From Exiguobacterium acetylicum DSM 20416 (GTDB taxonomy: Bacteria > Bacillota > Bacilli > Exiguobacteriales > Exiguobacteriaceae), in the NCBI RefSeq assembly GCF_000702605.1, contig NZ_JNIR01000001.1:610501-674500 (forward strand): a stretch of 64,000 nucleotides of DNA. The letters run 5' to 3'. Below the pieces are notes generated by a model, which was given only the letters and a program-made list of their open reading frames with translations, ran no database searches and was not told the DNA's origin. Of the stretch, positions 1-64,000 are shown in pieces. Position 1 is the first letter of the stretch. Each line of letters begins with the position of its first letter. A program made the translations under genes and the position numbers.

Positions 1-406
1 CATATTCCTTGATTTTCCCCTCTGCTTTTAAATCTTCCATTGCGCGGATTGATGCATCGATATCATCATCAATCGTGCCGCCGTGGACGTAATACAGGTC
101 GAGATAAGGGGTTTCAAGACGATTCAAACTTTCAAGACAGGCTTGTTTCAGATAGTCATAACTCGGATCCCATGTCCAACCGGTTCCGGTCGCGTTCATC
201 CGATTTCCACCTTTTGAGGCGAGAAACAATCGACTGCGATCCTCTTGTGAGAAGGTTTGACCGATGATGGATTCGACCGCTCCGTTCGCATAGACGTCCG
301 CTGTATCGAAGTGCGTGATTCCAGCATCAAGTGCCGTCCGCAGGATTGCCGTTGCTTCTTCCTGGCCGCGCTTTAAGATCGTCATCGTACCTAATCCTAA
401 TGACAT
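1..406 (-). CDS. Aldo/keto reductase, N-terminal part (YqkF-like)
   Basis: Reading the minus strand from the ATG at 406 gives about 135 residues of an NAD(P)H-dependent aldo/keto reductase; the gene runs off the left edge, so its C-terminal part is missing. The TIM-barrel active-site set is visible: Asp and Tyr in HFDTADVYANG, the Lys in FLASKGG and the His in YYVHGG. The ATG is preceded by GAGGGAATTGAAC, a usable ribosome binding site. It is divergent from nudF. In B. subtilis the AKR gene yqkF also neighbours nudF, which supports the name; the substrate is unknown. Confidence 0.85.
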   Translation of the reverse strand, partial: MSLGLGTMTILKRGQEEATAILRTALDAGITHFDTADVYANGAVESIIGQTFSQEDRSRLFLASKGGNRMNATGTGWTWDPSYDYLKQACLESLNRLETPYLDLYYVHGGTIDDDIDASIRAMEDLKAEGKIKEY

Positions 407-568
407 GTTCAATTCCCTCTTTTCTTAGATGAACTGTAAGTTTGGAACTTCTGCATTCTAGTGTATCATATCTGATGAAAAAGACGGTTTCGAAGTCTTG
501 CGGCAATACGTCGGAAACGGCATACTAATCATGACAGTGAACGAAACTAGAATAGAAATGGGGCATAC

Positions 569-1102
569 ATGATGGAAGAAAAAACGATTGAACGTGAAGT
601 GATTTATGAAGGAAAAGTCTTTGATGTCGAGAAACACGTCGTCACGTTACCGAACGGCAATACGTCCGTCCGTGAACTGGTCTATCATAATGGTGCCGTC
701 GCGATCATTGCTTTTGATGAACAAGGTGACTTGATCGTCGTGGAACAGTACCGAAAAGCATTTGAAAGTCTATCGATCGAGATCCCAGCAGGAAAACTCG
801 AGAAGGGTGAAAATCCACTTGATTGTGCCGGACGCGAATTAAAGGAAGAAACAGGATACGTCGCGAAAGAGTTACGACATGTCTTTGATTTTTATGGTGC
901 GCCTGGTTTCTGTAGTGAGCGTGTACATATTTATGAAGCGATTGGTCTGACTGCTGGTGATCGTCAACTCGATGAAGATGAGTTCCTTGAGAATAAGACA
1001 TTGAAGCTTGAAGAGGCGCTCGAACTCGTTGCAAACGGAACGATTGTTGATGCGAAGACGATCATGGCGATCCAGCATTGGCAGATCCGTACTTTAAAAT
1101 GA
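569..1102 (+). CDS. nudF: ADP-ribose pyrophosphatase (Nudix hydrolase)
   Basis: The 177-residue protein hydrolyses ADP-ribose to AMP and ribose 5-phosphate in the cytoplasm. A complete Nudix box lies at about residues 75-97, with GKLEKGENP followed by RELKEETGY, so the metal-binding REUXEE core is intact. The length is usual for the NudF/ADPRase family. Two in-frame ATGs (569 and 572) are adjacent and the choice matters little. It lies immediately upstream of fur, as in B. subtilis, and ends in the Fur-box-rich intergenic region. Confidence 0.93.
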   Translation: MMEEKTIEREVIYEGKVFDVEKHVVTLPNGNTSVRELVYHNGAVAIIAFDEQGDLIVVEQYRKAFESLSIEIPAGKLEKGENPLDCAGRELKEETGYVAKELRHVFDFYGAPGFCSERVHIYEAIGLTAGDRQLDEDEFLENKTLKLEEALELVANGTIVDAKTIMAIQHWQIRTLK

Positions 1103-1124
1103 TTCTCATTTAAATGATTTTCAG

Positions 1125-1141
1125 TTGATAATCATTTTAAT
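1125..1141. promoter_or_regulatory. Candidate Fur box upstream of fur
   Basis: The segment TTGATAATCATTTTAA matches 11 of 13 positions of the half GATAATCATTATC of the classical Fur box and ends at the fur -35 element. Further GATTCTCATT and TGATAATAG half-site-like words lie on both sides (1101-1110 and 1167-1175). This suggests autoregulation of fur. Binding is inferred from the motif alone. Confidence 0.6.
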
Positions 1142-1170
1142 TTGAAAAAAGACTGATTATCAGCTATGAT
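1142..1170 (+). promoter_or_regulatory. SigA-type promoter of fur
   Basis: TTGAAA at 1142-1147 and TATGAT at 1165-1170 are separated by exactly 17 bases, about 30 bases before the fur start codon. The -35 element abuts the candidate Fur box, a typical arrangement for repression. Confidence 0.7.
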
Positions 1171-1200
1171 AATAGCATCAGTTCGAACAAAGGGGGCGTT

Positions 1201-1686
1201 ATGATGGAAAGTCGTGTAGAACGCATCAAAAAACAGCTAAGCGGTAAAGGATATAAGCTGACTCCCCAACGTGAAGCGACTGTGCGTGTCCTGCTCGAAC
1301 ATGAGTCGGATCACCTCAGTGCCGAAAATGTCTTTCTCCTTGTAAAAGAAAAGAACTCCGACATCGGACTTGCGACGGTTTACCGGACGCTTGAATTATT
1401 GACGGAGCTTGAAGTCGTTGATAAAGTCAACTTCGGAGATGGCGTATCCCGATTTGATTTACGACAAGAGGGTGCGAGTCATTCGCATCACCATCTCGTC
1501 TGTATCGAATGCGGATCCGTCGAAGAGATTTTAGACGATATGCTGGAAGAAGTAGAGAAAGAAATCGTGTCCCGATTCCACTTTAAAATCAAGGATCACC
1601 GCCTGACATTCCATGGCGTCTGCCGTGTCTGCCAAGAGCGTCATGCTCGGGAAGCGTTGGAACAATCGCAAACACAAACAGTCTGA
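1201..1686 (+). CDS. fur: Ferric uptake regulator Fur
   Basis: This 161-residue metal-dependent repressor has an N-terminal winged helix (about 1-85, with the DNA-recognition stretch IGLATVYRTLELL at about 55-67) and a C-terminal dimerisation/metal domain. A His-rich patch (SHSHHH, about 94-98) and two Cys pairs (C101/C104 and C141/C144) fit the structural zinc and metal sites of the family. Synteny with nudF upstream and xerD downstream favours Fur itself over the paralogues PerR or Zur. The start is preceded by AAAGGGGGCG. A promoter and Fur-like boxes precede it and a terminator follows. Confidence 0.9.
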   Translation: MMESRVERIKKQLSGKGYKLTPQREATVRVLLEHESDHLSAENVFLLVKEKNSDIGLATVYRTLELLTELEVVDKVNFGDGVSRFDLRQEGASHSHHHLVCIECGSVEEILDDMLEEVEKEIVSRFHFKIKDHRLTFHGVCRVCQERHAREALEQSQTQTV

Positions 1687-1720
1687 CCGTCCGACGAAAT
1701 TTCGGATGGTTTTTCTTTTT
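1687..1720 (+). terminator. Terminator after fur
   Basis: CCGTCCGA and TCGGATGG form a stem (one G-U pair) with a short loop, followed by TTTTTCTTTTT. It starts immediately after the fur stop codon. Confidence 0.85.
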
Positions 1721-1742
1721 CAATTTTTATAGGTCAGACCTC

Positions 1743-1771
1743 TTCACAACGGTTTACACCTTTGATATGAT
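1743..1771 (+). promoter_or_regulatory. SigA-type promoter of xerD
   Basis: TTCACA (1743-1748) and TATGAT (1766-1771) are separated by 17 bases, about 40 bases before the xerD start. Each matches its consensus at five of six positions. Confidence 0.6.
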
Positions 1772-1811
1772 GGGAAAGTAAGCGATTTCGTAAACGAAGA
1801 GGATGAGTTCA

Positions 1812-2696
1812 GTGCGTGAACAACTGGAAGCATTTATCAATTATTTAGTGATTGAACGGCAAATGTCCGCGAATACGGCAGCTGCGTATCGAAATGATTT
1901 AAATCAATACTTACAGACGCTTGAAACAGCGGAAGTTTCCTCGTTCGAACAGGTTCACCGACATCATATCGTCGACCATATTGAACGATTGCTTGAGGCA
2001 CGAAAGTCACGATCGACGGTTCGCCGGGCGACGAGCTCAATCCGTTCGTTCCATCAATATTTGGTCGAAGAGAGACTTGCAACACATGATCCGTCTCGTC
2101 ATCTTGATTTACCGAAACCGGAGAAAAAGTTGCCGGTCGTCTGGAGTCAAACGGACGTCGAACGCTTGCTTGATTCGGTCGTCGGGGTCGATCCGCTTAC
2201 ACGACGAGATGCAGCAATGCTTGAGCTTCTCTATGGAACAGGCATGCGCGTCAGCGAACTGCTCCAACTGAAGTTGAACGATTTGCAACTCGAACTCGGG
2301 TATCTGTCGTGTCTTGGGAAAGGGAACAAATCCCGGATCATCCCGATGAGTACGACATCGATTGAGAGCGTCAGGACATATCTTGACCTCGCGCGCAACA
2401 GTCTCGGTGGTCAACAGACGGACGACGTCTTCTTAAACAGTCGCGGTGATCGTTTATCACGGCAAGGATTTTGGAAGATGATTAAACGACGGGCAAAGGA
2501 AGCGGGTATCGAAAAAGAGATTACGCCGCACGTCCTGCGTCATTCGTTCGCGACCCATCTACTTGAAAATGGTGCCGATTTACGCGTCGTACAAGAGATG
2601 CTAGGACACGCTGATTTGTCGACGACACAAATGTATACACACGTCAACAAAGCACGACTCCACGACGTGTATAAGAAACATCATCCACGGGCATGA
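1812..2696 (+). CDS. xerD: Tyrosine recombinase XerD
   Basis: This site-specific recombinase resolves chromosome dimers at dif together with XerC. The N-terminal SAM-like core-binding domain covers about residues 1-85. The catalytic domain follows, with Arg in GTGMRVSEL, HVLRHSFATHLLENG (His-x-x-Arg), His in GHADLSTTQ and the nucleophilic Tyr in MYTHV. An in-frame ATG exists at 1803, but the ribosome binding site GAAGAGG ends at 1802, one base before it. The GTG at 1812 has proper spacing and gives VREQLEAF, the usual XerD N-terminus, about 294 residues. The position after fur and before deoB matches B. subtilis. Confidence 0.92.
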   Translation: MREQLEAFINYLVIERQMSANTAAAYRNDLNQYLQTLETAEVSSFEQVHRHHIVDHIERLLEARKSRSTVRRATSSIRSFHQYLVEERLATHDPSRHLDLPKPEKKLPVVWSQTDVERLLDSVVGVDPLTRRDAAMLELLYGTGMRVSELLQLKLNDLQLELGYLSCLGKGNKSRIIPMSTTSIESVRTYLDLARNSLGGQQTDDVFLNSRGDRLSRQGFWKMIKRRAKEAGIEKEITPHVLRHSFATHLLENGADLRVVQEMLGHADLSTTQMYTHVNKARLHDVYKKHHPRA

Positions 2697-2714
2697 TGGT
2701 TCTATCTTTTAAAG

Positions 2715-2728
2715 GTCTGACTTCAGAC
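2715..2728. promoter_or_regulatory. Inverted repeat upstream of the deoB operon
   Basis: GTCTGA-CT-TCAGAC is a perfect 14-base inverted repeat about 90 bases before deoB. It has no following T-run, so it is not an ordinary terminator for xerD and could be an operator. No further support is visible. Confidence 0.3.
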
Positions 2729-2814
2729 AAATAATGCGTTTTGTCTAGTCTCTTTCCGGGAAAAATCGTAACGGGAATCGCACAACTACAGCTCGTATAT
2801 AGGAGGAACAGCAA

Positions 2815-3987
2815 ATGGCTCAATCATTTAAACGTGTATTTTTGGTCGTCATGGACTCCGTAGGAATCGGAGAAGCACCGGACGCTGAACAGTTCGGAGA
2901 TCTTGGTTCACATACGCTCGGTCATATCGCGCGTGAACGCAACGGACTCAATATGCCGAATATGGCAAAACTCGGTCTCTCGCATATCGAACCGATCGAA
3001 GGTGTCTCAGTTGAAGAAGCACCGCTTGCGGCATACGGAAAAATGCAGGAAGTATCTGCAGGGAAAGATACGATGACAGGGCACTGGGAGATCATGGGTC
3101 TGCGGATCGATACACCATTCCGTGTCTTTGAAAAGTTCCCGGATGATTTGATTCATCGCTTAGAAGAGTTCTCAGGACGGAAGATCATCGGGAACAAACC
3201 GGCTTCTGGTACGGAAATCCTCGACGAACTTGGACAAGAGCATGTCGAGACGGGGGCGTTGATCGTCTATACGTCAGCAGACTCCGTCCTTCAGATCGCA
3301 GCACACGAAGAAGTCGTGCCGTTAGAAGAGTTGTACCGGATTTGTGAATATGCACGCGACATCACGCGGGATGACCCGTACATGCTCGGTCGCATCATCG
3401 CACGTCCATTCCTTGGTGAAGCAGGGGCGTGGGTCCGGACAGCGAACCGCCACGACTATGCACTCAAACCATTCGACCGGACGGTCATGAATGAACTCGA
3501 GACAGCAGGACTTGATGTCATCTCTCTCGGTAAGATTGCTGATATCTACGACGGCGAGGGCGTCACGGATGCGATCCGTACGAAGTCGAACATGGACGGA
3601 ATGGATCAACTCGTGACGCAACTCGATCGTGATTTCAACGGACTTTGCTTCTTGAACCTCGTCGATTTCGATGCGTTGTTCGGACACCGTCGTGATCCAC
3701 AAGGTTATGGACAAGCGCTCGAAGAGTTCGATGCACGTCTTCCGGAAGTGTTTGATCGCTTAAAAGAAGACGATCTCTTGATCATCACGGCTGACCACGG
3801 AAACGATCCGGTTCATGCTGGGACAGACCACACACGGGAATACGTGCCGTTGCTTGCTTACCATAAAAATGGTGTCGCAAAACCGCTCGGTATCCGTGAG
3901 ACGTTCGCTGATCTTGGAGCGACGGTCGCAGAAAACTTCGGCGTCAAAATGCCGGCACATGGAACAAGCTTTTTAACAGAACTTTAA
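2815..3987 (+). CDS. deoB: Phosphopentomutase
   Basis: DeoB interconverts (deoxy)ribose 1-phosphate and 5-phosphate, linking nucleoside phosphorolysis to central metabolism. The 390-residue protein has the alkaline-phosphatase-superfamily metal centre: [13 protein letters not shown] near the N-terminus, the phosphorylated Thr in [10 protein letters not shown], and the C-terminal TADHGND and GTDHTREY metal ligands. The start is set by AGGAGG. It is the first gene of a salvage operon with punA (18-base gap) and pdp (47-base gap). Confidence 0.96.
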
Positions 3988-4005
3988 TTCGAGGGAGCGA
4001 TTCAG

Positions 4006-4818
4006 ATGACAGTCAACTGGAATGAAACACGTTCGTTTTTAGAAAGCAAGATGCAGGCAAAACCGGAGATCGGATTGATTCTCGGTTCAGGACTTGGTGT
4101 CCTCGCGGATGAGATCGAAAACCCGATCGCGATTCCATACCATGAAATCCCGAACTTCCCGGTATCAACGGTCGAAGGACACGCGGGACAACTCGTCTTC
4201 GGTACTCTTGAAGGGAAACAAGTCGTTGCGATGCAAGGACGATTCCACTTCTACGAAGGATATTCGATGGATATGGTCACGTTCCCAGTCCGCGTCATGA
4301 AAGCGATCGGCGTCGAGACATTGATCGTCACGAACGCAGCTGGCGCTTGTAACGAAGCGTTCGAACCAGGTGATTTGATGTTGATCACGGATCACATCAA
4401 CTTCTTCGGTACGAACCCACTGATCGGGAAGAACGTCGACGAGATGGGACCACGTTTCCCCGATATGTCGAAGCCGTATGATGCAGAATTACTTCGTCTT
4501 GCGCAAGAAACAGCGGACGAACTCGGAATTCGTGTCCGTCAAGGTGTCTACTTCGGAAACACTGGTCCAACGTATGAGACGCCAGCAGAAGTCAAGATGG
4601 CACGGATGCTCGGTGGCGACGTCGTCGGTATGTCGACGGTTCCTGAAGTCATCGTTGCCCGTCATTCCGATATGCGAGTCCTTGGGATCTCATGTGTCTC
4701 GAACATGGCAGCAGGTATTCTCGATCAACCGTTACATCATGATGAAGTCATCGAAACGACAGAACGTGTCCGGGCACACTTCCTATCACTCGTTCGCGGT
4801 TCGATCAAAAAAATGTAA
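4006..4818 (+). CDS. punA: Purine nucleoside phosphorylase
   Basis: This trimeric-type PNP (270 residues) cleaves inosine, guanosine and their deoxy forms with phosphate. Family motifs are present in order: GLILGSGLG (phosphate loop), VEGHAGQLVFG, RFHFYEGYS, TNAAGACN and GMSTVPEVIVARH. It lies between deoB and pdp and produces the ribose 1-phosphate that DeoB converts. The B. subtilis counterpart is pupG/punA, at the same position after drm (deoB). Confidence 0.95.
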   Translation: MTVNWNETRSFLESKMQAKPEIGLILGSGLGVLADEIENPIAIPYHEIPNFPVSTVEGHAGQLVFGTLEGKQVVAMQGRFHFYEGYSMDMVTFPVRVMKAIGVETLIVTNAAGACNEAFEPGDLMLITDHINFFGTNPLIGKNVDEMGPRFPDMSKPYDAELLRLAQETADELGIRVRQGVYFGNTGPTYETPAEVKMARMLGGDVVGMSTVPEVIVARHSDMRVLGISCVSNMAAGILDQPLHHDEVIETTERVRAHFLSLVRGSIKKM

Positions 4819-4865
4819 CGACTATTTATAAAACTCACAAACCACTCCTGAGGAGGAACTAGATT

Positions 4866-6167
4866 ATGCGTATGGTAGATTTGATTGCAACAAAACGAGA
4901 CGGTGGCGAACTCGCAACAGCTGATATTCAAGCAATGGTAGAAGGATTCACGAATGGTGAGATTCCAGATTACCAAATGTCAGCGATGTCGATGGCGATT
5001 TTCTATCAAGGAATGTCAGATCGTGAAATCGCTGATTTGACGATGGCGATGGTCAACTCGGGCGACGTGATCGACCTTTCACGTATCCACGGGAAAAAAG
5101 TCGATAAACACTCGACAGGCGGTGTTGGTGACAAGATCAGTCTGATCGTCGCACCACTCGTTGCGTCAATCGGCATTCCGGTTGCGAAGATGAGCGGTCG
5201 TGGACTCGGTCATACAGGTGGAACTATCGACAAACTCGAAGCGTTCCCTGGTTTTGACGTCGAGCTTTCAGAAGAAGCGTTCGTCTCACAAGTCAACGAC
5301 ATTAAGATGGCAATCATCGGTCAAACGGGTAACCTAACGCCTGCAGACAAAAAACTCTACGCCCTTCGTGACGTCACGGCGACGGTCAACTCGATCCCAT
5401 TGATCGCAAGTTCGATCATGTCGAAAAAGATCGCAGCAGGAGCGGACAGCATCGTACTCGACGTTAAGACGGGTTCTGGTGCCTTCATGAAATCGTTCGA
5501 AGATGCAAAAGCACTTGCGACAGAGATGGTTTCGATCGGTAAGAGTGTCAACCGTAAGACGGTTGCTGTCATTACAGACATGGATCAGCCGCTCGGCTTT
5601 GAAATCGGTAACGCAAACGAAGTCAAGGAAGCGATCGAAGTCCTTCAAGGAAAAGATGTCCGTGACTTAAAAGTCATCGCCTTGACAATCGCTTCACACA
5701 TGGCAGTCCTCGGTGAGTTCTACCCGACGTTCGATGAAGCATATGCGGATCTCGAAACACGTCTCGGTAACGGAGCAGCACTTGACGTCTTCAAGAAGTT
5801 CATCGCAGCTCAAGGTGGCGACGCTTCACTCGTTGACGACATGACAAAAGCACTTGAAACGAAATACGAAAAAACATTCGTTGCTTCAAAAGCGGGTTAC
5901 GTCTCTGAAATCATCGCTGACGAAGTCGGTGTTGCAGCGATGATCCTCGGTGCAGGACGCGCGACGAAAGCAGATGAGATCGATCACGCAGCAAGCGTTA
6001 CGCTGCACAAAAAAGTCGGCGATCGTGTTGAAGTCGGCGATGTCATCGCAACGCTTCGTTCAAACAAAGAAACGCTCGACCAAGCAATCGAAAAAATGGA
6101 TCACGCATACCATATCAGTGAAACGAAACCGGAAGCACGTCCGCTCGTTCACGCTGTCATCCAGTAA
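4866..6167 (+). CDS. pdp: Pyrimidine-nucleoside phosphorylase
   Basis: The 433-residue protein phosphorolyses uridine, thymidine and deoxyuridine. The family signature region is seen as SGRGLGHTGGT, with the phosphate-binding KHSTGGVGD upstream at about residues 80-90; the length is exactly typical. GAGGAGG precedes the ATG. It is the last gene of the deoB-punA-pdp operon and is followed by a strong terminator. In B. subtilis this locus continues with dacF and spoIIA; those genes are missing here. Confidence 0.96.
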   Translation: MRMVDLIATKRDGGELATADIQAMVEGFTNGEIPDYQMSAMSMAIFYQGMSDREIADLTMAMVNSGDVIDLSRIHGKKVDKHSTGGVGDKISLIVAPLVASIGIPVAKMSGRGLGHTGGTIDKLEAFPGFDVELSEEAFVSQVNDIKMAIIGQTGNLTPADKKLYALRDVTATVNSIPLIASSIMSKKIAAGADSIVLDVKTGSGAFMKSFEDAKALATEMVSIGKSVNRKTVAVITDMDQPLGFEIGNANEVKEAIEVLQGKDVRDLKVIALTIASHMAVLGEFYPTFDEAYADLETRLGNGAALDVFKKFIAAQGGDASLVDDMTKALETKYEKTFVASKAGYVSEIIADEVGVAAMILGAGRATKADEIDHAASVTLHKKVGDRVEVGDVIATLRSNKETLDQAIEKMDHAYHISETKPEARPLVHAVIQ

Positions 6168-6188
6168 TCCATCCGATAAGCAATATCT

Positions 6189-6220
6189 GAGTAGTGGACT
6201 TCGTCCGCTACTCTTTTTTT
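6189..6220 (+). terminator. Terminator after the deoB-punA-pdp operon
   Basis: GAGTAGTGGAC and GTCCGCTACTC pair around a TTC loop (one G-U pair) and are followed by seven T residues. Confidence 0.92.
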
Positions 6221-6271
6221 ATGATAAAATCAAAAGTGTAAAAATATGGATATATGCAGAGGAGCGATCGT

Positions 6272-6916
6272 GTGAAACGTTGGTTCATAGTAGTTGCCAG
6301 TTTAGTTGGAGTTATCGGAGGCGGCGCATTGATGATGACGTACGCTTTTACAAAGGACATGGAGTCAGATGGAACGAAAGAGGCTGAAGTACAACAAAAA
6401 GCAAAGACATACTTAGAAAAGCACCTTCCGGAAGCAAAGATGACCGGTAGTATTTACGACAATATGGGAAATTATTCGTTTGAGTATGCAGCGCGAGCAG
6501 TCGATGAAAAAACGAATACTGAGTTTTTCGTCTATCAACAGAAGGAGTCTGGAAAGTTCGTCGATACGTATCATGCGGCACTTTGGGAAGATCGGTTAGA
6601 GCAACGGATTCCGTCGCCGACTCTCGAAAAACTGAAGGATCAATTGAGCGTGACCGTACTTTATGACAACGATAAAATTCAGCGACTTGGTAAGGTCCGT
6701 TTTGATTCAAATGCTTATTTACGTGCGGAAATCGCTCCGACGCTCTTGGTGGACGTGCCTCGCAAACGACATGAACAGGATAGAGCACAGATCAAAGAGT
6801 GGGCAAAGTCGTTACGTGAGCAAGGAATTCTTCAACACATGACGGTCAAGATTGATTATGTCTCGAAAAAAGGTGAGTTATTGGAGGACGGAAATTCGTT
6901 GTTCGTAACGTTATAA
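6272..6916 (+). CDS. Membrane-anchored protein of unknown function
   Basis: I do not recognise the family. The 214-residue product begins with a single hydrophobic segment (about residues 4-28, preceded by MKRW), so the rest is probably extracellular. That part is charged and carries no motif I can name. An in-frame ATG at 6254 lies just before the ribosome binding site AGAGGAG (6258-6264), so the GTG at 6272, eight bases after it, is the better start. It stands alone between the pdp terminator and the LD-carboxypeptidase gene. Confidence 0.7.
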   Translation: MKRWFIVVASLVGVIGGGALMMTYAFTKDMESDGTKEAEVQQKAKTYLEKHLPEAKMTGSIYDNMGNYSFEYAARAVDEKTNTEFFVYQQKESGKFVDTYHAALWEDRLEQRIPSPTLEKLKDQLSVTVLYDNDKIQRLGKVRFDSNAYLRAEIAPTLLVDVPRKRHEQDRAQIKEWAKSLREQGILQHMTVKIDYVSKKGELLEDGNSLFVTL

Positions 6917-6999
6917 AGTGGACCAAAAAAATTAGAGTACGCGGTTCCCATTCAATTTGTTATACTGGAAATACTTGTAATGAATAAGGGGGAACTTTC

Positions 7000-8004
7000 G
7001 TGAAACCACCACGCTTACAAAAAGGGGATAAGATTGCCATCGTCTCGCCGGCGTCTGCTGTCGCAGCATACGTACCGCGTCGTCTTGCCCGCGGTATCGC
7101 AACACTTGAAAAAATGGGGTTCGAGGTCGTCTTGATGCCGAACGCAACGGCTGTTCATAGTCATACGGCAGGAACGATCGGCGAACGGCTGCAAGACTTA
7201 CATATGGCGTTCGCTGATCCATCGATCAAAGCGATCATCTCGACGATCGGTGGGTTTAACTCGCACCAGTTGCTCGACGAACTCGATTATGAATTGATTC
7301 GGAACAATCCGAAAATCTTTGTAGGCTACAGTGATATCACAGCACTGTTTGCTGGCATCTACCAGCAGACAGGACTGACGACGTTCGTCGGACCCGCACT
7401 ACTGACGCAGTTTGGTCAATTCGATGGTCTTGATCCGTATACGGAAGAGTCGTTCAACCGTACGTTCATGCAGACGGAGCCGATCGGTCGGATCGAAGCG
7501 TCTGAAGAGTGGACGGACGAGATTTTACGCTGGGATGTTGCGGACGACCGAAGACGGGAACATCTTCCGAACGCGGGATATACGATCGTTAAGACAGGCG
7601 TTGCAGAAGGACCGATTCTGACGGGGAACACGGGAACACTTTTACTGCTTGCCGGAACACCATACTTGCCATCATTTGATGGTGTCGTCTTGATGCTCGA
7701 GGATGACGAAAGTGAGACACCGGAAACGATTGACCGCTATTTCACGCAATTACGACACATGGGTGCGTATGACAAGATTGCGGCACTCGTCGTCGGGCGT
7801 TTCCCGCGCAAAGTCGATTTTGATCCGGAATTTGCGCTGAAAGACATCATTCTGCGTGCGACGCGGGGCTATGATTTCCCAATCATTCTTGATGCGGACT
7901 TCGGACATACGGATCCTGTTGCGACACTGGCGAATGGAATTCAGATTCGTGTCGAAGCAACGGATTCGGTCACACTCGATATATTAGAGGCAGCTGTCGA
8001 GTAA
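7000..8004 (+). CDS. LD-carboxypeptidase (peptidase family S66)
   Basis: The 334-residue cytoplasmic serine peptidase resembles murein tetrapeptide LD-carboxypeptidase LdcA and MccF. The nucleophile elbow is visible as VGYSDITALF (Ser), the N-terminal IAIVSPASA strand is typical, and the C-terminal domain carries LMLEDDE and DFGHTDP, which fit the Glu and His of the S66 triad. The GTG start is preceded by AAGGGGGAA. An extended -10 (TGTTATACT, ending at 6966) lies upstream. The substrate (muropeptide or peptide antibiotic) cannot be decided here. Confidence 0.88.
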   Translation: MKPPRLQKGDKIAIVSPASAVAAYVPRRLARGIATLEKMGFEVVLMPNATAVHSHTAGTIGERLQDLHMAFADPSIKAIISTIGGFNSHQLLDELDYELIRNNPKIFVGYSDITALFAGIYQQTGLTTFVGPALLTQFGQFDGLDPYTEESFNRTFMQTEPIGRIEASEEWTDEILRWDVADDRRREHLPNAGYTIVKTGVAEGPILTGNTGTLLLLAGTPYLPSFDGVVLMLEDDESETPETIDRYFTQLRHMGAYDKIAALVVGRFPRKVDFDPEFALKDIILRATRGYDFPIILDADFGHTDPVATLANGIQIRVEATDSVTLDILEAAVE

Positions 8005-8030
8005 AAAGGTCTGCACGACGCCCTGAAATT

Positions 8031-8069
8031 TGGTACACTGTACCATGGAATCACGATCTCGAATCGTGA
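8031..8069. promoter_or_regulatory. Two inverted repeats in the ppiB leader
   Basis: TGGTACA-C-TGTACCA (8031-8045) is a perfect short palindrome. It is followed six bases later by TCACGAT-CTCGA-ATCGTGA (8051-8069), a second stem-loop. Both precede the ppiB start by 40-75 bases. No factor is assigned. Confidence 0.4.
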
Positions 8070-8107
8070 CGAATCTCCTGCTGAAAAGCACGAAAGGTTG
8101 GTCAAAC

Positions 8108-8545
8108 ATGCAAAAAACTGGTCATATCTTATTAGAAGATGGAAATAAAATCGAATTCGAATTGTTCAACGATGAAGCACCGATCACGACTGAAAACTTC
8201 GAAAACCTTGCAAACTCGAACTTCTACGATGGATTGAACTTCCACCGTGTCATCCCGGGCTTCGTCTCACAAGGCGGATGTCCAATCGGAAACGGTACAG
8301 GCGGTTCAGGAAAAACGATTCCTTGCGAAACGTCAACATCATACCCACACAAACACAAAGCAGGTTCACTCTCGATGGCACACGCTGGTCGTAACACAGG
8401 ATCAAGCCAGTTCTTCATCGTACACGAGCCACAACCGCACCTCGACGGCGTACACACGGTCTTCGGACAAGTGACTTCGGGTCTCGAACATGCACAAAAA
8501 ATGAAGCAAGGCGCTGGCATCAAAGAAATCCGCGTCGAAGCGTAA
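8108..8545 (+). CDS. ppiB: Peptidyl-prolyl cis-trans isomerase, cyclophilin type
   Basis: The 145-residue cytoplasmic cyclophilin catalyses proline isomerisation during folding. Family signatures are present: [25 protein letters not shown] (active-site Arg), [18 protein letters not shown] and [11 protein letters not shown]. The open frame extends upstream to 8030, but the ATG at 8108 follows AAAGG and gives the normal bacterial PpiB length. It is monocistronic, ending at a strong terminator. Confidence 0.94.
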
Positions 8546-8552
8546 GTTCTTG

Positions 8553-8590
8553 CTCCTCTTCGAACGTTCGAAGAGGAGTTTTTCTTTTTT
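8553..8590 (+). terminator. Terminator after ppiB
   Basis: CTCCTCTTCGAA and TTCGAAGAGGAG form a perfect 12-bp stem around CG, followed by TTTTTCTTTTTT. Confidence 0.93.
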
Positions 8591-8642
8591 TAGATCCGGG
8601 TACAATCAGTAAGGGAACTCAACTCGAAAAGGAGTGTTTGTC

Positions 8643-9170
8643 ATGCGTTTAGAAGGAAAACGAATCATCCAAGTCGTCAGCAATGACTTCGAGGATTTAG
8701 AATTATGGTATCCTGTCCATCGCTTACGTGAAGAAGGGGCAATCGTCGATATCGTCGGAGAGAAGGCGGATGAGACGTACATTGGGAAGTATGGTGTCCC
8801 GATTAAATCAAATAAGACGTTCGATGAGATCAACCCGTCGGAATATGATGCGATTCTTGTTCCGGGTGGTTGGTCACCCGATTTGTTACGTCGCTTTGAC
8901 TCCGTTCTGAATATGGTGCGTCATTTTGACCAGAACAAGCAACCGATCGGTCAAATCTGCCACGCTGGTTGGGTGCTGATCTCTGCAGGCATCTTAAAAG
9001 GTGTCAACGTCACGAGTACGCCAGGAATCAAGGATGATATGACGAATGCAGGTGCGATTTGGCACGATGAAGCAGTCGTCGTCGACGGGCATATCGTCTC
9101 GAGTCGTCGTCCGCCCGATCTACCAGACTACATGCGTGCCTTCATCCAAGTGATGGAAGAACAAGCATGA
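8643..9170 (+). CDS. DJ-1/PfpI family protein (YraA/YfkM-like)
   Basis: The 175-residue protein belongs to the PfpI/DJ-1 class I amidotransferase-like superfamily. The nucleophile elbow GQICHAGW carries the conserved Cys, and the PGGWSPD strand and an N-terminal Glu-rich FEDLELWYP region are typical of general stress protein 18 relatives. A GTG at 8634 overlaps the ribosome binding site AAAAGGAG; the ATG at 8643 is better spaced. Protease, chaperone or deglycase activity cannot be told from sequence. Confidence 0.88.
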   Translation: MRLEGKRIIQVVSNDFEDLELWYPVHRLREEGAIVDIVGEKADETYIGKYGVPIKSNKTFDEINPSEYDAILVPGGWSPDLLRRFDSVLNMVRHFDQNKQPIGQICHAGWVLISAGILKGVNVTSTPGIKDDMTNAGAIWHDEAVVVDGHIVSSRRPPDLPDYMRAFIQVMEEQA

Positions 9171-9175
9171 CTCAG

Positions 9176-9212
9176 ATGCAGGGGACGTCACGAGACGGAC
9201 TCCTGCATTTTT
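9176..9212 (+). terminator. Terminator after the PfpI gene
   Basis: ATGCAGGGGAC pairs with GACTCCTGCAT with one wobble and one mismatch; it is followed by TTTTT. Confidence 0.65.
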
Positions 9213-9259
9213 AGTGGATTATGAAAAAAATGCAGTAATTCGGTGTGAGAAGGTGTAGA

Positions 9260-9316
9260 ATGAATGAGTCTCAGTCGTTCATGCTCCTGAGAGTTGTTGA
9301 AATTAGGAAGGTGTAG
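9260..9316 (+). CDS. Possible 18-codon leader ORF before ribT
   Basis: An ATG at 9260, preceded by GAAGGTG, opens an 18-codon frame (MNESQSFMLL...) that ends at TAG 9314-9316. This is inside the ribosome binding region of ribT, six bases before the ribT ATG. The 13-base word GAAGGTGTAGAAT occurs twice, at 9248-9260 (before this ORF) and 9307-9319 (before ribT). A TCTCAG/CTGAGA stem (9269-9292) lies within it. It could be a translationally coupled leader or chance duplication of a ribosome binding region. Confidence 0.25.
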   Translation: MNESQSFMLLRVVEIRKV

Positions 9317-9322
9317 AATCAC

Positions 9323-9670
9323 ATGCTAGTAAAATATAAGAAGTTGAATGAACGGACCGCGATGGGGCTGATCGCCTTTTCGTGCGAAGTGAAGGATCCG
9401 AAGTATTTGCTTGAAACGGTTCAAGCCTATGAACAGGAAGAAGACCAACGCTTGTATTTGTACAAACAAGATGAGGATTTCGTTGGTGTCATCGGGTTTC
9501 AATTAATGGATGGCCATGCTGAATTGAAACATATCGCCTTATCGCCGTCATTCCGGGGAGAACGGATGTCGTATCTCTTACTGGATGAAGCAACTAAGCT
9601 TCTTCGAACGGATATTACGGGTGCGACCGAAGAGACGCAACGCCTTGTCGACAAATGGAAAAATCAATAA
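9323..9670 (+). CDS. ribT: RibT-like GNAT acetyltransferase
   Basis: The 115-residue protein resembles B. subtilis RibT, the GNAT-fold protein encoded at the end of the rib operon (same start MLVKYKKLNE.TAMGL and DEDFVGVIGF). The acetyl-CoA loop region follows HIALSPSFRGERMSYLLLDEA. Its substrate is unknown. Here it is separated from any ribDEAH genes: nothing for riboflavin synthesis precedes it and I see no FMN riboswitch. It lies next to the DUF309 gene and scpAB, as ribT does in B. subtilis. Confidence 0.8.
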   Translation: MLVKYKKLNERTAMGLIAFSCEVKDPKYLLETVQAYEQEEDQRLYLYKQDEDFVGVIGFQLMDGHAELKHIALSPSFRGERMSYLLLDEATKLLRTDITGATEETQRLVDKWKNQ

Positions 9671-9672
9671 AA

Positions 9673-9703
9673 AGACCGGTCCATGGCTTAAATGGACCGG
9701 TCT
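9673..9703. terminator. Bidirectional terminator between ribT and the DUF309 gene
   Basis: AGACCGGTCCAT and ATGGACCGGTCT form a perfect 12-bp stem. On the plus strand it is followed by CTTCGGTTTT; on the minus strand by CTTTTTATTG. The stem includes the DUF309 stop codon. Confidence 0.85.
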
Positions 9704-10152
9704 CTTCGGTTTTGTAGCGCTTCTTGTCGTGCCGTGACGACGTCCGTACGATCGCGCAAACGGTGTTTATGCGTCACATAATCGAGATCAGGTGCTGTCG
9801 CTTCAAGTGCGACGGTTCGGATGACGTCCGAGAAGACAGGTAACGGGATGTGTCGATAGACCGGATCTGTGAAGTGATCGCGATGATCGAGTAGGCGTGA
9901 GACATCGATACCAGACGTGATAAGCGCTGCTCGGTGGCGTTCGATCTTATCGAATGCCTTACTGTACGTCCGTTGTGCACCGGATTGGTTATTGCGACGA
10001 TGATGATAGCGGGCGACGGCCAGCTGGATCAGACCGACAAGCGCCTCGTCCTGACGTTGTCCTTCTTGCCAGACTTCCTCTAAAATTTCATGGCACTCGA
10101 AGTAATCGTGCCGGATGTTGAATTCAAATACGAATCGTTCAATCGGATTCAT
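9688..10152 (-). CDS. DUF309 family protein (YpuF-like)
   Basis: The 154-residue protein has the DUF309 signature near its N-terminus: FEFNIRHDYFECHEILEEVW, with conserved His, Glu and His positions, followed by GLIQLAVARYHHRRNN. The function of the family is not established. B. subtilis ypuF lies just upstream of scpA, matching this position, but here the gene is divergent from scpA and convergent with ribT. The ATG at 10152 is preceded by AGAGGTG on the minus strand. Confidence 0.85.
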   Translation of the reverse strand: MNPIERFVFEFNIRHDYFECHEILEEVWQEGQRQDEALVGLIQLAVARYHHRRNNQSGAQRTYSKAFDKIERHRAALITSGIDVSRLLDHRDHFTDPVYRHIPLPVFSDVIRTVALEATAPDLDYVTHKHRLRDRTDVVTARQEALQNRRDRSI

Positions 10153-10201
10153 GGAATCACCTCTTCCTTTGAATATAACATAGTCGAACCCACCAGTTGT
10201 A

Positions 10202-10210
10202 TGGTATACT
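10202..10210 (+). promoter_or_regulatory. Extended -10 promoter element before scpA
   Basis: TGGTATACT combines the TGn extension with a five-of-six match to TATAAT, 35 bases upstream of the scpA start. No clear -35 is seen. Confidence 0.5.
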
Positions 10211-10244
10211 AAGGCGCAAAAAACGTTGATGGGCAGGGAGAATC

Positions 10245-11000
10245 ATGGAATCATACAGTGTAAAGATGGATGCGTTTGAAGGCCCGCTGGACTTGCTGTT
10301 ACACTTGGTTGGTAAATTAGAAATCGATATTTATGATATATCCGTTTCCATGGTGACGGATCAATATGTGTCCTATATCCGTGCGATGCAGCATCTTGAA
10401 CTAGATGTTGCTAGTGAATATCTTGTCATGGCAGCGACGCTGTTGCAACTGAAAAGCAAACAACTCTTGCCGATCGAACAGACGGAATACGATGAGATTC
10501 CTGATTTCGAGGAAGAACCGACACGAGAAGGTCTGATTCAACAGTTGATCGAGTATAAAGCATATAAGGAAGCGGCACTCGTCCTGAAAGAAAAGGAAGA
10601 GGCACGCCTTGAGCTGTTCTCGAAACAACCAGAGGATTTGATGCGTTATCTCGACACGGATGCACAAGAGTATAATGGTACGTTATCTCTGAGTGATTTA
10701 TTACGTGCCTATGAAAAAATGCGCCAACGTGAAGCTTGGAAGGTACGTCGTTCGAAGACGGTCAAACGAGAAGAACGTTCACTCGAGCAACAGATGGAGT
10801 CCGTTGCCCGGTACGTCGCGACCCGGGAGCGTACGACATTCTTCGGCTTTTTTGCGGAGCAACCGACGGTCGAAGAACTAGTCGTCAGTTTCCTCGCTGT
10901 TCTTGAGCTTGTCAAGCAACGGGTCATTGATTGTGAACAGATGACCGATGATATCCTATTGCGGAGCATGGTGAAGGAGGAGAGTCAGATTGGCGTATGA
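10245..11000 (+). CDS. scpA: Segregation and condensation protein ScpA
   Basis: The 251-residue kleisin subunit of the SMC-ScpAB condensin bridges SMC heads. The N-terminal [20 protein letters not shown] and [18 protein letters not shown] blocks are highly typical, followed by a charged linker and a winged-helix C-terminus ([15 protein letters not shown]). It overlaps scpB by 11 bases, indicating coupled translation. The condensin acts on the nucleoid. Confidence 0.95.
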
Positions 11001-11562
11001 ACAAATCATTGAGAGCCTGTTATTCGTCGTCGGAGACGATGGGATCGATCCACGTGGTCTCAGTCAAGCGCTAGAGATCAGTGAAGCGGCAGCACGTGAA
11101 CAGTTGCTGGCTCTTCAAACGACATTCGAAGCAGAGCAGCGTGTGCTCCAAATCGTGGAGTCGGGTGGTGTCTTTAAAATGGTGACACGAAAAGAAATGT
11201 CGCCGTATATTCAGGCATATGCCGGTTCGCTCGCAGAAGATTCCTTGTCTCGAGCAGCAATGGAGACACTCGTCATCATCGCATACAAACAACCTGTCAC
11301 ACGTGCTGACATCGAAGTCGTTCGTGGTGTGAAGACGGAGCGTGTCATCCATACGTTAAGTGCAAAAGGTTTAATTGAAGAGGCGGGACGCGCCAAAGGC
11401 GTCGGTCGCGCAAAATTGTATAAAACGACGGATCATTTCCTGGACCATTTTGGTCTAAACAGTATTGAAGAGTTACCGCCACTCGAGTTCGAAGAAACGT
11501 TCGAATCGGATGGAGATCTCTTCTTCCGGAATGATCCTTCATTAGAGGAGAGAGTGAATTAA
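10990..11562 (+). CDS. scpB: Segregation and condensation protein ScpB
   Basis: The 190-residue protein is the dimeric winged-helix partner of ScpA. It carries [18 protein letters not shown] and VRGV followed by [18 protein letters not shown], the family core. The start is a TTG at 10990, placed inside the scpA end and preceded by AAGGAGGAG at good spacing. It overlaps rluB by one base (TAATG), so scpA-scpB-rluB form one operon. Confidence 0.94.
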
Positions 11563-12269
11563 TGGAACGGTTACAAAAAATCATCGCACAAGCAGGTGTC
11601 GCTTCGCGGCGTAAAGCAGAGGAATTGATCACAGCAGGTCGCGTCAAGGTCAATGGAAAAGTCATCACGGAGCTTGGAACGAAAGTCGGAGCACGTGCAG
11701 AAGTCGAAGTAGACGGCGTTAAGCTTGAGCGTGAAGAGCACGTCTATTACATGCTCTATAAACCAACAGGTGTCGTCTCGACGGTTGAAGACGATAAAGG
11801 ACGTAAGACGGTCGTTGATCTCGTACCACCCGGACACCGTGTCTTCCCAGTCGGTCGACTCGACTATAATACGAGCGGTCTTCTTTTAATGACGAACGAC
11901 GGTGAATTCTCGAACCTGTTGCTTCATCCGAAATATAAGGTACCGAAGCGCTACATCGTCAAAATCAAAGGTGTGCCAGAATACTTCCACGTCAAAGGTC
12001 TTGAAAAAGGTGTCGTCTTACCGGATGGTTTCAAGACAGGTAAAGCACGTGTCGAGATGCGAGATATCGATAAGAAGAAAAATACGGCGATTCTTGAAAT
12101 GGTCATCTACGAAGGGCATAACCGCCAAGTCCGTCAAATGGTCGAGACACTCGGTTCGGAAGTCTTGAAGTTGAAACGTGAACAGTTCGGTTTCTTGACA
12201 CTGGCAGGTCTTACTTCTGGCGAGTGGCGTGAACTTTCAAAAAAGAAGTCAATCAATTGCGTGAGCTAG
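11562..12269 (+). CDS. rluB: rRNA pseudouridine synthase RluB, 3' end frameshifted
   Basis: RluB converts a uridine of 23S rRNA helix 93 to pseudouridine. An S4-like domain (about 1-60) is followed by the catalytic domain with GRLDYNTSGLLLMTNDG (catalytic Asp) and YEGHNRQVRQM. As written, the frame ends at 12269 with the atypical tail KKKSINCVS. Adding one A to the A6 run at 12239-12244 continues the frame as KKEVNQLRELADPAAP to a basic tail ending at TAA 12322 (253 residues), which looks like a genuine RluB C-terminus. The catalytic domain is intact either way. It may be a sequencing error or a real indel. Confidence 0.88.
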   Translation: MERLQKIIAQAGVASRRKAEELITAGRVKVNGKVITELGTKVGARAEVEVDGVKLEREEHVYYMLYKPTGVVSTVEDDKGRKTVVDLVPPGHRVFPVGRLDYNTSGLLLMTNDGEFSNLLLHPKYKVPKRYIVKIKGVPEYFHVKGLEKGVVLPDGFKTGKARVEMRDIDKKKNTAILEMVIYEGHNRQVRQMVETLGSEVLKLKREQFGFLTLAGLTSGEWRELSKKKSINCVS

Positions 12270-12322
12270 CGGATCCAGCCGCTCCACCTACGAAAAGACG
12301 TAAGAACACAAAAAAACGTTAA
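12270..12322 (+). other. Out-of-frame remainder of rluB
   Basis: These bases encode, in the +1 frame relative to the annotated stop, the last residues of the ancestral rluB reading frame (LADPAAPPTKRRKNTKKR, stop at 12320-12322). The coding character of this stretch is the evidence that the stop at 12267-12269 is due to an indel. Confidence 0.75.
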
Positions 12323-12334
12323 TTTGTAAAGCGA

Positions 12335-12368
12335 GAAGCTCATCCTCCGGGTTGAGTTTTCTTTTTTT
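12335..12368 (+). terminator. Terminator after rluB
   Basis: AAGCTCA and TGAGTTT plus CC/GG pair around a short loop with one internal mismatch, followed by TTTTCTTTTTTT. Confidence 0.65.
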
Positions 12369-12369
12369 G

Positions 12370-12428
12370 TGACAAAACGATTAACGAATTTCACATTTTG
12401 TCAACGGTAAAGCGATTTCAAGTACAAT
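12370..12428 (+). promoter_or_regulatory. resABC promoter region with inverted repeat
   Basis: TGACAAAA (12370-12377) and TTTTGTCA (12396-12403) form an inverted repeat whose right arm contains a -35-like TTGTCA. TACAAT follows at 12423-12428 with a long spacer of 19 bases. The res genes respond to redox and oxygen in B. subtilis, so an operator here is plausible, but the regulator cannot be named. Confidence 0.4.
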
Positions 12429-12448
12429 ATGGGTGGAGGCGGTAAAAT

Positions 12449-13039
12449 ATGAAAAAAACGAAACAAAATCCGGAAGAACGCTTAGCAGCGGCCCAGCAAA
12501 AAAAGAAAAAACGCTCCTTCTGGCGTCTAATGATCATGACGATCGTTTTGTTCGCCGGAGCAGTCGTCATCATGCAATTCGTCGATCAAGCGACACGTGA
12601 TAAAAACGGTCGTGTCATGGCAGGCGATGATGCCCCTGGTTTCGCACTCGTTGATCTATATGGTGAGAAACAGCACTCGATGGACGAGTATAAAGGAAAA
12701 GGACTTTTACTCAATTTCTGGGGAACATTCTGTGAACCATGTAAGAAAGAGATGCCATTGATCAATGACAACTATCAGATGATGCAAGACCAGGGCGTCA
12801 ATTTCGTAGCGGTCAATGTCGGTGAAACACCAGTTCGTGTCTCAAGCTTCATCAAGGATATTGGCGGAACGGACTATCCGATTCTCATGGATACGAACAG
12901 TTCGGTCGAGAAGGCTTACGGGATCTACAACTTACCTGTGACGTTCATCATCAATAAAAAGGGTGAAGTCGTCGAGAAGTATGAAGGTGAGATTGATCAA
13001 GCGAAGCTCGAAGAGATGGTGAAGAAGGCGAACGAGTAA
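12449..13039 (+). CDS. resA: Thiol-disulfide oxidoreductase ResA
   Basis: This membrane-anchored extracytoplasmic thioredoxin-like protein reduces the heme-binding cysteines of apocytochrome c. It has one N-terminal membrane anchor (about 24-43) after a basic stretch and the CEPC active site at residues 95-98 (WGTFCEPCKKEMP), the same motif as in B. subtilis ResA. The length of 196 fits. It is followed by resB after 22 bases; resABC form the system II cytochrome c maturation operon. Confidence 0.94.
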   Translation: MKKTKQNPEERLAAAQQKKKKRSFWRLMIMTIVLFAGAVVIMQFVDQATRDKNGRVMAGDDAPGFALVDLYGEKQHSMDEYKGKGLLLNFWGTFCEPCKKEMPLINDNYQMMQDQGVNFVAVNVGETPVRVSSFIKDIGGTDYPILMDTNSSVEKAYGIYNLPVTFIINKKGEVVEKYEGEIDQAKLEEMVKKANE

Positions 13040-13061
13040 CGCATCGAAGGGGGATTTAAGG

Positions 13062-14609
13062 ATGCAGGAGCAAGAAGATTTCAAACAACTGGATATGCGT
13101 TACGAGGAAGCGGAGCTTCGATCGAAACGTAAAAATCCATCTTGGATTGACCGAGCATGGACGTTCTTCTCGTCCGTCAAGGTCGGGTTATGGTTGATTG
13201 CCTTGATCATCATCGCGAGCGGGGTCGGAACGATCTTCCCGCAGGAGATGTATATTCCACAGGCAACACCACCAGAAGAGTTTTATCAAAAGGAATACGG
13301 CACGGCTGGTGACATCTACTATACGTTAGGATTCCATAATCTGTTTGAATCATGGTGGTATATCGGATTGATCACGCTTTTATTACTCTCGATCATCATC
13401 GTATCGATTGACCGATTCTTCCCGCTCTACCGAGCACTGAAGAAACAACCGGTCATCCAGTCGGACCGTTTCATGAACGGTCAGCGATTTGGCGCGGAAG
13501 CGACTGGCGATGTCAAAAAAATCGATGCGATCGCACCGTTGCTTGAGAAAAAAGGCTATAAAATCCGTCGACAAGACGGGGCACTTTTAGCTGAAAAGCA
13601 ACGTTTCGGACGATGGGGTCCATACATCAATCACATCGGACTCGTCTTATTCTTCGGTGGTGCGATGCTTCGAGTCGTACCAGGCATGCACGAAGATGAA
13701 TTGCTTTGGCTCCGTGAAGGAGAGACATTGCCGATCGAGGCGACGGATAACCAGTACTACTTGAAAAATGAAGCGTTCAACATCGAATTCTATGATCCTG
13801 AGAAGGTCGATGCGAAGTTCAAGAAATCACTTGAAGCAGCAGGCGGAAACGTACCGAAGAACTATGATACGAAGATGACGCTGTACAAGAAAGTCGGCGA
13901 AACATCCGATTTCAAACCGGAGCTTGAAGAAATCAAGTCAGGTGAGACGGCAGTCAACCGCCCATTCGAATTCGATGATTATCAAGTCTTCCAGGAACAG
14001 TACGCGGCAGATCCGGAATTCAAGACGATGTCGTTTAATATCGTCAACCAGAAGACGGACAAAGTCGTCGATACGATCAAGGTCGACTTGCGTGATCCGA
14101 AAGAAACATATGCTTTAAAAGATGGATATGAAGTCGAACTGAAGGACTTCCTTCCGGACTTCGTCGTCAAAGATGGTCAGCCAACGACGAACTCGGGACG
14201 TCCAGTCAATCCAGCCTTCGTCTTCAGCATCAAGTCACCGGAACATCCGAAAGGTGAACGGAGTTTGATTGGGATCAAACTTAATGTTGGTGGAGATGAG
14301 AACCAGTACAAGATGGCATTCGCCGGTACGGAGCTCTCGAACATCTCGGGTGTCCGGATTAAAAAAGATCTGACGCTACCGTTCCTGTTTGCAGGTGGTA
14401 TCATCTTCATGGCAGGTCTATTGATCGGGATGTATTGGCCGCACCGTCGTCTCTGGCTCAAAGAGAAGAACGGTCGAATCCAGATTGCTGGATTTACGAA
14501 CAAAAATGCATTGGGGCTCCAAAAGGAAGCCAATCTCGCGTTGACGGAAGTCGGTCTGCCAGAACTTGAGGATCGACAAAAGTTGCGGGAAGAGGGGGAA
14601 GCTAAATGA
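13062..14609 (+). CDS. resB: Cytochrome c biogenesis protein ResB
   Basis: The 515-residue membrane protein forms, with ResC, the system II heme export and ligation complex. Hydrophobic segments lie near residues 35-58, 95-115, 185-205 and about 445-465, with a long extracytoplasmic domain between the last two, as in Ccs1/ResB. The ATG follows AAGGGGG. The stop overlaps the resC start (ATGA), indicating coupled translation. Confidence 0.92.
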   Translation: MQEQEDFKQLDMRYEEAELRSKRKNPSWIDRAWTFFSSVKVGLWLIALIIIASGVGTIFPQEMYIPQATPPEEFYQKEYGTAGDIYYTLGFHNLFESWWYIGLITLLLLSIIIVSIDRFFPLYRALKKQPVIQSDRFMNGQRFGAEATGDVKKIDAIAPLLEKKGYKIRRQDGALLAEKQRFGRWGPYINHIGLVLFFGGAMLRVVPGMHEDELLWLREGETLPIEATDNQYYLKNEAFNIEFYDPEKVDAKFKKSLEAAGGNVPKNYDTKMTLYKKVGETSDFKPELEEIKSGETAVNRPFEFDDYQVFQEQYAADPEFKTMSFNIVNQKTDKVVDTIKVDLRDPKETYALKDGYEVELKDFLPDFVVKDGQPTTNSGRPVNPAFVFSIKSPEHPKGERSLIGIKLNVGGDENQYKMAFAGTELSNISGVRIKKDLTLPFLFAGGIIFMAGLLIGMYWPHRRLWLKEKNGRIQIAGFTNKNALGLQKEANLALTEVGLPELEDRQKLREEGEAK

Positions 14610-15772
14610 ATTTGCTTCAGTTGAGCAGTAACCTGCTCCTTACATCATTCATCGTCTACCTCGTCAGTACAGGATTCTTCGCTGTAGCGACGAGTGGTAA
14701 AAAAGGACCGACGCGTTCTGGTAAAATCGCCTTTACGCTTGCGATCATCGGTTTCCTCGCGCAGCTCGGATATTTCTTCACGCGCTGGGCTGGAGCTGGG
14801 CACGTTCCAGTTTCGAACTTATATGAATACACGACATTCTTCGGCATGATGATGGTGCTTGGTTTCTTGATCGTTTATGCCATCTACAAAAACAATGTCC
14901 TCGGTTTGGTTGCGATGCCAGTTGCATTGCTCGTCATCGCTTATGCGTCGATGTTTCCGGATGAAGTCCAACCGTTGATCCCAGCACTACAAAGTGTTTG
15001 GCTCAAAATCCACGTCACGACGGCAGCGCTCGGCGAAGGGATTCTTGCCGTCAGCTTCGCGACCGGATTATTGTATCTGATTCACGCGACGGATTTCAGC
15101 AAGGAATCGAAAACACGGACGTGGCTCGAAGTCGTCATGTTCTCGCTCGCATGTGTCGTCGGTTACATCTTAGTTGGGCTGTTGTTCAAAGCAACAGGTT
15201 CTGCGTCGACGATCGAATACGTGGCGAAAAACGGTGCAACGATGACGCATGACTATGCGATGCCAGTCTTGACAGGTCCTGAAGGCGGGAAAGTCTTATC
15301 GGGTTCAGGTGCCGTCATTGAATTACCGAATTTCTTGAATGCGAACAAAGTCAACACGGTCTTATGGTCGATCATCGGCGGCGTCGTCTTATACGTCTTG
15401 CTTCGCTTCGTCATTCTTCGCAAGCGTCTTGCTGAGAGCTTGAAGCCGATCGCGCGTAAGATCGATCTTGAGACAGCAGATGAGATCAGCTATCGTTCTG
15501 TTGCGATTGGTCTTCCGATCTTCATCCTTGGCGGTCTGATCTTCGCGATGATCTGGGCGCAAATGGCATGGAGCCGTTACTGGGGCTGGGATCCGAAAGA
15601 GGTATGGGCACTCATTACGATGCTCTTCTACGTCTTTTATCTCCATATGCGCATCCAGCGTGGTTGGATTGGTAAAAAATCAGCTTGGTTATGTGTTGGC
15701 GGATTTGCTGTCATCATGTTCAACCTCGTCTTCGTTAACCTTGTCGTAGCAGGATTACACTCTTACGCATAA
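14606..15772 (+). CDS. resC: Cytochrome c biogenesis protein ResC (CcsA)
   Basis: This polytopic heme-handling protein of the CcsA/CcmC family has 388 residues and about eight membrane segments. The tryptophan-rich heme-binding signature is seen as YWGWDPKEVWALI near residue 330, with conserved His residues elsewhere (e.g. KIHVTTA). It overlaps resB by four bases and ends the operon at a strong terminator. Confidence 0.94.
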   Translation: MNLLQLSSNLLLTSFIVYLVSTGFFAVATSGKKGPTRSGKIAFTLAIIGFLAQLGYFFTRWAGAGHVPVSNLYEYTTFFGMMMVLGFLIVYAIYKNNVLGLVAMPVALLVIAYASMFPDEVQPLIPALQSVWLKIHVTTAALGEGILAVSFATGLLYLIHATDFSKESKTRTWLEVVMFSLACVVGYILVGLLFKATGSASTIEYVAKNGATMTHDYAMPVLTGPEGGKVLSGSGAVIELPNFLNANKVNTVLWSIIGGVVLYVLLRFVILRKRLAESLKPIARKIDLETADEISYRSVAIGLPIFILGGLIFAMIWAQMAWSRYWGWDPKEVWALITMLFYVFYLHMRIQRGWIGKKSAWLCVGGFAVIMFNLVFVNLVVAGLHSYA

Positions 15773-15782
15773 GAAAAAAACA

Positions 15783-15816
15783 AGCAGCGGATCCGGAAAC
15801 GGTCCGCTGCTTTTTC
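15783..15816 (+). terminator. Terminator after resABC
   Basis: AGCAGCGGATCC and GGTCCGCTGCT pair around GGAAAC (one unpaired base) and are followed by TTTTT. This separates resABC from resDE. Confidence 0.88.
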
Positions 15817-15943
15817 GTATTCGTCCGATCGAAGTGTGCCTTTTCGGAGAAATCAGCCAGAGCAAGCCATTCTTTTCGTTTCATAGTATACTAAAAGAGT
15901 AGTAGGATAGAGGAGTAGAGTTTAGTTCATAGGAGGAGACAGC

Positions 15944-16660
15944 ATGTCAGAAGAAGCACGTATTTTAGTCGTCGACGATGAAGAACGGATTCGTCGCCTG
16001 TTGAAGATGTATCTGGAGCGGGAAAATTTCACGATCGAGGAAGCAGACAATGGAGAAACGGCGCTTGAAATGGCGCTTGAGACAGAATACGATGTCATTC
16101 TCCTCGACTTGATGATGCCAAAGATGGACGGGATGCAAGTCTGTGAAGAACTGCGGAAAACGAAAGCGACGCCAATCGTCATGTTGACGGCAAAAGGCGA
16201 AGAGACGAACCGCGTCCATGGGTTTGAGATGGGGGCAGATGATTATATTGTCAAACCATTCAGCCCACGCGAAGTCGTCTTGCGTGTCAAAGCGATCCTT
16301 CGTCGGGCAAGTGCGACGAAATTCCTCCACACGGATGCGAAAACAAAAGATGTCATCGTCTTCCCACACTTGACGATCGACAATGATGCCCACCGCGTGA
16401 CGGTTGAATCACAAGAAGTCAATTTAACACCAAAAGAATACGAACTTCTGTATTTCTTAGCAAAACAAACGGATAAGGTATTCTCGCGGGAACAACTACT
16501 CAAGGAAGTCTGGAACTATGAATTCTTCGGGGATCTGCGGACGGTCGATACACACGTCAAACGTCTGCGTGAAAAGCTGAATCGTTTGTCTCCGAACGCC
16601 GCTCAAATGATCACGACGGTCTGGGGTGTCGGATACAAGTTCGAGAATAGTCCGACCTGA
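15944..16660 (+). CDS. resD: Response regulator ResD
   Basis: This 238-residue OmpR/PhoB-type regulator has a receiver domain with acidic pair D11/D12, phosphoacceptor D55 (VILLDLMMPKMDG) and the switch Lys in MLTAKGEE. The C-terminal winged helix contains LTPKEYELLYFLA and TVWGVGYKFE. The strong start AGGAGGAGACAGC-ATG is clear. It sits two bases before resE and downstream of resABC as in B. subtilis, where ResDE activates genes for oxygen limitation and anaerobic respiration. Confidence 0.93.
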   Translation: MSEEARILVVDDEERIRRLLKMYLERENFTIEEADNGETALEMALETEYDVILLDLMMPKMDGMQVCEELRKTKATPIVMLTAKGEETNRVHGFEMGADDYIVKPFSPREVVLRVKAILRRASATKFLHTDAKTKDVIVFPHLTIDNDAHRVTVESQEVNLTPKEYELLYFLAKQTDKVFSREQLLKEVWNYEFFGDLRTVDTHVKRLREKLNRLSPNAAQMITTVWGVGYKFENSPT

Positions 16661-16662
16661 CG

Positions 16663-18390
16663 ATGAAATGGTTGCAAAGCGTTGTCATCAAACTATGGGG
16701 AACGATTCTGTTACTCGTTTCGGTCGTCTTGATCGCCTTGACGATCTTGTTACTTGAATTTTTCAACTCGTTCCATATCGAACAGGAGCGGGGACACCTC
16801 GCGAAACTCGGTCAACAAGTCGAGACCGTCTTTCAGGCGCATTCCGGCATCGAGGAAGGGTCGAGTACTGCTGTTGAAATCACGGATATTTACGGCGCGA
16901 CACTGATCGCAAAGACGCAGGACGATTCCGTCGAAGCGAACATCTCACAAGCGAAGGCGAACCGGATCATCAAGGAACTCGAACGTCAGAACTGGAAAGC
17001 AATTGACGGTGAAGAAGGCGAGACGGCGATCGGCAACTATGAGACCTTCGATGGAAAGGCGGCACTCGCGTATCGGGCACCGCTCATTACGGACAGTGGC
17101 AACGGAACAATCTACTTGATCGAGCAGTTGACGAACATCGAACAGGCGAATGAGGGAGCACGTCAGATCATCCAACTCTGTGTCCTGTTAGCGATCATTG
17201 GAACGACCGTCTTTGCTTTCTTCCTCTCGACACGAATCACAGCACCACTGCGGACGATTCGTCAAGCTGTCGTTGAGGCCGGTGAAGGAAAGTTTGATCA
17301 GAGCCTGACGCAACGTTCGCGTGATGAGATCGGTGACTTAGCGCTTGCGTTCAATGAAATGAGTAGTCAACTCAATCAATATGTCACGGATCTCGATAAG
17401 GAACGGCACTTGCTTTCCTCGATTCTGCGCTGTATGGCAGATGGCGTGCTGACGTTCTCGAAATCAGGCGAACTCCTCGCGACGAATCCACCGGCAGAGG
17501 CATTCCTCGCAGGTTCTCCGGTACCAGACGAACTGATCGAACTGTTCCAGACGGTCATGCAGGAAGAGACGGAGATGACCGTGTCCTTCGAACGAGAGGG
17601 ACGTTTCTACATCATCATCGTCAGTCCGTTACTCGAACAAGAAGAACAGATTGGAGTGGTCGCCGTCCTGCGTGATATGACGGAAGCGCAACAACTCGAA
17701 AAGATGCGCGCCGACTTCGTCGCGAACGTCAGTCATGAACTGCGGACGCCACTCGTCATGCTGCAAGGATATTCGGAAGCAATCGTCGACGGGATGACCG
17801 AAAGTGATGAGGCGACGAAAGAATTCGCCTCAATCATTTATGATGAATCGCAACGTCTGTCCCGTCTTGTCAATGATCTACTCGATCTCGCACGGATGGA
17901 AGCGGGGTATCAGGAATTACGGATCGAAGCCGTCGAAGCCGTTTCCTTCGCACAACGAGTTATCAAGAAGTTCAAACAGATGGGTCGCGATAAGCAGGTC
18001 ACGTTCTCAGTTTCCGGTCCGAACATCATATTTGATGCCGATCCGGATCAGATGGAACAAGTGTTGACGAATCTCCTCGGTAACGCCTTGCGCTACACGG
18101 AGAACGGCGAAATCAAGATTAAGATTGATGAAGATAGGGAAAACATTACATTATCCGTCATTGATTCGGGTGACGGAATCCCAGAAGAAGATCTACCGTT
18201 CGTCTTTGACCGCTTTTATAAAGCGGATAAAGCGCGGACACGTGGCAAGACAGGTACAGGAATCGGTCTTGCAATCGTGGCGAATGTCGTCCGAGCTCAT
18301 GGTGGTGAAGTCGAAGTCGACAGCCGCTTGGGTGAGGGAGCGACCTTCCGGATCCGATTACCGAAAAAACAAGGGAAGCGAACATTATGA
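16663..18390 (+). CDS. resE: Sensor histidine kinase ResE
   Basis: This 575-residue membrane kinase has TM1 at about 10-30, an extracytoplasmic domain, TM2 at about 168-188, HAMP, a PAS-like region (about 250-345), the HisKA domain with phosphoacceptor His358 (NVSHELRTPL) and a HATPase domain with N-, G1- (DSGDGIPEEDL) and G2-boxes (GTGIGLAI). Its start is two bases after the resD stop. It should sense redox or respiratory state and phosphorylate ResD. Confidence 0.93.
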   Translation: MKWLQSVVIKLWGTILLLVSVVLIALTILLLEFFNSFHIEQERGHLAKLGQQVETVFQAHSGIEEGSSTAVEITDIYGATLIAKTQDDSVEANISQAKANRIIKELERQNWKAIDGEEGETAIGNYETFDGKAALAYRAPLITDSGNGTIYLIEQLTNIEQANEGARQIIQLCVLLAIIGTTVFAFFLSTRITAPLRTIRQAVVEAGEGKFDQSLTQRSRDEIGDLALAFNEMSSQLNQYVTDLDKERHLLSSILRCMADGVLTFSKSGELLATNPPAEAFLAGSPVPDELIELFQTVMQEETEMTVSFEREGRFYIIIVSPLLEQEEQIGVVAVLRDMTEAQQLEKMRADFVANVSHELRTPLVMLQGYSEAIVDGMTESDEATKEFASIIYDESQRLSRLVNDLLDLARMEAGYQELRIEAVEAVSFAQRVIKKFKQMGRDKQVTFSVSGPNIIFDADPDQMEQVLTNLLGNALRYTENGEIKIKIDEDRENITLSVIDSGDGIPEEDLPFVFDRFYKADKARTRGKTGTGIGLAIVANVVRAHGGEVEVDSRLGEGATFRIRLPKKQGKRTL

Positions 18391-18402
18391 GTCGCTTCCT
18401 TT
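18371..18402 (+). terminator. Possible weak terminator after resE
   Basis: GGGAAGCGA and TCGCTTCC pair around the resE stop codon, followed only by TTTCG. The short T-run makes partial read-through into the next gene likely. Confidence 0.4.
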
Positions 18403-18423
18403 CGCTATAGGAGTGAATGAAAA

Positions 18424-18975
18424 ATGAAAATTTACACGAAGTCTGGTGACGAAGGAGAAACATCCCTCGTTGGTGGGAGAGTCAAAAAAAATGATCGTTT
18501 GATTAGCTTGATGGGAGAACTCGACGAATTGAATAGTTTCGTTGGACTTGCCCGGACGAAAGCATCATCAATCGAGGTGCGGGAACAACTGACAGTGATC
18601 CAGCACGCCTTATTCGATTGTGGTAGTGACTTGATGTATGTCGAACCGCGCCCGTCACGCTTGAGTCAAGAAGCGACGGTTGATTTAGAAAGTTGGATCG
18701 ACACGTTAACGGAGTTATCACCGCCACTCGATAAATTCATCTTGCCCGGTGGAACGGAAGCAGCTGCAACATTACACGTGGCACGGACGGTCTGTCGTCG
18801 TGTTGAACGTTCGATGATCGATGTCCCTCAAGCCGCTCATTTGTTACCGTTCATCAACCGACTCAGTGACTTCTTCTTTACAGCAGCCCGTTACGAGAAT
18901 GCCGTCAAACAAAAAGCAGATATTGAATATGTCCGCAGTGCGCATGTATTCAAACGAAAGGATGGAGAGCAATGA
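18424..18975 (+). CDS. Corrinoid (cob(I)alamin) adenosyltransferase, PduO type
   Basis: The 183-residue enzyme transfers the adenosyl group of ATP to cob(I)alamin. The N-terminal ATP-binding YTKSGDEGETSL and the GELDELNSFVG and VCRRVERSM helices, the latter with the conserved Arg pair and Glu, identify the PduO/EutT-like family (B. subtilis YvqK). It overlaps the next gene by four bases, so it is probably co-transcribed with the M16 peptidase pair; a functional link is not evident. Confidence 0.9.
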   Translation: MKIYTKSGDEGETSLVGGRVKKNDRLISLMGELDELNSFVGLARTKASSIEVREQLTVIQHALFDCGSDLMYVEPRPSRLSQEATVDLESWIDTLTELSPPLDKFILPGGTEAAATLHVARTVCRRVERSMIDVPQAAHLLPFINRLSDFFFTAARYENAVKQKADIEYVRSAHVFKRKDGEQ

Positions 18976-20225
18976 GTCAGTCATTTAGCACATGGAAAAA
19001 GGAAGGAACGAGCTTTCATCTCGTTCCGACTGATAAATTCAAGACGACGACGATTCTCGTTACATTTTCAGCACCGTTAGAAGCGAAGACGCTGACAAGC
19101 CGTGCAATCCTACCGTACATCATGGAAAAATCGACAGCCGCTTATCCGTCGATGAAAGCATTACGTGAACCGCTTGAAACATTATATGATGCGGGACTTT
19201 ATGCGGACGCGTCGAAGTTCGGAGAAGAGCACGTCATCTCGTTCCAACTCGATGTCGTCCGGGGAGAACTCGTTCATCATCCGTCGTTGTTAAAAGAAGC
19301 ACTCGAATTGCTCGAACAAATGGTGCTGTATCCAGATTTGACGGAAGGTGGTTTCCGTGAACAGTTCGTCAAACAAGAAAAACGACTGCATGCCTTACGG
19401 ATTAGTTCACTATATGATGATAAAATGCGCTACGCCCAGCAACGTCTCCTTGAACTAATGGCACCAGGTGAAGCCGTCGCGTTGCCATCGCTTGGAACAC
19501 TCGAAGAACTCGAACAGATCACCCCGTCATCCTTGCGTGATACATACCGTTCGATGATCGAAGACGATCGGATTGATGTCTTCGTCGTCGGACATGTGAC
19601 GAAGGAGGAGATGGAAGATGCGTTGTCCTTCTTGCCATCGCATTCTGAAAAGATCAGCCATTACATTCCGGCCCAAAAACCAGTCAATGGCGTGAAACGG
19701 TCGAGTGAAACGCAACCGATCAAACAAGGCAAATTGCATCTCGGTTACCGGGTAGCGGTCGATCCGACATCTGCTGACTCGATTCGGATGCAAATCGTCA
19801 ATGGTCTATTCGGTGGCTTCCCCCATTCAAAACTGTTCATGAATGTCCGTGAAAAAGAGAGCCTCGCGTATTATGCGGCCTCACGTTACGCGGCACTGAA
19901 CAGTGCACTCTATGTTTATGCAGGGGTCGACACAAAAGAAGCGGAACGTGCCGAGAAGATCATCTTGGAACAACTCGTTGATTTGAAAGCAGGACAGTTC
20001 ACGGATGAAGAATTGACACAGACGAAGGCGATGCTGATCAATGCGCGTCGTCAAATCCTTGATCAGCCGGGTCAATTGATCGGCTGGTTGAATGGTTCGA
20101 AGATGCGTGGACTGACACTTGAAGATGAAATTCATATCATTGAGACGGCGACACGTGAAGACGTCGTTCGATTAGCAGCGGCAATCGATCTTGATGCCGT
20201 ATATCTATTGCGAGGTGAAGCATGA
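18972..20225 (+). CDS. M16 peptidase family protein, non-catalytic subunit (YmfF-like)
   Basis: The 417-residue M16-fold protein lacks the zinc motif HxxEH: the corresponding segment reads ILPYIMEKSTAAYPSMKAL. The second half keeps the GxF-rich VNGLFGGFPHSKLFMNVREKESLAY block of M16 proteins. Such inactive partners dimerise with an active subunit, here the product of the next gene, which it overlaps by four bases. The substrate is unknown. B. subtilis ymfF-ymfH are arranged the same way. Confidence 0.9.
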   Translation: MSQSFSTWKKEGTSFHLVPTDKFKTTTILVTFSAPLEAKTLTSRAILPYIMEKSTAAYPSMKALREPLETLYDAGLYADASKFGEEHVISFQLDVVRGELVHHPSLLKEALELLEQMVLYPDLTEGGFREQFVKQEKRLHALRISSLYDDKMRYAQQRLLELMAPGEAVALPSLGTLEELEQITPSSLRDTYRSMIEDDRIDVFVVGHVTKEEMEDALSFLPSHSEKISHYIPAQKPVNGVKRSSETQPIKQGKLHLGYRVAVDPTSADSIRMQIVNGLFGGFPHSKLFMNVREKESLAYYAASRYAALNSALYVYAGVDTKEAERAEKIILEQLVDLKAGQFTDEELTQTKAMLINARRQILDQPGQLIGWLNGSKMRGLTLEDEIHIIETATREDVVRLAAAIDLDAVYLLRGEA

Positions 20226-21493
20226 TGGAACAACTGACCTATCACGATACAGACGAAACGGTATACCATGAGCAGCTTGATAACGGGCTCTCCGTCTACC
20301 TACTGCAAAAAAAGGGATACGAAAAGACGTATGCGACGTTTACGACACGTTATGGTTCGATTGATCAACGATTCAAAAAAGGAGAGGAATGGATCACGGT
20401 ACCGGACGGCATCGCCCATTTCCTTGAGCATAAGATGTTCGAATCCGAAAAAGGTGATGTCTTCCAAGAGTTTGGTCGTCTTGGTGCCTCAGCGAACGCC
20501 TTTACCTCGTTCTCGCGGACGGCGTATTTGTTCTCAGCGACGTCATTAATCGAACAAAATCTCGAGACGTTGATTGATTTCGTACAAGATCCTTACTTCA
20601 CGCCGGAAAGCGTTGAAAAAGAGAAGGGGATCATCACGCAGGAAATCCAGATGTATCAAGATAATCCGGGATGGCGCTTGTTCTTCGGTCTGATTGAATC
20701 GATGTATGCGACGCATCCAGTCCGGATCGATATCGCGGGAACTCCGGAATCGATCAATCAAATCACAGCCGATGACCTGTACACGTGCTACCGTACGTTC
20801 TATCATCCATCGAACATGGTGTTGTTCGTCGTCGGAAACATTGATCCGGAAGAGACACTGGCATTGATCAAGGCGAATCAGGCGAAGAAAGACTATACGG
20901 ATCGTCCGGCAATCGAGCGGGATTATGGTCAAGAACCGCATGGCGTACATCGTCCGCGTTTTGAACTCGAGCTCGACGTCAAGACACCTAAGGTATTAAT
21001 CGGTTATAAGGACGAATCGCTTCGCAGCGAGGCACAAGTCCGTCGTGAATTAACGAGTGAACTCCTGTTACACCTCTTGTTCGATCAAACATCATCGACG
21101 TATTTGGAACTGTATGAAGACGGTTTGATTGACGATACGTTCAGCTTTGATTACTCAAGTGAGGAAGAGTTCGCATTCGCGACGTTCGGGATGGAGACAG
21201 AAGATCCAGATAAGTTCATCCAAGCGTATGAGACACTTCTGCAAACGCGTCCTGACTTTACGGAAGATGAAGTCACGCGCAAGCGGAACATGATGCAAGG
21301 GAAGTTCCTCCGTGCCTTGAATTCACCAGAATTCATCGCGAACCAGTTCTCGCGTCACGCACTTGCCGGTACGAACTTGTTCACGCTTCCGACGTTGATT
21401 GCTTCGATTACGAAAGAAGAGATTGAAGCCCGTTTCGACGAGTTGTTCGCCATTGAAAACCGGGCGATCTCAATCGTCAAACCGTACGCGTGA
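20222..21493 (+). CDS. M16 family zinc peptidase (YmfH-like)
   Basis: The 423-residue protein has the inverted zinc motif HFLEHKMF (HxxEH) at about residues 66-73 and the distal Glu in the EKEKGIITQEIQMY helix, so it should be the catalytic partner of the upstream YmfF-like subunit. It overlaps both neighbours by one to four bases (ATGA upstream, TGATG downstream), indicating tight translational coupling with the SDR gene. Confidence 0.92.
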   Translation: MMEQLTYHDTDETVYHEQLDNGLSVYLLQKKGYEKTYATFTTRYGSIDQRFKKGEEWITVPDGIAHFLEHKMFESEKGDVFQEFGRLGASANAFTSFSRTAYLFSATSLIEQNLETLIDFVQDPYFTPESVEKEKGIITQEIQMYQDNPGWRLFFGLIESMYATHPVRIDIAGTPESINQITADDLYTCYRTFYHPSNMVLFVVGNIDPEETLALIKANQAKKDYTDRPAIERDYGQEPHGVHRPRFELELDVKTPKVLIGYKDESLRSEAQVRRELTSELLLHLLFDQTSSTYLELYEDGLIDDTFSFDYSSEEEFAFATFGMETEDPDKFIQAYETLLQTRPDFTEDEVTRKRNMMQGKFLRALNSPEFIANQFSRHALAGTNLFTLPTLIASITKEEIEARFDELFAIENRAISIVKPYA

Positions 21494-22197
21494 TGAGAAT
21501 TCTCATTACCGGTGCGAGTGGTGCCATTGGTCTTGCGGCAGCAAAACAACTCGCTGCCGCCGGACATGAATTGGTGCTTCAGACGTATCGACAGCACGCT
21601 GTTTTGGAACGGATGATAGAGGAGTGGCAAGGAGAGCATCACATCCTGACTGCGAATTTAGCGGATGAGGAGGACTTGCAGGCATTTTGTGCGGCATTAC
21701 CTGTCGTTGATGCCTTCGTCCATTGTGCCGGAACGAGTTATAGCGGTTTGTTGCTCGATCAATCGGCAACATCAATGCACGAACTTTGGAAAATCCACGT
21801 CGAGGCGTTGATGCGCATCAGCCAAACCGTGACACGGACGAAACCGTTTACGTCGAAGCTTGCGATCGTCGTCATCAGTAGTGTATTAGGGGAACAAGGT
21901 GTCGCGGGTGAGGTTGTCTATTCGACGTGCAAGGCGGCACAGCTCGGATTCGTCAAAGCATACAGCAAGGAACTTGGACCGATGTACGGACGTATCAATG
22001 CGATCACACCGGGATGGATTGACACACCGATGAACGCGATTTTCTCGGAAGATGAAAAGGAACAAGCAATCGCTGAAATTCCTGCTGGTCGATTCGGGAA
22101 AGTAGAAGAAGTGGCTTCTGCCATCTGTTACTTAGTGCAACCCGAGTCAAGTTATGTGTCGGGAGCCATCCTGAAAATAGATGGTGCGTGGATGTAA
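21493..22197 (+). CDS. Short-chain dehydrogenase/reductase (YmfI-like)
   Basis: The 234-residue SDR has the nucleotide loop TGASGAIGLAAA near its N-terminus and the catalytic Ser in VISSVLGEQG with YSTCK (Tyr-x3-Lys), plus the PGWIDTPMN loop. It resembles 3-oxoacyl-ACP reductases, but the substrate is not known. An in-frame GTG at 21490 directly precedes the ATG; there is no obvious Shine-Dalgarno, so translation probably depends on ymfH. It corresponds to B. subtilis ymfI. Confidence 0.9.
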   Translation: MRILITGASGAIGLAAAKQLAAAGHELVLQTYRQHAVLERMIEEWQGEHHILTANLADEEDLQAFCAALPVVDAFVHCAGTSYSGLLLDQSATSMHELWKIHVEALMRISQTVTRTKPFTSKLAIVVISSVLGEQGVAGEVVYSTCKAAQLGFVKAYSKELGPMYGRINAITPGWIDTPMNAIFSEDEKEQAIAEIPAGRFGKVEEVASAICYLVQPESSYVSGAILKIDGAWM

Positions 22198-22291
22198 GCA
22201 TTGGAATTTCAGTTCAGGAATGCTTTTCATTTTTCAAAAAATCATTTAACATGAGGAATGGATAATCGTATTGATAGAGGAGGATGGGCGC

Positions 22292-23074
22292 GTGAGTGAG
22301 TTCGAGCAATGGTATCTCGAATATGAATTAAAGGTCAACCGTCCCGGTATACTCGGGGACATTGCTTCGTTGATGGGAATGTTACATATTTCGATCGTGA
22401 CGATCAATGGTGTTGATCATCAACGACGTGGTATGTTACTGCAAACGAAACAACCGGATCAAATTCCACGACTCGCCGCTATTCTCAAGACGATGTCAAC
22501 CATTGAGGTCATCAAACTACGAAAACCAAAGCTCCGTGACCGAATTGCGATTCGACACGGTCGTTATATCGATCAAAGTAGTGATGAGCGAAAGACGTTC
22601 CGCTTCGTTCGAGAAGACTTAGGGATTCTCGTCGATTTCATGGCAGAACTGTGTAAACAGGATGGTCACTTGTTGATTGGTGTCCGTGGCATGCCGCGAG
22701 TCGGGAAGACGGAATCGATCGTCGCAGCAAGCGTCAGTGCGAATAAGAAATGGCTGTTCTTGTCATCGACATTAATCAAACAGACAGTGCGAACATCGTT
22801 GTTCGACGACGAGCGGACCGGTGATTATGTCTATATCATCGATGCCTTAGTATCGCAACGAAATTTCGATGAACGGCACTGGCAAATCCTGCGCGAAGTC
22901 ATGCGACTACCAGCGACAAAAATTGTCGAGCATCCGGATGCGTTCGTCAAATCAAGTGAATATACGTGGGATGATTTTGATTACATCATTGAATTACGCA
23001 ACACGACTGAAGAAATCATTGTGACTGAACTGCCTCGTTCCCATGGTGGAAATGATTGGTTCAACTTTGAATAA
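22292..23074 (+). CDS. DUF3388 family protein (YmfK-like)
   Basis: The 260-residue protein of unknown function is known from Bacillales at this syntenic place (B. subtilis ymfK). The N-terminal 80 residues look like an ACT-type regulatory fold (LEYELKVNRPGILGDIASLM). A P-loop-like stretch GVRGMPRVGKTESI follows at about residues 135-150, suggesting nucleotide binding; this is inference. A TTG at 22271 lies upstream of the ribosome binding site AGAGGAGGATG, so the GTG at 22292 is the likely start. Confidence 0.82.
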   Translation: MSEFEQWYLEYELKVNRPGILGDIASLMGMLHISIVTINGVDHQRRGMLLQTKQPDQIPRLAAILKTMSTIEVIKLRKPKLRDRIAIRHGRYIDQSSDERKTFRFVREDLGILVDFMAELCKQDGHLLIGVRGMPRVGKTESIVAASVSANKKWLFLSSTLIKQTVRTSLFDDERTGDYVYIIDALVSQRNFDERHWQILREVMRLPATKIVEHPDAFVKSSEYTWDDFDYIIELRNTTEEIIVTELPRSHGGNDWFNFE

Positions 23075-23101
23075 GTATGAAAAATGGAAGGTGTGTTACC
23101 G

Positions 23102-24001
23102 ATGACCGAGCTCGGAACCTACTTAAAGGAACAACGGGAGGCACTTGGTGTCTCTCTCGAACAAATTCAAACGACGACGAAGATTCAAAAGCGTTATATC
23201 GTCGCGATCGAAGAAGGCAATTACGATCAATTACCGGGTGCATTCTATGCCCGTGCCTTCATCAAGACATATGCTGAAGCACTCGGTCTTGACGTTGATG
23301 AAGTCTTTACGACCTACAAGCGTGATCTTCCAGAACCGGAAGCACAGCCGGTCGTCGAACTGTCGCGGCGCGCGACGTATTCGAAATCCAGTGCTCCGAA
23401 GAAGAGTGTTGCGAAACGTTGGATTCCGAACATCATCATCATCGTATTGATCTTTGCAATCGGTGCTGCCTTGTATTATGGTCTGCAGACGTTCCTCGAC
23501 GGTAACGAAGAGGCGAAGACGTCCGCGCCGAAACAAAATGATGTCACGATCGATCAAGGAGACGCACCGAGCAAGGAAACGGATGCGCCTGCGAAGACCG
23601 AAGAAGAGCCGAAGGAAGAACCGGCGAAACAAGAAGAAACAAAAGAAGAACCTAAAAAAGAGGCACTTGCTGTGAAGTCGACATCTGGTCAAGATGTCAC
23701 GTATGAAGTAGCAACGAAGGATACGATGAATGTCTCGATTCAAATCAAGAAAGATGCATCTCCATCGCCATTCGTTGGTGTGCGTGATACATCACTTGAA
23801 GGAGAAGCACTTGCGCCAGATCACATCAATGCATCGGATCCAAATCCGATCGTCGTGAAGGACGCGAAGACGGACTTGATCCGGATCCGGATTGGTTCGA
23901 TTAAAGGAATTGATAAAATCGTCGTCAATGACCAAGAACTGAAACTGAACCGTTCGCTTCTCGTCCAAAATATCTATTTGAAGAAAGTAGACACGCCGTA
24001 A
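23102..24001 (+). CDS. rodZ: RodZ-like cytoskeletal/membrane protein (YmfM)
   Basis: The protein has about 299 residues. A cytoplasmic helix-turn-helix domain covers about 1-75 (LGTYLKEQREALGVSLEQIQ). One membrane segment follows at about 112-135, then a low-complexity Pro/Glu/Lys linker with EEPKEE-type repeats (about 155-195) and a C-terminal DUF4115 beta domain. This architecture is that of RodZ, which links MreB to the cell-wall machinery. An in-frame ATG at 23084 precedes the ribosome binding site AAGGTG; the ATG at 23102 gives the normal N-terminus. Confidence 0.88.
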   Translation: MTELGTYLKEQREALGVSLEQIQTTTKIQKRYIVAIEEGNYDQLPGAFYARAFIKTYAEALGLDVDEVFTTYKRDLPEPEAQPVVELSRRATYSKSSAPKKSVAKRWIPNIIIIVLIFAIGAALYYGLQTFLDGNEEAKTSAPKQNDVTIDQGDAPSKETDAPAKTEEEPKEEPAKQEETKEEPKKEALAVKSTSGQDVTYEVATKDTMNVSIQIKKDASPSPFVGVRDTSLEGEALAPDHINASDPNPIVVKDAKTDLIRIRIGSIKGIDKIVVNDQELKLNRSLLVQNIYLKKVDTP

Positions 24002-24019
24002 TCCGGCGTGCCTTCTTTT
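23992..24019 (+). terminator. Terminator overlapping the rodZ stop
   Basis: CACGCCG-TAATC-CGGCGTG is a perfect 7-bp stem whose loop holds the stop codon. The trailing CCTTCTTTT is a weak T-tract, so some read-through into pgsA is likely. Confidence 0.55.
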
Positions 24020-24065
24020 AGATGACATGGTCATCTACATACGAAATGAAGGAGGAGGGCGTTAC

Positions 24066-24644
24066 ATGAACTTACCGAATCAATTGACAGTATTACGCGT
24101 TTTATTAATTCCCGTGTTCGTCATCGTACTTGCGATTGATCCGAACTGGGGACAGTGGGATGTGCTGGGAGCTGAACTTCCCGTCTCACACTTCGTTGCA
24201 GCTATCATCTTCCTTGTTGCTTCACTGACGGACTGGCTCGATGGGTATATCGCCCGCAAACAAAAACTAGTGACGAACTTTGGAAAATTCATGGATCCAC
24301 TTGCCGATAAGATGTTAGTTGCAGCTGCTCTTGTCTACTTGGTGGAACTTGGATTCGTCGCAGCATGGATCGTCGTCATCATTCTCTGTCGAGAGTTCGC
24401 AGTCACAGGTCTTCGTCTCGTCGCATCTGACGAAGGGATCGTCCTTGCTGCTGGAAACTCTGGCAAAGCCAAAACATGGGTTCAGCTGACATCAATTACG
24501 GCATACTTGCTGCACGATATCATCTTTGCGATGTGGAATATTCCGTTCGCAGATATTACGATGTGGCTTGCTTTGATTTTGACGATCTACTCAGGTGTCG
24601 AATATTTCGCTAAAAACATTAAGTTAATTACGAAATCCATGTAA
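24066..24644 (+). CDS. pgsA: CDP-diacylglycerol-glycerol-3-phosphate phosphatidyltransferase
   Basis: PgsA (192 residues) makes phosphatidylglycerol phosphate, the committed step of anionic phospholipid synthesis. The CDP-alcohol phosphotransferase motif D-x2-D-G-x2-A-R...G-x3-D-x3-D is visible as SLTDWLDGYIARKQ, NFGKFMDPLADKM. Four to six membrane segments are present. The frame is open from 24027, but AAGGAGGAGGG fixes the ATG at 24066. Confidence 0.95.
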   Translation: MNLPNQLTVLRVLLIPVFVIVLAIDPNWGQWDVLGAELPVSHFVAAIIFLVASLTDWLDGYIARKQKLVTNFGKFMDPLADKMLVAAALVYLVELGFVAAWIVVIILCREFAVTGLRLVASDEGIVLAAGNSGKAKTWVQLTSITAYLLHDIIFAMWNIPFADITMWLALILTIYSGVEYFAKNIKLITKSM

Positions 24645-24657
24645 GATGGATCAATTT

Positions 24658-24688
24658 AGACTGTTCGTCATACCGAACAGTCTTTTCT
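24658..24688 (+). terminator. Terminator after pgsA
   Basis: AGACTGTTCG and CGAACAGTCT form a perfect 10-bp stem followed by TTTTCTT. Confidence 0.88.
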
Positions 24689-24715
24689 TATACTTCAAGA
24701 AGGTGAGGAATCAAC

Positions 24716-25948
24716 ATGAAAGCAGAAATCATCGCAGTCGGAAGCGAACTCCTCCTTGGAGAAATCGCGAACACGAATGCACAGTACCTTTCCGAATGGT
24801 TAGCGAGTGCCGGAATTGACGTTCATTATCATACAGTCGTCGGTGACAATCATGAGCGGATGCAAGAGACATTCCGTCAGGCACAACAACGGGCAGAACT
24901 CCTTGTCATCACAGGTGGTCTCGGACCGACGGAAGACGATTTGACGAAAGAAGTGCTCGCTAATCTCCTCGGACGTGATCTCGTTCTCGATCAAGCGGCG
25001 TACGAGCGAATCGAAGGGTTCTTAAAGACACGTCAACGGGAAATGACGATCAATGAACGAAAACAAGCTCTCGTCATCGAAGGAGCGACGGTTTTACGTA
25101 ATGATGCAGGACTTGCACCCGGTATGTCGGTTCAGACGGAACACCACCAATATATCGTCTTACCTGGTGTGCCACGCGAGATGAAGCAAATCCTCAAAGA
25201 TCACTTCAGTCATCTGTTCGGTCAAGAAACGATCCGTTCTCGGACGTTACGATTCTTCGGAATCGGGGAATCAGCTTTAAATGACCGTCTGGAAACGTTG
25301 ATCAAGGAGGCGAAGAATCCATCGGTCGCACCGTATGCGGAGCTCGCTGAAGTCCGGTTACGCCTGACGGCTAAAGCACTCGATCAACAGGAAGCCGATC
25401 GTATGCTCGATGAACTCGAACAACACGTCCTTGCTGAAGTCGGCATGTACTTTTATGGATATGGGGAGACGAGTCTGCCGGAAGTCGTCCTAAAACGGTA
25501 TCAAGAAGCAGGATTGACACTTTCGCTCGCCGAATCACTGACGGGAGGAGCCGCCGCAAGTGGTCTCGTTGATTTCAGCGGTGCGAGTCAAGTATTGCGT
25601 GGGAGCGCCGTCGTTTATGATGACGCAGCGAAGCAAGCCGTACTGTCGGTACCAGAAGAGCTTTTAAAAGAACATACGGCAGTCAGTAAAGAGGTGGCGA
25701 TCGCGATGGCAGAAGGAGCACGAAGCCTTTATCAATCGGACATCGCTGTTGCCTTGACGGGGGAAGCAGGTCCGACGAGCAACAGCGGAAAAACGGTCGG
25801 AACGGTCTATTGTGCTATTGCGGACGAACATGGAACACGGATTGTCGAATGGCAATATCCATCGTTCGATCGAGGCATGATTCGCCTGCGCGCCGTCAAG
25901 GATACCTATTTCCTTCTACTGAAACATCTCGAAAAAGCACCAGAGTGA
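24716..25948 (+). CDS. cinA: CinA family protein (competence/damage-inducible)
   Basis: The 410-residue protein has an N-terminal MoaB/molybdopterin-like domain (about 1-170; [19 protein letters not shown] and [12 protein letters not shown]) and a C-terminal PncC-like nicotinamide-nucleotide amidase domain (about 255-405; [22 protein letters not shown]). Such proteins act in ADP-ribose and pyridine nucleotide recycling. cinA directly precedes recA, as in many Firmicutes, but here recA also has its own promoter. Confidence 0.93.
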
Positions 25949-25973
25949 GAAAAATGGTCAAAGTGCAAGTATG

Positions 25974-25987
25974 CGAATAAATGTTCG
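25974..25987. promoter_or_regulatory. Candidate LexA (SOS) box upstream of recA
   Basis: CGAATAAATGTTCG matches the Gram-positive SOS box CGAACATATGTTCG at 12 of 14 positions and lies eight bases before the -35 element of recA. LexA control is a motif-based inference. Confidence 0.75.
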
Positions 25988-25995
25988 TAAAATGC

Positions 25996-26024
25996 TTGTC
26001 ATTCGGTCTCAAAAGAAGTACAAT
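25996..26024 (+). promoter_or_regulatory. SigA-type promoter of recA
   Basis: TTGTCA (25996-26001) and TACAAT (26019-26024) are separated by 17 bases, each matching five of six consensus positions, 36 bases upstream of the start codon. Confidence 0.85.
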
Positions 26025-26059
26025 AATCTCAGTAAGATAATTAAAAGGAGGCCTGCTAC

Positions 26060-27103
26060 GTGAGTGATCGTAAAGCAGCACTTGAGATGGCGTTACGCCA
26101 GATAGAGAAACAGTTCGGTAAAGGTTCTATCATGAAACTCGGAGAAAATGCGGATCAGAAGGTATCAGTAATCTCTTCTGGATCGATTACATTAGATATT
26201 GCCCTAGGTGCAGGTGGATACCCACGTGGACGGGTCATCGAAGTATACGGACCTGAATCGTCAGGTAAAACGACGGTAGCGCTTCATGCAATCGCAGAAG
26301 TTCAAAAACAAGGTGGACAAGCCGCATTCATCGATGCGGAGCATGCGCTTGATCCAGCATATGCAAATAAACTCGGTGTCAACATCGATGAGCTCCTCTT
26401 GTCACAACCGGACACTGGGGAACAAGCGCTTGAAATCGCGGAAGCACTCGTTCGTTCTGGTGCGGTCGATATTCTTGTCGTCGACTCTGTTGCGGCACTC
26501 GTACCAAAAGCAGAGATCGAAGGCGAGATGGGTGACTCACACGTTGGTCTTCAAGCACGTTTGATGAGCCAAGCGCTTCGTAAATTGTCTGGTGCAACGA
26601 ATAAATCGAAGACGATTGTCATCTTCATCAACCAAATCCGTGAAAAAATCGGTGTCATGTTCGGTAACCCGGAAACAACTCCAGGTGGTCGTGCACTTAA
26701 ATTCTACTCGTCTGTTCGTTTAGAAGTACGTCGTGCGGAAGCGTTGAAAAACGGTACGGACGTCGTCGGTAACAAAACAAAGATTAAGGTCGTCAAAAAC
26801 AAGATTGCACCTCCGTTCAAACAAGCGGAAGTCGACATCATGTATGGTCTCGGAATTTCGAAGGTCGGTGAGTTGATCGATATCGGAACGGATCTTGATA
26901 TCGTTCAAAAGAGTGGTGCATGGTACTCGTACAACTCTGAACGTCTCGGTCAAGGGCGTGAGAACGCGAAACAATATATGGTCGAGCATCCGGAAGTAGC
27001 AGCAGAGGTCGAACGTTTGATTCGTGAACACCACGGTCTCGTCGATCGCGAAGAGCCGGTTGATTTCGAAGCAGAACAACCAGAAGATCTATTTGCTGAA
27101 TAA
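26060..27103 (+). CDS. recA: Recombinase RecA
   Basis: RecA (347 residues) forms the ATP-dependent strand-exchange filament and activates LexA cleavage. Walker A is GPESSGKTT at residues 64-72, Walker B is [14 protein letters not shown], and loop L2 is [17 protein letters not shown]. The C-terminal tail is acidic ([14 protein letters not shown]). It starts at GTG 26060 after AAAAGGAGG. It has its own promoter and SOS box and ends at a strong terminator. Confidence 0.97.
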
Positions 27104-27111
27104 ACCGTTTC

Positions 27112-27145
27112 AGAGAGGATTCGCATGCGAATCCTCTCTTTTTTA
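27112..27145 (+). terminator. Terminator after recA
   Basis: AGAGAGGATTCGCA and TGCGAATCCTCTCT form a long perfect palindrome followed by TTTTTT. Confidence 0.93.
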
Positions 27146-27187
27146 GTGTAAAAGAGGAAAACAGTGGAATTCTTTCCCGTCCGTTCG

Positions 27188-27217
27188 TTGACAATGAACG
27201 AGTGCTATCCTTACAAT
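27188..27217 (+). promoter_or_regulatory. SigA-type promoter of rny
   Basis: TTGACA (27188-27193, consensus) and TACAAT (27212-27217) are separated by 18 bases, about 80 bases before the rny start. Confidence 0.8.
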
Positions 27218-27296
27218 ATAGATGTACGTTTTTTAGGCAGCTTCGATGAAATACCGAAATGAACTAAGAAACACCTTGCAAAGGGGAGGTGAACCC

Positions 27297-28859
27297 ATGA
27301 GTACACTGACTTGGATTGTCATACTTCTCCTCACTTTGCTGATCGCATTCATCGTAGGCTACTTCTTGCGGAAATCGATTGCAGAAGCGAAGATTCAAGG
27401 CGCAGAAACGGAAGCGAATAAAATCGTCGAACGTGCGCGCGAATCGGCTGAGGCAACGAAAAAAGAAGCAGTACTCGAAGCGAAAGATGAAGCATTCAAA
27501 CTTCGTAACGAAGTGGAAAAAGAATTGCGTGAACGTCGCCAAGAGCTAGCGAAACAAGAAGCCCGGTTGCTCCAGAAAGAAGAGACACTCGATCGCCGTG
27601 TTGATGCCATCGACCGTAAGGAAGATCAAATCAATACACGTGATGCAGAGATCGCGAAACGGAAGCATCAAGCTGAAGAACTAGAGCGCAAAGTAGAGGA
27701 CCTGTATGAACAGGGACGTCAAGAGCTTGTCCGCGTCGCGAATTTATCGCAAGACGAGGCAAGAACGATCATCATGGATGAGACGAAACAGGCTGCTTTA
27801 CATGACGCAGCCATTCTTCAAAAAGAAATCGAACAAAAAGCAAAAGAAGAAGCCGACAAGAAAGCACGTAACATCTTGTCACTTGCGATTCAACGGTTCG
27901 CCGCTGAACATATCGCAGAGACGACTGTATCGGTCGTCAACTTGCCGAACGATGAGATGAAAGGTCGGATCATCGGACGGGAAGGCCGCAACATCCGTAC
28001 GCTCGAGACCTTGACTGGAATCGACTTGATCATCGATGATACGCCGGAAGCCGTCATTTTGTCTGGTTTTGACCCAATTCGTCGCGAAGTCGCTAAAATG
28101 GCGCTCGAGAAATTGGTTCAGGATGGTCGTGTTCACCCGGCCCGTATTGAAGAGATGGTCGACAAATCCCGTCGTGAAGTCGACGAGCGAATTCGAGAAA
28201 TCGGGGAAGAAGCGACGTATGATGTCGGAATCCACGGCATTCATCCGGACCTTGTCAAAATTCTCGGTCGCTTGAAGTACCGTACGAGTTACGGACAAAA
28301 CGTCCTGTATCACTCGCTTGAGGTTGCCCATCTTGCAGGTATGATGGCAGCTGAACTTGGGGAAGATGTCACGCTTGCGAAGCGTGCGGGTCTTCTGCAT
28401 GATATCGGGAAAGCGATCGACCACGAAGTCGAAGGCAGTCACGTTGAGATCGGTGTCGAGCTCGGTACGAAGTACAAAGAGCATCCAACCGTCATCAACG
28501 CGATCGCATCCCACCACGGGGATACGGAAGCGACATCTGTCATTTCCGTCTTGGTCGCAGCCGCAGATGCATTATCTGCTGCTCGTCCGGGTGCACGTCA
28601 AGAGACACTCGAAAGTTATATTCGCCGTCTCGAACGCCTCGAGGAAATCTCGGAATCGTTCGACGGTGTCGAAAAATCATTTGCGATCCAAGCGGGTCGT
28701 GAAGTTCGTATCATCGTTCGACCTGACGTCGTCGATGATGTACTGGCTCACAAGATGGCGAGTGACATCCGGAAAAAAATCGAAGAAGAACTCGATTATC
28801 CGGGACACATCAAAGTCACGGTCATTCGGGAAACACGAGCAGTCGAATACGCGAAATAA
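27297..28859 (+). CDS. rny: Ribonuclease Y
   Basis: This 520-residue membrane-anchored endoribonuclease initiates mRNA decay. It has an N-terminal membrane helix (about 5-25), a long charged coiled coil (about 28-200), a KH domain ([17 protein letters not shown]) and an HD domain ([13 protein letters not shown], catalytic His-Asp). The length equals that of B. subtilis RNase Y. The frame is open from 27246, but AAAGGGGAGGTG fixes the ATG at 27297. Confidence 0.96.
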
Positions 28860-28863
28860 GTGG

Positions 28864-28889
28864 AGTGGCGGGCGACCGCCACTTTTTTT
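28864..28889 (+). terminator. Terminator after rny
   Basis: GTGGCGG-GCGA-CCGCCAC is followed by TTTTTTT. As ymdB starts soon after without a clear promoter, it may be a partial attenuator between rny and ymdB. Confidence 0.85.
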
Positions 28890-28908
28890 AATGAACGGAG
28901 GAACAGCA

Positions 28909-29703
28909 ATGAAGATTTTATTCATCGGAGATGTCGTCGGTGCACCTGGTCGACATATCCTACAACAATTCACAGCACGCTTGAAAGCGAAGTACAACCC
29001 GAACGTCATGCTCGTCAACGGCGAAAACGCAGCACACGGACGCGGTATCACGAAGTCAATCTATCATCAATTCCTAGAACTCGGATTCCACGGAATCACG
29101 ATGGGGAATCACACGTTTGATAACCGCGACATCTTTGACTGGATCGACGACGCGGATCGAATCGTCCGTCCGGCGAACTATCCGGAAGGCACACCAGGTC
29201 GTGGAATGATGATCGTCAAGGCAGGTAATAAAAAGATTGCCGTCATCAACGTCCAAGGAACGGTCTTCTTACCACCACTCGGTGACCCGTTCCGTACCGT
29301 CGATGCACTGCTTGCGGAAGTCGAAGGAAAAGTCGATGCCATCTTCGTTGATGTCCACGCGGAAGCAACAAGTGAGAAAATCGCGATGGGCTATCACCTC
29401 GACGGTCGAGTTCAAGCTGTCGTCGGCACACATACGCACGTCCAGACAGCAGATGAGCGTGTCCTTGACGGAGGAACGGCTTACATCACGGATGTCGGGA
29501 TGACAGGTCCACTAAACGGTGTGCTTGGGATGCGTCAGGAAGATGTCCTACGAAAATTCAAGACACAGCTCCCAACACGGTTTGAAGTTGCCGAAGGACG
29601 GGAACAACTTAATGGAGTCTTGATTCATATCGATGACACAACAAAAAAAGCAACGAAGATTGAACGGATTCATCTGACGGATCAGTCAGTATTCTTCGAC
29701 TGA
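28909..29703 (+). CDS. ymdB: YmdB-family metallophosphoesterase
   Basis: The 264-residue calcineurin-like phosphoesterase has metal ligands in FIGDVVGAPGR, NGENAAHG, MGNHTFDN and VGTHTHVQTAD. The B. subtilis homologue hydrolyses 2',3'-cyclic nucleotides and cAMP and influences biofilm decisions. The same frame is open far into rny, but GGAGGAACAGCA and similarity fix the ATG at 28909. Confidence 0.93.
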   Translation: MKILFIGDVVGAPGRHILQQFTARLKAKYNPNVMLVNGENAAHGRGITKSIYHQFLELGFHGITMGNHTFDNRDIFDWIDDADRIVRPANYPEGTPGRGMMIVKAGNKKIAVINVQGTVFLPPLGDPFRTVDALLAEVEGKVDAIFVDVHAEATSEKIAMGYHLDGRVQAVVGTHTHVQTADERVLDGGTAYITDVGMTGPLNGVLGMRQEDVLRKFKTQLPTRFEVAEGREQLNGVLIHIDDTTKKATKIERIHLTDQSVFFD

Positions 29704-29732
29704 TTGCCATTTCTGGATGGGGAGGTACACGC

Positions 29733-29993
29733 ATGGACGTCCTGAAAGTATCAGCTAAGTCGAATCCAAACGCGGTAGCAGGTGCACTCGCGGGTGTCAT
29801 TCGAGAGAGAGGTTCCGTCGAGATTCAGGCCATTGGTGCGGGAGCGCTCAATCAGTCTGTCAAAGCCGTCGCCATCGCACGTGGATTCGTGGCTCCTTCT
29901 GGCATCGACTTGATTTGTATCCCAGCCTTCACAGACATTTTGATTGATGGAGAAGAGAGAACCGCCATCAAACTCATCGTTGAACCACGATGA
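29733..29993 (+). CDS. spoVS: SpoVS family protein
   Basis: The 86-residue Alba-like protein is almost collinear with B. subtilis SpoVS (start MDVLKVSAKSNPNAVAGALA, and GAGALNQSVKAVAIARG). In spore formers it is needed at stage V. Here no other sporulation gene is present in the window and the neighbouring spo loci have been lost, so it must have another, probably nucleic-acid-related, role. Confidence 0.95.
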   Translation: MDVLKVSAKSNPNAVAGALAGVIRERGSVEIQAIGAGALNQSVKAVAIARGFVAPSGIDLICIPAFTDILIDGEERTAIKLIVEPR

Positions 29994-30022
29994 CGAATTG
30001 GACATAGGTCCTATTTGCAAGT

Positions 30023-30057
30023 AGACCATTTACTCGACTGGAGTAGATGGTCTTTTT
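30023..30057 (+). terminator. Terminator after spoVS
   Basis: AGACCATTTACTC and GGAGTAGATGGTCT pair around GACT with one wobble, followed by TTTTT. Confidence 0.88.
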
Positions 30058-30099
30058 GCTGCGCCTGCGAAATTTTCTCACCTTTCCACCGAGGGAGCA

Positions 30100-30128
30100 T
30101 TGTACTACTTCCGGTAAATCGGTATCAT
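30100..30128 (+). promoter_or_regulatory. Possible promoter of korAB
   Basis: TTGTAC (30100-30105) and TATCAT (30123-30128) are separated by 17 bases; the -10 is good, the -35 matches only its first three positions. It lies 55 bases before korA. Confidence 0.45.
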
Positions 30129-30182
30129 GAGGGAGGATAGAGAGAACTATCATTTCAGGGGACAGAGAAGGAGCGAACGTCG

Positions 30183-31931
30183 ATGTATAATCAGTTATCA
30201 TGGAAAGTTGGCGGTCAGCAGGGAGAAGGGATCGAATCAACAGGCGAAATCTTTGCAATTGCCTTGAATCGACTCGGCTATTACCTGTACGGCTACCGTC
30301 ACTTTTCGTCACGTATCAAGGGAGGGCACACGAACAATAAGATTCGTGTCGCGACACAGGAAGTCCGGACGATTTCCGATGATCTCGATATTTTGGTCGC
30401 GTTCGATCAAGAGACGATCGATGTTAACTTCCATGAATTGCGTCAAGGTGCCATCATCATCGCGGATGCGAAATTCAATCCGACGAATCCAGACGAAGCA
30501 CGCGCTTCCTTGTATGCGATTCCATTTACGGAGATTGCAGCAGATCTCGGTACGGCCTTGATGAAGAACATGGTCGCGATCGGTGCATCGAGTGCGATTC
30601 TCGGGATTGCACCGGAGCGTTTCCAAGCCGTCGTCGAGCAGATCTTCGGACGAAAAGGACCAGACATGGTCGAGAAAAACTTAGCAGCGATCCGTGAAGG
30701 TGCAGCAGCATTTGAAGCACTCGCAGGAGATGGTGAGCGATTCGTCTTAGATCCAGCAGACGGAAAACAACGGATGTTCATGATCGGAAACGATGCGATC
30801 GCCCTTGGTGCGATTGCTGGTGGAGCACGCCTGATGGCGGCTTACCCGATCACACCATCATCTGAAATCATGGAATACTTAATCAAGAAATTACCGCAGT
30901 TCGGCGGAACGGTCGTCCAGACGGAAGACGAGCTGGCAGCAGTCACGATGGCGATCGGGGCGAACTACGCAGGTGTCCGTGCTTTGACGGCGTCAGCTGG
31001 TCCAGGATTGTCATTAATGGCGGAAGCGATCGGTTTATCCGGGATGACGGAAACACCGCTCGTGATCGTCGATACACAACGGGGTGGTCCGTCAACAGGT
31101 CTACCGACGAAACAGGAACAGTCGGACTTGATGGCGATGATCTACAGCACGCATGGTGAGATTCCAAAGGTCGTTTTGGCACCGTCAACGGTTGAGGAAG
31201 CGTTCTACGATGCAGCAGAGGCATTCAATATTGCAGAGGAGTATCAGTGTCCGGTCATTCTATTGACGGATTTGATGCTGTCGCTCGGAAAACAATCGGT
31301 CGAGCCACCAGATATGTCACGCGTTGAGATCCGTCGCGGAAAGTTGATTCAAGAAGATTTACCAGAACTTGAAGGAAAAGCGTACTTCAAACGCTACGAA
31401 GTGACGGAAGATGGGATCAGCCCACGCGTCATTCCAGGCGTCAAGCACGGGATTCATCACGTAACGGGTGTTGAGCACAATGAGGAAGGGCGTCCGTCGG
31501 AAGCGACGAAGAACCGGGTCGATCAGATGACGAAGCGACTCCGTAAGCTGAACACGTTCCGCTTACAGGATGCCGTTCTCGTAACAGAGCATCATGCAGA
31601 ACCGGATATCTTATTCGTCGGTTTCAACTCGACGCGTGGAACGATCGAAGAAATCATGCCACGACTCGAAGCACAAGGATTAAAAGTCGATCACTTGCAT
31701 ATCCGTCAAGTCCATCCGTTCCCAAGTGAACTCGTCACGCCGCACTTAGAGCGGGCAAAAAGAGTCATCGTCGTCGAGTACAACGCAACGGGACAACTGG
31801 CGAAACTGATCCAGATGAACTGTGGACATGCATCGAAGATCGAGCATATCCTGAAATTCAATGGCGATCCGTTCTACCCGGCAGAGGTCGTCGAGCAGGT
31901 CGTAGGAGGGGTATATCATGGCAACCTTTAA
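30183..31931 (+). CDS. korA: 2-oxoacid:ferredoxin oxidoreductase, alpha subunit (gamma-alpha fusion)
   Basis: The 582-residue protein has an N-terminal gamma-type domain (about 1-185; WKVGGQQGEGIESTGEIFA) fused to an alpha-type pyrimidine-binding domain (from about 200; AYPITPSSEIMEYL and the GPGLSLMAEAIGLSGMTETP region). With KorB it oxidatively decarboxylates a 2-oxoacid, probably 2-oxoglutarate, to the acyl-CoA, passing electrons to ferredoxin. It overlaps korB by 14 bases. The insertion of korAB between spoVS and tdh differs from B. subtilis. Confidence 0.92.
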   Translation: MYNQLSWKVGGQQGEGIESTGEIFAIALNRLGYYLYGYRHFSSRIKGGHTNNKIRVATQEVRTISDDLDILVAFDQETIDVNFHELRQGAIIIADAKFNPTNPDEARASLYAIPFTEIAADLGTALMKNMVAIGASSAILGIAPERFQAVVEQIFGRKGPDMVEKNLAAIREGAAAFEALAGDGERFVLDPADGKQRMFMIGNDAIALGAIAGGARLMAAYPITPSSEIMEYLIKKLPQFGGTVVQTEDELAAVTMAIGANYAGVRALTASAGPGLSLMAEAIGLSGMTETPLVIVDTQRGGPSTGLPTKQEQSDLMAMIYSTHGEIPKVVLAPSTVEEAFYDAAEAFNIAEEYQCPVILLTDLMLSLGKQSVEPPDMSRVEIRRGKLIQEDLPELEGKAYFKRYEVTEDGISPRVIPGVKHGIHHVTGVEHNEEGRPSEATKNRVDQMTKRLRKLNTFRLQDAVLVTEHHAEPDILFVGFNSTRGTIEEIMPRLEAQGLKVDHLHIRQVHPFPSELVTPHLERAKRVIVVEYNATGQLAKLIQMNCGHASKIEHILKFNGDPFYPAEVVEQVVGGVYHGNL

Positions 31932-32784
31932 AGATTTTAGAAATGATGTCAAACCAAACTGGTGTCCAGGGTGCGGAGACTTCTCGATTCAAGCAGCGAT
32001 TCAGCGTGCTGTCGCAAACGTCGGGCTCGAACCAGAAGAGTTGGCATTGATTTCCGGGATTGGCTGTTCTGGTCGAATTTCCGGTTATATCAATACGTAT
32101 GGCTTCCACGGTGTTCATGGACGGTCCTTGCCGATCGCTCAAGGTGTGAAGATGGCGAACCGCGAATTGACGGTCATCGCATCTGGTGGCGACGGTGATG
32201 GATTTGCAATCGGCATGGGACATACGATTCATGCGTTCAAGCGAAATGTCGACATGACGTATATCGTCATGGACAATCAGATTTACGGCTTGACGAAAGG
32301 GCAGACGTCACCTACTTCTGCACCTGGATTCAAGACGAAATCGACTCCAAAAGGGTCGATCGAAAAGAGTGTTTCACCCGTTGAACTCGCCTTGACGGCT
32401 GGCGCGACGTTTGTTGCCCAAAGCTTCTCGAATGATTTGAAGGGCTTGACGCAATTGATTGAACAGGCGACGGCACATAAAGGGTTTGCCTTCATCAATG
32501 TCTTCAGTCCATGTGTCACGTTCAACAAGGTCAATACGTACGATTGGTTCAAACAGAACTTGACGAAGTTGTCTGATATCGAAGGATATGATCCATCAAA
32601 CTTAGATCTTGCAAAACAAACGGTTCATGCACATGACGGACTCGTCATGGGACTGATCTATCAGGATGAGACACGTCCTGATTACCAGTCACAAATCGAT
32701 GGGTATCAAGAGTCGGGTCTTGCGTATGCGGATCTTGAGCTGAACGAAGAAACATTCGGTAAACTAGCGGCAGAATTCATGTAA
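31918..32784 (+). CDS. korB: 2-oxoacid:ferredoxin oxidoreductase, beta subunit
   Basis: This 288-residue thiamine-diphosphate-binding subunit has the N-terminal CPGCGDF (C16/C19), the ThDP/Mg motif GGDGDGFAIGMGH followed by DNQIYGLTKGQTSPTS, typical of KorB/PorB. There is no separate ferredoxin domain, so an external ferredoxin is required. It is coupled to korA; no clear terminator separates it from tdh 99 bases further on. Confidence 0.93.
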   Translation: MATFKDFRNDVKPNWCPGCGDFSIQAAIQRAVANVGLEPEELALISGIGCSGRISGYINTYGFHGVHGRSLPIAQGVKMANRELTVIASGGDGDGFAIGMGHTIHAFKRNVDMTYIVMDNQIYGLTKGQTSPTSAPGFKTKSTPKGSIEKSVSPVELALTAGATFVAQSFSNDLKGLTQLIEQATAHKGFAFINVFSPCVTFNKVNTYDWFKQNLTKLSDIEGYDPSNLDLAKQTVHAHDGLVMGLIYQDETRPDYQSQIDGYQESGLAYADLELNEETFGKLAAEFM

Positions 32785-32883
32785 GATAGAGGAAAGATGT
32801 GTTTGGTTTTTTGGGGATGCTAAACATTTGGGAGCTCGCAACATATAAATAAACGCGAACTTCCGCGAAGGAGTCGGGGAAAG

Positions 32884-33972
32884 ATGACGAAATTAGTAAC
32901 GACGGTAGAAGAGACGACAACGACGAAAACGATGCGTGCGCTTGTCAAAGAAGAGCGCGGGTTCGGTGCGGCACTCAAAGAAGTACCGGTACCCGTACCG
33001 AGTCGTGGAGAAGTCTTGATTCGAGTCGAGGCAACATCGATCTGTGGGACGGATGTGCATATCTATGAGTGGGACGCGTGGGCAGCTTCACGTGTCAATC
33101 CACCGTATGTCTTCGGTCATGAGTTCTCAGGCGAAGTCGTTGAGCTCGGAGAAGGCACGAAACGCTTGAAACTCGGTGACCGTGTCTCGGCTGAGACGCA
33201 TATCGTCTGTCATCAATGTAAACAATGTCTACGTGGGCAATACCATATCTGTAAGAACACGAAGATCATCGGTGTCGATACACAAGGTTGTTTTGCGGAA
33301 TACGTCGTCATGCCGGAAGAAAACCTCTGGGTCAACCCGGAAGACATGCCAGCAGGGATCGCCTCGATCCAAGAGCCGATGGGTAATGCCGTCCATACCG
33401 TTCTTGCGAGTGATGTCAGTGCCAAAACGGTCGCAATCGTCGGTTGTGGTCCGATTGGTCTGATGGCGGTCTCGGTCGCTAAAGCAGCTGGTGCGGCGGA
33501 AGTCGTTGCGATCGACGTCAATCCGTATCGTCTCGAGCTCGCGCGGACGATGGGGGCGGATGTCGTCATCGATTCACGTCATGACGATGTCTTAGAGCGA
33601 ATTGAACGTATGACGGACGGCGACGGGATTGATGTCGTCTGTGAGATGAGTGGTCATCCTGTTGCGATTCGTCAAGCGTTCGAGATGGTGACAGCAGGTG
33701 GAGACGTCAATATCCTTAGTCTGCCGGTCAAACCGGTCGAAATCGATTTGACGAACCACGTCGTCTTCAAAGGCGTCCGGGTTCAAGGCATCACCGGTCG
33801 GAAGATGTATGAGACATGGAGTCAAGTTTCTGCTTTCTTGTCGAGCGGAAAAGTTGATGTCCGCCCGTTGATCACACACACATTGCCGCTTGAGCGGTTC
33901 GAAGAAGGATTTGAATTGATGCGTCAAGGGAAATGCGGAAAAGTCGTATTACAACCAAGGGGGACGAATTAA
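32884..33972 (+). CDS. tdh: L-threonine 3-dehydrogenase
   Basis: The 362-residue zinc alcohol dehydrogenase family enzyme oxidises threonine to 2-amino-3-oxobutyrate. Catalytic zinc ligands lie in SICGTDVHIYEWD (C54) and GHEFSG (H79/E80), structural zinc Cys in CHQCKQCLRGQYHIC, and the NAD loop in VAIVGCGPIGLMAVS. The N-terminus is about 15 residues longer than in B. subtilis (a Thr-rich TTTTKT stretch), so a start near 32932 is possible. It overlaps kbl by one base. Confidence 0.94.
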   Translation: MTKLVTTVEETTTTKTMRALVKEERGFGAALKEVPVPVPSRGEVLIRVEATSICGTDVHIYEWDAWAASRVNPPYVFGHEFSGEVVELGEGTKRLKLGDRVSAETHIVCHQCKQCLRGQYHICKNTKIIGVDTQGCFAEYVVMPEENLWVNPEDMPAGIASIQEPMGNAVHTVLASDVSAKTVAIVGCGPIGLMAVSVAKAAGAAEVVAIDVNPYRLELARTMGADVVIDSRHDDVLERIERMTDGDGIDVVCEMSGHPVAIRQAFEMVTAGGDVNILSLPVKPVEIDLTNHVVFKGVRVQGITGRKMYETWSQVSAFLSSGKVDVRPLITHTLPLERFEEGFELMRQGKCGKVVLQPRGTN

Positions 33973-35147
33973 TGGGATTTGAACACTTACGGACAGAACT
34001 AGAAGAGATGAAACAGGCGGGCACGTTCCGCAACCTCGTAGCACTCGAAAGCGCACAACATAACCGCGTGACGATCGACGGTAAGGAATTGATTCAACTG
34101 TCGTCGAACAACTACCTCGGACTCGCGGCGCATCCACGTCTCGCTGAACAAGCAGCGGAAGCAGCGCGCACGTTCGGTGCCGGAACGGGATCAGTTCGGA
34201 CGATTGCTGGAACACTCGAGATGCACCAAGCATTCGAACGAGAACTCGCGACATTCAAGCATACGGAAGCGGCACTCGTCTTCCAGTCTGGATTCGCCAC
34301 GAATCTTGGTGTCTTATCGGCACTGCTCGGTCCGGAAGACGTCGTCATCTCGGATGAGTTGAACCACGCTTCGATCATCGATGGAATTCGTCTGACGAAA
34401 GCGAAACGCCGGATCTATAAACACGTCGACTTGGCGGATCTTGAGGCGGCATTACAAGAAACACAAGACGCGCGGACACGCCTTATCGTCACGGACGGTG
34501 TCTTCTCGATGGACGGAAACATCGCGCCACTCCCTGAGATCGTTGAATTAGCAGAACGCTATGACGCACTCGTCATGGTCGATGATGCCCATGCATCAGG
34601 TGTGCTTGGGAAAGCGGGACGCGGTACAGTCAATCACTTCGGTCTTGACGGACGTGTTGCTCTGCAAGTCGGTACACTCTCAAAAGCCATCGGCGTCCTT
34701 GGCGGATACGTCGCATGTGAACAGCACGTCAAAGATTACCTGATTCATAAAGGACGTCCGTTCTTGTTCTCGACATCACATCCACCAGCAGTCGTCGAAG
34801 CGAACCGGGAAGCGCTCCGCGTCATGGAAGAAGAAACGCAACTCTTTGATCGTCTGTGGGAAAACACGGAATTCTTTAAACAAGGACTCCGTGATCTCGG
34901 ATTTGACATCGGCACGTCGACGACGCCAATCACACCGGTCATCGTCGGGGATGAAGCACGTTGCCACGAGTTGTCGGACCGCTTACGTCAAGAAGGTGTC
35001 TTTGCTCAAGGCATCGCCTTCCCGACGGTTGCAAAAGGAAAAGCACGTGTCCGGACGATCGTGACGGCTGAACATACACGCGAAGACTTGACGACGGCGC
35101 TTGCAGCTTTCGAAAAAGTCGGTCGTGAATTAAACTTGATCGGTTGA
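33972..35147 (+). CDS. kbl: Glycine C-acetyltransferase (2-amino-3-ketobutyrate CoA ligase)
   Basis: This 391-residue PLP enzyme of the alpha-oxoamine synthase family cleaves 2-amino-3-oxobutyrate with CoA to glycine and acetyl-CoA, the step after Tdh. Visible features are SSNNYLGLAAHPRL, DDAHASGVLG and the Schiff-base Lys238 in GTLSKAIGVLGG. The ATG at 33972 overlaps the tdh stop (TAATG) and follows AAGGGGGACG. In B. subtilis miaB and ricA come next; here an accessory block intervenes. Confidence 0.95.
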   Translation: MGFEHLRTELEEMKQAGTFRNLVALESAQHNRVTIDGKELIQLSSNNYLGLAAHPRLAEQAAEAARTFGAGTGSVRTIAGTLEMHQAFERELATFKHTEAALVFQSGFATNLGVLSALLGPEDVVISDELNHASIIDGIRLTKAKRRIYKHVDLADLEAALQETQDARTRLIVTDGVFSMDGNIAPLPEIVELAERYDALVMVDDAHASGVLGKAGRGTVNHFGLDGRVALQVGTLSKAIGVLGGYVACEQHVKDYLIHKGRPFLFSTSHPPAVVEANREALRVMEEETQLFDRLWENTEFFKQGLRDLGFDIGTSTTPITPVIVGDEARCHELSDRLRQEGVFAQGIAFPTVAKGKARVRTIVTAEHTREDLTTALAAFEKVGRELNLIG

Positions 35148-35179
35148 TATCGATCACGGACGAACCAGGTCCGCATACT

Positions 35180-35212
35180 TTCAGGCAGTGGGTCGATGAC
35201 CCACTGCCTGAA
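35180..35212. repeat. Perfect 15-bp-arm palindrome after kbl
   Basis: TTCAGGCAGTGGGTC-GAT-GACCCACTGCCTGAA forms a very stable hairpin 33 bases after the kbl stop. No T-run follows on either strand, so it is not a classical intrinsic terminator; it could protect the tdh-kbl mRNA 3' end. Confidence 0.7.
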
Positions 35213-35295
35213 GTGCGTCATGACGAAAGAATCAAAGTCGACCGTTTTTACTTTTGCGAGATAGGGAATAACAGATGAGGAAAGGATGTGACCTG

Positions 35296-36910
35296 ATGAG
35301 TACGAAGAAGAAAGGAATTTTGCTCTCATTTTTGATGCTGACGCTGCTCCTTGGGGGTTGTATTCGCATCCAATATGATGCGACGATCCATACCGATCAG
35401 AGTGTTACCTTAAAGACGACATATGCCGCAAAGGAACACCCAGTGGCGCGTTTACTGAATCTAAATCCGAATTGGAATAGTTATGTCAAACAGGCAGAAA
35501 AGAACGGCTATGCAGCGAAGACGTTCAAGACGAAGGATGACTATGAAGGGATCCGGATGCAGAAGACATTCGCGAACTTCAAGGATATGACGTCGATCAA
35601 GGACGAATGGAAGACAGGTATCGGTGGGATTCTGATTCCACCCGATACGAAGTTCGACATGAAAAAATCGGACGGTTTTTGGTTTGATACGTATCGACTT
35701 GATACGAACATCGATCTCAGTATCGATCGTTTGAATATCAAAGGCTATCAACCGACAGGACAGGTCAAGAAACTCGCCGATCGGTATATCCGTCAAGCCG
35801 ATATCGAGATCAAGCTCCACGGTCCGAAAGTGATCGGTCTCCAAAATGGTGAAAAGATCGACTGGTCGAATTACCATGATGTGTCATGGAAATTATACGG
35901 AACGAAAGCCAACCAGCTACAGTTGATTGCCTATGTACCGAATCCGACAGGCTGGATCATTACCGGTATCGTACTATTGATTGGTGTCGGATTATTCCTC
36001 TACTGGGTCTTTCATCGTGTCCGTAAACTACGTCGTCAACAGCTGAAGACGATTAGTATCTCACTTCTCGTCTGTTTGATCGTCGGGGGAGGGGCGTGGT
36101 GGCTATTTGCGGAAGATACGTCGAGTGCCCCACCGCCGACGCGACAGATTGTCACACAAGGAAAGAGTGAAATCGTGCCGACGTTCCTCGTCCATGGGTT
36201 GTTTGGGACGGAGCGGACGTTCGTTCCGATGATTCAAAACTTCACGAATAAAAAAGTGGCCGATGACGGAGGACGATGTGACGTGACACGCTCCGGGAAA
36301 GCGACCTGTAGCGTCAACCCCTCACCGACCGGCTACCCGCTTGTCCGAATCGTTTTTTGCGGACGATGAGGCAAGCCTTGCCGATCAACAAAAGTGGTTG
36401 AATGCGGCAATTGCCGCGTATGAAGCGAAACAAAAAGCGACCTTTGCCGATATCCAGCTCGTTGGGCACAGTATGGGTGGTGTTGATGTCGTCGCCTACA
36501 CGGTTCAAGAAGAGATGCCGTATCACGTCCGAAAAGTCGTGACGCTCGACTCACCGATCGCCGGCTCCGATTACGCGAAACTCGGCTTGACGCTTGCACC
36601 GCTCGGTACGAATACGAACAGTCCCGCGATCCGCGATCTGGCGAAAGGTTCTCCAGCGATGAACAATCTGACCCAGCGGCTCGAGACGTGGCCACGTGAT
36701 GTACTCGTCTATTCGTTTGGTGCCAAAGGGGGCGACTTCAATCTGATTTCGCTGAAGAGTTCATTTGCACTCGAGAACTATACGGATAACATCCAAACAA
36801 AATCGTATAAATATGATCATTTCACGATTCATCGCCGGGAGCCCGTCTTCCGCGAAATCCGCAATTTCCTGTTTAAAGAAAACCGGGTCACGGAGGAGGA
36901 ATCATCATGA
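35296..36910 (+). pseudogene. LppM-like lipoprotein fused to DUF915-type alpha/beta hydrolase, frameshifted
   Basis: The first frame (35296-36369) encodes a lipoprotein signal with lipobox LLLGGC, an extracytoplasmic domain like LppM/DUF3153, two membrane segments (about residues 214-236 and 253-270) and the start of a hydrolase domain (VPTFLVHGLFGTERTF). The second frame (to 36910) carries the nucleophile elbow LVGHSMGGVD and the catalytic His region YDHFTIHR. They join at a T6 run (36353-36358): removing one T gives RIVFADDEASL and an intact 537-residue frame. The ATG follows AAAGGATGTG. The last four bases overlap the next gene. Confidence 0.75.
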
Positions 36911-38361
36911 AACACGTCGTCATCGTCGGCGGAGGAATTGCCGGTCTAACGGCTGCTGCATTGATCGCACAAGAAGGGCATACGGTCACCGTCCTTGAGG
37001 GGAGCCGTGAATGGGGAGGGTCAGCCGGGAAGTTTACACGCCGGGATCTGACATATCCAGTTGGAGCGACCCTTGGGATGGGATTTGAGGCTGGCGGCAT
37101 TCATGCCCGTGTGCTCGATCATCTTGGAGTCAGGCATCAGGTCGAGTCACTCGACGTCGTCATGACGATTCGCATCGAAGGACGGACGATTCATTATTAT
37201 CGGGATCGCGATGCCTTTCTAATCGAATTGACATCACATTTTCCGGAGCAGGCATCGTCGATTCGTGCTTTCTTTGCTGAAATCGAGCAGATTCATGAGG
37301 CGATTCGTCCACTGATGGCAGAACTGCCGGCGTTGCCACTTCAAGATCCAGCAGACGTCAGGCGGTTAGTCCGTCACGCGAAAAGTGTTGTCCTCTTACC
37401 GTATTTTCCGATGACGATTGGTCATCTGTTACGCAAACATCGATTAGCGGATACGTTGTTCGCACAAGTGATCGACGGGATCTTACTCGACAGCATGCAG
37501 ACAGGGCAGGAAGCATCTGCTTTATTAGGGGCTGTCGCCTTATCGATTTATCATGACGGTGCCTATTATGTTCCGGGCGGCTTGTACCGGCTAGCCGAAC
37601 AATTGAAAGAAACAGCTGAGGCGAACGGGGCAATCTGTCTGCTTGGACGAAAAGTCACGTCGATTCGCAAGACGCCGGATGGTTTTTTGATCGAGGATCG
37701 GCGAGGACGTTTGACGCTTGCCGATGCTGTCATCTGCGCCGTTCCGCTTGAAGGTATCCGGGAAGTCGTCAGCGCGGATATGCGACGAACGTTACGACGA
37801 ACGTACCGACGACAAGAAAAGCTACAGCAATGGGCGACTTTTACGTATTATGCGGCGATTCCGGAGTCGATCATTTTGTCTGACGAAGCGTTCCGGCAAG
37901 TTCATGATTCGTCCTTACCTTCAGGTCATGCCTTCATCTCCCTCTCCCGTCCGGAGGACCGGTTACGTGCACCAGTTGGTCAGCGGACGCTGACGATGTC
38001 ATGCCATGTTCCAATCGGTACGTTTGATAAGACGGACCGGAAGCGCTACGACGAACAGGTCGAGACGATGTCGGCGATCTTCGAAGCTATTCTTGAACAA
38101 CAGTTTCCCGGCTTCGGTCAAAAGGCGATCGAACGCCATCCGGGTGGACCCGGTGCGTGGGTCCGCTATACGTTTCGACCAGATGGCGGAGTCGGGGGAT
38201 ATCCGCAACGTCCAAGTACGAGTCTCTTGTTCGCAGCACCGTTTCGAACGGGCGTCGATCACTTCTTTGCGATTGGGGACACGATCTTTCCAGGTGCCGG
38301 GACGATCGGTGCCACGACGTCCGCAATTCATGTTGCCCGACAGTTTGATGTCAGATTATGA
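36907..38361 (+). CDS. FAD-dependent oxidoreductase, CrtI/phytoene desaturase-like
   Basis: The 484-residue protein has an N-terminal dinucleotide-binding motif VIVGGGIAGLTAAALIAQEG with the following Glu (TVLEGSREWGGS), and a C-terminal FAD region GDTIFPGAGTIGATTSAI, both as in carotenoid desaturases and isomerases. No phytoene or squalene synthase is nearby, so the substrate is open: a carotenoid-type polyene or another lipid. It overlaps the hydrolase gene by four bases (ATGA), so the two form one operon. Confidence 0.82.
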   Translation: MKHVVIVGGGIAGLTAAALIAQEGHTVTVLEGSREWGGSAGKFTRRDLTYPVGATLGMGFEAGGIHARVLDHLGVRHQVESLDVVMTIRIEGRTIHYYRDRDAFLIELTSHFPEQASSIRAFFAEIEQIHEAIRPLMAELPALPLQDPADVRRLVRHAKSVVLLPYFPMTIGHLLRKHRLADTLFAQVIDGILLDSMQTGQEASALLGAVALSIYHDGAYYVPGGLYRLAEQLKETAEANGAICLLGRKVTSIRKTPDGFLIEDRRGRLTLADAVICAVPLEGIREVVSADMRRTLRRTYRRQEKLQQWATFTYYAAIPESIILSDEAFRQVHDSSLPSGHAFISLSRPEDRLRAPVGQRTLTMSCHVPIGTFDKTDRKRYDEQVETMSAIFEAILEQQFPGFGQKAIERHPGGPGAWVRYTFRPDGGVGGYPQRPSTSLLFAAPFRTGVDHFFAIGDTIFPGAGTIGATTSAIHVARQFDVRL

Positions 38362-38385
38362 GAAATCGTCGTAAAATGATGAAAG

Positions 38386-38409
38386 AAGCGACGCATCTGT
38401 CGCTTTTTT
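38386..38409 (+). terminator. Terminator after the FAD-enzyme gene
   Basis: AAGCGAC-GCATCT-GTCGCTT is followed by TTTT. Confidence 0.8.
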
Positions 38410-38485
38410 CACATTTGAGGATTATGATGAAGAAGAGTCGGGAACATGATATCCATGAACAGAAAGAGAGAAGGAGTGAAAAACC

Positions 38486-38773
38486 ATGGAGACATTCGAG
38501 CAAAAATGTCAGTCGTTCATTCAGGAACGACGACCTGAAGTCGGTCCGATTCAATTCGAGTCGGCACGTACGTTTCTCAATGCACGCGGTTTAAGTGTCT
38601 ACGAACGGATTTATCAAGGGAAAGAAGAAGTCCGATTAGCGTTCGTCGAGCAGACGAATGGTCAACAACTCGTTTCATTAATGGAAAATACATTCGGCAA
38701 CGGACTAGTCTATTTTGTCTCAACGGCAACCGCGACATGGGATGGCGACCGTTTTGGTGAATACACGTTTTAA
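38486..38773 (+). CDS. Small protein of unknown function
   Basis: The 95-residue soluble protein has no motif I recognise. It has no signal sequence or membrane segment; the C-terminal half is rich in Gly, Thr and aromatic residues. A good ribosome binding site (AAGGAGTG) precedes the ATG. It is flanked by terminators on both sides, so it is an independent transcription unit. Confidence 0.7.
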   Translation: METFEQKCQSFIQERRPEVGPIQFESARTFLNARGLSVYERIYQGKEEVRLAFVEQTNGQQLVSLMENTFGNGLVYFVSTATATWDGDRFGEYTF

Positions 38774-38782
38774 GTACATAGG

Positions 38783-38810
38783 GAGTCCCAGTCGATGACT
38801 GGGGCTCTTT
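38783..38810 (+). terminator. Terminator after the small orphan gene
   Basis: GAGTCCCAGTC and GACTGGGGCTC pair around GAT (one wobble) and are followed by TTT only. Confidence 0.7.
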
Positions 38811-38878
38811 CGTGTCGAAACCTAATCCTCATCCCGTTCGTAAGGTAGGTAAGTGACTCAATTGAAGGAGGAAACGAT

Positions 38879-40147
38879 GTGTCATCACTTGAACAACCTA
38901 AAACATCGACACGGCGGCTTGCGACCGTCTCGTTGATTTTCATGGCGGTCGGATTCGTCGTCTCATTGCCATTTAAAGAAAATGCGTGGATCTTTTGGCT
39001 CCAGAGTGGTTTTGAAGCCGGACTCGTCGGTGGGATCGCCGACTGGTTCGCGATCACGGCATTGTTTCGCCATCCACTTGGATTAAAGATTCCCCATACG
39101 AACCTGTTGCCGAAAAATCGGGAACGGGTCATCGAATCGATCGTTCATATGCTCGAGACGGACTTACTGAATAAAGAAAGTATCGTCGCGAAACTGCAGC
39201 ACATGACGCTCGCGGATCGTGTCATCAAAATCTTACGCTCGATTCTGGTTCTGCCTGCTTTTCGAGCGACCGTTACCGAACTAATGGTCGGTCTGATCCG
39301 GAAACTACCGAAAGAGGCGATTCTTGAGTTTGCGAATACCCGGGTGACGGAGACGATCAAAGCGTATCCGTCAAAACGGTTGGCTGTCCGGGCGATGCAA
39401 TTGAACGAGGAACGTCGACTTGATGAGTTGCTGATGGATCAGTTACTCGATTATGGGCAACGTCTGCTCGAAGATCCCGTCATCCGAGATCAGATTGGGC
39501 GCCTTGCCTATACGGCGATGATCGATCAAGAAAAGAATACGTTCTTGCGGGTGACGGCGCGAACCGTCCAAAAAGTCTATTCGGAAGAAAAACTCAGTCT
39601 GGTCATTCAAGGCGTCTTGTTGACGGTCATTCAAGATATGCGACACGTCCATCATCCGAATCGACTCGCGATTCTTGATCATCTGCGCCGCAATCTAGCA
39701 CAGTTATCGGTTGATGAAGAGCGTCTAGCAAAAATCGATGCCTGGAAGGCAAGCGAGGTCGACCGGTTTGACTTCGTTCCAGTCATTGAACGCGCTTATG
39801 ATGCTGGTCTGATTGAGCTCGAACGCTACTTGACGTCAGATGCCTTCTGGTCGGAACGGGCGATGCCGATGCTTTCGCGCGCCTTAGACGACTGGGAACA
39901 ACATCCGACGTTCAAGGATAGCAGTGATCAGTGGATGAAGGAGCAACTCGTTCGTTTCGTCGAACAAAATCACCAAAAAATCGGTGGACTCGTCCGTGAG
40001 AACTTAAACCGCTTCGATACCGAGACGCTGATTAATATGATCGAAGATAAGGTCGGCAGTGACTTGCAATGGATCCGGGTCAACGGAGCCTTGTGTGGAT
40101 TCATCATCGGTCTGATTCTTGGTGCAATCAAGGTATTCGTCGGATGA
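38879..40147 (+). CDS. DUF445 family membrane protein
   Basis: The 422-residue protein has a membrane segment near residues 15-35, the family signature AGLVGGIADWFAITALFRHPLG with PHTNLLPKNRERV, a long helical cytoplasmic region and a C-terminal hydrophobic segment (about 400-420). This is the YjiN/DUF445 pattern; the function is unknown. The GTG at 38879 follows AAGGAGG at eight bases. It overlaps the next gene by four bases. Confidence 0.88.
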   Translation: MSSLEQPKTSTRRLATVSLIFMAVGFVVSLPFKENAWIFWLQSGFEAGLVGGIADWFAITALFRHPLGLKIPHTNLLPKNRERVIESIVHMLETDLLNKESIVAKLQHMTLADRVIKILRSILVLPAFRATVTELMVGLIRKLPKEAILEFANTRVTETIKAYPSKRLAVRAMQLNEERRLDELLMDQLLDYGQRLLEDPVIRDQIGRLAYTAMIDQEKNTFLRVTARTVQKVYSEEKLSLVIQGVLLTVIQDMRHVHHPNRLAILDHLRRNLAQLSVDEERLAKIDAWKASEVDRFDFVPVIERAYDAGLIELERYLTSDAFWSERAMPMLSRALDDWEQHPTFKDSSDQWMKEQLVRFVEQNHQKIGGLVRENLNRFDTETLINMIEDKVGSDLQWIRVNGALCGFIIGLILGAIKVFVG

Positions 40148-40971
40148 GCCGCTGGACATATGATCTGACGTTGTCGGAAGCATTTGATTTTAAGGGTGTT
40201 ATGTCTCGTTTGACGGAAGACCCGTTACAAGTCGAACGTGCAGGGCGACTCATGGTTCCAGTCTTCATCAACGATCAGGCGTACATCACGACGATAGAAG
40301 CCATCGATGGTTACATGTTACGGATTGACGGTTCAGGACCACAAGCAGCGGTGCTGACGCAACTCAAGCGACGCTTTCGACTTAGTGAGCCGAATCCTGC
40401 GCAACGTCTCAAAGCGACGTCGTTACACGCGATCGTCGAACGGTTCGGCGATGAACGACTCGTGCTGGATCATTCACCATTCACGGCCTTGATCCGTTCA
40501 ATCATTCATCAACAAATCAATCTGACGTTTGCCCATACATTGACGGAACGTGTCTTTCGAACATTCGGAACGGTCCAAGACGGGATCATCCTTCCGCCGA
40601 CACCGCGCCAATTAGCTGCTGCGCGTCGTGAGGACTTGCTCGCTCTGCAACTATCAGGACGTAAAGTCGATTACTTGCTCGGCGTAGCGACGGCACCGAT
40701 TGATTATGATGGATTGACGTCAGCGACTGACGCAGAAATTGCTGAGACGTTGATTGCACTGAAAGGCGTCGGACCATGGACGGTTCAAAACGTCCTGATG
40801 TTCGGATACGGTCGTCCGGATCTCTTTCCGGCATCGGACATCGGGATTTTACGGGCTTTTGAACGGTTACTCGGGTATCGACCATCGGTGGAAGAAGCGA
40901 CACGACTGGCGGAAGAATTTGCTCCTGTCCGCAGTCACGCCGCCTATCTATTATGGCGTTCGATTGAATAA
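40144..40971 (+). CDS. DNA-3-methyladenine glycosylase II (AlkA-like)
   Basis: This 275-residue base-excision repair glycosylase of the HhH-GPD family has an N-terminal AlkA-like beta domain (about 1-105), then the helical core with IRSIIHQQINLTFA, the helix-hairpin-helix ALKGVGPWTVQNVLMFG and the catalytic Asp232 in FPASDIGI. It removes alkylated purines. The ATG overlaps the stop of the DUF445 gene (ATGA). Proximity to mutSL is suggestive of a repair cluster but may be chance. Confidence 0.9.
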   Translation: MSRWTYDLTLSEAFDFKGVMSRLTEDPLQVERAGRLMVPVFINDQAYITTIEAIDGYMLRIDGSGPQAAVLTQLKRRFRLSEPNPAQRLKATSLHAIVERFGDERLVLDHSPFTALIRSIIHQQINLTFAHTLTERVFRTFGTVQDGIILPPTPRQLAAARREDLLALQLSGRKVDYLLGVATAPIDYDGLTSATDAEIAETLIALKGVGPWTVQNVLMFGYGRPDLFPASDIGILRAFERLLGYRPSVEEATRLAEEFAPVRSHAAYLLWRSIE

Positions 40972-40981
40972 GGAACTATTC

Positions 40982-41010
40982 TTGTCACTCTATCGCGAGA
41001 ACGGTATAAT
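40982..41010 (+). promoter_or_regulatory. SigA-type promoter of ricA-mutS-mutL
   Basis: TTGTCA (40982-40987) and TATAAT (41005-41010, consensus) are separated by 17 bases, about 73 bases before ricA. Confidence 0.85.
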
Positions 41011-41082
41011 GAATGCGACAGAACGAGGAATCGTTCAGAATGCTAAGGGAAGCGACGTGTTCGCTAACGATAGAGGGGACGA

Positions 41083-41520
41083 ATGTGGATGTATACAGAT
41101 GAACAAATCATCGAAAAAGCCAATGAAATCGCCAAAATGATTTCAGAGACACCGGAAGTAGAACGATTTAAAGCGGCAGAAGCCAACATCAATGGGAATG
41201 AAAAAGTCCAAAAGATGATGAAACAAATCAAGTTCCTTCAAAAAGAGGCAGTCAACTGCCAACATTACGGCAAAACAGAAGCACTCGCACGTGTCGAAGC
41301 GAAGCTCGATAAATTGTTCGCTGAGCTCGATGAGATGCCTGTCGTCCAACAGTTCCAAGAAACACAAGAAGAAGTCAACGGACTTCTCCAATACATCACG
41401 GTGACGATCTCGAACGGGATTACGGATCAAATCATCGAAGCGACGGACGGAGATGTTCTCGCTGGTAAGACAGGTAGCGGCATGGAAGCAGAAAACAAAA
41501 GCGGCGGTTGCGGCTACTAA
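41083..41520 (+). CDS. ricA: RicA (YmcA) family RNA-processing/competence regulator
   Basis: The 145-residue, largely helical protein of the YlbF/YmcA family has core similarity to B. subtilis RicA (AKMISETPEVERFKAAEANI and ELDEMPVVQQF). In B. subtilis RicA joins RicF and RicT to adjust RNase Y cleavage. C-terminal Cys in SGGCGY, and another in VNCQHYGK, fit the iron-sulfur ligands reported for the complex. The ATG at 41089 has better spacing from GAGGGG than 41083, so the start may be two codons later. cotE, which follows ymcA in spore formers, is absent. Confidence 0.88.
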   Translation: MWMYTDEQIIEKANEIAKMISETPEVERFKAAEANINGNEKVQKMMKQIKFLQKEAVNCQHYGKTEALARVEAKLDKLFAELDEMPVVQQFQETQEEVNGLLQYITVTISNGITDQIIEATDGDVLAGKTGSGMEAENKSGGCGY

Positions 41521-41534
41521 TCACGAAATGAACG

Positions 41535-41564
41535 AAAAGTCGACGGACATCCGTCGGCTTTTTC
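41535..41564 (+). terminator. Terminator-like hairpin between ricA and mutS
   Basis: AAGTCGACGG and CCGTCGGCTT pair around ACAT (one wobble), followed by TTTC. It may only attenuate, as no separate mutS promoter is visible in the short gap. Confidence 0.75.
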
Positions 41565-41582
41565 TACGAATGAGGTGGAAGA

Positions 41583-44114
41583 ATGGAAGCAGTACACAAC
41601 ACTCCGATGATGAAACAATACTTCTCGATCAAGGCGGATTATCCGGATGCCTTTTTGTTTTATCGGCTCGGTGATTTTTACGAATTATTCTTTGAGGATG
41701 CCAAAAAGGTCGCCCATGAACTGGAGTTAACGCTGACGGCGAAAAATGGAAAGAACGCGGAACATCCGATTCCGATGTGTGGCGTGCCTCATCACGCAGC
41801 GAACGGCTACATCGAACAGTTGATCGAGCGTGGTTATAAAGTGGCACTTTGTGATCAAGTCGAGGATCCGAAGTTGACGAAAGGACTCGTCAAACGCGAA
41901 GTCATCCAAGTCATCACACCGGGAACGTTGATGTCCGCGTTGACGGAAAAAGAGAATCGGTACTTAGTCGCGGTCGTCGAACAGGACGGTCGTTTTGGGA
42001 TTGCTCGCGGTGATGTCTCAACAGGTGAGAGTGCCTTGACAAGTGTTGCGACACTCGACGGTGTAGTCAAAGAACTGAGCATCATTTTGCCACGGGAAAT
42101 CATCGTCACGACAGAGGAACACGAGACGGCGCTCGCGCACTTACGGATTCCACTGACGCGTAGTTCTCGGCGCGAATCGCATCCGCACGGGGATCGTGCG
42201 ATTGATGCAGCCCAAGCGGAAGCCTTTGCGGTGCTCTATGCCTACATGCACGATACACAAAAAAGAGCGTTGACACATCTACAACCCGCTGTCGTCTATA
42301 AAGCGAATGACTTCATGCAACTCGAGCCAAATACGGTCAAGAATCTCGAACTAGTCCGCTCGGCACGGACAGGAGACAAAAAAGGTTCGTTGCTTGGTTT
42401 ACTTGACGTGACAGGTACAGCGATGGGCGGACGGATGTTGAAACGCTGGCTTGAAAAACCGTTGTTATCGGAACGCGTGATCACCGAGCGGCTCGACGCT
42501 GTCGAGGAATTGTTGCAACACTACTTCGAACGTCAGCAATTAAAAGATACGTTACGCGAAGTCTATGATCTCGAGAGACTCGTCGCAAAAGTCGGTTACG
42601 GTACGGCTTCAGCGCGCGACCTCGTTCAATTGAAGTCGACGTTACGGCTGATTCCCCGCATTCAATCAGCGCTCGAGGAGATGATGAGCGAACGTCTTGG
42701 TCAGCTCAGTCTCGGACTCGATCCGCACGACGAATTGAGCGATTTGCTCGATCGTGCTTTCGTTGAAGCACCACCAATCTCAACGAAAGAGGGCGGAATG
42801 ATTAAGGCTGGTTATTCAGCAGATCTCGACGAGTTACTCGTCGCCTCAAAAGACGGAAAGACATGGCTTGCGACACTTGAAGCCAGTGAACGGGCAGCAA
42901 CCGGAATCAAGACGTTGAAGATCGGCTACAATCGCGTCTTCGGTTATTACATCGAGGTCTCACGAGCCAATGCCAAGCTGTTGCCAGAAGGACGGTATGA
43001 ACGGAAGCAGACACTCGCCAATGCCGAACGGTATATCACACCGGAATTAAAAGAAAAAGAAGCGCTGATCCTAGGGGCGGAAGAGAAGAGTGTCACACTC
43101 GAGTACGATCTCTTCTGTGGAGTGCGCGATGAAGTCAAAGGACATATCGAAAGCTTGCAACGGGTCAGTCGCCGGATCGCGGAACTCGACGTCCTCGTCG
43201 CACTAGCTGAGATTGCTGAAACGCACGACTATGTCCGACCAATCACGACGACGGGACGAACAGTTGATATTCAGCAAGGACGTCACCCGGTCATCGAGAC
43301 AGTCTTACCGCGCGGTGAATACGTCGCGAACGGGATTACCTTAAACGAAGGACGCGAGATGCTGTTGATCACTGGACCGAACATGTCCGGTAAATCGACC
43401 TATATGCGACAGTTCGCCTTGATTGCTTTATTGCATCAAATTGGCTCGTTCGTACCAGCTGCTCAAGCGGAACTGCCGATCTTCGATCAAATCTTCACCC
43501 GGATCGGGGCAGCAGACGACCTCGTCAGTGGACAGTCGACATTCATGGTCGAGATGGTCGAGACACAAGAAGCCTTGACGCGTGCAACGGACCGGTCTTT
43601 GATCCTGCTAGATGAAATTGGTCGTGGGACCTCGACGTACGACGGGATGGCACTCGCACAAGCAATCGTTGAATACATCGCCCGGCGCGTTGGAGCGAAG
43701 ACGCTATTTTCGACCCATTATCATGAACTGACGGTGCTCGAAGAATCGATTGATCGATTAGCGAACGTTCACGTCCGTGCCGTTGAACAAGATGGGCGTG
43801 TCGTCTTCTTGCATGAAGTACGCGACGGAAAAGCCGACCAATCGTACGGAATCCATGTCGCGCGGTTAGCTGATTTACCAGATAGTCTGATCGAACGGGC
43901 GCAAGTCCTCTTGTCCGAGTTCGAGCAGGCTGAGCCTGTTCCGGTCGCAGTACCTGTAAAAGCTCCTGTTCAGGAGGAGCCGATTGATCAACTCAGTCTG
44001 TTCTCAGATGCGGATCCTCTGCGAGAGACGATGGCGAGTCTTGATTTGATCAATATGACGCCGCTCGAGGCATTGAATACGCTGTATCGTCTACAAGCCG
44101 AAGCGAGAAAGTGA
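41583..44114 (+). CDS. mutS: DNA mismatch repair protein MutS
   Basis: The 843-residue mismatch recognition ATPase has the mismatch-wedge motif GDFYELF (F32-Y33-E34), Walker [14 protein letters not shown] at about residues 597-609, and Walker [17 protein letters not shown] with the signature FSTHYHEL. The C-terminal region contains a beta-clamp-like IDQLSLFSD. The frame is uninterrupted. mutL follows ten bases after the stop. Confidence 0.97.
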
Positions 44115-44124
44115 GGAGAATGCA

Positions 44125-45958
44125 GTGGGAATCATTCGTGAATTATCCGATAGTTTAGCGAACCGGATCGCGGCGGGAGAAGTCGTCGAACGACCAGCGT
44201 CGGTCGTCAAGGAACTGGTCGAGAACGCACTTGATGCCGGTGCGACCCAAATCGATGTCGAACTCGAAGAAGCTGGAATGAAACGGATGACGATCCGCGA
44301 CAACGGACACGGGTTTTACCCGGATGACGCTGAACTGGCTTTCGTCCGTCACGCGACGAGTAAGATTAAGGACGAGCATGACTTGTTCCGAATCAAGACA
44401 CTTGGTTTTCGCGGAGAGGCACTTGCCTCGATCGCGTCTGTCAGTAAAGTGACGTTGAAGACGAAACGTGAGGACGCGGAAGGGATTCAAGTGACGCTTG
44501 AGTACGGGACGGTCGTCGAACGGACGCCAGCAGCAATGAACCGGGGAACGGAATTGACGGTCGAGCATCTCTTCTTCAACACACCGGCTCGATTGAAGTA
44601 TTTGAAGACGACGCATACGGAGCTTGCGGCAATCACGGACGTGTTGAACCGGATGGCGTTCGCCCATCCGGACGTCAAGCTTCGGGCTACCCATGAAGGG
44701 AAGACGTTGATTCAGACGAACGGATCAGGAGACGTCCGGCAAGCGCTGGCGAGCGTCTACGGTCATCAAACGATCCAAGGGACGTTGGTCGCAAAAGGTG
44801 CGAATGCCGATTATCAATTGACGTGTCATCTCGTCAAACCGGAAGTGACCCGTGCCTCAAAGAATTACATCACGTTGATTTTGAATGGACGTTCGGTCAA
44901 AAAACTTCGCCCTGACGCAAGCGGTCTTGAACGGTTACCATACGCTCTTACCGATTGGGCGGTATCCGATTGCAGTCATCGAGGTGACGATGGATCCACT
45001 CCTGATTGATGTCAACGTCCACCCGGCGAAACGAGAAGTCCGTCTTTCAAAAGAGATGGAGCTCTGCCAGTTGATCCAGGAGACAATCAAGATGACGCTC
45101 AGCCGGGAGACGCTGATTCCGAAAGTGACGCCACCGAAACCAAAAAAGGATCCGAGTAGCCAGGAAAAACTTGATTTTTCTTACGTCGCGGAACCAGTCG
45201 AAGAAACGTCATCGCGAGCGGTCTGGAATTATCCGATTCCGAAAAAGCCGCAAGAGGACGATCGACCACCTGTAGAGAAATCATTACCGTTTAGCAACGA
45301 TGATGATCTGTTCGAGCCCATCGAGCCGGTCAAGCAGGAGTTTGCTGAACCGATTGAGGAACCACCCGCGCGTCCGCGCTTTCCGCATCTCGACGTCATC
45401 GGTCAACTCCATTCGTCCTATATCGTCTGTGCCGGGGAAGACGGGATGTATATGATTGATCAACATGCAGCACAGGAACGGATCAAATACGAGACGTATA
45501 AAGTCATGTTCGGTCGACCACCGGAACAACGACAGCAATTGCTCTTGCCGTATACGTTTGAAATCTCGTCGGATGATATGAAACGGATGGATGAAGTCCT
45601 TCCGTTGCTAAAAGACGTCGGCATCGAGTTTGAAGCATTCGGTCCACAAAGCTTCATCGTCCGAGAAGTTCCGACGTGGTTCCCATCGCATCGGCAGGAA
45701 GAGACGATTCAGGAATTACTCGATGAAGCCTTGATGAAGCGAAAAATCGATCTTGAGACGTACCGGGAAGATGCCGCCATCATGATGGCATGTAAAAAAT
45801 CAATCAAGGCGAATCATCCGTTGAACGATGAGATGATGCGCCGGTTGATTGACGATCTAGCGAAGACGGAGATGCCGTTCACGTGTCCACACGGACGCCC
45901 GGTCATCATCGAATGGACGACGTATGAACTTGAGAAGTTATTCAAACGGGTCATGTAA
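44125..45958 (+). pseudogene. mutL: DNA mismatch repair protein MutL, interrupted by a frameshift
   Basis: The first frame (44125-45009) holds the GHKL ATPase: ENALDAGATQIDVE, DNGHGF and TLGFRGEALASI. After residue 258 it leaves the family at [12 protein letters not shown]. The second frame (to 45958) resumes exactly there with [18 protein letters not shown], then [11 protein letters not shown], a Pro/Glu-rich linker and the C-terminal endonuclease motif [12 protein letters not shown] with [11 protein letters not shown]. The junction is an A6 run at 44899-44904; with five A the frame is continuous and 610 residues long. Only the ATPase half would be made as written. The start is GTG 44125. 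Confidence 0.9.
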
Positions 45959-46000
45959 TCATGAAGAGGAGACGATCCCATTCAGGTGTCGTCTCAGATT

Positions 46001-46206
46001 AAAAAGGGAGCTGACTCAAAAGTCAGTTTCTGCAAAGAATGACGTGTCACACGCAACTCCTACAGGAAAAAGCGCATTTATGCGCTGTCAGAGACAAACA
46101 AGACCCGCTTTCCTGCTTGAATGAAGCAGGAAAGCGGGTCTTGTGTCTCGCCTGAGGAAAGGGCATGAACAGACGCGTCATTCTTTATTGGAATCAGCTC
46201 CTTTTT
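46001..46206. repeat. MITE-like element of nested inverted repeats
   Basis: The ends are near-perfect inverted repeats: AAAAAGGGAGCTGACTC on the left and GAATCAGCTCCTTTTT on the right, one base insertion and one mismatch. A second pair lies inside: AAAGAATGACGTGTC (46034-46048) against GACGCGTCATTCTTT (46172-46186), 14 of 15 matching. The centre is a hairpin with a perfect 21-bp stem at 46098-46144, and AGCGCA-TTTA-TGCGCT (46071-46086) is another stem. No coding frame is credible and no target-site duplication is obvious. It lies in a 430-base gap between mutL and lrgA. It looks like a non-autonomous mobile or regulatory repeat. Confidence 0.7.
46091..46149. repeat. Central hairpin of the repeat-like element
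   Basis: A 21-base arm (46098-46118) pairs perfectly with 46124-46144 around a GAATG loop; GAGACA/TGTCTC extends the stem further with a small bulge. No T-run follows on either strand, so it is not a simple terminator. Confidence 0.85.
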
Positions 46207-46388
46207 GTTCGTCTCGAATCATTTGTTGTACTGATACACGATTGACTAGTTTTTGTTTGTGCTATTACAAAAAAAGGTGTGGATTTGCATGAGAACGGTT
46301 ACTTCAGTTGATTAACTAGATTTCATTGATTGTTGAAGGAAAGAGGCGGATAATAAGACCCGAAACTGTTAACAAGGGGACCTTTATC
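46207..46388. other. Spacer before lrgA
   Basis: After the repeat-like element this AT-rich stretch should carry the lrgAB promoter. The best candidate (TTGACT at 46242-46247 with TATTAC at 46263-46268) has a short 15-base spacer. Nothing else is evident except the ribosome binding site AAGGGGA before the ATG. Confidence 0.4.
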
Positions 46389-46778
46389 ATGTTGTCACGC
46401 ATCATGCGTATCATTCAAATCATTGCTCAAATCGCACTTATTTTTTGTTTTTCACTCAGTGGGGACTGGGTGAGCGAAACTTTCCAGTTACCCTTACCCG
46501 GTAACATCATCGGCTTGATTCTTCTGTACGTGACGTTAAAAAGTCGACTGCTTCCTCTCGTCGCTGTCGAACGGGGCGGAACCTTTCTGCTGTTCGTCAT
46601 GCCGTTATTCTTTGTTCCGGCACTGTCTGGAATCATGGATTATACAGCATTCCTTCGAACATCTGGTCTTCAAGTCCTATTAATCGTCGTCGTCAGCAGC
46701 CTCCTGACGTTAGTCGGCTCAGCGTATATCGTCGACCGCTTAGCACACCGGAAAGAGGCGGTGACACCACATGAGTGA
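46389..46778 (+). CDS. CidA/LrgA family holin-like protein
   Basis: The 129-residue protein with four predicted membrane segments belongs to the CidA/LrgA family (Pfam LrgA; signature LPLPGNIIGLILLYVTL). Such proteins work with an LrgB/CidB partner, encoded next with an eight-base overlap, and are linked to murein hydrolase control, autolysis or pyruvate/acetate-related transport. The frame is open from 46326, but AAGGGGA fixes the ATG at 46389. Confidence 0.9.
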   Translation: MLSRIMRIIQIIAQIALIFCFSLSGDWVSETFQLPLPGNIIGLILLYVTLKSRLLPLVAVERGGTFLLFVMPLFFVPALSGIMDYTAFLRTSGLQVLLIVVVSSLLTLVGSAYIVDRLAHRKEAVTPHE

Positions 46779-47454
46779 GACACTGTTCTGGATCATTTTG
46801 ACCATTCTTTTATTCAGTGGCGCAATGTTCATTTACCAACGGCATCCTCGTGTCTGGACGTTACCGATCCTGACGGTGACGGCTGTCCTGATTATCATCC
46901 TCATCTATAGTGGGGTCTCACATGCAGAATATATGCAAGGGGGACAGTACTTGTCGAAGATGCTCGGTCCAGCGATCACGGCATTTGCGATTCCGCTCTA
47001 CCGCGTCCGACATCACGTTCGGCGCTTTTTACCCGAAATCGGACTGGGTGTATTACTTGGAACATGTATTGCAATGAGTTCAGATCTGTTACTCGGTCTG
47101 CTGCTCCATCTTGAGCGGACGACGAACCTTGCCCTGTTACCGAAATCAGTCACGTTACCTGTTGCCTTGGCGATTTCGCAAAAAGCAGGTGGGACGACGA
47201 CGCTAACGGCAGCCTTCGTTTTATTGACGGGGTTAACCGGATCGATCGTCGGTCCAAAACTCATGACAGGACTTAAGATTCGTCACTTCGTTAGCCGTGG
47301 CGTCGGCTTAGCATCCATTGCCCACGTCATGGGCGCGACGAAATCAATGAGTCTTGACCAACGTGAAGGGGCGGTCGGTCTGCTGACGATGGTCTTGACG
47401 GCCGTCTGTGCTAGCGTCATCGCACCGTTTTTAATCACATGGTTATATGGGTAA
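46771..47454 (+). CDS. LrgB/CidB family membrane protein
   Basis: The 227-residue polytopic protein has the LrgB signature (LLPKSVTLPVALAISQKAGG, and GLASIAHVMGATKSM near the end). It is the partner of the upstream LrgA-like protein; the eight-base overlap indicates joint translation. There is no LytSR-type regulator beside it. A terminator follows. Confidence 0.92.
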   Translation: MSETLFWIILTILLFSGAMFIYQRHPRVWTLPILTVTAVLIIILIYSGVSHAEYMQGGQYLSKMLGPAITAFAIPLYRVRHHVRRFLPEIGLGVLLGTCIAMSSDLLLGLLLHLERTTNLALLPKSVTLPVALAISQKAGGTTTLTAAFVLLTGLTGSIVGPKLMTGLKIRHFVSRGVGLASIAHVMGATKSMSLDQREGAVGLLTMVLTAVCASVIAPFLITWLYG

Positions 47455-47485
47455 ACACTCTGTTTTTTCAACGGAGTGTTTTTTT
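47454..47485 (+). terminator. Terminator after lrgAB
   Basis: ACACTCTGTT and AACGGAGTGT pair (one wobble) around TTTTC and are followed by TTTTTTT. Confidence 0.88.
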
Positions 47486-47555
47486 GTAACCGATTGAAAC
47501 TTGTCGACCACTTTTGCAGTATAGTACAACAGAAAACAGGGTGGAGGAGAATAAG

Positions 47556-48080
47556 ATGATCATTTGGATTAACGGTACGTTTGGTGTCGGGAAGACGACG
47601 GCAGCCAAAGGGCTACAACAACGCTGGAGCGGATCACACATCTTTGATCCAGAGGAGACAGGCTATTTCTTACGGGCGCAACTGCCGGAAAACAAGGATG
47701 ATTTTCAGGATGAGCCGTTGTGGCGCACGTTCAACCGACAGCTCCTCGAACAGCTTGATACGGAAAAAGCACGGATCATCGTACCAATGACCTTAACGAA
47801 CCCGGCGTACTTTCAGGAAATCATCGGTACGTTACGCGAGAACGGGCATGATGTCCGTCATATCGCACTGATGGCGAAGGAGGCGACCGTCAAACGCCGC
47901 CTGATCAGCCGCTTTGAGCGTCCGAACTCATGGGGCGGTCAACAAGCGGAACAACGACTACGGCAATTATCCGATCCGCTGTTCAGTCAACAGATTGAGA
48001 CGGATGATCTGACGAAAGGGCAAGTCATTGATGCGATTGCTCTCGTGACCGGAATCGGACTCTCGCCTGCCCGACCGTAA
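47556..48080 (+). CDS. TmrB-like ATP-binding protein
   Basis: The 174-residue P-loop protein (Walker A GTFGVGKTT at about residues 7-15) is strikingly like B. subtilis TmrB, the tunicamycin resistance ATP-binding protein: MIIWINGTFGVGKT, DPEETGYFLR, LWRTFN, IIVPMT, EIIG.LR, NSW and QTD-like blocks occur in the same order. TmrB sequesters or blocks tunicamycin at the membrane. GGAGGAGAATAAG precedes the ATG at 47556. Whether it confers resistance here is untested. Confidence 0.82.
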   Translation: MIIWINGTFGVGKTTAAKGLQQRWSGSHIFDPEETGYFLRAQLPENKDDFQDEPLWRTFNRQLLEQLDTEKARIIVPMTLTNPAYFQEIIGTLRENGHDVRHIALMAKEATVKRRLISRFERPNSWGGQQAEQRLRQLSDPLFSQQIETDDLTKGQVIDAIALVTGIGLSPARP

Positions 48081-48175
48081 AGGGTTCAAGAAAGATGTTT
48101 CCGGGAATCAATAGGTGATATAGGATGAGGAGGAAACAATCTTGAATGAAGGGCAACTTATTGCTAGGAGGATTT

Positions 48176-50221
48176 ATGAACATGAAACACTGGATGACTG
48201 AGAAACTAGGCAGACAGTTGATGGCGATTTTTTATAGTGTCTTTGCACTAAGTGTCGTCACATCGGTTGCCAGTTATTTATATGTGGATAATGCAGACGG
48301 TCGGACGAAGGAACAAGTACTCGACCAGTTACAAAAGACACAATGGTTCTGGTTCTTGAACTTGATGATTTTTTTATTTTGTCTACTGTTCATCGTTCGC
48401 CCATTGATTCATCGGGTGACGTCACAGCTACGCGAACTGAACGTCAAGAGTCGTCGTCTCGCAGAAGGCAAGTCAATTTCGCTCGAGCATGACGTCGACA
48501 GCCATAATGAAGTCGATCAACTGACGGCATCGTTTTACCGGATGGCACGGTCGATCTCTTCTCAACATGCGGAACTGTCAGATAAGAATCAAGAGATGGA
48601 GCTTAACCAGAAGGTCTTACAACAGAAGCAGAACGAGCTCGAACGCGCCTTGGAAGTGACACGGACGAATGAGCTCCATTTACAAGATCGTAATGAACTG
48701 ATCGAAACGCTTGCTTCAAAAGAGAGTTTGTTTGATTATTCCTCTGTCATCAGTACGATCGTGCGGTTGACGAAGACAGAATTCGGTGCCCTCTTACTGA
48801 TTAAGAATAATGAGATCGCGCAAGTCGTTCCAAAAGAAATGACGGAGGATCAGCAGGAGAGCTTAAAAACAGAATCATTGCTACTGAAACGCGTCATGAT
48901 TTCAAAGGAAACGGCACATTCCTCGAAAAAGGTCGCGAATGATGATCTCATCAAGTATCCGTATCACGTCTATGAAGGTGTCATCCCAATCATGGACCCG
49001 GCGAAGGAAGAATTGATTGCTTGTCTCTATCTGGCCCGCTTTGATGCGCCATTCAATCAAAAAGACTTGGCGGAGCTTGAATCGTTCTCAAAACAGATCG
49101 CCATTTCATTAATGCGAATGTCACTCTATGAACAGATGGAATACGAACGAAAAGAGACGGCACAACTGTTGAATTCCGTTCGGGAAGCGATTCTCTACAT
49201 CAAACACGAAGAGAAGACGATCTTAGGAAATCAGGCGTTATTCGATATCTTCCAGTCGTTACAAGTCGAAGAAGACAACGATTCGATGACCTTCCTCGAA
49301 GTCCGACCGGAAACGATGTTCGAGCAGATGGATCAAAAGGAAGCGTTTGAAGCATACTTTGAAGAAGTCTTATCGGGTGAGATTCCGGAGGGCATGTTTT
49401 CCTTGTCGATCGACCAAGGTGAATACTTCATTCAAGTCTATGCCGAAGCCATTGCGCACGGGGGACATTCAAAAGGAACGATTCTCGTCTTCCGTGACGT
49501 CACGGCTGAGACAGAAGTCGACCGCGTGAAGTCGGAACTCGTCTCAACGGTCTCGCATGAACTTCGAACACCGCTCTCTTCAATTTTTGGCTTTACGGAG
49601 CTAATGTTGAAACGGGATTTGGATCCTGAGCGGAACAAGCGATACTTGCAGACGATTCACGATGAATCAAAACGTCTGACCGATCTCGTCAGTGACTTCT
49701 TGAACGTCCAGCGGATGGAGTCAGGAAAGCAAGAGTATGACAAACAAATCTTTGACCTGAAAGAAATCGTCAAGGAACAAATTCAGTTCTATCAAGCAGC
49801 GACGGAGCAACACAGTCTGAAACTTGATTTGAATGATGAACAGGACTTCATGGTCGAGGCAGATGCGAACAGCATGAAACAGTTACTCGGTAATCTCTTG
49901 AATAACGCGGTGAAGTACTCACCGGACGGCGGGGATGTCGTCGTGACGATGACTCACCAACACAATCAAATCGAACTCAGCGTTCGCGATTTCGGGATCG
50001 GGATTCCAAGCCATTCTATGCCGCATTTATTCAGCAAGTTTTACCGGGTCGACAACTCAGACAGCCGAAAGATTGGCGGGACAGGTCTTGGATTATCAAT
50101 CTGTAAGGAAATCGTTCGCGCACATGATGGCAATATCGAAGTCGAATCGATCCTTGGAGAAGGAACGGTCTTTCGGGTCAAATTGCCGAGTGCGACAGAC
50201 GCGTTACTCGAAGCAGAATGA
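48176..50221 (+). CDS. Orphan membrane sensor histidine kinase
   Basis: The 681-residue kinase has TM1 at about 12-32 and TM2 at about 48-70, with only a short external loop. HAMP follows (about 72-125), then a coiled coil, a GAF-like region (about 180-325), a PAS-like region (about 330-440), HisKA with His461 (STVSHELRTPLSSIFGF) and HATPase (RDFGIGIP; GGTGLGLSI). The tiny sensor loop suggests sensing in the membrane or through GAF/PAS. No response regulator gene is adjacent. The ATG at 48176 follows CTAGGAGGAT closely; 48182 is an alternative. Confidence 0.9.
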   Translation: MNMKHWMTEKLGRQLMAIFYSVFALSVVTSVASYLYVDNADGRTKEQVLDQLQKTQWFWFLNLMIFLFCLLFIVRPLIHRVTSQLRELNVKSRRLAEGKSISLEHDVDSHNEVDQLTASFYRMARSISSQHAELSDKNQEMELNQKVLQQKQNELERALEVTRTNELHLQDRNELIETLASKESLFDYSSVISTIVRLTKTEFGALLLIKNNEIAQVVPKEMTEDQQESLKTESLLLKRVMISKETAHSSKKVANDDLIKYPYHVYEGVIPIMDPAKEELIACLYLARFDAPFNQKDLAELESFSKQIAISLMRMSLYEQMEYERKETAQLLNSVREAILYIKHEEKTILGNQALFDIFQSLQVEEDNDSMTFLEVRPETMFEQMDQKEAFEAYFEEVLSGEIPEGMFSLSIDQGEYFIQVYAEAIAHGGHSKGTILVFRDVTAETEVDRVKSELVSTVSHELRTPLSSIFGFTELMLKRDLDPERNKRYLQTIHDESKRLTDLVSDFLNVQRMESGKQEYDKQIFDLKEIVKEQIQFYQAATEQHSLKLDLNDEQDFMVEADANSMKQLLGNLLNNAVKYSPDGGDVVVTMTHQHNQIELSVRDFGIGIPSHSMPHLFSKFYRVDNSDSRKIGGTGLGLSICKEIVRAHDGNIEVESILGEGTVFRVKLPSATDALLEAE

Positions 50222-50229
50222 AGAGACGA

Positions 50230-50263
50230 AGAAGAGGCGATATCATGCGCCTCTTCTTTTTTT
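50230..50263 (+). terminator. Terminator after the orphan kinase gene
   Basis: AGAAGAGGCG and CGCCTCTTCT pair around ATATCATG and are followed by TTTTTTT. Confidence 0.9.
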
Positions 50264-50400
50264 GTCGTTTCACGTGTGAGATTCGTCCAAATTCATGCGT
50301 TTGGCTAAAACGAGTAAGATGCAGACATTTGAACGATAAATCGAACAGATTGATGACAGAACGGCTGAAACAGTTGAAAAAATCGTAAATTGTGCAGGGA

Positions 50401-50430
50401 TTGCGAACGTTTCTGTACTCTCGCTATAGT
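50401..50430 (+). promoter_or_regulatory. Possible promoter of nrdDG
   Basis: TTGCGA (50401-50406) and TATAGT (50425-50430) are separated by 18 bases, 33 bases before nrdD. No Fnr-like (TGTGA-N6-TCACA) or NrdR-box pair is convincing here. Confidence 0.55.
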
Positions 50431-50462
50431 GATTACAAAAAAGCGTGAGAGGAAGAAGAATC

Positions 50463-52292
50463 ATGGAGAGCTTAGAAGCGTTACTCACACCACCGCAAGA
50501 TATCGAACAAGAGAATGCAAACATTGATGGCAAAACACCGCTTGCGAAATTACAGCGGATTGCTGGGGAAGCAGCGCGGCAGATGATGCGACGACATCTC
50601 GAAGCAGATGTCTTGCAGGCGCTTGACGACAACATCTTGTATATCCACGACGCCGATTATTACGTGACCGGTACGACGACGTGTGCTCAGATTCCGCTCG
50701 GTCAGCTACTCTCGAACGGATTTCAGACGACACACGGTTCAATCCGACCAGCGCAAGACATCCGTTCTGCCCTCGCCCTTGCGGCAATCATCGTCCAAGC
50801 GAATCAAAACATGCAGCATGGCGGACAAGCCTTCGCGACCTTTGACGATGATGTAGCGCCATTCGTCGAAAAGACCTACCAACGCGAATGGACCAAACTA
50901 AACGCCCTTGTGCCGCATTGGAAGCGACGCAAGCGGGAGCGGCGCGCATGGCAGGAGACGTATGAAAAGACGTTTCAGGCGTGCGAAGCGTTCATCCATA
51001 ATACGAATTCGATGCATTCACGCGGCGGTGGACAGGTGCCGTTTTTATCCGTCAATTATGGGACGAATACGACGCAGGCAGGGCGGCTCTTTCAGCGCGC
51101 CTTGCTGACAGCGACGGAACGAGGGTTAGGAAGAGGGGAGACGCCGATCTTTCCGATTCAAATCTTTAAAGTCAAACAAGGCATCAACCTGTCACCGACG
51201 GATCCGAACTACGATTTGTTTCAACTTGCCACCCGCGTGACAGGAAAACGATTGTTTCCGAACTTTGCGTTTCTTGATGCACCATTTAACTGTCAGGAGC
51301 AACCGGGGGGAGCAGAAGTCGCGTATATGGGATGCCGGACCCGTGTGTTTGAAGATCGTGGAGACATCCCGTCTGTCACAGGTCGAGGCAACTTATCGTT
51401 TACGAGCATCAATCTCGTCCGTTTGGCACTTCAGAGTCAAACCGTCGATCAAATGTTCGAAGCCGTCCAAGAGACGACAAGACTTGCATGCCGGCAACTC
51501 ATCGCGCGTTATGAGTTCCAGGCAAGTCGAACGGCTGACGAGTTTCCATTTTTATATCAACATGTCTGGAAAGACGGTGAGATGCTGAAAAGTACGGATC
51601 AGGTGGGTCCGGTCCTCAAGCACGGGACGTTAGCAGTCGGCTTCATCGGTCTCGCGGAATGTTTGACCGTTTTGACGGGCAATCATCATGGGTATTCCGA
51701 ACTGGCGCACCAGATTGGTATTGCCTTGATTCAAGCGATGCGAACGGTCGTCGACAACTATGGCGAGATGACGGGATTGAACTTCAGTTTACTGGCAACT
51801 CCAGCTGAAGGGTTATCAGGTAAGTTCACACGTCGTGATGCTAGTGACTTCGGTGAAATCAAAGGAGTGACCAATCAACCGTATTACACGAACTCCTTTC
51901 ATATCCCTGTCGATGCGCCCGTGACGATCCGTGAAAAGATTCAACTCGAAGCACCGTTTCATGCATTATGTAATGGTGGACATATCACCTATGTCGAGAC
52001 AGATGGTGCCCTTGCTGGAAATCCGCAAGCGATTGAAGACATCGTTCGTTTGATGGCGGAAGCTGGAATCGGCTATGGGTCAATCAATCATCCCGTCGAT
52101 CGTTGTCTTGATTGTCGAACGGAGCAGACAATCGAGGATCAGTGTCCGGTTTGCGGAAGTAGATCGATCGAACGGATTCGACGCATCACAGGATATCTCG
52201 TCGGTACACTGGACCGTTGGAATGAGGCAAAACGGGCTGAAGAGCAGAATCGGGTGAAGCACGATGTTACGCGTTCTTTCCCTTCATCCTGA
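50463..52292 (+). CDS. nrdD: Anaerobic (class III) ribonucleoside-triphosphate reductase
   Basis: The 609-residue glycyl-radical enzyme reduces ribonucleoside triphosphates without oxygen. The catalytic domain begins almost at the N-terminus (ENANIDGKTPLAKLQRIA at about 17-34), so the usual N-terminal ATP-cone of about 90 residues is absent. TTTCAQIPLG and MHSRGGGQVPFLSVNYG are typical. Near the end are the zinc Cys pairs CLDC and CPVC, and the radical Gly region RRITGYLVG. The ATG at 50463 is preceded by GAGAGGAAG. It overlaps nrdG by 29 bases. Confidence 0.92.
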   Translation: MESLEALLTPPQDIEQENANIDGKTPLAKLQRIAGEAARQMMRRHLEADVLQALDDNILYIHDADYYVTGTTTCAQIPLGQLLSNGFQTTHGSIRPAQDIRSALALAAIIVQANQNMQHGGQAFATFDDDVAPFVEKTYQREWTKLNALVPHWKRRKRERRAWQETYEKTFQACEAFIHNTNSMHSRGGGQVPFLSVNYGTNTTQAGRLFQRALLTATERGLGRGETPIFPIQIFKVKQGINLSPTDPNYDLFQLATRVTGKRLFPNFAFLDAPFNCQEQPGGAEVAYMGCRTRVFEDRGDIPSVTGRGNLSFTSINLVRLALQSQTVDQMFEAVQETTRLACRQLIARYEFQASRTADEFPFLYQHVWKDGEMLKSTDQVGPVLKHGTLAVGFIGLAECLTVLTGNHHGYSELAHQIGIALIQAMRTVVDNYGEMTGLNFSLLATPAEGLSGKFTRRDASDFGEIKGVTNQPYYTNSFHIPVDAPVTIREKIQLEAPFHALCNGGHITYVETDGALAGNPQAIEDIVRLMAEAGIGYGSINHPVDRCLDCRTEQTIEDQCPVCGSRSIERIRRITGYLVGTLDRWNEAKRAEEQNRVKHDVTRSFPSS

Positions 52293-52794
52293 TTCTGTCG
52301 TTGATGGACCCGGTTTGCGAACGGTCCTGTTTCTTGCCGGTTGTCCACACCATTGTGTCGGCTGTCATAATCCGTCCTCCTGGGATCTGGCAGGTGGAGT
52401 GGATTGGACGATTAAAGAAACAGTGGAACGGATTCAGGCGATCGGAAATCGTCGTTTAACATTATCCGGCGGCGAGCCGATGCTTCAAGCGGCAGCACTT
52501 GTGCAACTTCTCGAACAACTTGGACCAGATTATGACGTCATTTTATATACTGGCTATGTACTAGAGGAAATCTTACAGCGTCGACGGTGGCATCCACTAA
52601 TACTGCGACTAGACGGACTCATCGATGGTCCGTTCATCCTGTCGAAACTCGACCGAACGACACGTTTTCGGGGCAGTACGAATCAACGAATTTATGATCG
52701 ACAGCAACTGCAAAAAAGAGTGTTACACAAAAACAAAAACTCCCCCGTCTCATCAGACAGGGGAGAATCAGATTATGCATATTTTTGTTCTTGA
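52264..52794 (+). CDS. nrdG: Anaerobic ribonucleotide reductase activating protein
   Basis: The radical-SAM activase generates the glycyl radical on NrdD. The iron-sulfur motif CxxxCxxC is complete (C27, C31, C34 in GCPHHCVGCHNPSSW), and GGEP, the SAM-binding stretch, follows (TLSGGEPMLQ). The family usually ends soon after FRGSTNQRIYD (about residue 144). Here the frame continues for about 30 residues through the terminator of the convergent MFS gene and overlaps that gene by 22 bases; the tail is probably not functional. The stop could have shifted through an indel, but neither neighbouring frame stops sooner. Confidence 0.9.
   Translation: MLRVLSLHPDSVVDGPGLRTVLFLAGCPHHCVGCHNPSSWDLAGGVDWTIKETVERIQAIGNRRLTLSGGEPMLQAAALVQLLEQLGPDYDVILYTGYVLEEILQRRRWHPLILRLDGLIDGPFILSKLDRTTRFRGSTNQRIYDRQQLQKRVLHKNKNSPVSSDRGESDYAYFCS
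52731..52765 (-). terminator. Terminator of the MFS gene, inside the nrdG 3' end
   Basis: On the minus strand CTCCCCTGTCT and AGACGGGGGAG pair around GATG (one mismatch) and are followed by TTTTTGTTTTTG. The hairpin lies inside the nrdG coding region. Confidence 0.85.
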
Positions 52795-54245
52795 TCGACG
52801 GATTCGACGACTGCGAGTGTCGTCGTCCGTCGTTTTTTGATGAAGAACGATAAGATCAATGCCGCGAGTGCAAGTAACGTCGCGATGAAGAACGTATCAT
52901 TGATCCCTTCGATCATCGCCTGCATTTGCAACCATTCCGGATTAGCGGCTTCAGGTTGTGAAGCAAGTTCCGGAACGTGATGTTTCGTCCGCGACGTCAT
53001 GATCGTCACGAGCAGACCTGAACCGATCGCACCTGATACTTGTGACAACGTATTGTTCAATGCCGTACCGTGTGGCGTCAAGTGTTGCGGAATATGGTTC
53101 AACCCGTTCGTCATGACGGGCATCATGACCATCGAGATTCCAAGGAAACGTAGCGTATACATGATGACGAGGAACGCGTATGACGTATCCGCAGCTAGCT
53201 GACTAAACGAGAACGTCGTTAAGACCGTCAGTGATAAGCCGATGATCGCAAGGATCCGAGCACCGAATCGGTCGAACAGACGACCTGTGATTGGTGACAT
53301 GATCGCCATGACGATCGCACCCGGTAACATCAAGAGACCAGAGTGAAACGGTGAGATACCGCGAATCGTCTGGATATAGATCGGCATCAAGATCATGGCG
53401 GAGAACATCGACATGTTCAAGACCATCGAAATTCCTTGCGATAAGGCGAACATCGGATAACGGAAAATCCCGAACTCAAGCATCGGTTCTTCGAGCATGA
53501 ATTGACGTATAATAAAGGAAGTCAGACTAATCACACCGATGATCAATGATCCGATGACCGTCCAAGATCCCCATCCGGCAGAACCAGCGGAACTAAATCC
53601 ATACAGCAAACCACCGAAACCAAAGCTTGAGAGAACGAGTGAAAATAAATCGAGTTTGAGTGTGCTACGAACCGTCTCTTTCTTCAATAAGAAGGCACCC
53701 GTGAACAGTACGAGTAATGCGATCGGTGTAACGAGATGGAACAACATCCGCCATTCATAATGTTCAAGAATCCAGCCGGACAATGTAGGTCCGATGGCTG
53801 GGGCGAACGTGATGACAAGTCCGAAGATGCCCATTGCTTGTCCGCGTTTCTCGATCGGGAAACCGGTCAAAAGAACGTTCATTAATAGTGGCATCATGAT
53901 CGCAGAACCAGATGCCTGCATCATCCGCGCACCGAGTAGAAGCGGGAAGACGTGTGCTTGTCCAGCGATGATTGTACCGAGTGAGAACAGCGTCATCGCC
54001 GTCAAGAACAGTTGACGTGTCGAGAACTTCTGGACAAGGAAGGCCGACGTTGGAATCATGATTCCGTTGACGAGCATATAGCCCGTCGTCAACCACTGGG
54101 CGGTGCTTGCCTGAATACCGAAGGATCCCATGATCGACGGTAAGGCAATATTAAGTAACGTTGAGTTCAGGACCGCAACGAACGCACCTGCCATAAGGAC
54201 AGTTAAAATTAAATAAAGTCGTGATGATTGCTTGCTTGATTGCAT
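52773..54245 (-). CDS. MFS multidrug efflux transporter, DHA2 (14-TMS) family
   Basis: The 490-residue membrane protein has about 14 hydrophobic segments. Motifs of drug:proton antiporters are seen, such as LNIALPSIMGSFG in TM1, the motif A-like LVQKFSTRQLF, and motif C-like GPTLSGWILEHYEWRMLF. It is closest in style to EmrB/QacA/LmrB pumps. The minus-strand ATG at 54245 is preceded by AAAGGAG. It is divergent from a TetR gene with inverted repeats in between, so its expression is probably repressed by that regulator and induced by a substrate. Confidence 0.92.
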   Translation of the reverse strand: MQSSKQSSRLYLILTVLMAGAFVAVLNSTLLNIALPSIMGSFGIQASTAQWLTTGYMLVNGIMIPTSAFLVQKFSTRQLFLTAMTLFSLGTIIAGQAHVFPLLLGARMMQASGSAIMMPLLMNVLLTGFPIEKRGQAMGIFGLVITFAPAIGPTLSGWILEHYEWRMLFHLVTPIALLVLFTGAFLLKKETVRSTLKLDLFSLVLSSFGFGGLLYGFSSAGSAGWGSWTVIGSLIIGVISLTSFIIRQFMLEEPMLEFGIFRYPMFALSQGISMVLNMSMFSAMILMPIYIQTIRGISPFHSGLLMLPGAIVMAIMSPITGRLFDRFGARILAIIGLSLTVLTTFSFSQLAADTSYAFLVIMYTLRFLGISMVMMPVMTNGLNHIPQHLTPHGTALNNTLSQVSGAIGSGLLVTIMTSRTKHHVPELASQPEAANPEWLQMQAMIEGINDTFFIATLLALAALILSFFIKKRRTTTLAVVESVDQEQKYA

Positions 54246-54270
54246 TTCGTTATGCTCCTTTTGTACTACG

Positions 54271-54288
54271 AGTCTAAAATGTTAGACT
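54271..54288. promoter_or_regulatory. Inverted repeat 1 in the TetR/MFS intergenic region
   Basis: AGTCTAA-AATG-TTAGACT is a perfect 7-base-arm inverted repeat just upstream of the MFS gene. It is a good candidate operator for the divergent TetR-family protein. Confidence 0.6.
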
Positions 54289-54302
54289 TGAATTCTATGA
54301 CT

Positions 54303-54328
54303 AACTTGGCTATCTTACCAGGCTAAGT
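54303..54328. promoter_or_regulatory. Inverted repeat 2 in the TetR/MFS intergenic region
   Basis: ACTTGGCT and AGGCTAAGT are imperfect inverted arms around TATCTTACC. This second dyad between the divergent genes could be another regulator site or part of the promoter. Confidence 0.4.
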
Positions 54329-54414
54329 CGAATGAATTCAAATTATTTGCTTCATACACTAAAATAAGTGATTGTTAAACCATTGCAATCATTTGAACAG
54401 AAAAGGACAAGACC

Positions 54415-55323
54415 ATGAATTCAAAAAAGAAACAACTTCTAGATGCCGCCTATCAGCTATTCGTCGAAAAAGGTTATCAATCGACGTCCATCCAGGACAT
54501 TCTTGAGCACAGTAACGTTTCCAAAGGAACGTTCTATAACTACTTCTCCTCTAAAAATGAATTATTCATCGATGTATTCAATACCGTCTTTGAAAAGATG
54601 CGGACAGCGCGCAAGGAAATTCTCGTCGGACGAGATGTCTCAGATTATGAGACGTTCATTCAACAAGGTAACTGTTACTTGGAACTGATGCAAAAATATA
54701 AATTGTATACGTTGTTCGAAGAGGCGATTGCTTCAAATGAAAAAGAACTGAAGACGTTCATGGAGAATAACCGTCTTCTCGAGATCGAATGGACGTTTGA
54801 ACGATTACGTGATTTATTCGGTCAGACGAAAGAACCGTATCTTCTAGATTTAGCGGTCATTTATACAGGAATGTTGCAATATGCGATGTACTTCTTCCGA
54901 CAATCCGAACCGAACACACAACCGGAACGTGTCGTCCGTTACGTATTCAATCGATTGACGCATCTCGTCGAAGACGTCAGTCGGACGGAAGAACAGTTGA
55001 TTCCGCCGCGCTTCCTATCCGTTTGGCTCGATCGGCCACAAGATGAAGTCGTCATTCGGAAGGATTTGTTCGAGAAGACGAGTGCGCATATGAAACGCTT
55101 GATTACCCTGTCATCGATTTCCGATGAATCGAAGGAAGCCCATGAAGAGGTTCTTGATTTCATCTATGAAGAACTACTCGAACGGAAGAAACCAAAAATT
55201 CATCTTCTACGCCGGGCACTCGAGACGATGGACGAAGATCCGGTCTTTGCGGGTCAGGAAATCATGGCAACCTATAAGGCGATGGTCGATGAGATTGCCC
55301 GTGTGCGGACCAAAACTTCCTAA
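54415..55323 (+). CDS. TetR/AcrR family regulator with long C-terminal region
   Basis: The 302-residue regulator has an N-terminal TetR helix-turn-helix (about 5-55; [20 protein letters not shown]) and a long helical ligand domain. At about 300 residues it is far longer than the usual 190-220, with about 100 extra C-terminal residues of unknown role. It is divergent from the MFS pump, most likely its repressor, and only about 70 bases upstream of the SulP gene, which could be read from the same transcript. Confidence 0.88.
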
Positions 55324-55356
55324 AAAGGTTGATTTTTGAAACTAACCAGATTACAC

Positions 55357-55387
55357 TGAGACCATTCATGTTAGAAAAGGGGTCTCA
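55357..55387 (+). promoter_or_regulatory. Stem-loop around the SulP ribosome binding site
   Basis: TGAGACC (55357-55363) pairs with GGTCTCA (55381-55387), which overlaps the end of the ribosome binding site AAAAGGGG. Pairing could partly hide it. Effect is inferred. Confidence 0.35.
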
Positions 55388-55394
55388 TCATCAT

Positions 55395-56837
55395 ATGTTT
55401 ACTCAATGGAAAAAAGAGTGGTTCCTGCAACCAAAAGCGGATTTGCTGTCCGGAATCGTCGTCGCCTTAGCACTCGTTCCGGAAGCAATCGCGTTTTCGC
55501 TGATCGCTGGCGTTAATCCGATGGTCGGTTTATACGCTTCCGTCATCATTGCAATCGTCATCTCGATTGCCGGCGGTCGTCCCGGAATGATTTCAGCTGC
55601 GACCGGTGCGATGGCACTCGTCGTCGTCCAGCTCGTCAAGGACCATGGTGTCGATTATTTACTAGCTGCCGGTATCCTTGCCGGAATTCTACAAACCACG
55701 TTCGGATTTTTAGGAATTGCTAAGTTATTACGATTCATTCCTCGATCCGTCATGGTCGGATTCGTCAATGCGTTAGCGATTTTGATTTTCTCGGCACAAC
55801 TGCCGCAGTTCGAAGGACAGAACTGGATCATGTACGCAATGGTTGCCGCATCACTCGCCATCATCTTGTTATTCCCACACGTGACGAAAGCAATCCCGGC
55901 ACCACTCGTTGCGATCACGATAATGACAGTGTTGACGGTCGTCTTCTCACTCGATACACGAGTCATTGGAGACATGGGACAAATCGAAGCGGCGTTACCA
56001 AGCTTCTTCTTACCGGATGTTCCGTTCTCACTTGAGACGCTCCAAATCATCTTCCCGTATGCTTTGTCACTTGCATTCGTCGGTTTGATCGAATCGTTGC
56101 TGACGGCACGAATCGTCGACGAGATGACGGATACGACGTCGAACAAAGCAATGGAATCACGTGGACAAGGAATTGCGAACATCATCGCGGGTATGTTCGG
56201 TGGAATGCCGGGCTGTGCGATGATCGGTCAATCGGTCATCAATGTCACGTCGGGTGGGCGTGGGCGATTGTCGACATTGACAGCAGGTGTGTTCCTAATG
56301 CTGTTGATGTTTACGATGAATGATCTATTGATGACGATTCCAATGGGAGCACTCGTCGGTGTCATGTTCTTCGTCTCGTATGCGACGTTTGACTGGGGTT
56401 CATTCAAGATGCTCAAGACGTCACCAAAAAGTGATTCTGCGGTCATGCTCGCAACTGTTCTCGTCACTGTATTGACGAACGATTTATCAATGGGCGTTCT
56501 TGTCGGGATCTTGCTTGCGGCGTTATTATTCGCTTCAAAAATTTCGCGCATTCAAGTCGAGCGCAAGGAGCAAACAGATCGAGTCCGTTACACGATTCGT
56601 GGCCCGTTGTTCTTCGCGTCGACGACAGCATTTGCGGAACAATTCCAGCTCGACGCTGATCCATCGTCCGTCATCACGCTCGATTTCTCGGCGTGTCACT
56701 TGTTTGATGATTCCGCTATCGAAGCGATCGAAAACGTCGTCTTGAAATACGAACGTCTCGGCAAAAAAGTCGAACTCACTGGATTGAATGAAGAGTCGCA
56801 AGCGCTCGTCGATCGATTAGCGCAGCGAATCGCATAA
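55395..56837 (+). CDS. SulP family anion transporter with STAS domain
   Basis: The 480-residue transporter has a membrane domain of about 10-14 segments ([20 protein letters not shown] signature early, [21 protein letters not shown] later) and a C-terminal STAS domain (about 395-480; [20 protein letters not shown]). Substrates in the family are sulfate, bicarbonate and related anions; here unknown. The frame is open from 55329, but AAAAGGGG fixes the ATG at 55395. Confidence 0.92.
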
Positions 56838-56854
56838 CGGAAGAGGATATGAGG

Positions 56855-56886
56855 AAGTGGTCGACACGATGTCGACCGCTTTTTTG
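56855..56886 (+). terminator. Terminator after the SulP gene
   Basis: AGTGGTCGACA and TGTCGACCGCT pair around CGA (one wobble) and are followed by TTTTTT. Confidence 0.92.
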
Positions 56887-56962
56887 TTTCCTTCTGATTG
56901 ACGATGAGAAGTGCGTCCCTTGATTGGTTTCGCTATACTAAAAACAAAAGGGGGCAGTTAAG

Positions 56963-57787
56963 ATGAAATGGTTTCGATTTGAGCATGAAGGAAAAGTAGG
57001 TATTGGGGTTGAACGGGATGGCTCTACATATGATGTGACGGCACAAGTCTATACGGATTCATTGTTTGAAGTGATTTCACGTGAGTTCGATGTTGACCTT
57101 GATCTAGATATCGCGCCACTACTTAAAGGGGATGTTCGTCAGCTCGCGCCGTATGTACCGGCACGAAACGTCATCTGTGTCGGCAAGAACTACGCCGATC
57201 ACATCAAGGAGATGGATACGGCGGGAGCAGGGAAATTCGTCTTGTTCACGAAAGCACCGACATCGATCGTCGGTCCGTTCGAACCAATCGAACGGCATGC
57301 GGATTTGACGCAGCAACTGGATTATGAGGGGGAACTTGCCATCATCATCGGCACAACGGGGCGTGATTTGACACCAGAAAATGCACTTGATCATGTGTTC
57401 GGCTATAGTATCGTCAATGACGTGACAGCGCGGGATTTACAAAAAGAACACGTCCAGTTCTTCCGTGGTAAATCGCTTGATGGGTTCTGTCCGTTCGGAC
57501 CGGTCATCGTCTCAGCGGACAGCTTTGATCCACGTGACGTCCTCGTCGAGACGCGCGTGAACGGGCAACTCCGACAGTCGGGATCAACCGCGTTGATGTT
57601 ACGCGACGTCGTGACGATTTTAGTTGAAGTGTCGCGCGGAATGACGCTTGAAGCAGGGGACATCATTGCGACAGGAACTCCAGCTGGTGTGGGTCACGGC
57701 ATGAAACCACCGGTCTACCTTCAGACAGGGGATGTCGTCGAGGTATCGATTGAAGGAATCGGTCGCCTGCAAAATGAAGTCCAGTGA
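56963..57787 (+). CDS. Fumarylacetoacetate hydrolase (FAH) family protein
   Basis: The 274-residue protein has an N-terminal small domain (about 1-65) and the FAH core with the metal site ligands in DYEGELAIIIG and FGYSIVNDVTARDLQ, plus FCPFGPVIV and GDIIATGTPAGVG. Such enzymes act as hydrolases, isomerases or decarboxylases on 2-oxo acids and 2-hydroxydienoates. It is a single gene, so the substrate cannot be inferred. AAAAGGGGG precedes the ATG. Confidence 0.9.
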   Translation: MKWFRFEHEGKVGIGVERDGSTYDVTAQVYTDSLFEVISREFDVDLDLDIAPLLKGDVRQLAPYVPARNVICVGKNYADHIKEMDTAGAGKFVLFTKAPTSIVGPFEPIERHADLTQQLDYEGELAIIIGTTGRDLTPENALDHVFGYSIVNDVTARDLQKEHVQFFRGKSLDGFCPFGPVIVSADSFDPRDVLVETRVNGQLRQSGSTALMLRDVVTILVEVSRGMTLEAGDIIATGTPAGVGHGMKPPVYLQTGDVVEVSIEGIGRLQNEVQ

Positions 57788-57820
57788 ACGAAGATGACCG
57801 AAATGATTGAATTTCATTCA

Positions 57821-57857
57821 CCGCTTTCCACATTACTTTGGAAAGCGGTTTTTTATT
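57821..57857 (+). terminator. Terminator after the FAH-family gene
   Basis: CCGCTTTCCA and TGGAAAGCGG form a perfect 10-bp stem, followed by TTTTTTATTTT. Confidence 0.93.
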
Positions 57858-57977
57858 TTGCGAAATACATAGATAATTTGAAAAATGATTGATTTTATTC
57901 GATAAAACAGTCATCATATGACCGTTTTTGATGTATAATGAAACTATAAGGACGGTTTAATGTCGAAAAAAGTCGTA

Positions 57978-58043
57978 TTTTGAACGTTTTATAGAGAAAT
58001 TATATAATTTTTGAACGTTTTTGATTGATTTTTGAATGTAAAC
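57978..58043. promoter_or_regulatory. Phased direct repeats before fruR, candidate FruR operators
   Basis: TTTTGAACGTTTT occurs identically at 57978-57990 and 58009-58021 (31 bases apart) and imperfectly as TTTTGAATGTAAA at 58030-58042 (21 bases further). The spacings are close to three and two helical turns, so all lie on one DNA face. The last overlaps the promoter. They are the best operator candidates for the DeoR-type repressor encoded next. Confidence 0.55.
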
Positions 58044-58053
58044 GCTTTATATT
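58025..58053 (+). promoter_or_regulatory. SigA-type promoter of fruRKA
   Basis: TTGATT (58025-58030) and TATATT (58048-58053) are separated by 17 bases, about 22 bases before the fruR start. Confidence 0.6.
58037..58050. promoter_or_regulatory. CcpA cre-like site in the fru promoter
   Basis: TGTAAACGCTTTAT matches TGWAANCGNTNWCA at 12 of 14 positions and overlaps the -10 element, a position suited to carbon catabolite repression by CcpA. Confidence 0.7.
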
Positions 58054-58074
58054 ATAGATGTGGAGGGAAACCTT

Positions 58075-58821
58075 ATGTTAACGAAAAAACGCCATCAACT
58101 CATTCTCGAATTACTAGCTCGAGAAGAAGTCGTCAAGATGCAAAAAATCGTCGAGCAAACCGGTGCCAGTGAGTCTACGATTCGTCGGGATTTATCACAG
58201 CTTGAGACAGCAGGTCATCTGCGTCGGGTGCACGGGGGCGCGACAGCGAACCATTTGCAAATTGAGGAACCGAGTTACTTCGAAAAGAGTGACAAACATG
58301 TCGAAGAAAAGGAACGGATCGCACGAGCGGCCGCTGACCTGATCGAAGACGGGATGTATGTCTACCTCGATGCCGGAACGACGACGCTTGCCATCGTTCC
58401 GTATCTCGAAGAGAAGGCGATTACGGTCGTGACGAACAGTCTTCCTCTAGCGAACACGTTACTCTATCACCGTATCCCGACGTTCGTCGTCGGAGGTCAA
58501 CTGAAGCATTCAACGCAAGCACTCGTCGGTTACAACGCACGTGAAGGAATGTTGATTTACCATTTTGATGTCGCGTTCCTTGGGATGAACGGTGTTCATC
58601 CGACACAAGGCTTCACGACACCAGATCCGGAAGAGGCACTCGTAAAGAAGACAGCGATCGAGTTAGCAAAACAATCGTATGTACTCGTCGATGAGACGAA
58701 ACTGGATGCAATCAGCTTCAGTCGGGTGGCGTCCTTGCAAGCGGCGACGATCATCACGACGACATCCAGCGAGCAAGAAGCGAAATACAGTCAATACACA
58801 GAGGTGGTGAACGCGAAATGA
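58075..58821 (+). CDS. fruR: DeoR-family transcriptional repressor of the fructose operon
   Basis: The 248-residue regulator has a DeoR-type N-terminal HTH (RHQLILELLAREEVVKMQKI, with ESTIRRDLSQLE) and a sugar-phosphate-sensing domain (DAGTTTLAIVPYL, VGGQLKHSTQALVG). As the first gene of fruR-fruK-fruA it probably senses fructose 1-phosphate. GGAGGG precedes the ATG at 58075. It overlaps fruK by four bases. Direct repeats and a cre-like site lie upstream. Confidence 0.9.
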   Translation: MLTKKRHQLILELLAREEVVKMQKIVEQTGASESTIRRDLSQLETAGHLRRVHGGATANHLQIEEPSYFEKSDKHVEEKERIARAAADLIEDGMYVYLDAGTTTLAIVPYLEEKAITVVTNSLPLANTLLYHRIPTFVVGGQLKHSTQALVGYNAREGMLIYHFDVAFLGMNGVHPTQGFTTPDPEEALVKKTAIELAKQSYVLVDETKLDAISFSRVASLQAATIITTTSSEQEAKYSQYTEVVNAK

Positions 58822-59738
58822 TTTATACACTGACACTCAATCCATCCATCGACTATTATGTCACGTTACCGGTATTTGAGGCAGGACAAGTCAATCGTGT
58901 CGAACAGGCGGAAAAAGTGGCCGGAGGGAAAGGAATCAACGTCTCTCTCGTCCTAAAAAACTATGAGGTAGAAACACAAGCACTCGGATTCCTTGGAGGA
59001 AGTACCGGACAATTCATTCGGACGGAACTCGAGAAACGAGGCGTTTTAACCGACTTCACACCGATTCAAGATGAGACGCGGATCAATGTTAAGATTCGTG
59101 CTGATCAAGAATCTGAGTTGAATGCAGTGGGACCGAAGATTCAACCGGAAGAGCTAGAGCATTTATTATCCCGATTCAAGACGATGCAAGCCGGTGATAT
59201 CGTCGTCTTCGCAGGCAGTATCCCAAGCAGTCTACCGCATGATCTCTATCGTCATATCGCGACGATCTTGAATGAACGGAACGTCCGCTTCGCAGTTGAT
59301 ACGACGAAGGAAGCGATGCTTGAAGTCTTACCGCTTGGTCCATTTTTAATCAAGCCGAATCACCATGAACTCGGTGAAATCTTTGACGTCGAGATTACGT
59401 CGAAGGAGATGGCGGTTCCTTACGCCCAACAACTCGTCGAGCGTGGTGCCGAGAACGTGGTCATCTCATTTGCAGGAGACGGAGCACTGCTCGTCAATCG
59501 TCAAGGTGCCTACACGGCAAACACACCGGCTGGGAAGCTTGTCAACTCCGTCGGTGCTGGGGACTCACTCGTCGCCGGATTCGTTGCCAGCCATGCGCTT
59601 GGCAAATCACCAGAAGAAGCATTCCGCTATGCGGTCACGACTGGTAGTGCGTCTGCTTATTCCTTCGGTCTTTGTACGAAGGAAGATATCGATCGTCTTC
59701 TCGAAGACGTCAATGTCGTTGAACTCATTCAATCCTAA
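58818..59738 (+). CDS. fruK: 1-Phosphofructokinase
   Basis: This 306-residue PfkB-family sugar kinase phosphorylates fructose 1-phosphate to the 1,6-bisphosphate. It has the N-terminal TLNPSIDYYVTLP, the glycine motif EKVAGGKGINVS, and the C-terminal PfkB signature with catalytic Asp NSVGAGDSLVAGFVA. It overlaps fruR (ATGA) and precedes fruA by 17 bases with AAAGGAGTG as ribosome binding site for the latter. Confidence 0.95.
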   Translation: MIYTLTLNPSIDYYVTLPVFEAGQVNRVEQAEKVAGGKGINVSLVLKNYEVETQALGFLGGSTGQFIRTELEKRGVLTDFTPIQDETRINVKIRADQESELNAVGPKIQPEELEHLLSRFKTMQAGDIVVFAGSIPSSLPHDLYRHIATILNERNVRFAVDTTKEAMLEVLPLGPFLIKPNHHELGEIFDVEITSKEMAVPYAQQLVERGAENVVISFAGDGALLVNRQGAYTANTPAGKLVNSVGAGDSLVAGFVASHALGKSPEEAFRYAVTTGSASAYSFGLCTKEDIDRLLEDVNVVELIQS

Positions 59739-59755
59739 AAGGAGTGTGACTACTC

Positions 59756-61690
59756 ATGAAAATTACAGATCTCTTGACACGTGATACGATTCAGCTCGAT
59801 TTACAAGCGTCATCTAAAGCCGCTGTCATTGACGAACTCGTCAACGTCCTCGATCGGGCAGGAAAACTGAACGATCGCTCGGCATATAAAGAAGCGATTC
59901 TCGCACGGGAAGCGCAAAGTACGACAGGTTTAGGGGAAGGCATTGCCATCCCGCACGCAAAAACAGCAGCGGTCAAAACACCAGCAATCGCTTTCGGTCG
60001 CTCGGCAGGTATTGATTACGAAGCACTCGATGGTCAACCAAGTCGGTTGTTCTTCATGATTGCAGCAGGAGAGAACGCGGATAACGCGCACCTTGAAACA
60101 CTCTCGAAACTATCTGTTTATCTGATGGACATGAACTTCCGTGATACGATTCTTGCAGCTAAAACGAAAGATGAAGTCATCGCGGCAATCGAAGCGAAAG
60201 AACGCGAAGAAGAAGGTCCAGTTGACGTCTCAAGCGACAACGTCGATCAAGATGCGCCTTATATCCTTGCTGTCACAGCTTGTCCGACAGGGATTGCACA
60301 TACGTATATGGCAGCTGATGCTCTGCGTCAAAAAGCGGAAGAGATGGGTGTCCGTATTAAAGTTGAAACAAACGGATCGACTGGTGTCAAAAACGGTTTG
60401 ACACAACAAGACATCAACGATGCGACAGCAATCATCGTCGCAGCGGATAAAGCGGTTGAGATGGATCGCTTCAACGGGAAACACGTCGTCGAAGTACCAG
60501 TTGCGCAAGGGATTCGTAAACCACAAGAATTGATCAACCGTGCTGTCAAACAAGACGCACCTGTCTATAAGGCAAGCGGCTCGGGTGAGAGCTCGAAACC
60601 AGCCCGCGGTGGCTTCTATAAACACTTGATGAGCGGTGTATCGGCAATGTTGCCACTCGTCGTTGCTGGTGGTCTCTTGATCGCGATCAGTTTCTTCTGG
60701 GGAATCAACTCCGCGAACCCGGATGATCCATCATACAATGAATTCGCTGCTCAGTTAATGACAATCGGGAAAGCGGCATTCGCTCTCTTGATTCCAATCC
60801 TTGCTGGATTTATCGCGATGTCGATCGCCGATAAACCGGGTCTTGCTCCTGGTCTGATCGCTGGTTTCCTTGCAAGTAACGGTAACGCTGGTTTCCTCGG
60901 TGGATTGATTGCCGGTTTCCTTGCAGGTTACGTCGTTCTTCTGCTCGTTAAAGTCTTCAAAGGTCTCCCGGCAGCACTTGAAGGAATCAAACCGGTCTTG
61001 CTCTATCCACTGTTTGGTTCGTTCATCACAGGGATAATCATGTTGCTCGTCGTCAATGAACCAATCGCGCAATTCATGAAATGGCTCACCGATTCAATGA
61101 ACGATCTCAGTGGTGGGAACGCAATTCTTCTCGGTATGCTCGTCGCAGCTATGATGGCAATCGACATGGGCGGTCCGATCAACAAAACAGCATACGTTTT
61201 CGGTACAGCTGCTCTTACAGCAGGTAACACGGAAGTCATGGCAGCCGTCATGGCGGGTGGGATGGTTCCACCACTCATCGTTGCTTTCTCATCGACATTG
61301 TTCGCACGTAAGAAATTCACACCGCAAGAGCGGGAAGCGGGTATCGCTGCTTACGCAATGGGTGCATCGTTCGTCACAGAAGGTGCGATTCCATTTGCTG
61401 CTGCCGATCCACTCCGCGTCATTCCATCAAGCGTTATCGGTTCAGCGATCGCTGGTGCGTTGACAATCGTCTTCGGCGTCTTGCTCCCAGCGCCACACGG
61501 CGGTATCTTCGTCTTCCCGTTACTTGATGGTCCATCAGGTACGGTCATGGCAATCGTCGGTTACGCGGGTGCAATCCTCATCGGTTCACTCGTCGGTGCG
61601 GCAATCCTCTCCTTCCTCAAAAAACCGCTTGTTGACCAATCGGTCGCGAAAGCGGAAATGACAGAAGGAACAGGTACAAAAGCATCATAA
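59756..61690 (+). CDS. fruA: PTS fructose-specific EIIABC component
   Basis: The 644-residue fused permease has an EIIA domain at about 1-145 with phospho-His67 (GIAIPHAKTA), EIIB at about 165-265 with phospho-Cys176 (AVTACPTGIAHTYMAADAL), and EIIC at about 285-630 with many membrane segments (e.g. IDMGGPINKTAYVFG). It imports fructose as fructose 1-phosphate, the substrate of FruK. Domain order A-B-C is that of B. subtilis FruA. A strong terminator follows. Confidence 0.96.
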   Translation: MKITDLLTRDTIQLDLQASSKAAVIDELVNVLDRAGKLNDRSAYKEAILAREAQSTTGLGEGIAIPHAKTAAVKTPAIAFGRSAGIDYEALDGQPSRLFFMIAAGENADNAHLETLSKLSVYLMDMNFRDTILAAKTKDEVIAAIEAKEREEEGPVDVSSDNVDQDAPYILAVTACPTGIAHTYMAADALRQKAEEMGVRIKVETNGSTGVKNGLTQQDINDATAIIVAADKAVEMDRFNGKHVVEVPVAQGIRKPQELINRAVKQDAPVYKASGSGESSKPARGGFYKHLMSGVSAMLPLVVAGGLLIAISFFWGINSANPDDPSYNEFAAQLMTIGKAAFALLIPILAGFIAMSIADKPGLAPGLIAGFLASNGNAGFLGGLIAGFLAGYVVLLLVKVFKGLPAALEGIKPVLLYPLFGSFITGIIMLLVVNEPIAQFMKWLTDSMNDLSGGNAILLGMLVAAMMAIDMGGPINKTAYVFGTAALTAGNTEVMAAVMAGGMVPPLIVAFSSTLFARKKFTPQEREAGIAAYAMGASFVTEGAIPFAAADPLRVIPSSVIGSAIAGALTIVFGVLLPAPHGGIFVFPLLDGPSGTVMAIVGYAGAILIGSLVGAAILSFLKKPLVDQSVAKAEMTEGTGTKAS

Positions 61691-61697
61691 TTCATCT

Positions 61698-61732
61698 AAA
61701 TCCTCTCCGTTTTCAAACGGAGGGGATTTTTT
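61698..61732 (+). terminator. Terminator after the fructose operon
   Basis: AAATCCTCTCCGTTT and AAACGGAGGGGATTT pair (one wobble) around a TC loop and are followed by TTTTG. Confidence 0.9.
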
Positions 61733-61795
61733 GTTGAATTTTGACGGCTAACGGTGAAGAATAGAGGGCATACTGAATAAGAAGGAGGGATGGAC

Positions 61796-62941
61796 ATGGG
61801 TGGACAATCCTTACAAATCGGACCACGGACCATCAAGACAGGTCTTGCGGTCATCCTGGCGCTGTTGATCAGTAATCTGTTCAACCTCAGCCCGATCCTA
61901 CCTGCGATCTCGGCAGCGACGACACTCCTGCCTTCGGTCTATCAGACATGGAAACAATTTCTCGAGGAAGCAGAGGCCAACTTGATTGGTGCCTTTTTGA
62001 CGTTACTCGCCCTTTGGATATTAGGGGATAATCCGGCGAATCCGCTTGCAATCGGAATCGTCATCATGGCAGCAATCTCGATTTTGCTAGCCTTTGGTTT
62101 CGGGCGGACGATTCCACACGTCGTCTTGATGATCATTGTCATTCTCGAAAGTGTGGCGACAGCGACCGAACCACTTTGGCAAGTCGTCTTGATCCGTTAC
62201 TTGCTCGTCATGCTCGGGATTGGCTGTGCGCTCGGCATCAATGCGTTGATCTTCCCGCCGCGTTACGGCAATGTCTATTACCAGAAAGCGACGAAACTCT
62301 TCGAGAAACTGCTCGTCGTCACGCGAGCGATTGCCTTCGAAGGAAAGGTCGCCCCATATCGGGCGGCGATTGATAAAATGTCAAATTCGCTCCTTGAGAC
62401 ACAAAATCTGTTCAACCTACACAAGGAAGAGATTCGAGGAACGCGTCAAAAGCACGCCTCGCTCTTACGGAACCTCTTGATTCTCAAACATATGCAATCG
62501 TGCCTCGAACGTGGTGTCGCGACGGCAGAGCGCTTCAGAGAGCGAGAGAAGGCCCTTGACTCGATTGCGGACGATCTTCGGAGTGAATTGTTTTATCACT
62601 TGATGCATATCGCACAGCGACAAGAGAAGGTCTTGCTGACATATGATCTCTTGTTGACGGAAGAACCACTCGCGATGGAGGATCTCGTCAAAGAGAACAT
62701 CGCCTTCGTCAAGCACTCTTTCCTTGACCGCGATGAACTCGAGGAAGAAGTCATCATGGAAATCTTACCGATCGTCGTCTCGATGAATGAGTGGATCCAA
62801 GAGCTTGAAGCATTCGAAAAACGGCTCAACGGTGCGCTTCGTCGTCATATCACATCACTGACGATCGAACAAAAATCAGTCCGTGATAAAACATTTAATC
62901 GATTTAAACGTAAAAAAGCCATTGACGAAAGTAAAAAGTAA
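61796..62941 (+). CDS. Aromatic acid exporter-like membrane protein (ArAE/DUF939)
   Basis: The 381-residue protein has an N-terminal membrane half (about 15-155, roughly five to six segments, beginning IGPRTIKTGLAVILALLI) and a helical cytoplasmic C-terminal half ending in a basic tail. This is the organisation of the FUSC-like ArAE/DUF939 family. A transported substrate is not known. The ATG at 61790 abuts the ribosome binding site AAGGAGGG, so 61796 is preferred. Confidence 0.85.
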   Translation: MGGQSLQIGPRTIKTGLAVILALLISNLFNLSPILPAISAATTLLPSVYQTWKQFLEEAEANLIGAFLTLLALWILGDNPANPLAIGIVIMAAISILLAFGFGRTIPHVVLMIIVILESVATATEPLWQVVLIRYLLVMLGIGCALGINALIFPPRYGNVYYQKATKLFEKLLVVTRAIAFEGKVAPYRAAIDKMSNSLLETQNLFNLHKEEIRGTRQKHASLLRNLLILKHMQSCLERGVATAERFREREKALDSIADDLRSELFYHLMHIAQRQEKVLLTYDLLLTEEPLAMEDLVKENIAFVKHSFLDRDELEEEVIMEILPIVVSMNEWIQELEAFEKRLNGALRRHITSLTIEQKSVRDKTFNRFKRKKAIDESKK

Positions 62942-62965
62942 GCGTATAGTCCTCCTTAACGATAC

Positions 62966-62994
62966 TTTACTTGCTAAAAGCATAACAGTATAAC
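62966..62994 (+). promoter_or_regulatory. Promoter of the T-box/phenylalanine hydroxylase unit
   Basis: TTTACT (62966-62971) and TATAAC (62989-62994) are separated by 17 bases and lie just before the T-box leader. Confidence 0.55.
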
Positions 62995-63004
62995 AGCATA
63001 ACAG
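62981..63004 (+). repeat. Three tandem 8-bp repeats
   Basis: CATAACAG-TATAACAG-CATAACAG is an array of three 8-base units differing only in the first base. It spans the -10 element and presumed transcription start of the T-box leader, so copy changes would alter promoter geometry. Confidence 0.8.
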
Positions 63005-63246
63005 AACGAAAGATTAAGCGGTGATGAAACCGAAGTAAAGACCATCTCCCTGTTTCAGAGAGCACGTGGCGCTGCGAACGTGTACACAGATGGTGTTGAA
63101 TTACAGTTTCTGAGCTTCTTGCGTAAGCGAGCGGAGCAAACCGTTATCCCGATCATGAGTGACTCAGTCGACGACTGGGTAATCAGGGTGGTACCGCGGC
63201 TTTCGTCGCCCCTGTCGAACGATACGTTCGGCAGGGGCTTTTTTGT
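63005..63246 (+). ncRNA. T-box riboswitch (probably tRNA-Tyr specific)
   Basis: The hallmark T-box sequence AGGGTGGTACCGCG is at 63185-63198 (exact match to AGGGTGGNACCGCG). It is followed by the competing terminator CCCCTG..CGAACG/CGTTCG..CAGGGG and TTTTTT (63208-63246). Upstream the Stem I features AGAGAG (about 63056) and GCTGCGAAC occur. The likely specifier reads UAC (63102-63104) in GAATTACAGTTTCTGAG, a Tyr codon. ACTCAGTC-GAC-GACTGGGT is a further stem. Uncharged tRNA-Tyr should let transcription pass into the hydroxylase gene. The T-box call is firm, the specifier less so. Confidence 0.9.
63208..63246 (+). terminator. Regulated terminator of the T-box leader
   Basis: GCCCCTGTCGAACG and CGTTCGGCAGGGGC pair around ATA and are followed by TTTTTT. 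It is mutually exclusive with the antiterminator that uses AGGGTGG and the CCCCT arm. Confidence 0.92.
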
Positions 63247-63276
63247 TATCTATCATTCATTCAAGGGGGAACTCAT

Positions 63277-64000
63277 ATGTCTACACCAATCATTCCAAGT
63301 CACTTACGTCCACACGTCGCACCACAGCACTACGAAGACTACACACCAACGGATCATGCCGTTTGGAGATACGTCATGCGACTGAATCTAAATACGTTAC
63401 AAGATACAGCACACCCGGCATACCTCGAAGGGCTTGCTGCATCGGGCATCAGCCCGGAACGGATTCCGGATGTACGTGAAATGACAGCGAACCTAAGCCG
63501 TGGAGGCTGGGGAACAGTCGCTGTTGATGGTCTCATTCCTGGCGTCGCCTTCTTCGATTTCCAAGGGCACGGACTCTTGCCGATCGCGACCGACATCCGG
63601 AAGGTCGATAACATTCTTTACACACCAGCGCCAGATATCTTGCATGAAGCAGCGGGGCACGCACCAATCTTGATGAATCCGGTCTACGCGGAATTCGTTC
63701 GTCGCTTCGGTGAGATTGGGGCACATGCCTTTAACCATAAAGCAGAGCATGACGTGTTCAAGGCACTGAAGAAATTGACAATCGTCAAAGAGAGCCCATT
63801 CTCGACGCCAGCCGATATCGAACAAGCTGAAATTGAGCTCGCGGAGACACGGACACACGTCAAAGGGATTTCGGAAGCGAACGAAATCTCACGTCTGTTC
63901 TGGTGGACGGTTGAATTCGGTCTGATTGGTGATATCGACAATCCACAAATCTACGGGGCAGGTCTTCTATCATCAGTCGGTGAAAGCCGTCACTGCTTAA
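63277..64000 (+). CDS. Phenylalanine 4-hydroxylase (aromatic amino acid hydroxylase), N-terminal part
   Basis: The frame opens at ATG 63277 after AAGGGGGAA and stays open to the window edge (241 codons), so the gene is cut here. The catalytic iron site of pterin-dependent hydroxylases is present: H123 and H128 in LHEAAGHAPI and E213 in WWTVEFGLIG. The enzyme hydroxylates phenylalanine to tyrosine. The terminal TAA-like bases at the edge are not in frame. Control by a Tyr-type T-box suggests a role in tyrosine supply rather than only phenylalanine breakdown. Confidence 0.9.
   Translation, partial: MSTPIIPSHLRPHVAPQHYEDYTPTDHAVWRYVMRLNLNTLQDTAHPAYLEGLAASGISPERIPDVREMTANLSRGGWGTVAVDGLIPGVAFFDFQGHGLLPIATDIRKVDNILYTPAPDILHEAAGHAPILMNPVYAEFVRRFGEIGAHAFNHKAEHDVFKALKKLTIVKESPFSTPADIEQAEIELAETRTHVKGISEANEISRLFWWTVEFGLIGDIDNPQIYGAGLLSSVGESRHCL

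Follow-up and report, generated by a model that had tools for sequence, protein, structure and literature searches.

The window, a stretch of 64,000 nucleotides from Exiguobacterium acetylicum DSM 20416, contains a gap between the stop codon of mutL (position 45958) and lrgA, in which nested inverted repeats and a strong hairpin occupy positions 46002-46206. The start of lrgA was taken as the ATG at position 46389; the listed frame, which matches Pfam LrgA, begins at an upstream TTG (46326). A search with LrgA matched three Exiguobacterium records, E. indicum HHS 31, a MAG and sp. Leaf196, with protein identities of 92-98%. In the window, mutL (44125-45958) is split into two overlapping frames of 294 and 357 aa. 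Against E. indicum the split corresponds to one alignment gap, and a single 626-codon open frame is present in E. indicum, L064 and L065. The split could represent a real mutator or a sequencing error, and the two look alike here.

The features of the element are listed in Table 1. The window copy begins with GGAGCTGACTC at position 46007 and ends with GAATCAGCTCC, which finishes at position 46201. Its outer arms (19 nt) match at 84%, its inner arms (15 nt) at 93%, and the arms of the central hairpin (26 nt; 46093-46118 and 46124-46149) at 92%. RNA folding of positions 45995-46215 gave -109.5 kcal/mol for the forward strand and -106.9 kcal/mol for the reverse strand (z of -11.55 and -10.85, respectively), and none of the 200 shuffles folded as well on either strand. 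When DNA folding parameters were applied to positions 46002-46206, z was -10.24. An earlier note on this DNA had described nested inverted repeats and a central hairpin in the mutL-lrgA gap, and both were confirmed by the repeat search and the folding (z about -11).

Table 1. Features of the element in the mutL-lrgA gap (window positions)
Feature	Position	Strand	Basis or remark
Window copy of the IS1182-type miniature element	46007..46201	+	195 bp, terminal repeat to terminal repeat; aligned with other copies
Left outer arm (A-tract and left terminal inverted repeat)	46002..46020	+	Inverted-repeat search; copy alignment
Right outer arm (right terminal inverted repeat and T-tract)	46188..46206	-	Inverted-repeat search; copy alignment
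Inner (subterminal) inverted repeat, left	46034..46048	+	Inverted-repeat search
Inner (subterminal) inverted repeat, right	46172..46186	-	Inverted-repeat search
Conserved folded core (outer helices, small hairpin, long hairpin)	46049..46168	+	Covariance model R1, 125.5 bits, positions 1-121; score not independent, the window copy being among the 29 training sequences
Small core hairpin (AGCGCA..TGCGCT)	46071..46086	+	RNA fold; helix 3 of the covariation structure
Long central core hairpin	46093..46149	+	Inverted-repeat search; helices 4 and 5 of the covariation structure
Position of the extra hairpin module of about 50 nt, absent here	46021..46033	.	Module in 10 of 14 aligned copies, by eye
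CAGATTA flank, similar to the left end (CAGATTGTAGAC) of the longer nested family	45995..46001	+	By eye

Copies of the element and the folded core

A DNA search of the window's genome (G000) gave 42 matches, many of which were pieces or reverse matches of one copy. With the covariance model, 20 distinct full cores of more than 100 bits were found among the 23 own-genome loci that were read. The element was matched in all 19 genomes of the genus by DNA search, and in none of the 19 genomes of the sister genus; the plasmid and phage collections contained no match to it. Alignment of 14 copies gave a common form that consists, in order, of the terminal repeat GAGGCTGACTCAAAAGTCAG, a hairpin module, the inner repeat AAAGAATGACG, the core and a mirror-image right end. 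The window copy is shorter than this common form. By this alignment it is a truncated copy, which is without the hairpin module and has imperfect ends.

The earlier note had likened the feature to a MITE or a palindromic intergenic repeat, and considered transcription into a structured RNA possible. It had proposed a search for multiple copies, empty sites and target duplications, and had named a single copy, absence from relatives and lack of structural conservation as grounds for giving the idea up. The likeness has held: the element is present in multiple copies, element-free alleles occur at its sites in close relatives, the core covaries, and an IS1182-family parent was found. The point to correct concerns target duplications, of which none was detected at the 16 short-element sites analyzed below, where the element occupies the place of a hairpin instead. 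Like a MITE, the element is short and non-coding, carries terminal inverted repeats (imperfect in the window copy) and is present in many copies, and its presence or absence varied between relatives in 21 site pairs. No published description of the element or its repeats was found in the titles and abstract openings of the open-licence literature under Exiguobacterium repeats or IS1182, IS1182 with MITE, repeats of Bacillus relatives, or the string gactcctgcgggaa.

The core is about 120 nt in length. Across 29 cores, 93.9% of the cells were paired in a five-helix structure with 43 pairs, and 31-52% were paired when the structure was slid along the alignment. Changes on both sides were observed in 26 pairs as compared with 13.1 in shuffles, of which 0 of 500 were as high; because the 29 sequences were selected by hand out of 58, with the bracket structure drawn up once the RNAalifold result was available, these covariation counts lean towards the structure. 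Among the unpaired positions, AC, AAA, CG and AAG (8-9, 20-22, 101-102 and 111-113 in the numbering of the first sequence) show either no variation or a conservation of at least 90%. When the window stretch and the loci L019, L060 and L021 were compared with Rfam 15, only matches below the gathering score were obtained.

The model found cores (E <= 1e-4) in 38 of 398 Bacilli genomes, namely 19 of 19 in the genus, 11 of 19 in the sister genus and 8 further genomes from six genera; stricter filters were used in this search and nine candidates were scored per genome, and the match numbers are not copy numbers. A looser pattern was detected in 13 of 200 Bacilli genomes, two of which belong to the genus, and the reversed pattern in none. 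By eye, 16 of the 20 looser-pattern loci were without IS1182-like ends up to a distance of 180 nt. In another family, two genomes (L314/L323 and L309/L319) have the core flanked by IS1182-like terminal repeats, which are of two additional types. In the window's own genome, seven copies have the core without IS1182 ends within 130 nt, by eye.

Repeats of the form GACTCCTGCGGGAA..GGAAAGCG occur in several Bacilli families (L306-L325), with 13 copies in one genome, and we found no name for them. A core of 118.3 bits, which reads like the stand-alone copy L019, is located at positions 1248-1371 of L305, a 19-kb IMG/VR contig. It is a long shot that the core is an undescribed, Bacilli-wide structured nucleic acid, carried by IS1182-type elements for its action in hairpin-targeted transposition or in the control of this process, for example as an RNA or a folded strand bound by the transposase. 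If this were the case, such DDE elements would depend on a structured non-coding module.

Target sites and genomic placement

To compare target sites, G000 was paired with the close genome G001, and one G016 site was added. The 31 G001 copies that were fetched are part of that genome's set: 7 have an orthologous copy in G000, 17 correspond to a G000 site that is free of the element, and the places of the other 7 were not found in the stretches of G000 that were used. The G016 copy L130 and the G000 copies L008, L009 and L012 completed the 21 pairs, in each of which the element is present in one genome only. L002/L170, which has a further difference of about 1.8 kb, and L013/L172, which belongs to a longer family, were left out.

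In 16 of the 21 pairs, the element-free allele possesses an inverted repeat, usually terminator-like, at the site. From each of these hairpins, one arm stretch of 9-12 bases, entered by hand, was searched for in the filled allele, and it was missing from all 16. At L116/L222, AAAATGAC[AGGATGGACCGCGGTCCATCCT]GTCATTTTT was exchanged for AAAATGAC[element]GTCATTTTT. The exchange was exact on both sides in four of the 16 pairs (L097, L104, L109 and L116). At L100, L102, L106 and L107, the terminal repeat is damaged or missing and the boundaries are approximate; L100 and L107 also hold additional sequence, which in L107 derives from the longer nested family. Fourteen of the 16 replaced hairpins were in the strongest 0.35% of the 50-nt windows of their 19-20 kb stretch, in a ranking for which the L100, L106, L107 and L008 segments were hand-entered as the hairpin inside the segment, so that the windows of these four were placed around a hairpin recognised beforehand. 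The L118 hairpin was moderate (2.2% of 50-nt windows), and the L012 hairpin was weak (68% of windows fold as well). Loss of the target inverted repeat with no target duplication, the pattern of inverted-repeat-replacing insertion, was thus observed in 16 of the 21 pairs, and not at the window site itself.

Five of the 21 pairs do not fit this pattern: L114 and four pairs of the longer family. Among the latter, the terminator hairpin is retained at L105 (with L214), split at L123 and duplicated as a 22-bp hairpin at L110 (with L217), and L130 is unclear. The longer nested family (L010, L013, L105, L110, L122, L123, L126 and L130) contains the core and has ends like CAGATTGTAGAC / GTCTTCAGTCTC, some members with one end seen. 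At L114/L221, the allele of the window's genome is a mini-hairpin composed of the terminal repeats only, which perhaps represents the remains of a deleted element.

The direction of change was read at two sites, A and B, across 19 genomes. At site A, 17 of the 19 genomes match across without the element, seven close genomes have a homologous hairpin in common, and the element is present only in G001 and G016. At site B, 15 of the 19 match across, the hairpin is common to the same seven genomes, and the element is present in G001. G016 carries at site B a complete IS1182-type IS, whose ends are at that hairpin; G014 matches across and has an IS1182-type IS remnant by eye, and G003 and G005 match in two pieces. 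Given this distribution across the 19 genomes, the hairpin would most simply be ancestral at both sites. Site B is most simply read as one terminator replaced by two different IS1182-type elements.

At mutL-lrgA, lrgA was matched in 18 of the 19 genus genomes, and the element occupies the orthologous place in seven (G000, G001, G002, G009, G010, G011 and G016). In G003, G004, G008, G012, G013, G014 and G018, an ordinary terminator-like hairpin was seen by eye, and a divergent copy of the core is present in G007 and G015. Among the element-free genomes, G006 and G017 are the nearest; the short hairpin they possess is repeat-like, similar to the right end of the longer nested family, and is not a plain ancestral terminator. 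The replaced hairpin of the window site was not seen in any close relative. Since the CAGATTA flank is similar to the left end of that longer family, the mutL-lrgA copy may be a composite. Presumably it arrived by the same hairpin replacement.

Genomic placement was analyzed for 63 distinct places from G000, G001 and G016 (65 context rows, of which L018 and L020 overlap), which are a mix of elements, stand-alone cores and partial copies. The background consisted of neighbouring pairs in the G000 stretches, and frames were called mechanically. Convergent open frames flanked 41 of the 63 places as compared with 61 of 366 background pairs (Fisher p 2e-14), whereas divergent frames flanked 1 of the 63 places as compared with 61 of 366 (p 7e-4). 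After orthologous copies were collapsed, 33 of 50 places were convergent (p 1.6e-12); the collapsing also merged the neighbours L009 and L013, by which the sole divergent row was lost, and when it is counted in, 33 of 51 are convergent and 1 of 51 is divergent. In 64 of the 65 rows, the 3' end of a gene faces the repeat, with a median distance of 11 bp. These 3' ends and the convergent excess fit insertion at terminators followed by a later terminator role, and we infer that the element acts as a terminator after insertion.

Related IS1182-family insertion sequences

A pattern search with the terminal repeat revealed closely spaced pairs of ends in the divergent genome G005, in which seven short copies of 194-243 bp were read. 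G005 also carries four IS copies at contig ends, which are identical over 1969 bases and terminate in GAGGGTGACTCAAAAG. This IS encodes a transposase of 527 aa, which is present in six copies at 100% identity and matches NCBIfam transpos_IS1182 (390.6 bits vs the cut-off of 270) and Pfam DDE_Tnp_1_6/DUF772. The terminal repeat of the IS is near-identical to that of the miniature element. The intact IS copies break off at contig ends inside the right-end palindrome, and one intact copy still contains the first part of the core (34.2 bits, positions 1-92), which the contig end truncates. Only the internally deleted copies L150 and L153 have a complete right end; both termini are retained in them, and the whole core lies at the right one (72.1 and 75.6 bits).

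The miniature element thus has its ends and subterminal sequence in common with an IS that encodes an IS1182-family transposase, as is expected of a MITE. Since the ends are near-identical and the deleted G005 copies carry the core at their right end, the short element appears to derive from an IS1182-family IS by internal deletion. The earlier note had named no family; judged from these sequences, the element is now assigned as an IS1182-family MITE-like derivative.

The G005 copies L147, L149, L151 and L154 are all cut off by contig ends within the right-end palindrome, at an identical base. With contig ends falling there, assemblies may hide the element.

In the window's genome, a search for the cognate transposase, which is usual for a MITE and not required, gave only two distant IS1182-like matches (21% identity). 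In G001, which has many copies of the element, no IS1182-like transposase was found at E 1e-3.

Four IS1182-type ISs from the same bacterial family (L177, L178, L181 and L183) have GAGGCTGGGACATAACT or a close variant at their ends, and their terminal repeat begins with GAGGCTG like that of the element. A hairpin lies inside each end at these four loci, as read by eye, and their transposases are 39-42% identical to that of G005. One GAGGCTGGGACATAACT-ended IS occupies the same terminator hairpin as a miniature element. No core was found when the four ISs were scanned for it.

At L136, an IS3-family IS sits inside a copy of the element, and L137, in another genome, is similar by its frames only. 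These two loci were considered as an autonomous parent IS and rejected, as the L136 transposase is of the IS3 family and lies inside a copy, and L137 is alike by frames only.

Proposed explanation and comparison with known systems

We consider it quite probable that the window feature is a truncated non-autonomous element of the IS1182 family, of a kind that inserts in place of terminator hairpins. Comparison of genomes points to this through the multi-copy family, the terminal repeat and core common to the IS, the replacement, the polarity at two sites, the placement at 3' ends and the covarying core. Transposition itself, and the transposase that moved the copies of this clade, we infer. Counted against the explanation are the scarcity of IS1182-like transposases in the window's genome and in G001, the weak L012 and moderate L118 hairpins, an exact exchange in no more than 4 of the 16 pairs, the five pairs that do not fit, and the repeat-like hairpin of G006 and G017. 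An IS1182-type transposase would act on GAGGCTGACTCAAAA-type terminal repeats and thereby move the miniature elements. Insertion would take place at the hairpin of an intrinsic terminator, and the element would take the place of this hairpin with no target duplication, while much of the flanking A- and T-tracts would be kept. As a long inverted repeat between these tracts, the element could serve as a new, probably bidirectional, terminator, so that its insertion would be tolerable.

The folded core could itself be under selection, as a structured RNA or a folded single-strand DNA with its own function that is merely carried by IS1182-type elements. The excess of double-sided pair changes over the shuffles, the conserved unpaired positions, the seven own-genome cores without IS1182 ends and the related cores in other Bacilli speak for such selection. 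However, core copies occupy the 3' ends of a wide variety of genes and are variably present among close genomes, no Rfam match reached the threshold, inverted repeats of mobile elements can covary for reasons at the DNA level, and both alignment and structure were chosen by us; we regard selection on the core as possible but doubtful. A conventional insertion with target duplication, after which the old hairpin was lost, would find a parallel in the longer nested family with its duplicated (L110/L217) and retained (L105/L214) hairpins. This order of events is improbable for the short element, in which the tested arm was kept in 0 of the 16 filled alleles and four exchanges were exact on both sides, and IS1272 is reported to replace its target likewise (PMC5678879).

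The element is palindromic, intergenic and multi-copy, as would be a REP-like palindrome moved by a RAYT or an IS200-type Y1 transposase. Y1_Tnp, however, had no match in the window's genome and was found in 9 of the 19 genus genomes, mostly in frames of 137-140 aa, whereas the element is present in 19 of 19, and no core was detected in the 17 Y1_Tnp loci (of 19) that were scanned. As no Y1 transposase gene was associated with the repeats, the RAYT/REP system was dropped as very improbable. It is scarcely credible that the feature is a solitary, oversized terminator whose hairpin arms expanded by local duplication; its position downstream of mutL and its bounding A- and T-tracts would suit a terminator, but homologous copies exist at many other loci and genomes, and the copy number already refutes a lone one.

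Among the intergenic palindromic repeats of Gram-positive bacteria, BOX, RUP and bcr are modular, foldable and multi-copy, and by their general description the element resembles them. For the insertion of an IS1182-family element in place of terminator hairpins, which we favor, the mechanism would be known in kind, as the pattern matches the 'inverted-repeat-replacing' transposition published for IS1272. According to the reports on IS1272, this IS1182-family IS inserts at stem-loops, the stem-loop is lost and no duplication is formed (Furi et al. 2016, PMC4923244; Wan et al. 2017, PMC5678879), and several of the target stem-loops are confirmed terminators (PMC4923244). IStrons (PMC4227781) are reported to carry a structured RNA module on an IS, and in this respect the core-bearing element would be similar to them.

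Here, the same hairpin-replacing outcome is seen for a gene-less element, in another genus and at many terminators, with ancestral states that can be read in relatives. The element would provide a comparative system in which to study the recognition of hairpins by a DDE transposase and the reason for the absence of target duplications, and it is a case of terminators exchanged by a mobile element. The covarying core, which has no Rfam match here and occurs in several Bacilli families, is a separate question. IS1272 and TnSha1 of staphylococci resemble the element in their hairpin targets, in the deletion or replacement of the stem-loop and in having no target duplication. The staphylococcal elements are a complete IS or a transposon that carries a passenger gene, whereas the Exiguobacterium element is a gene-less miniature with a folded core and many copies per genome.
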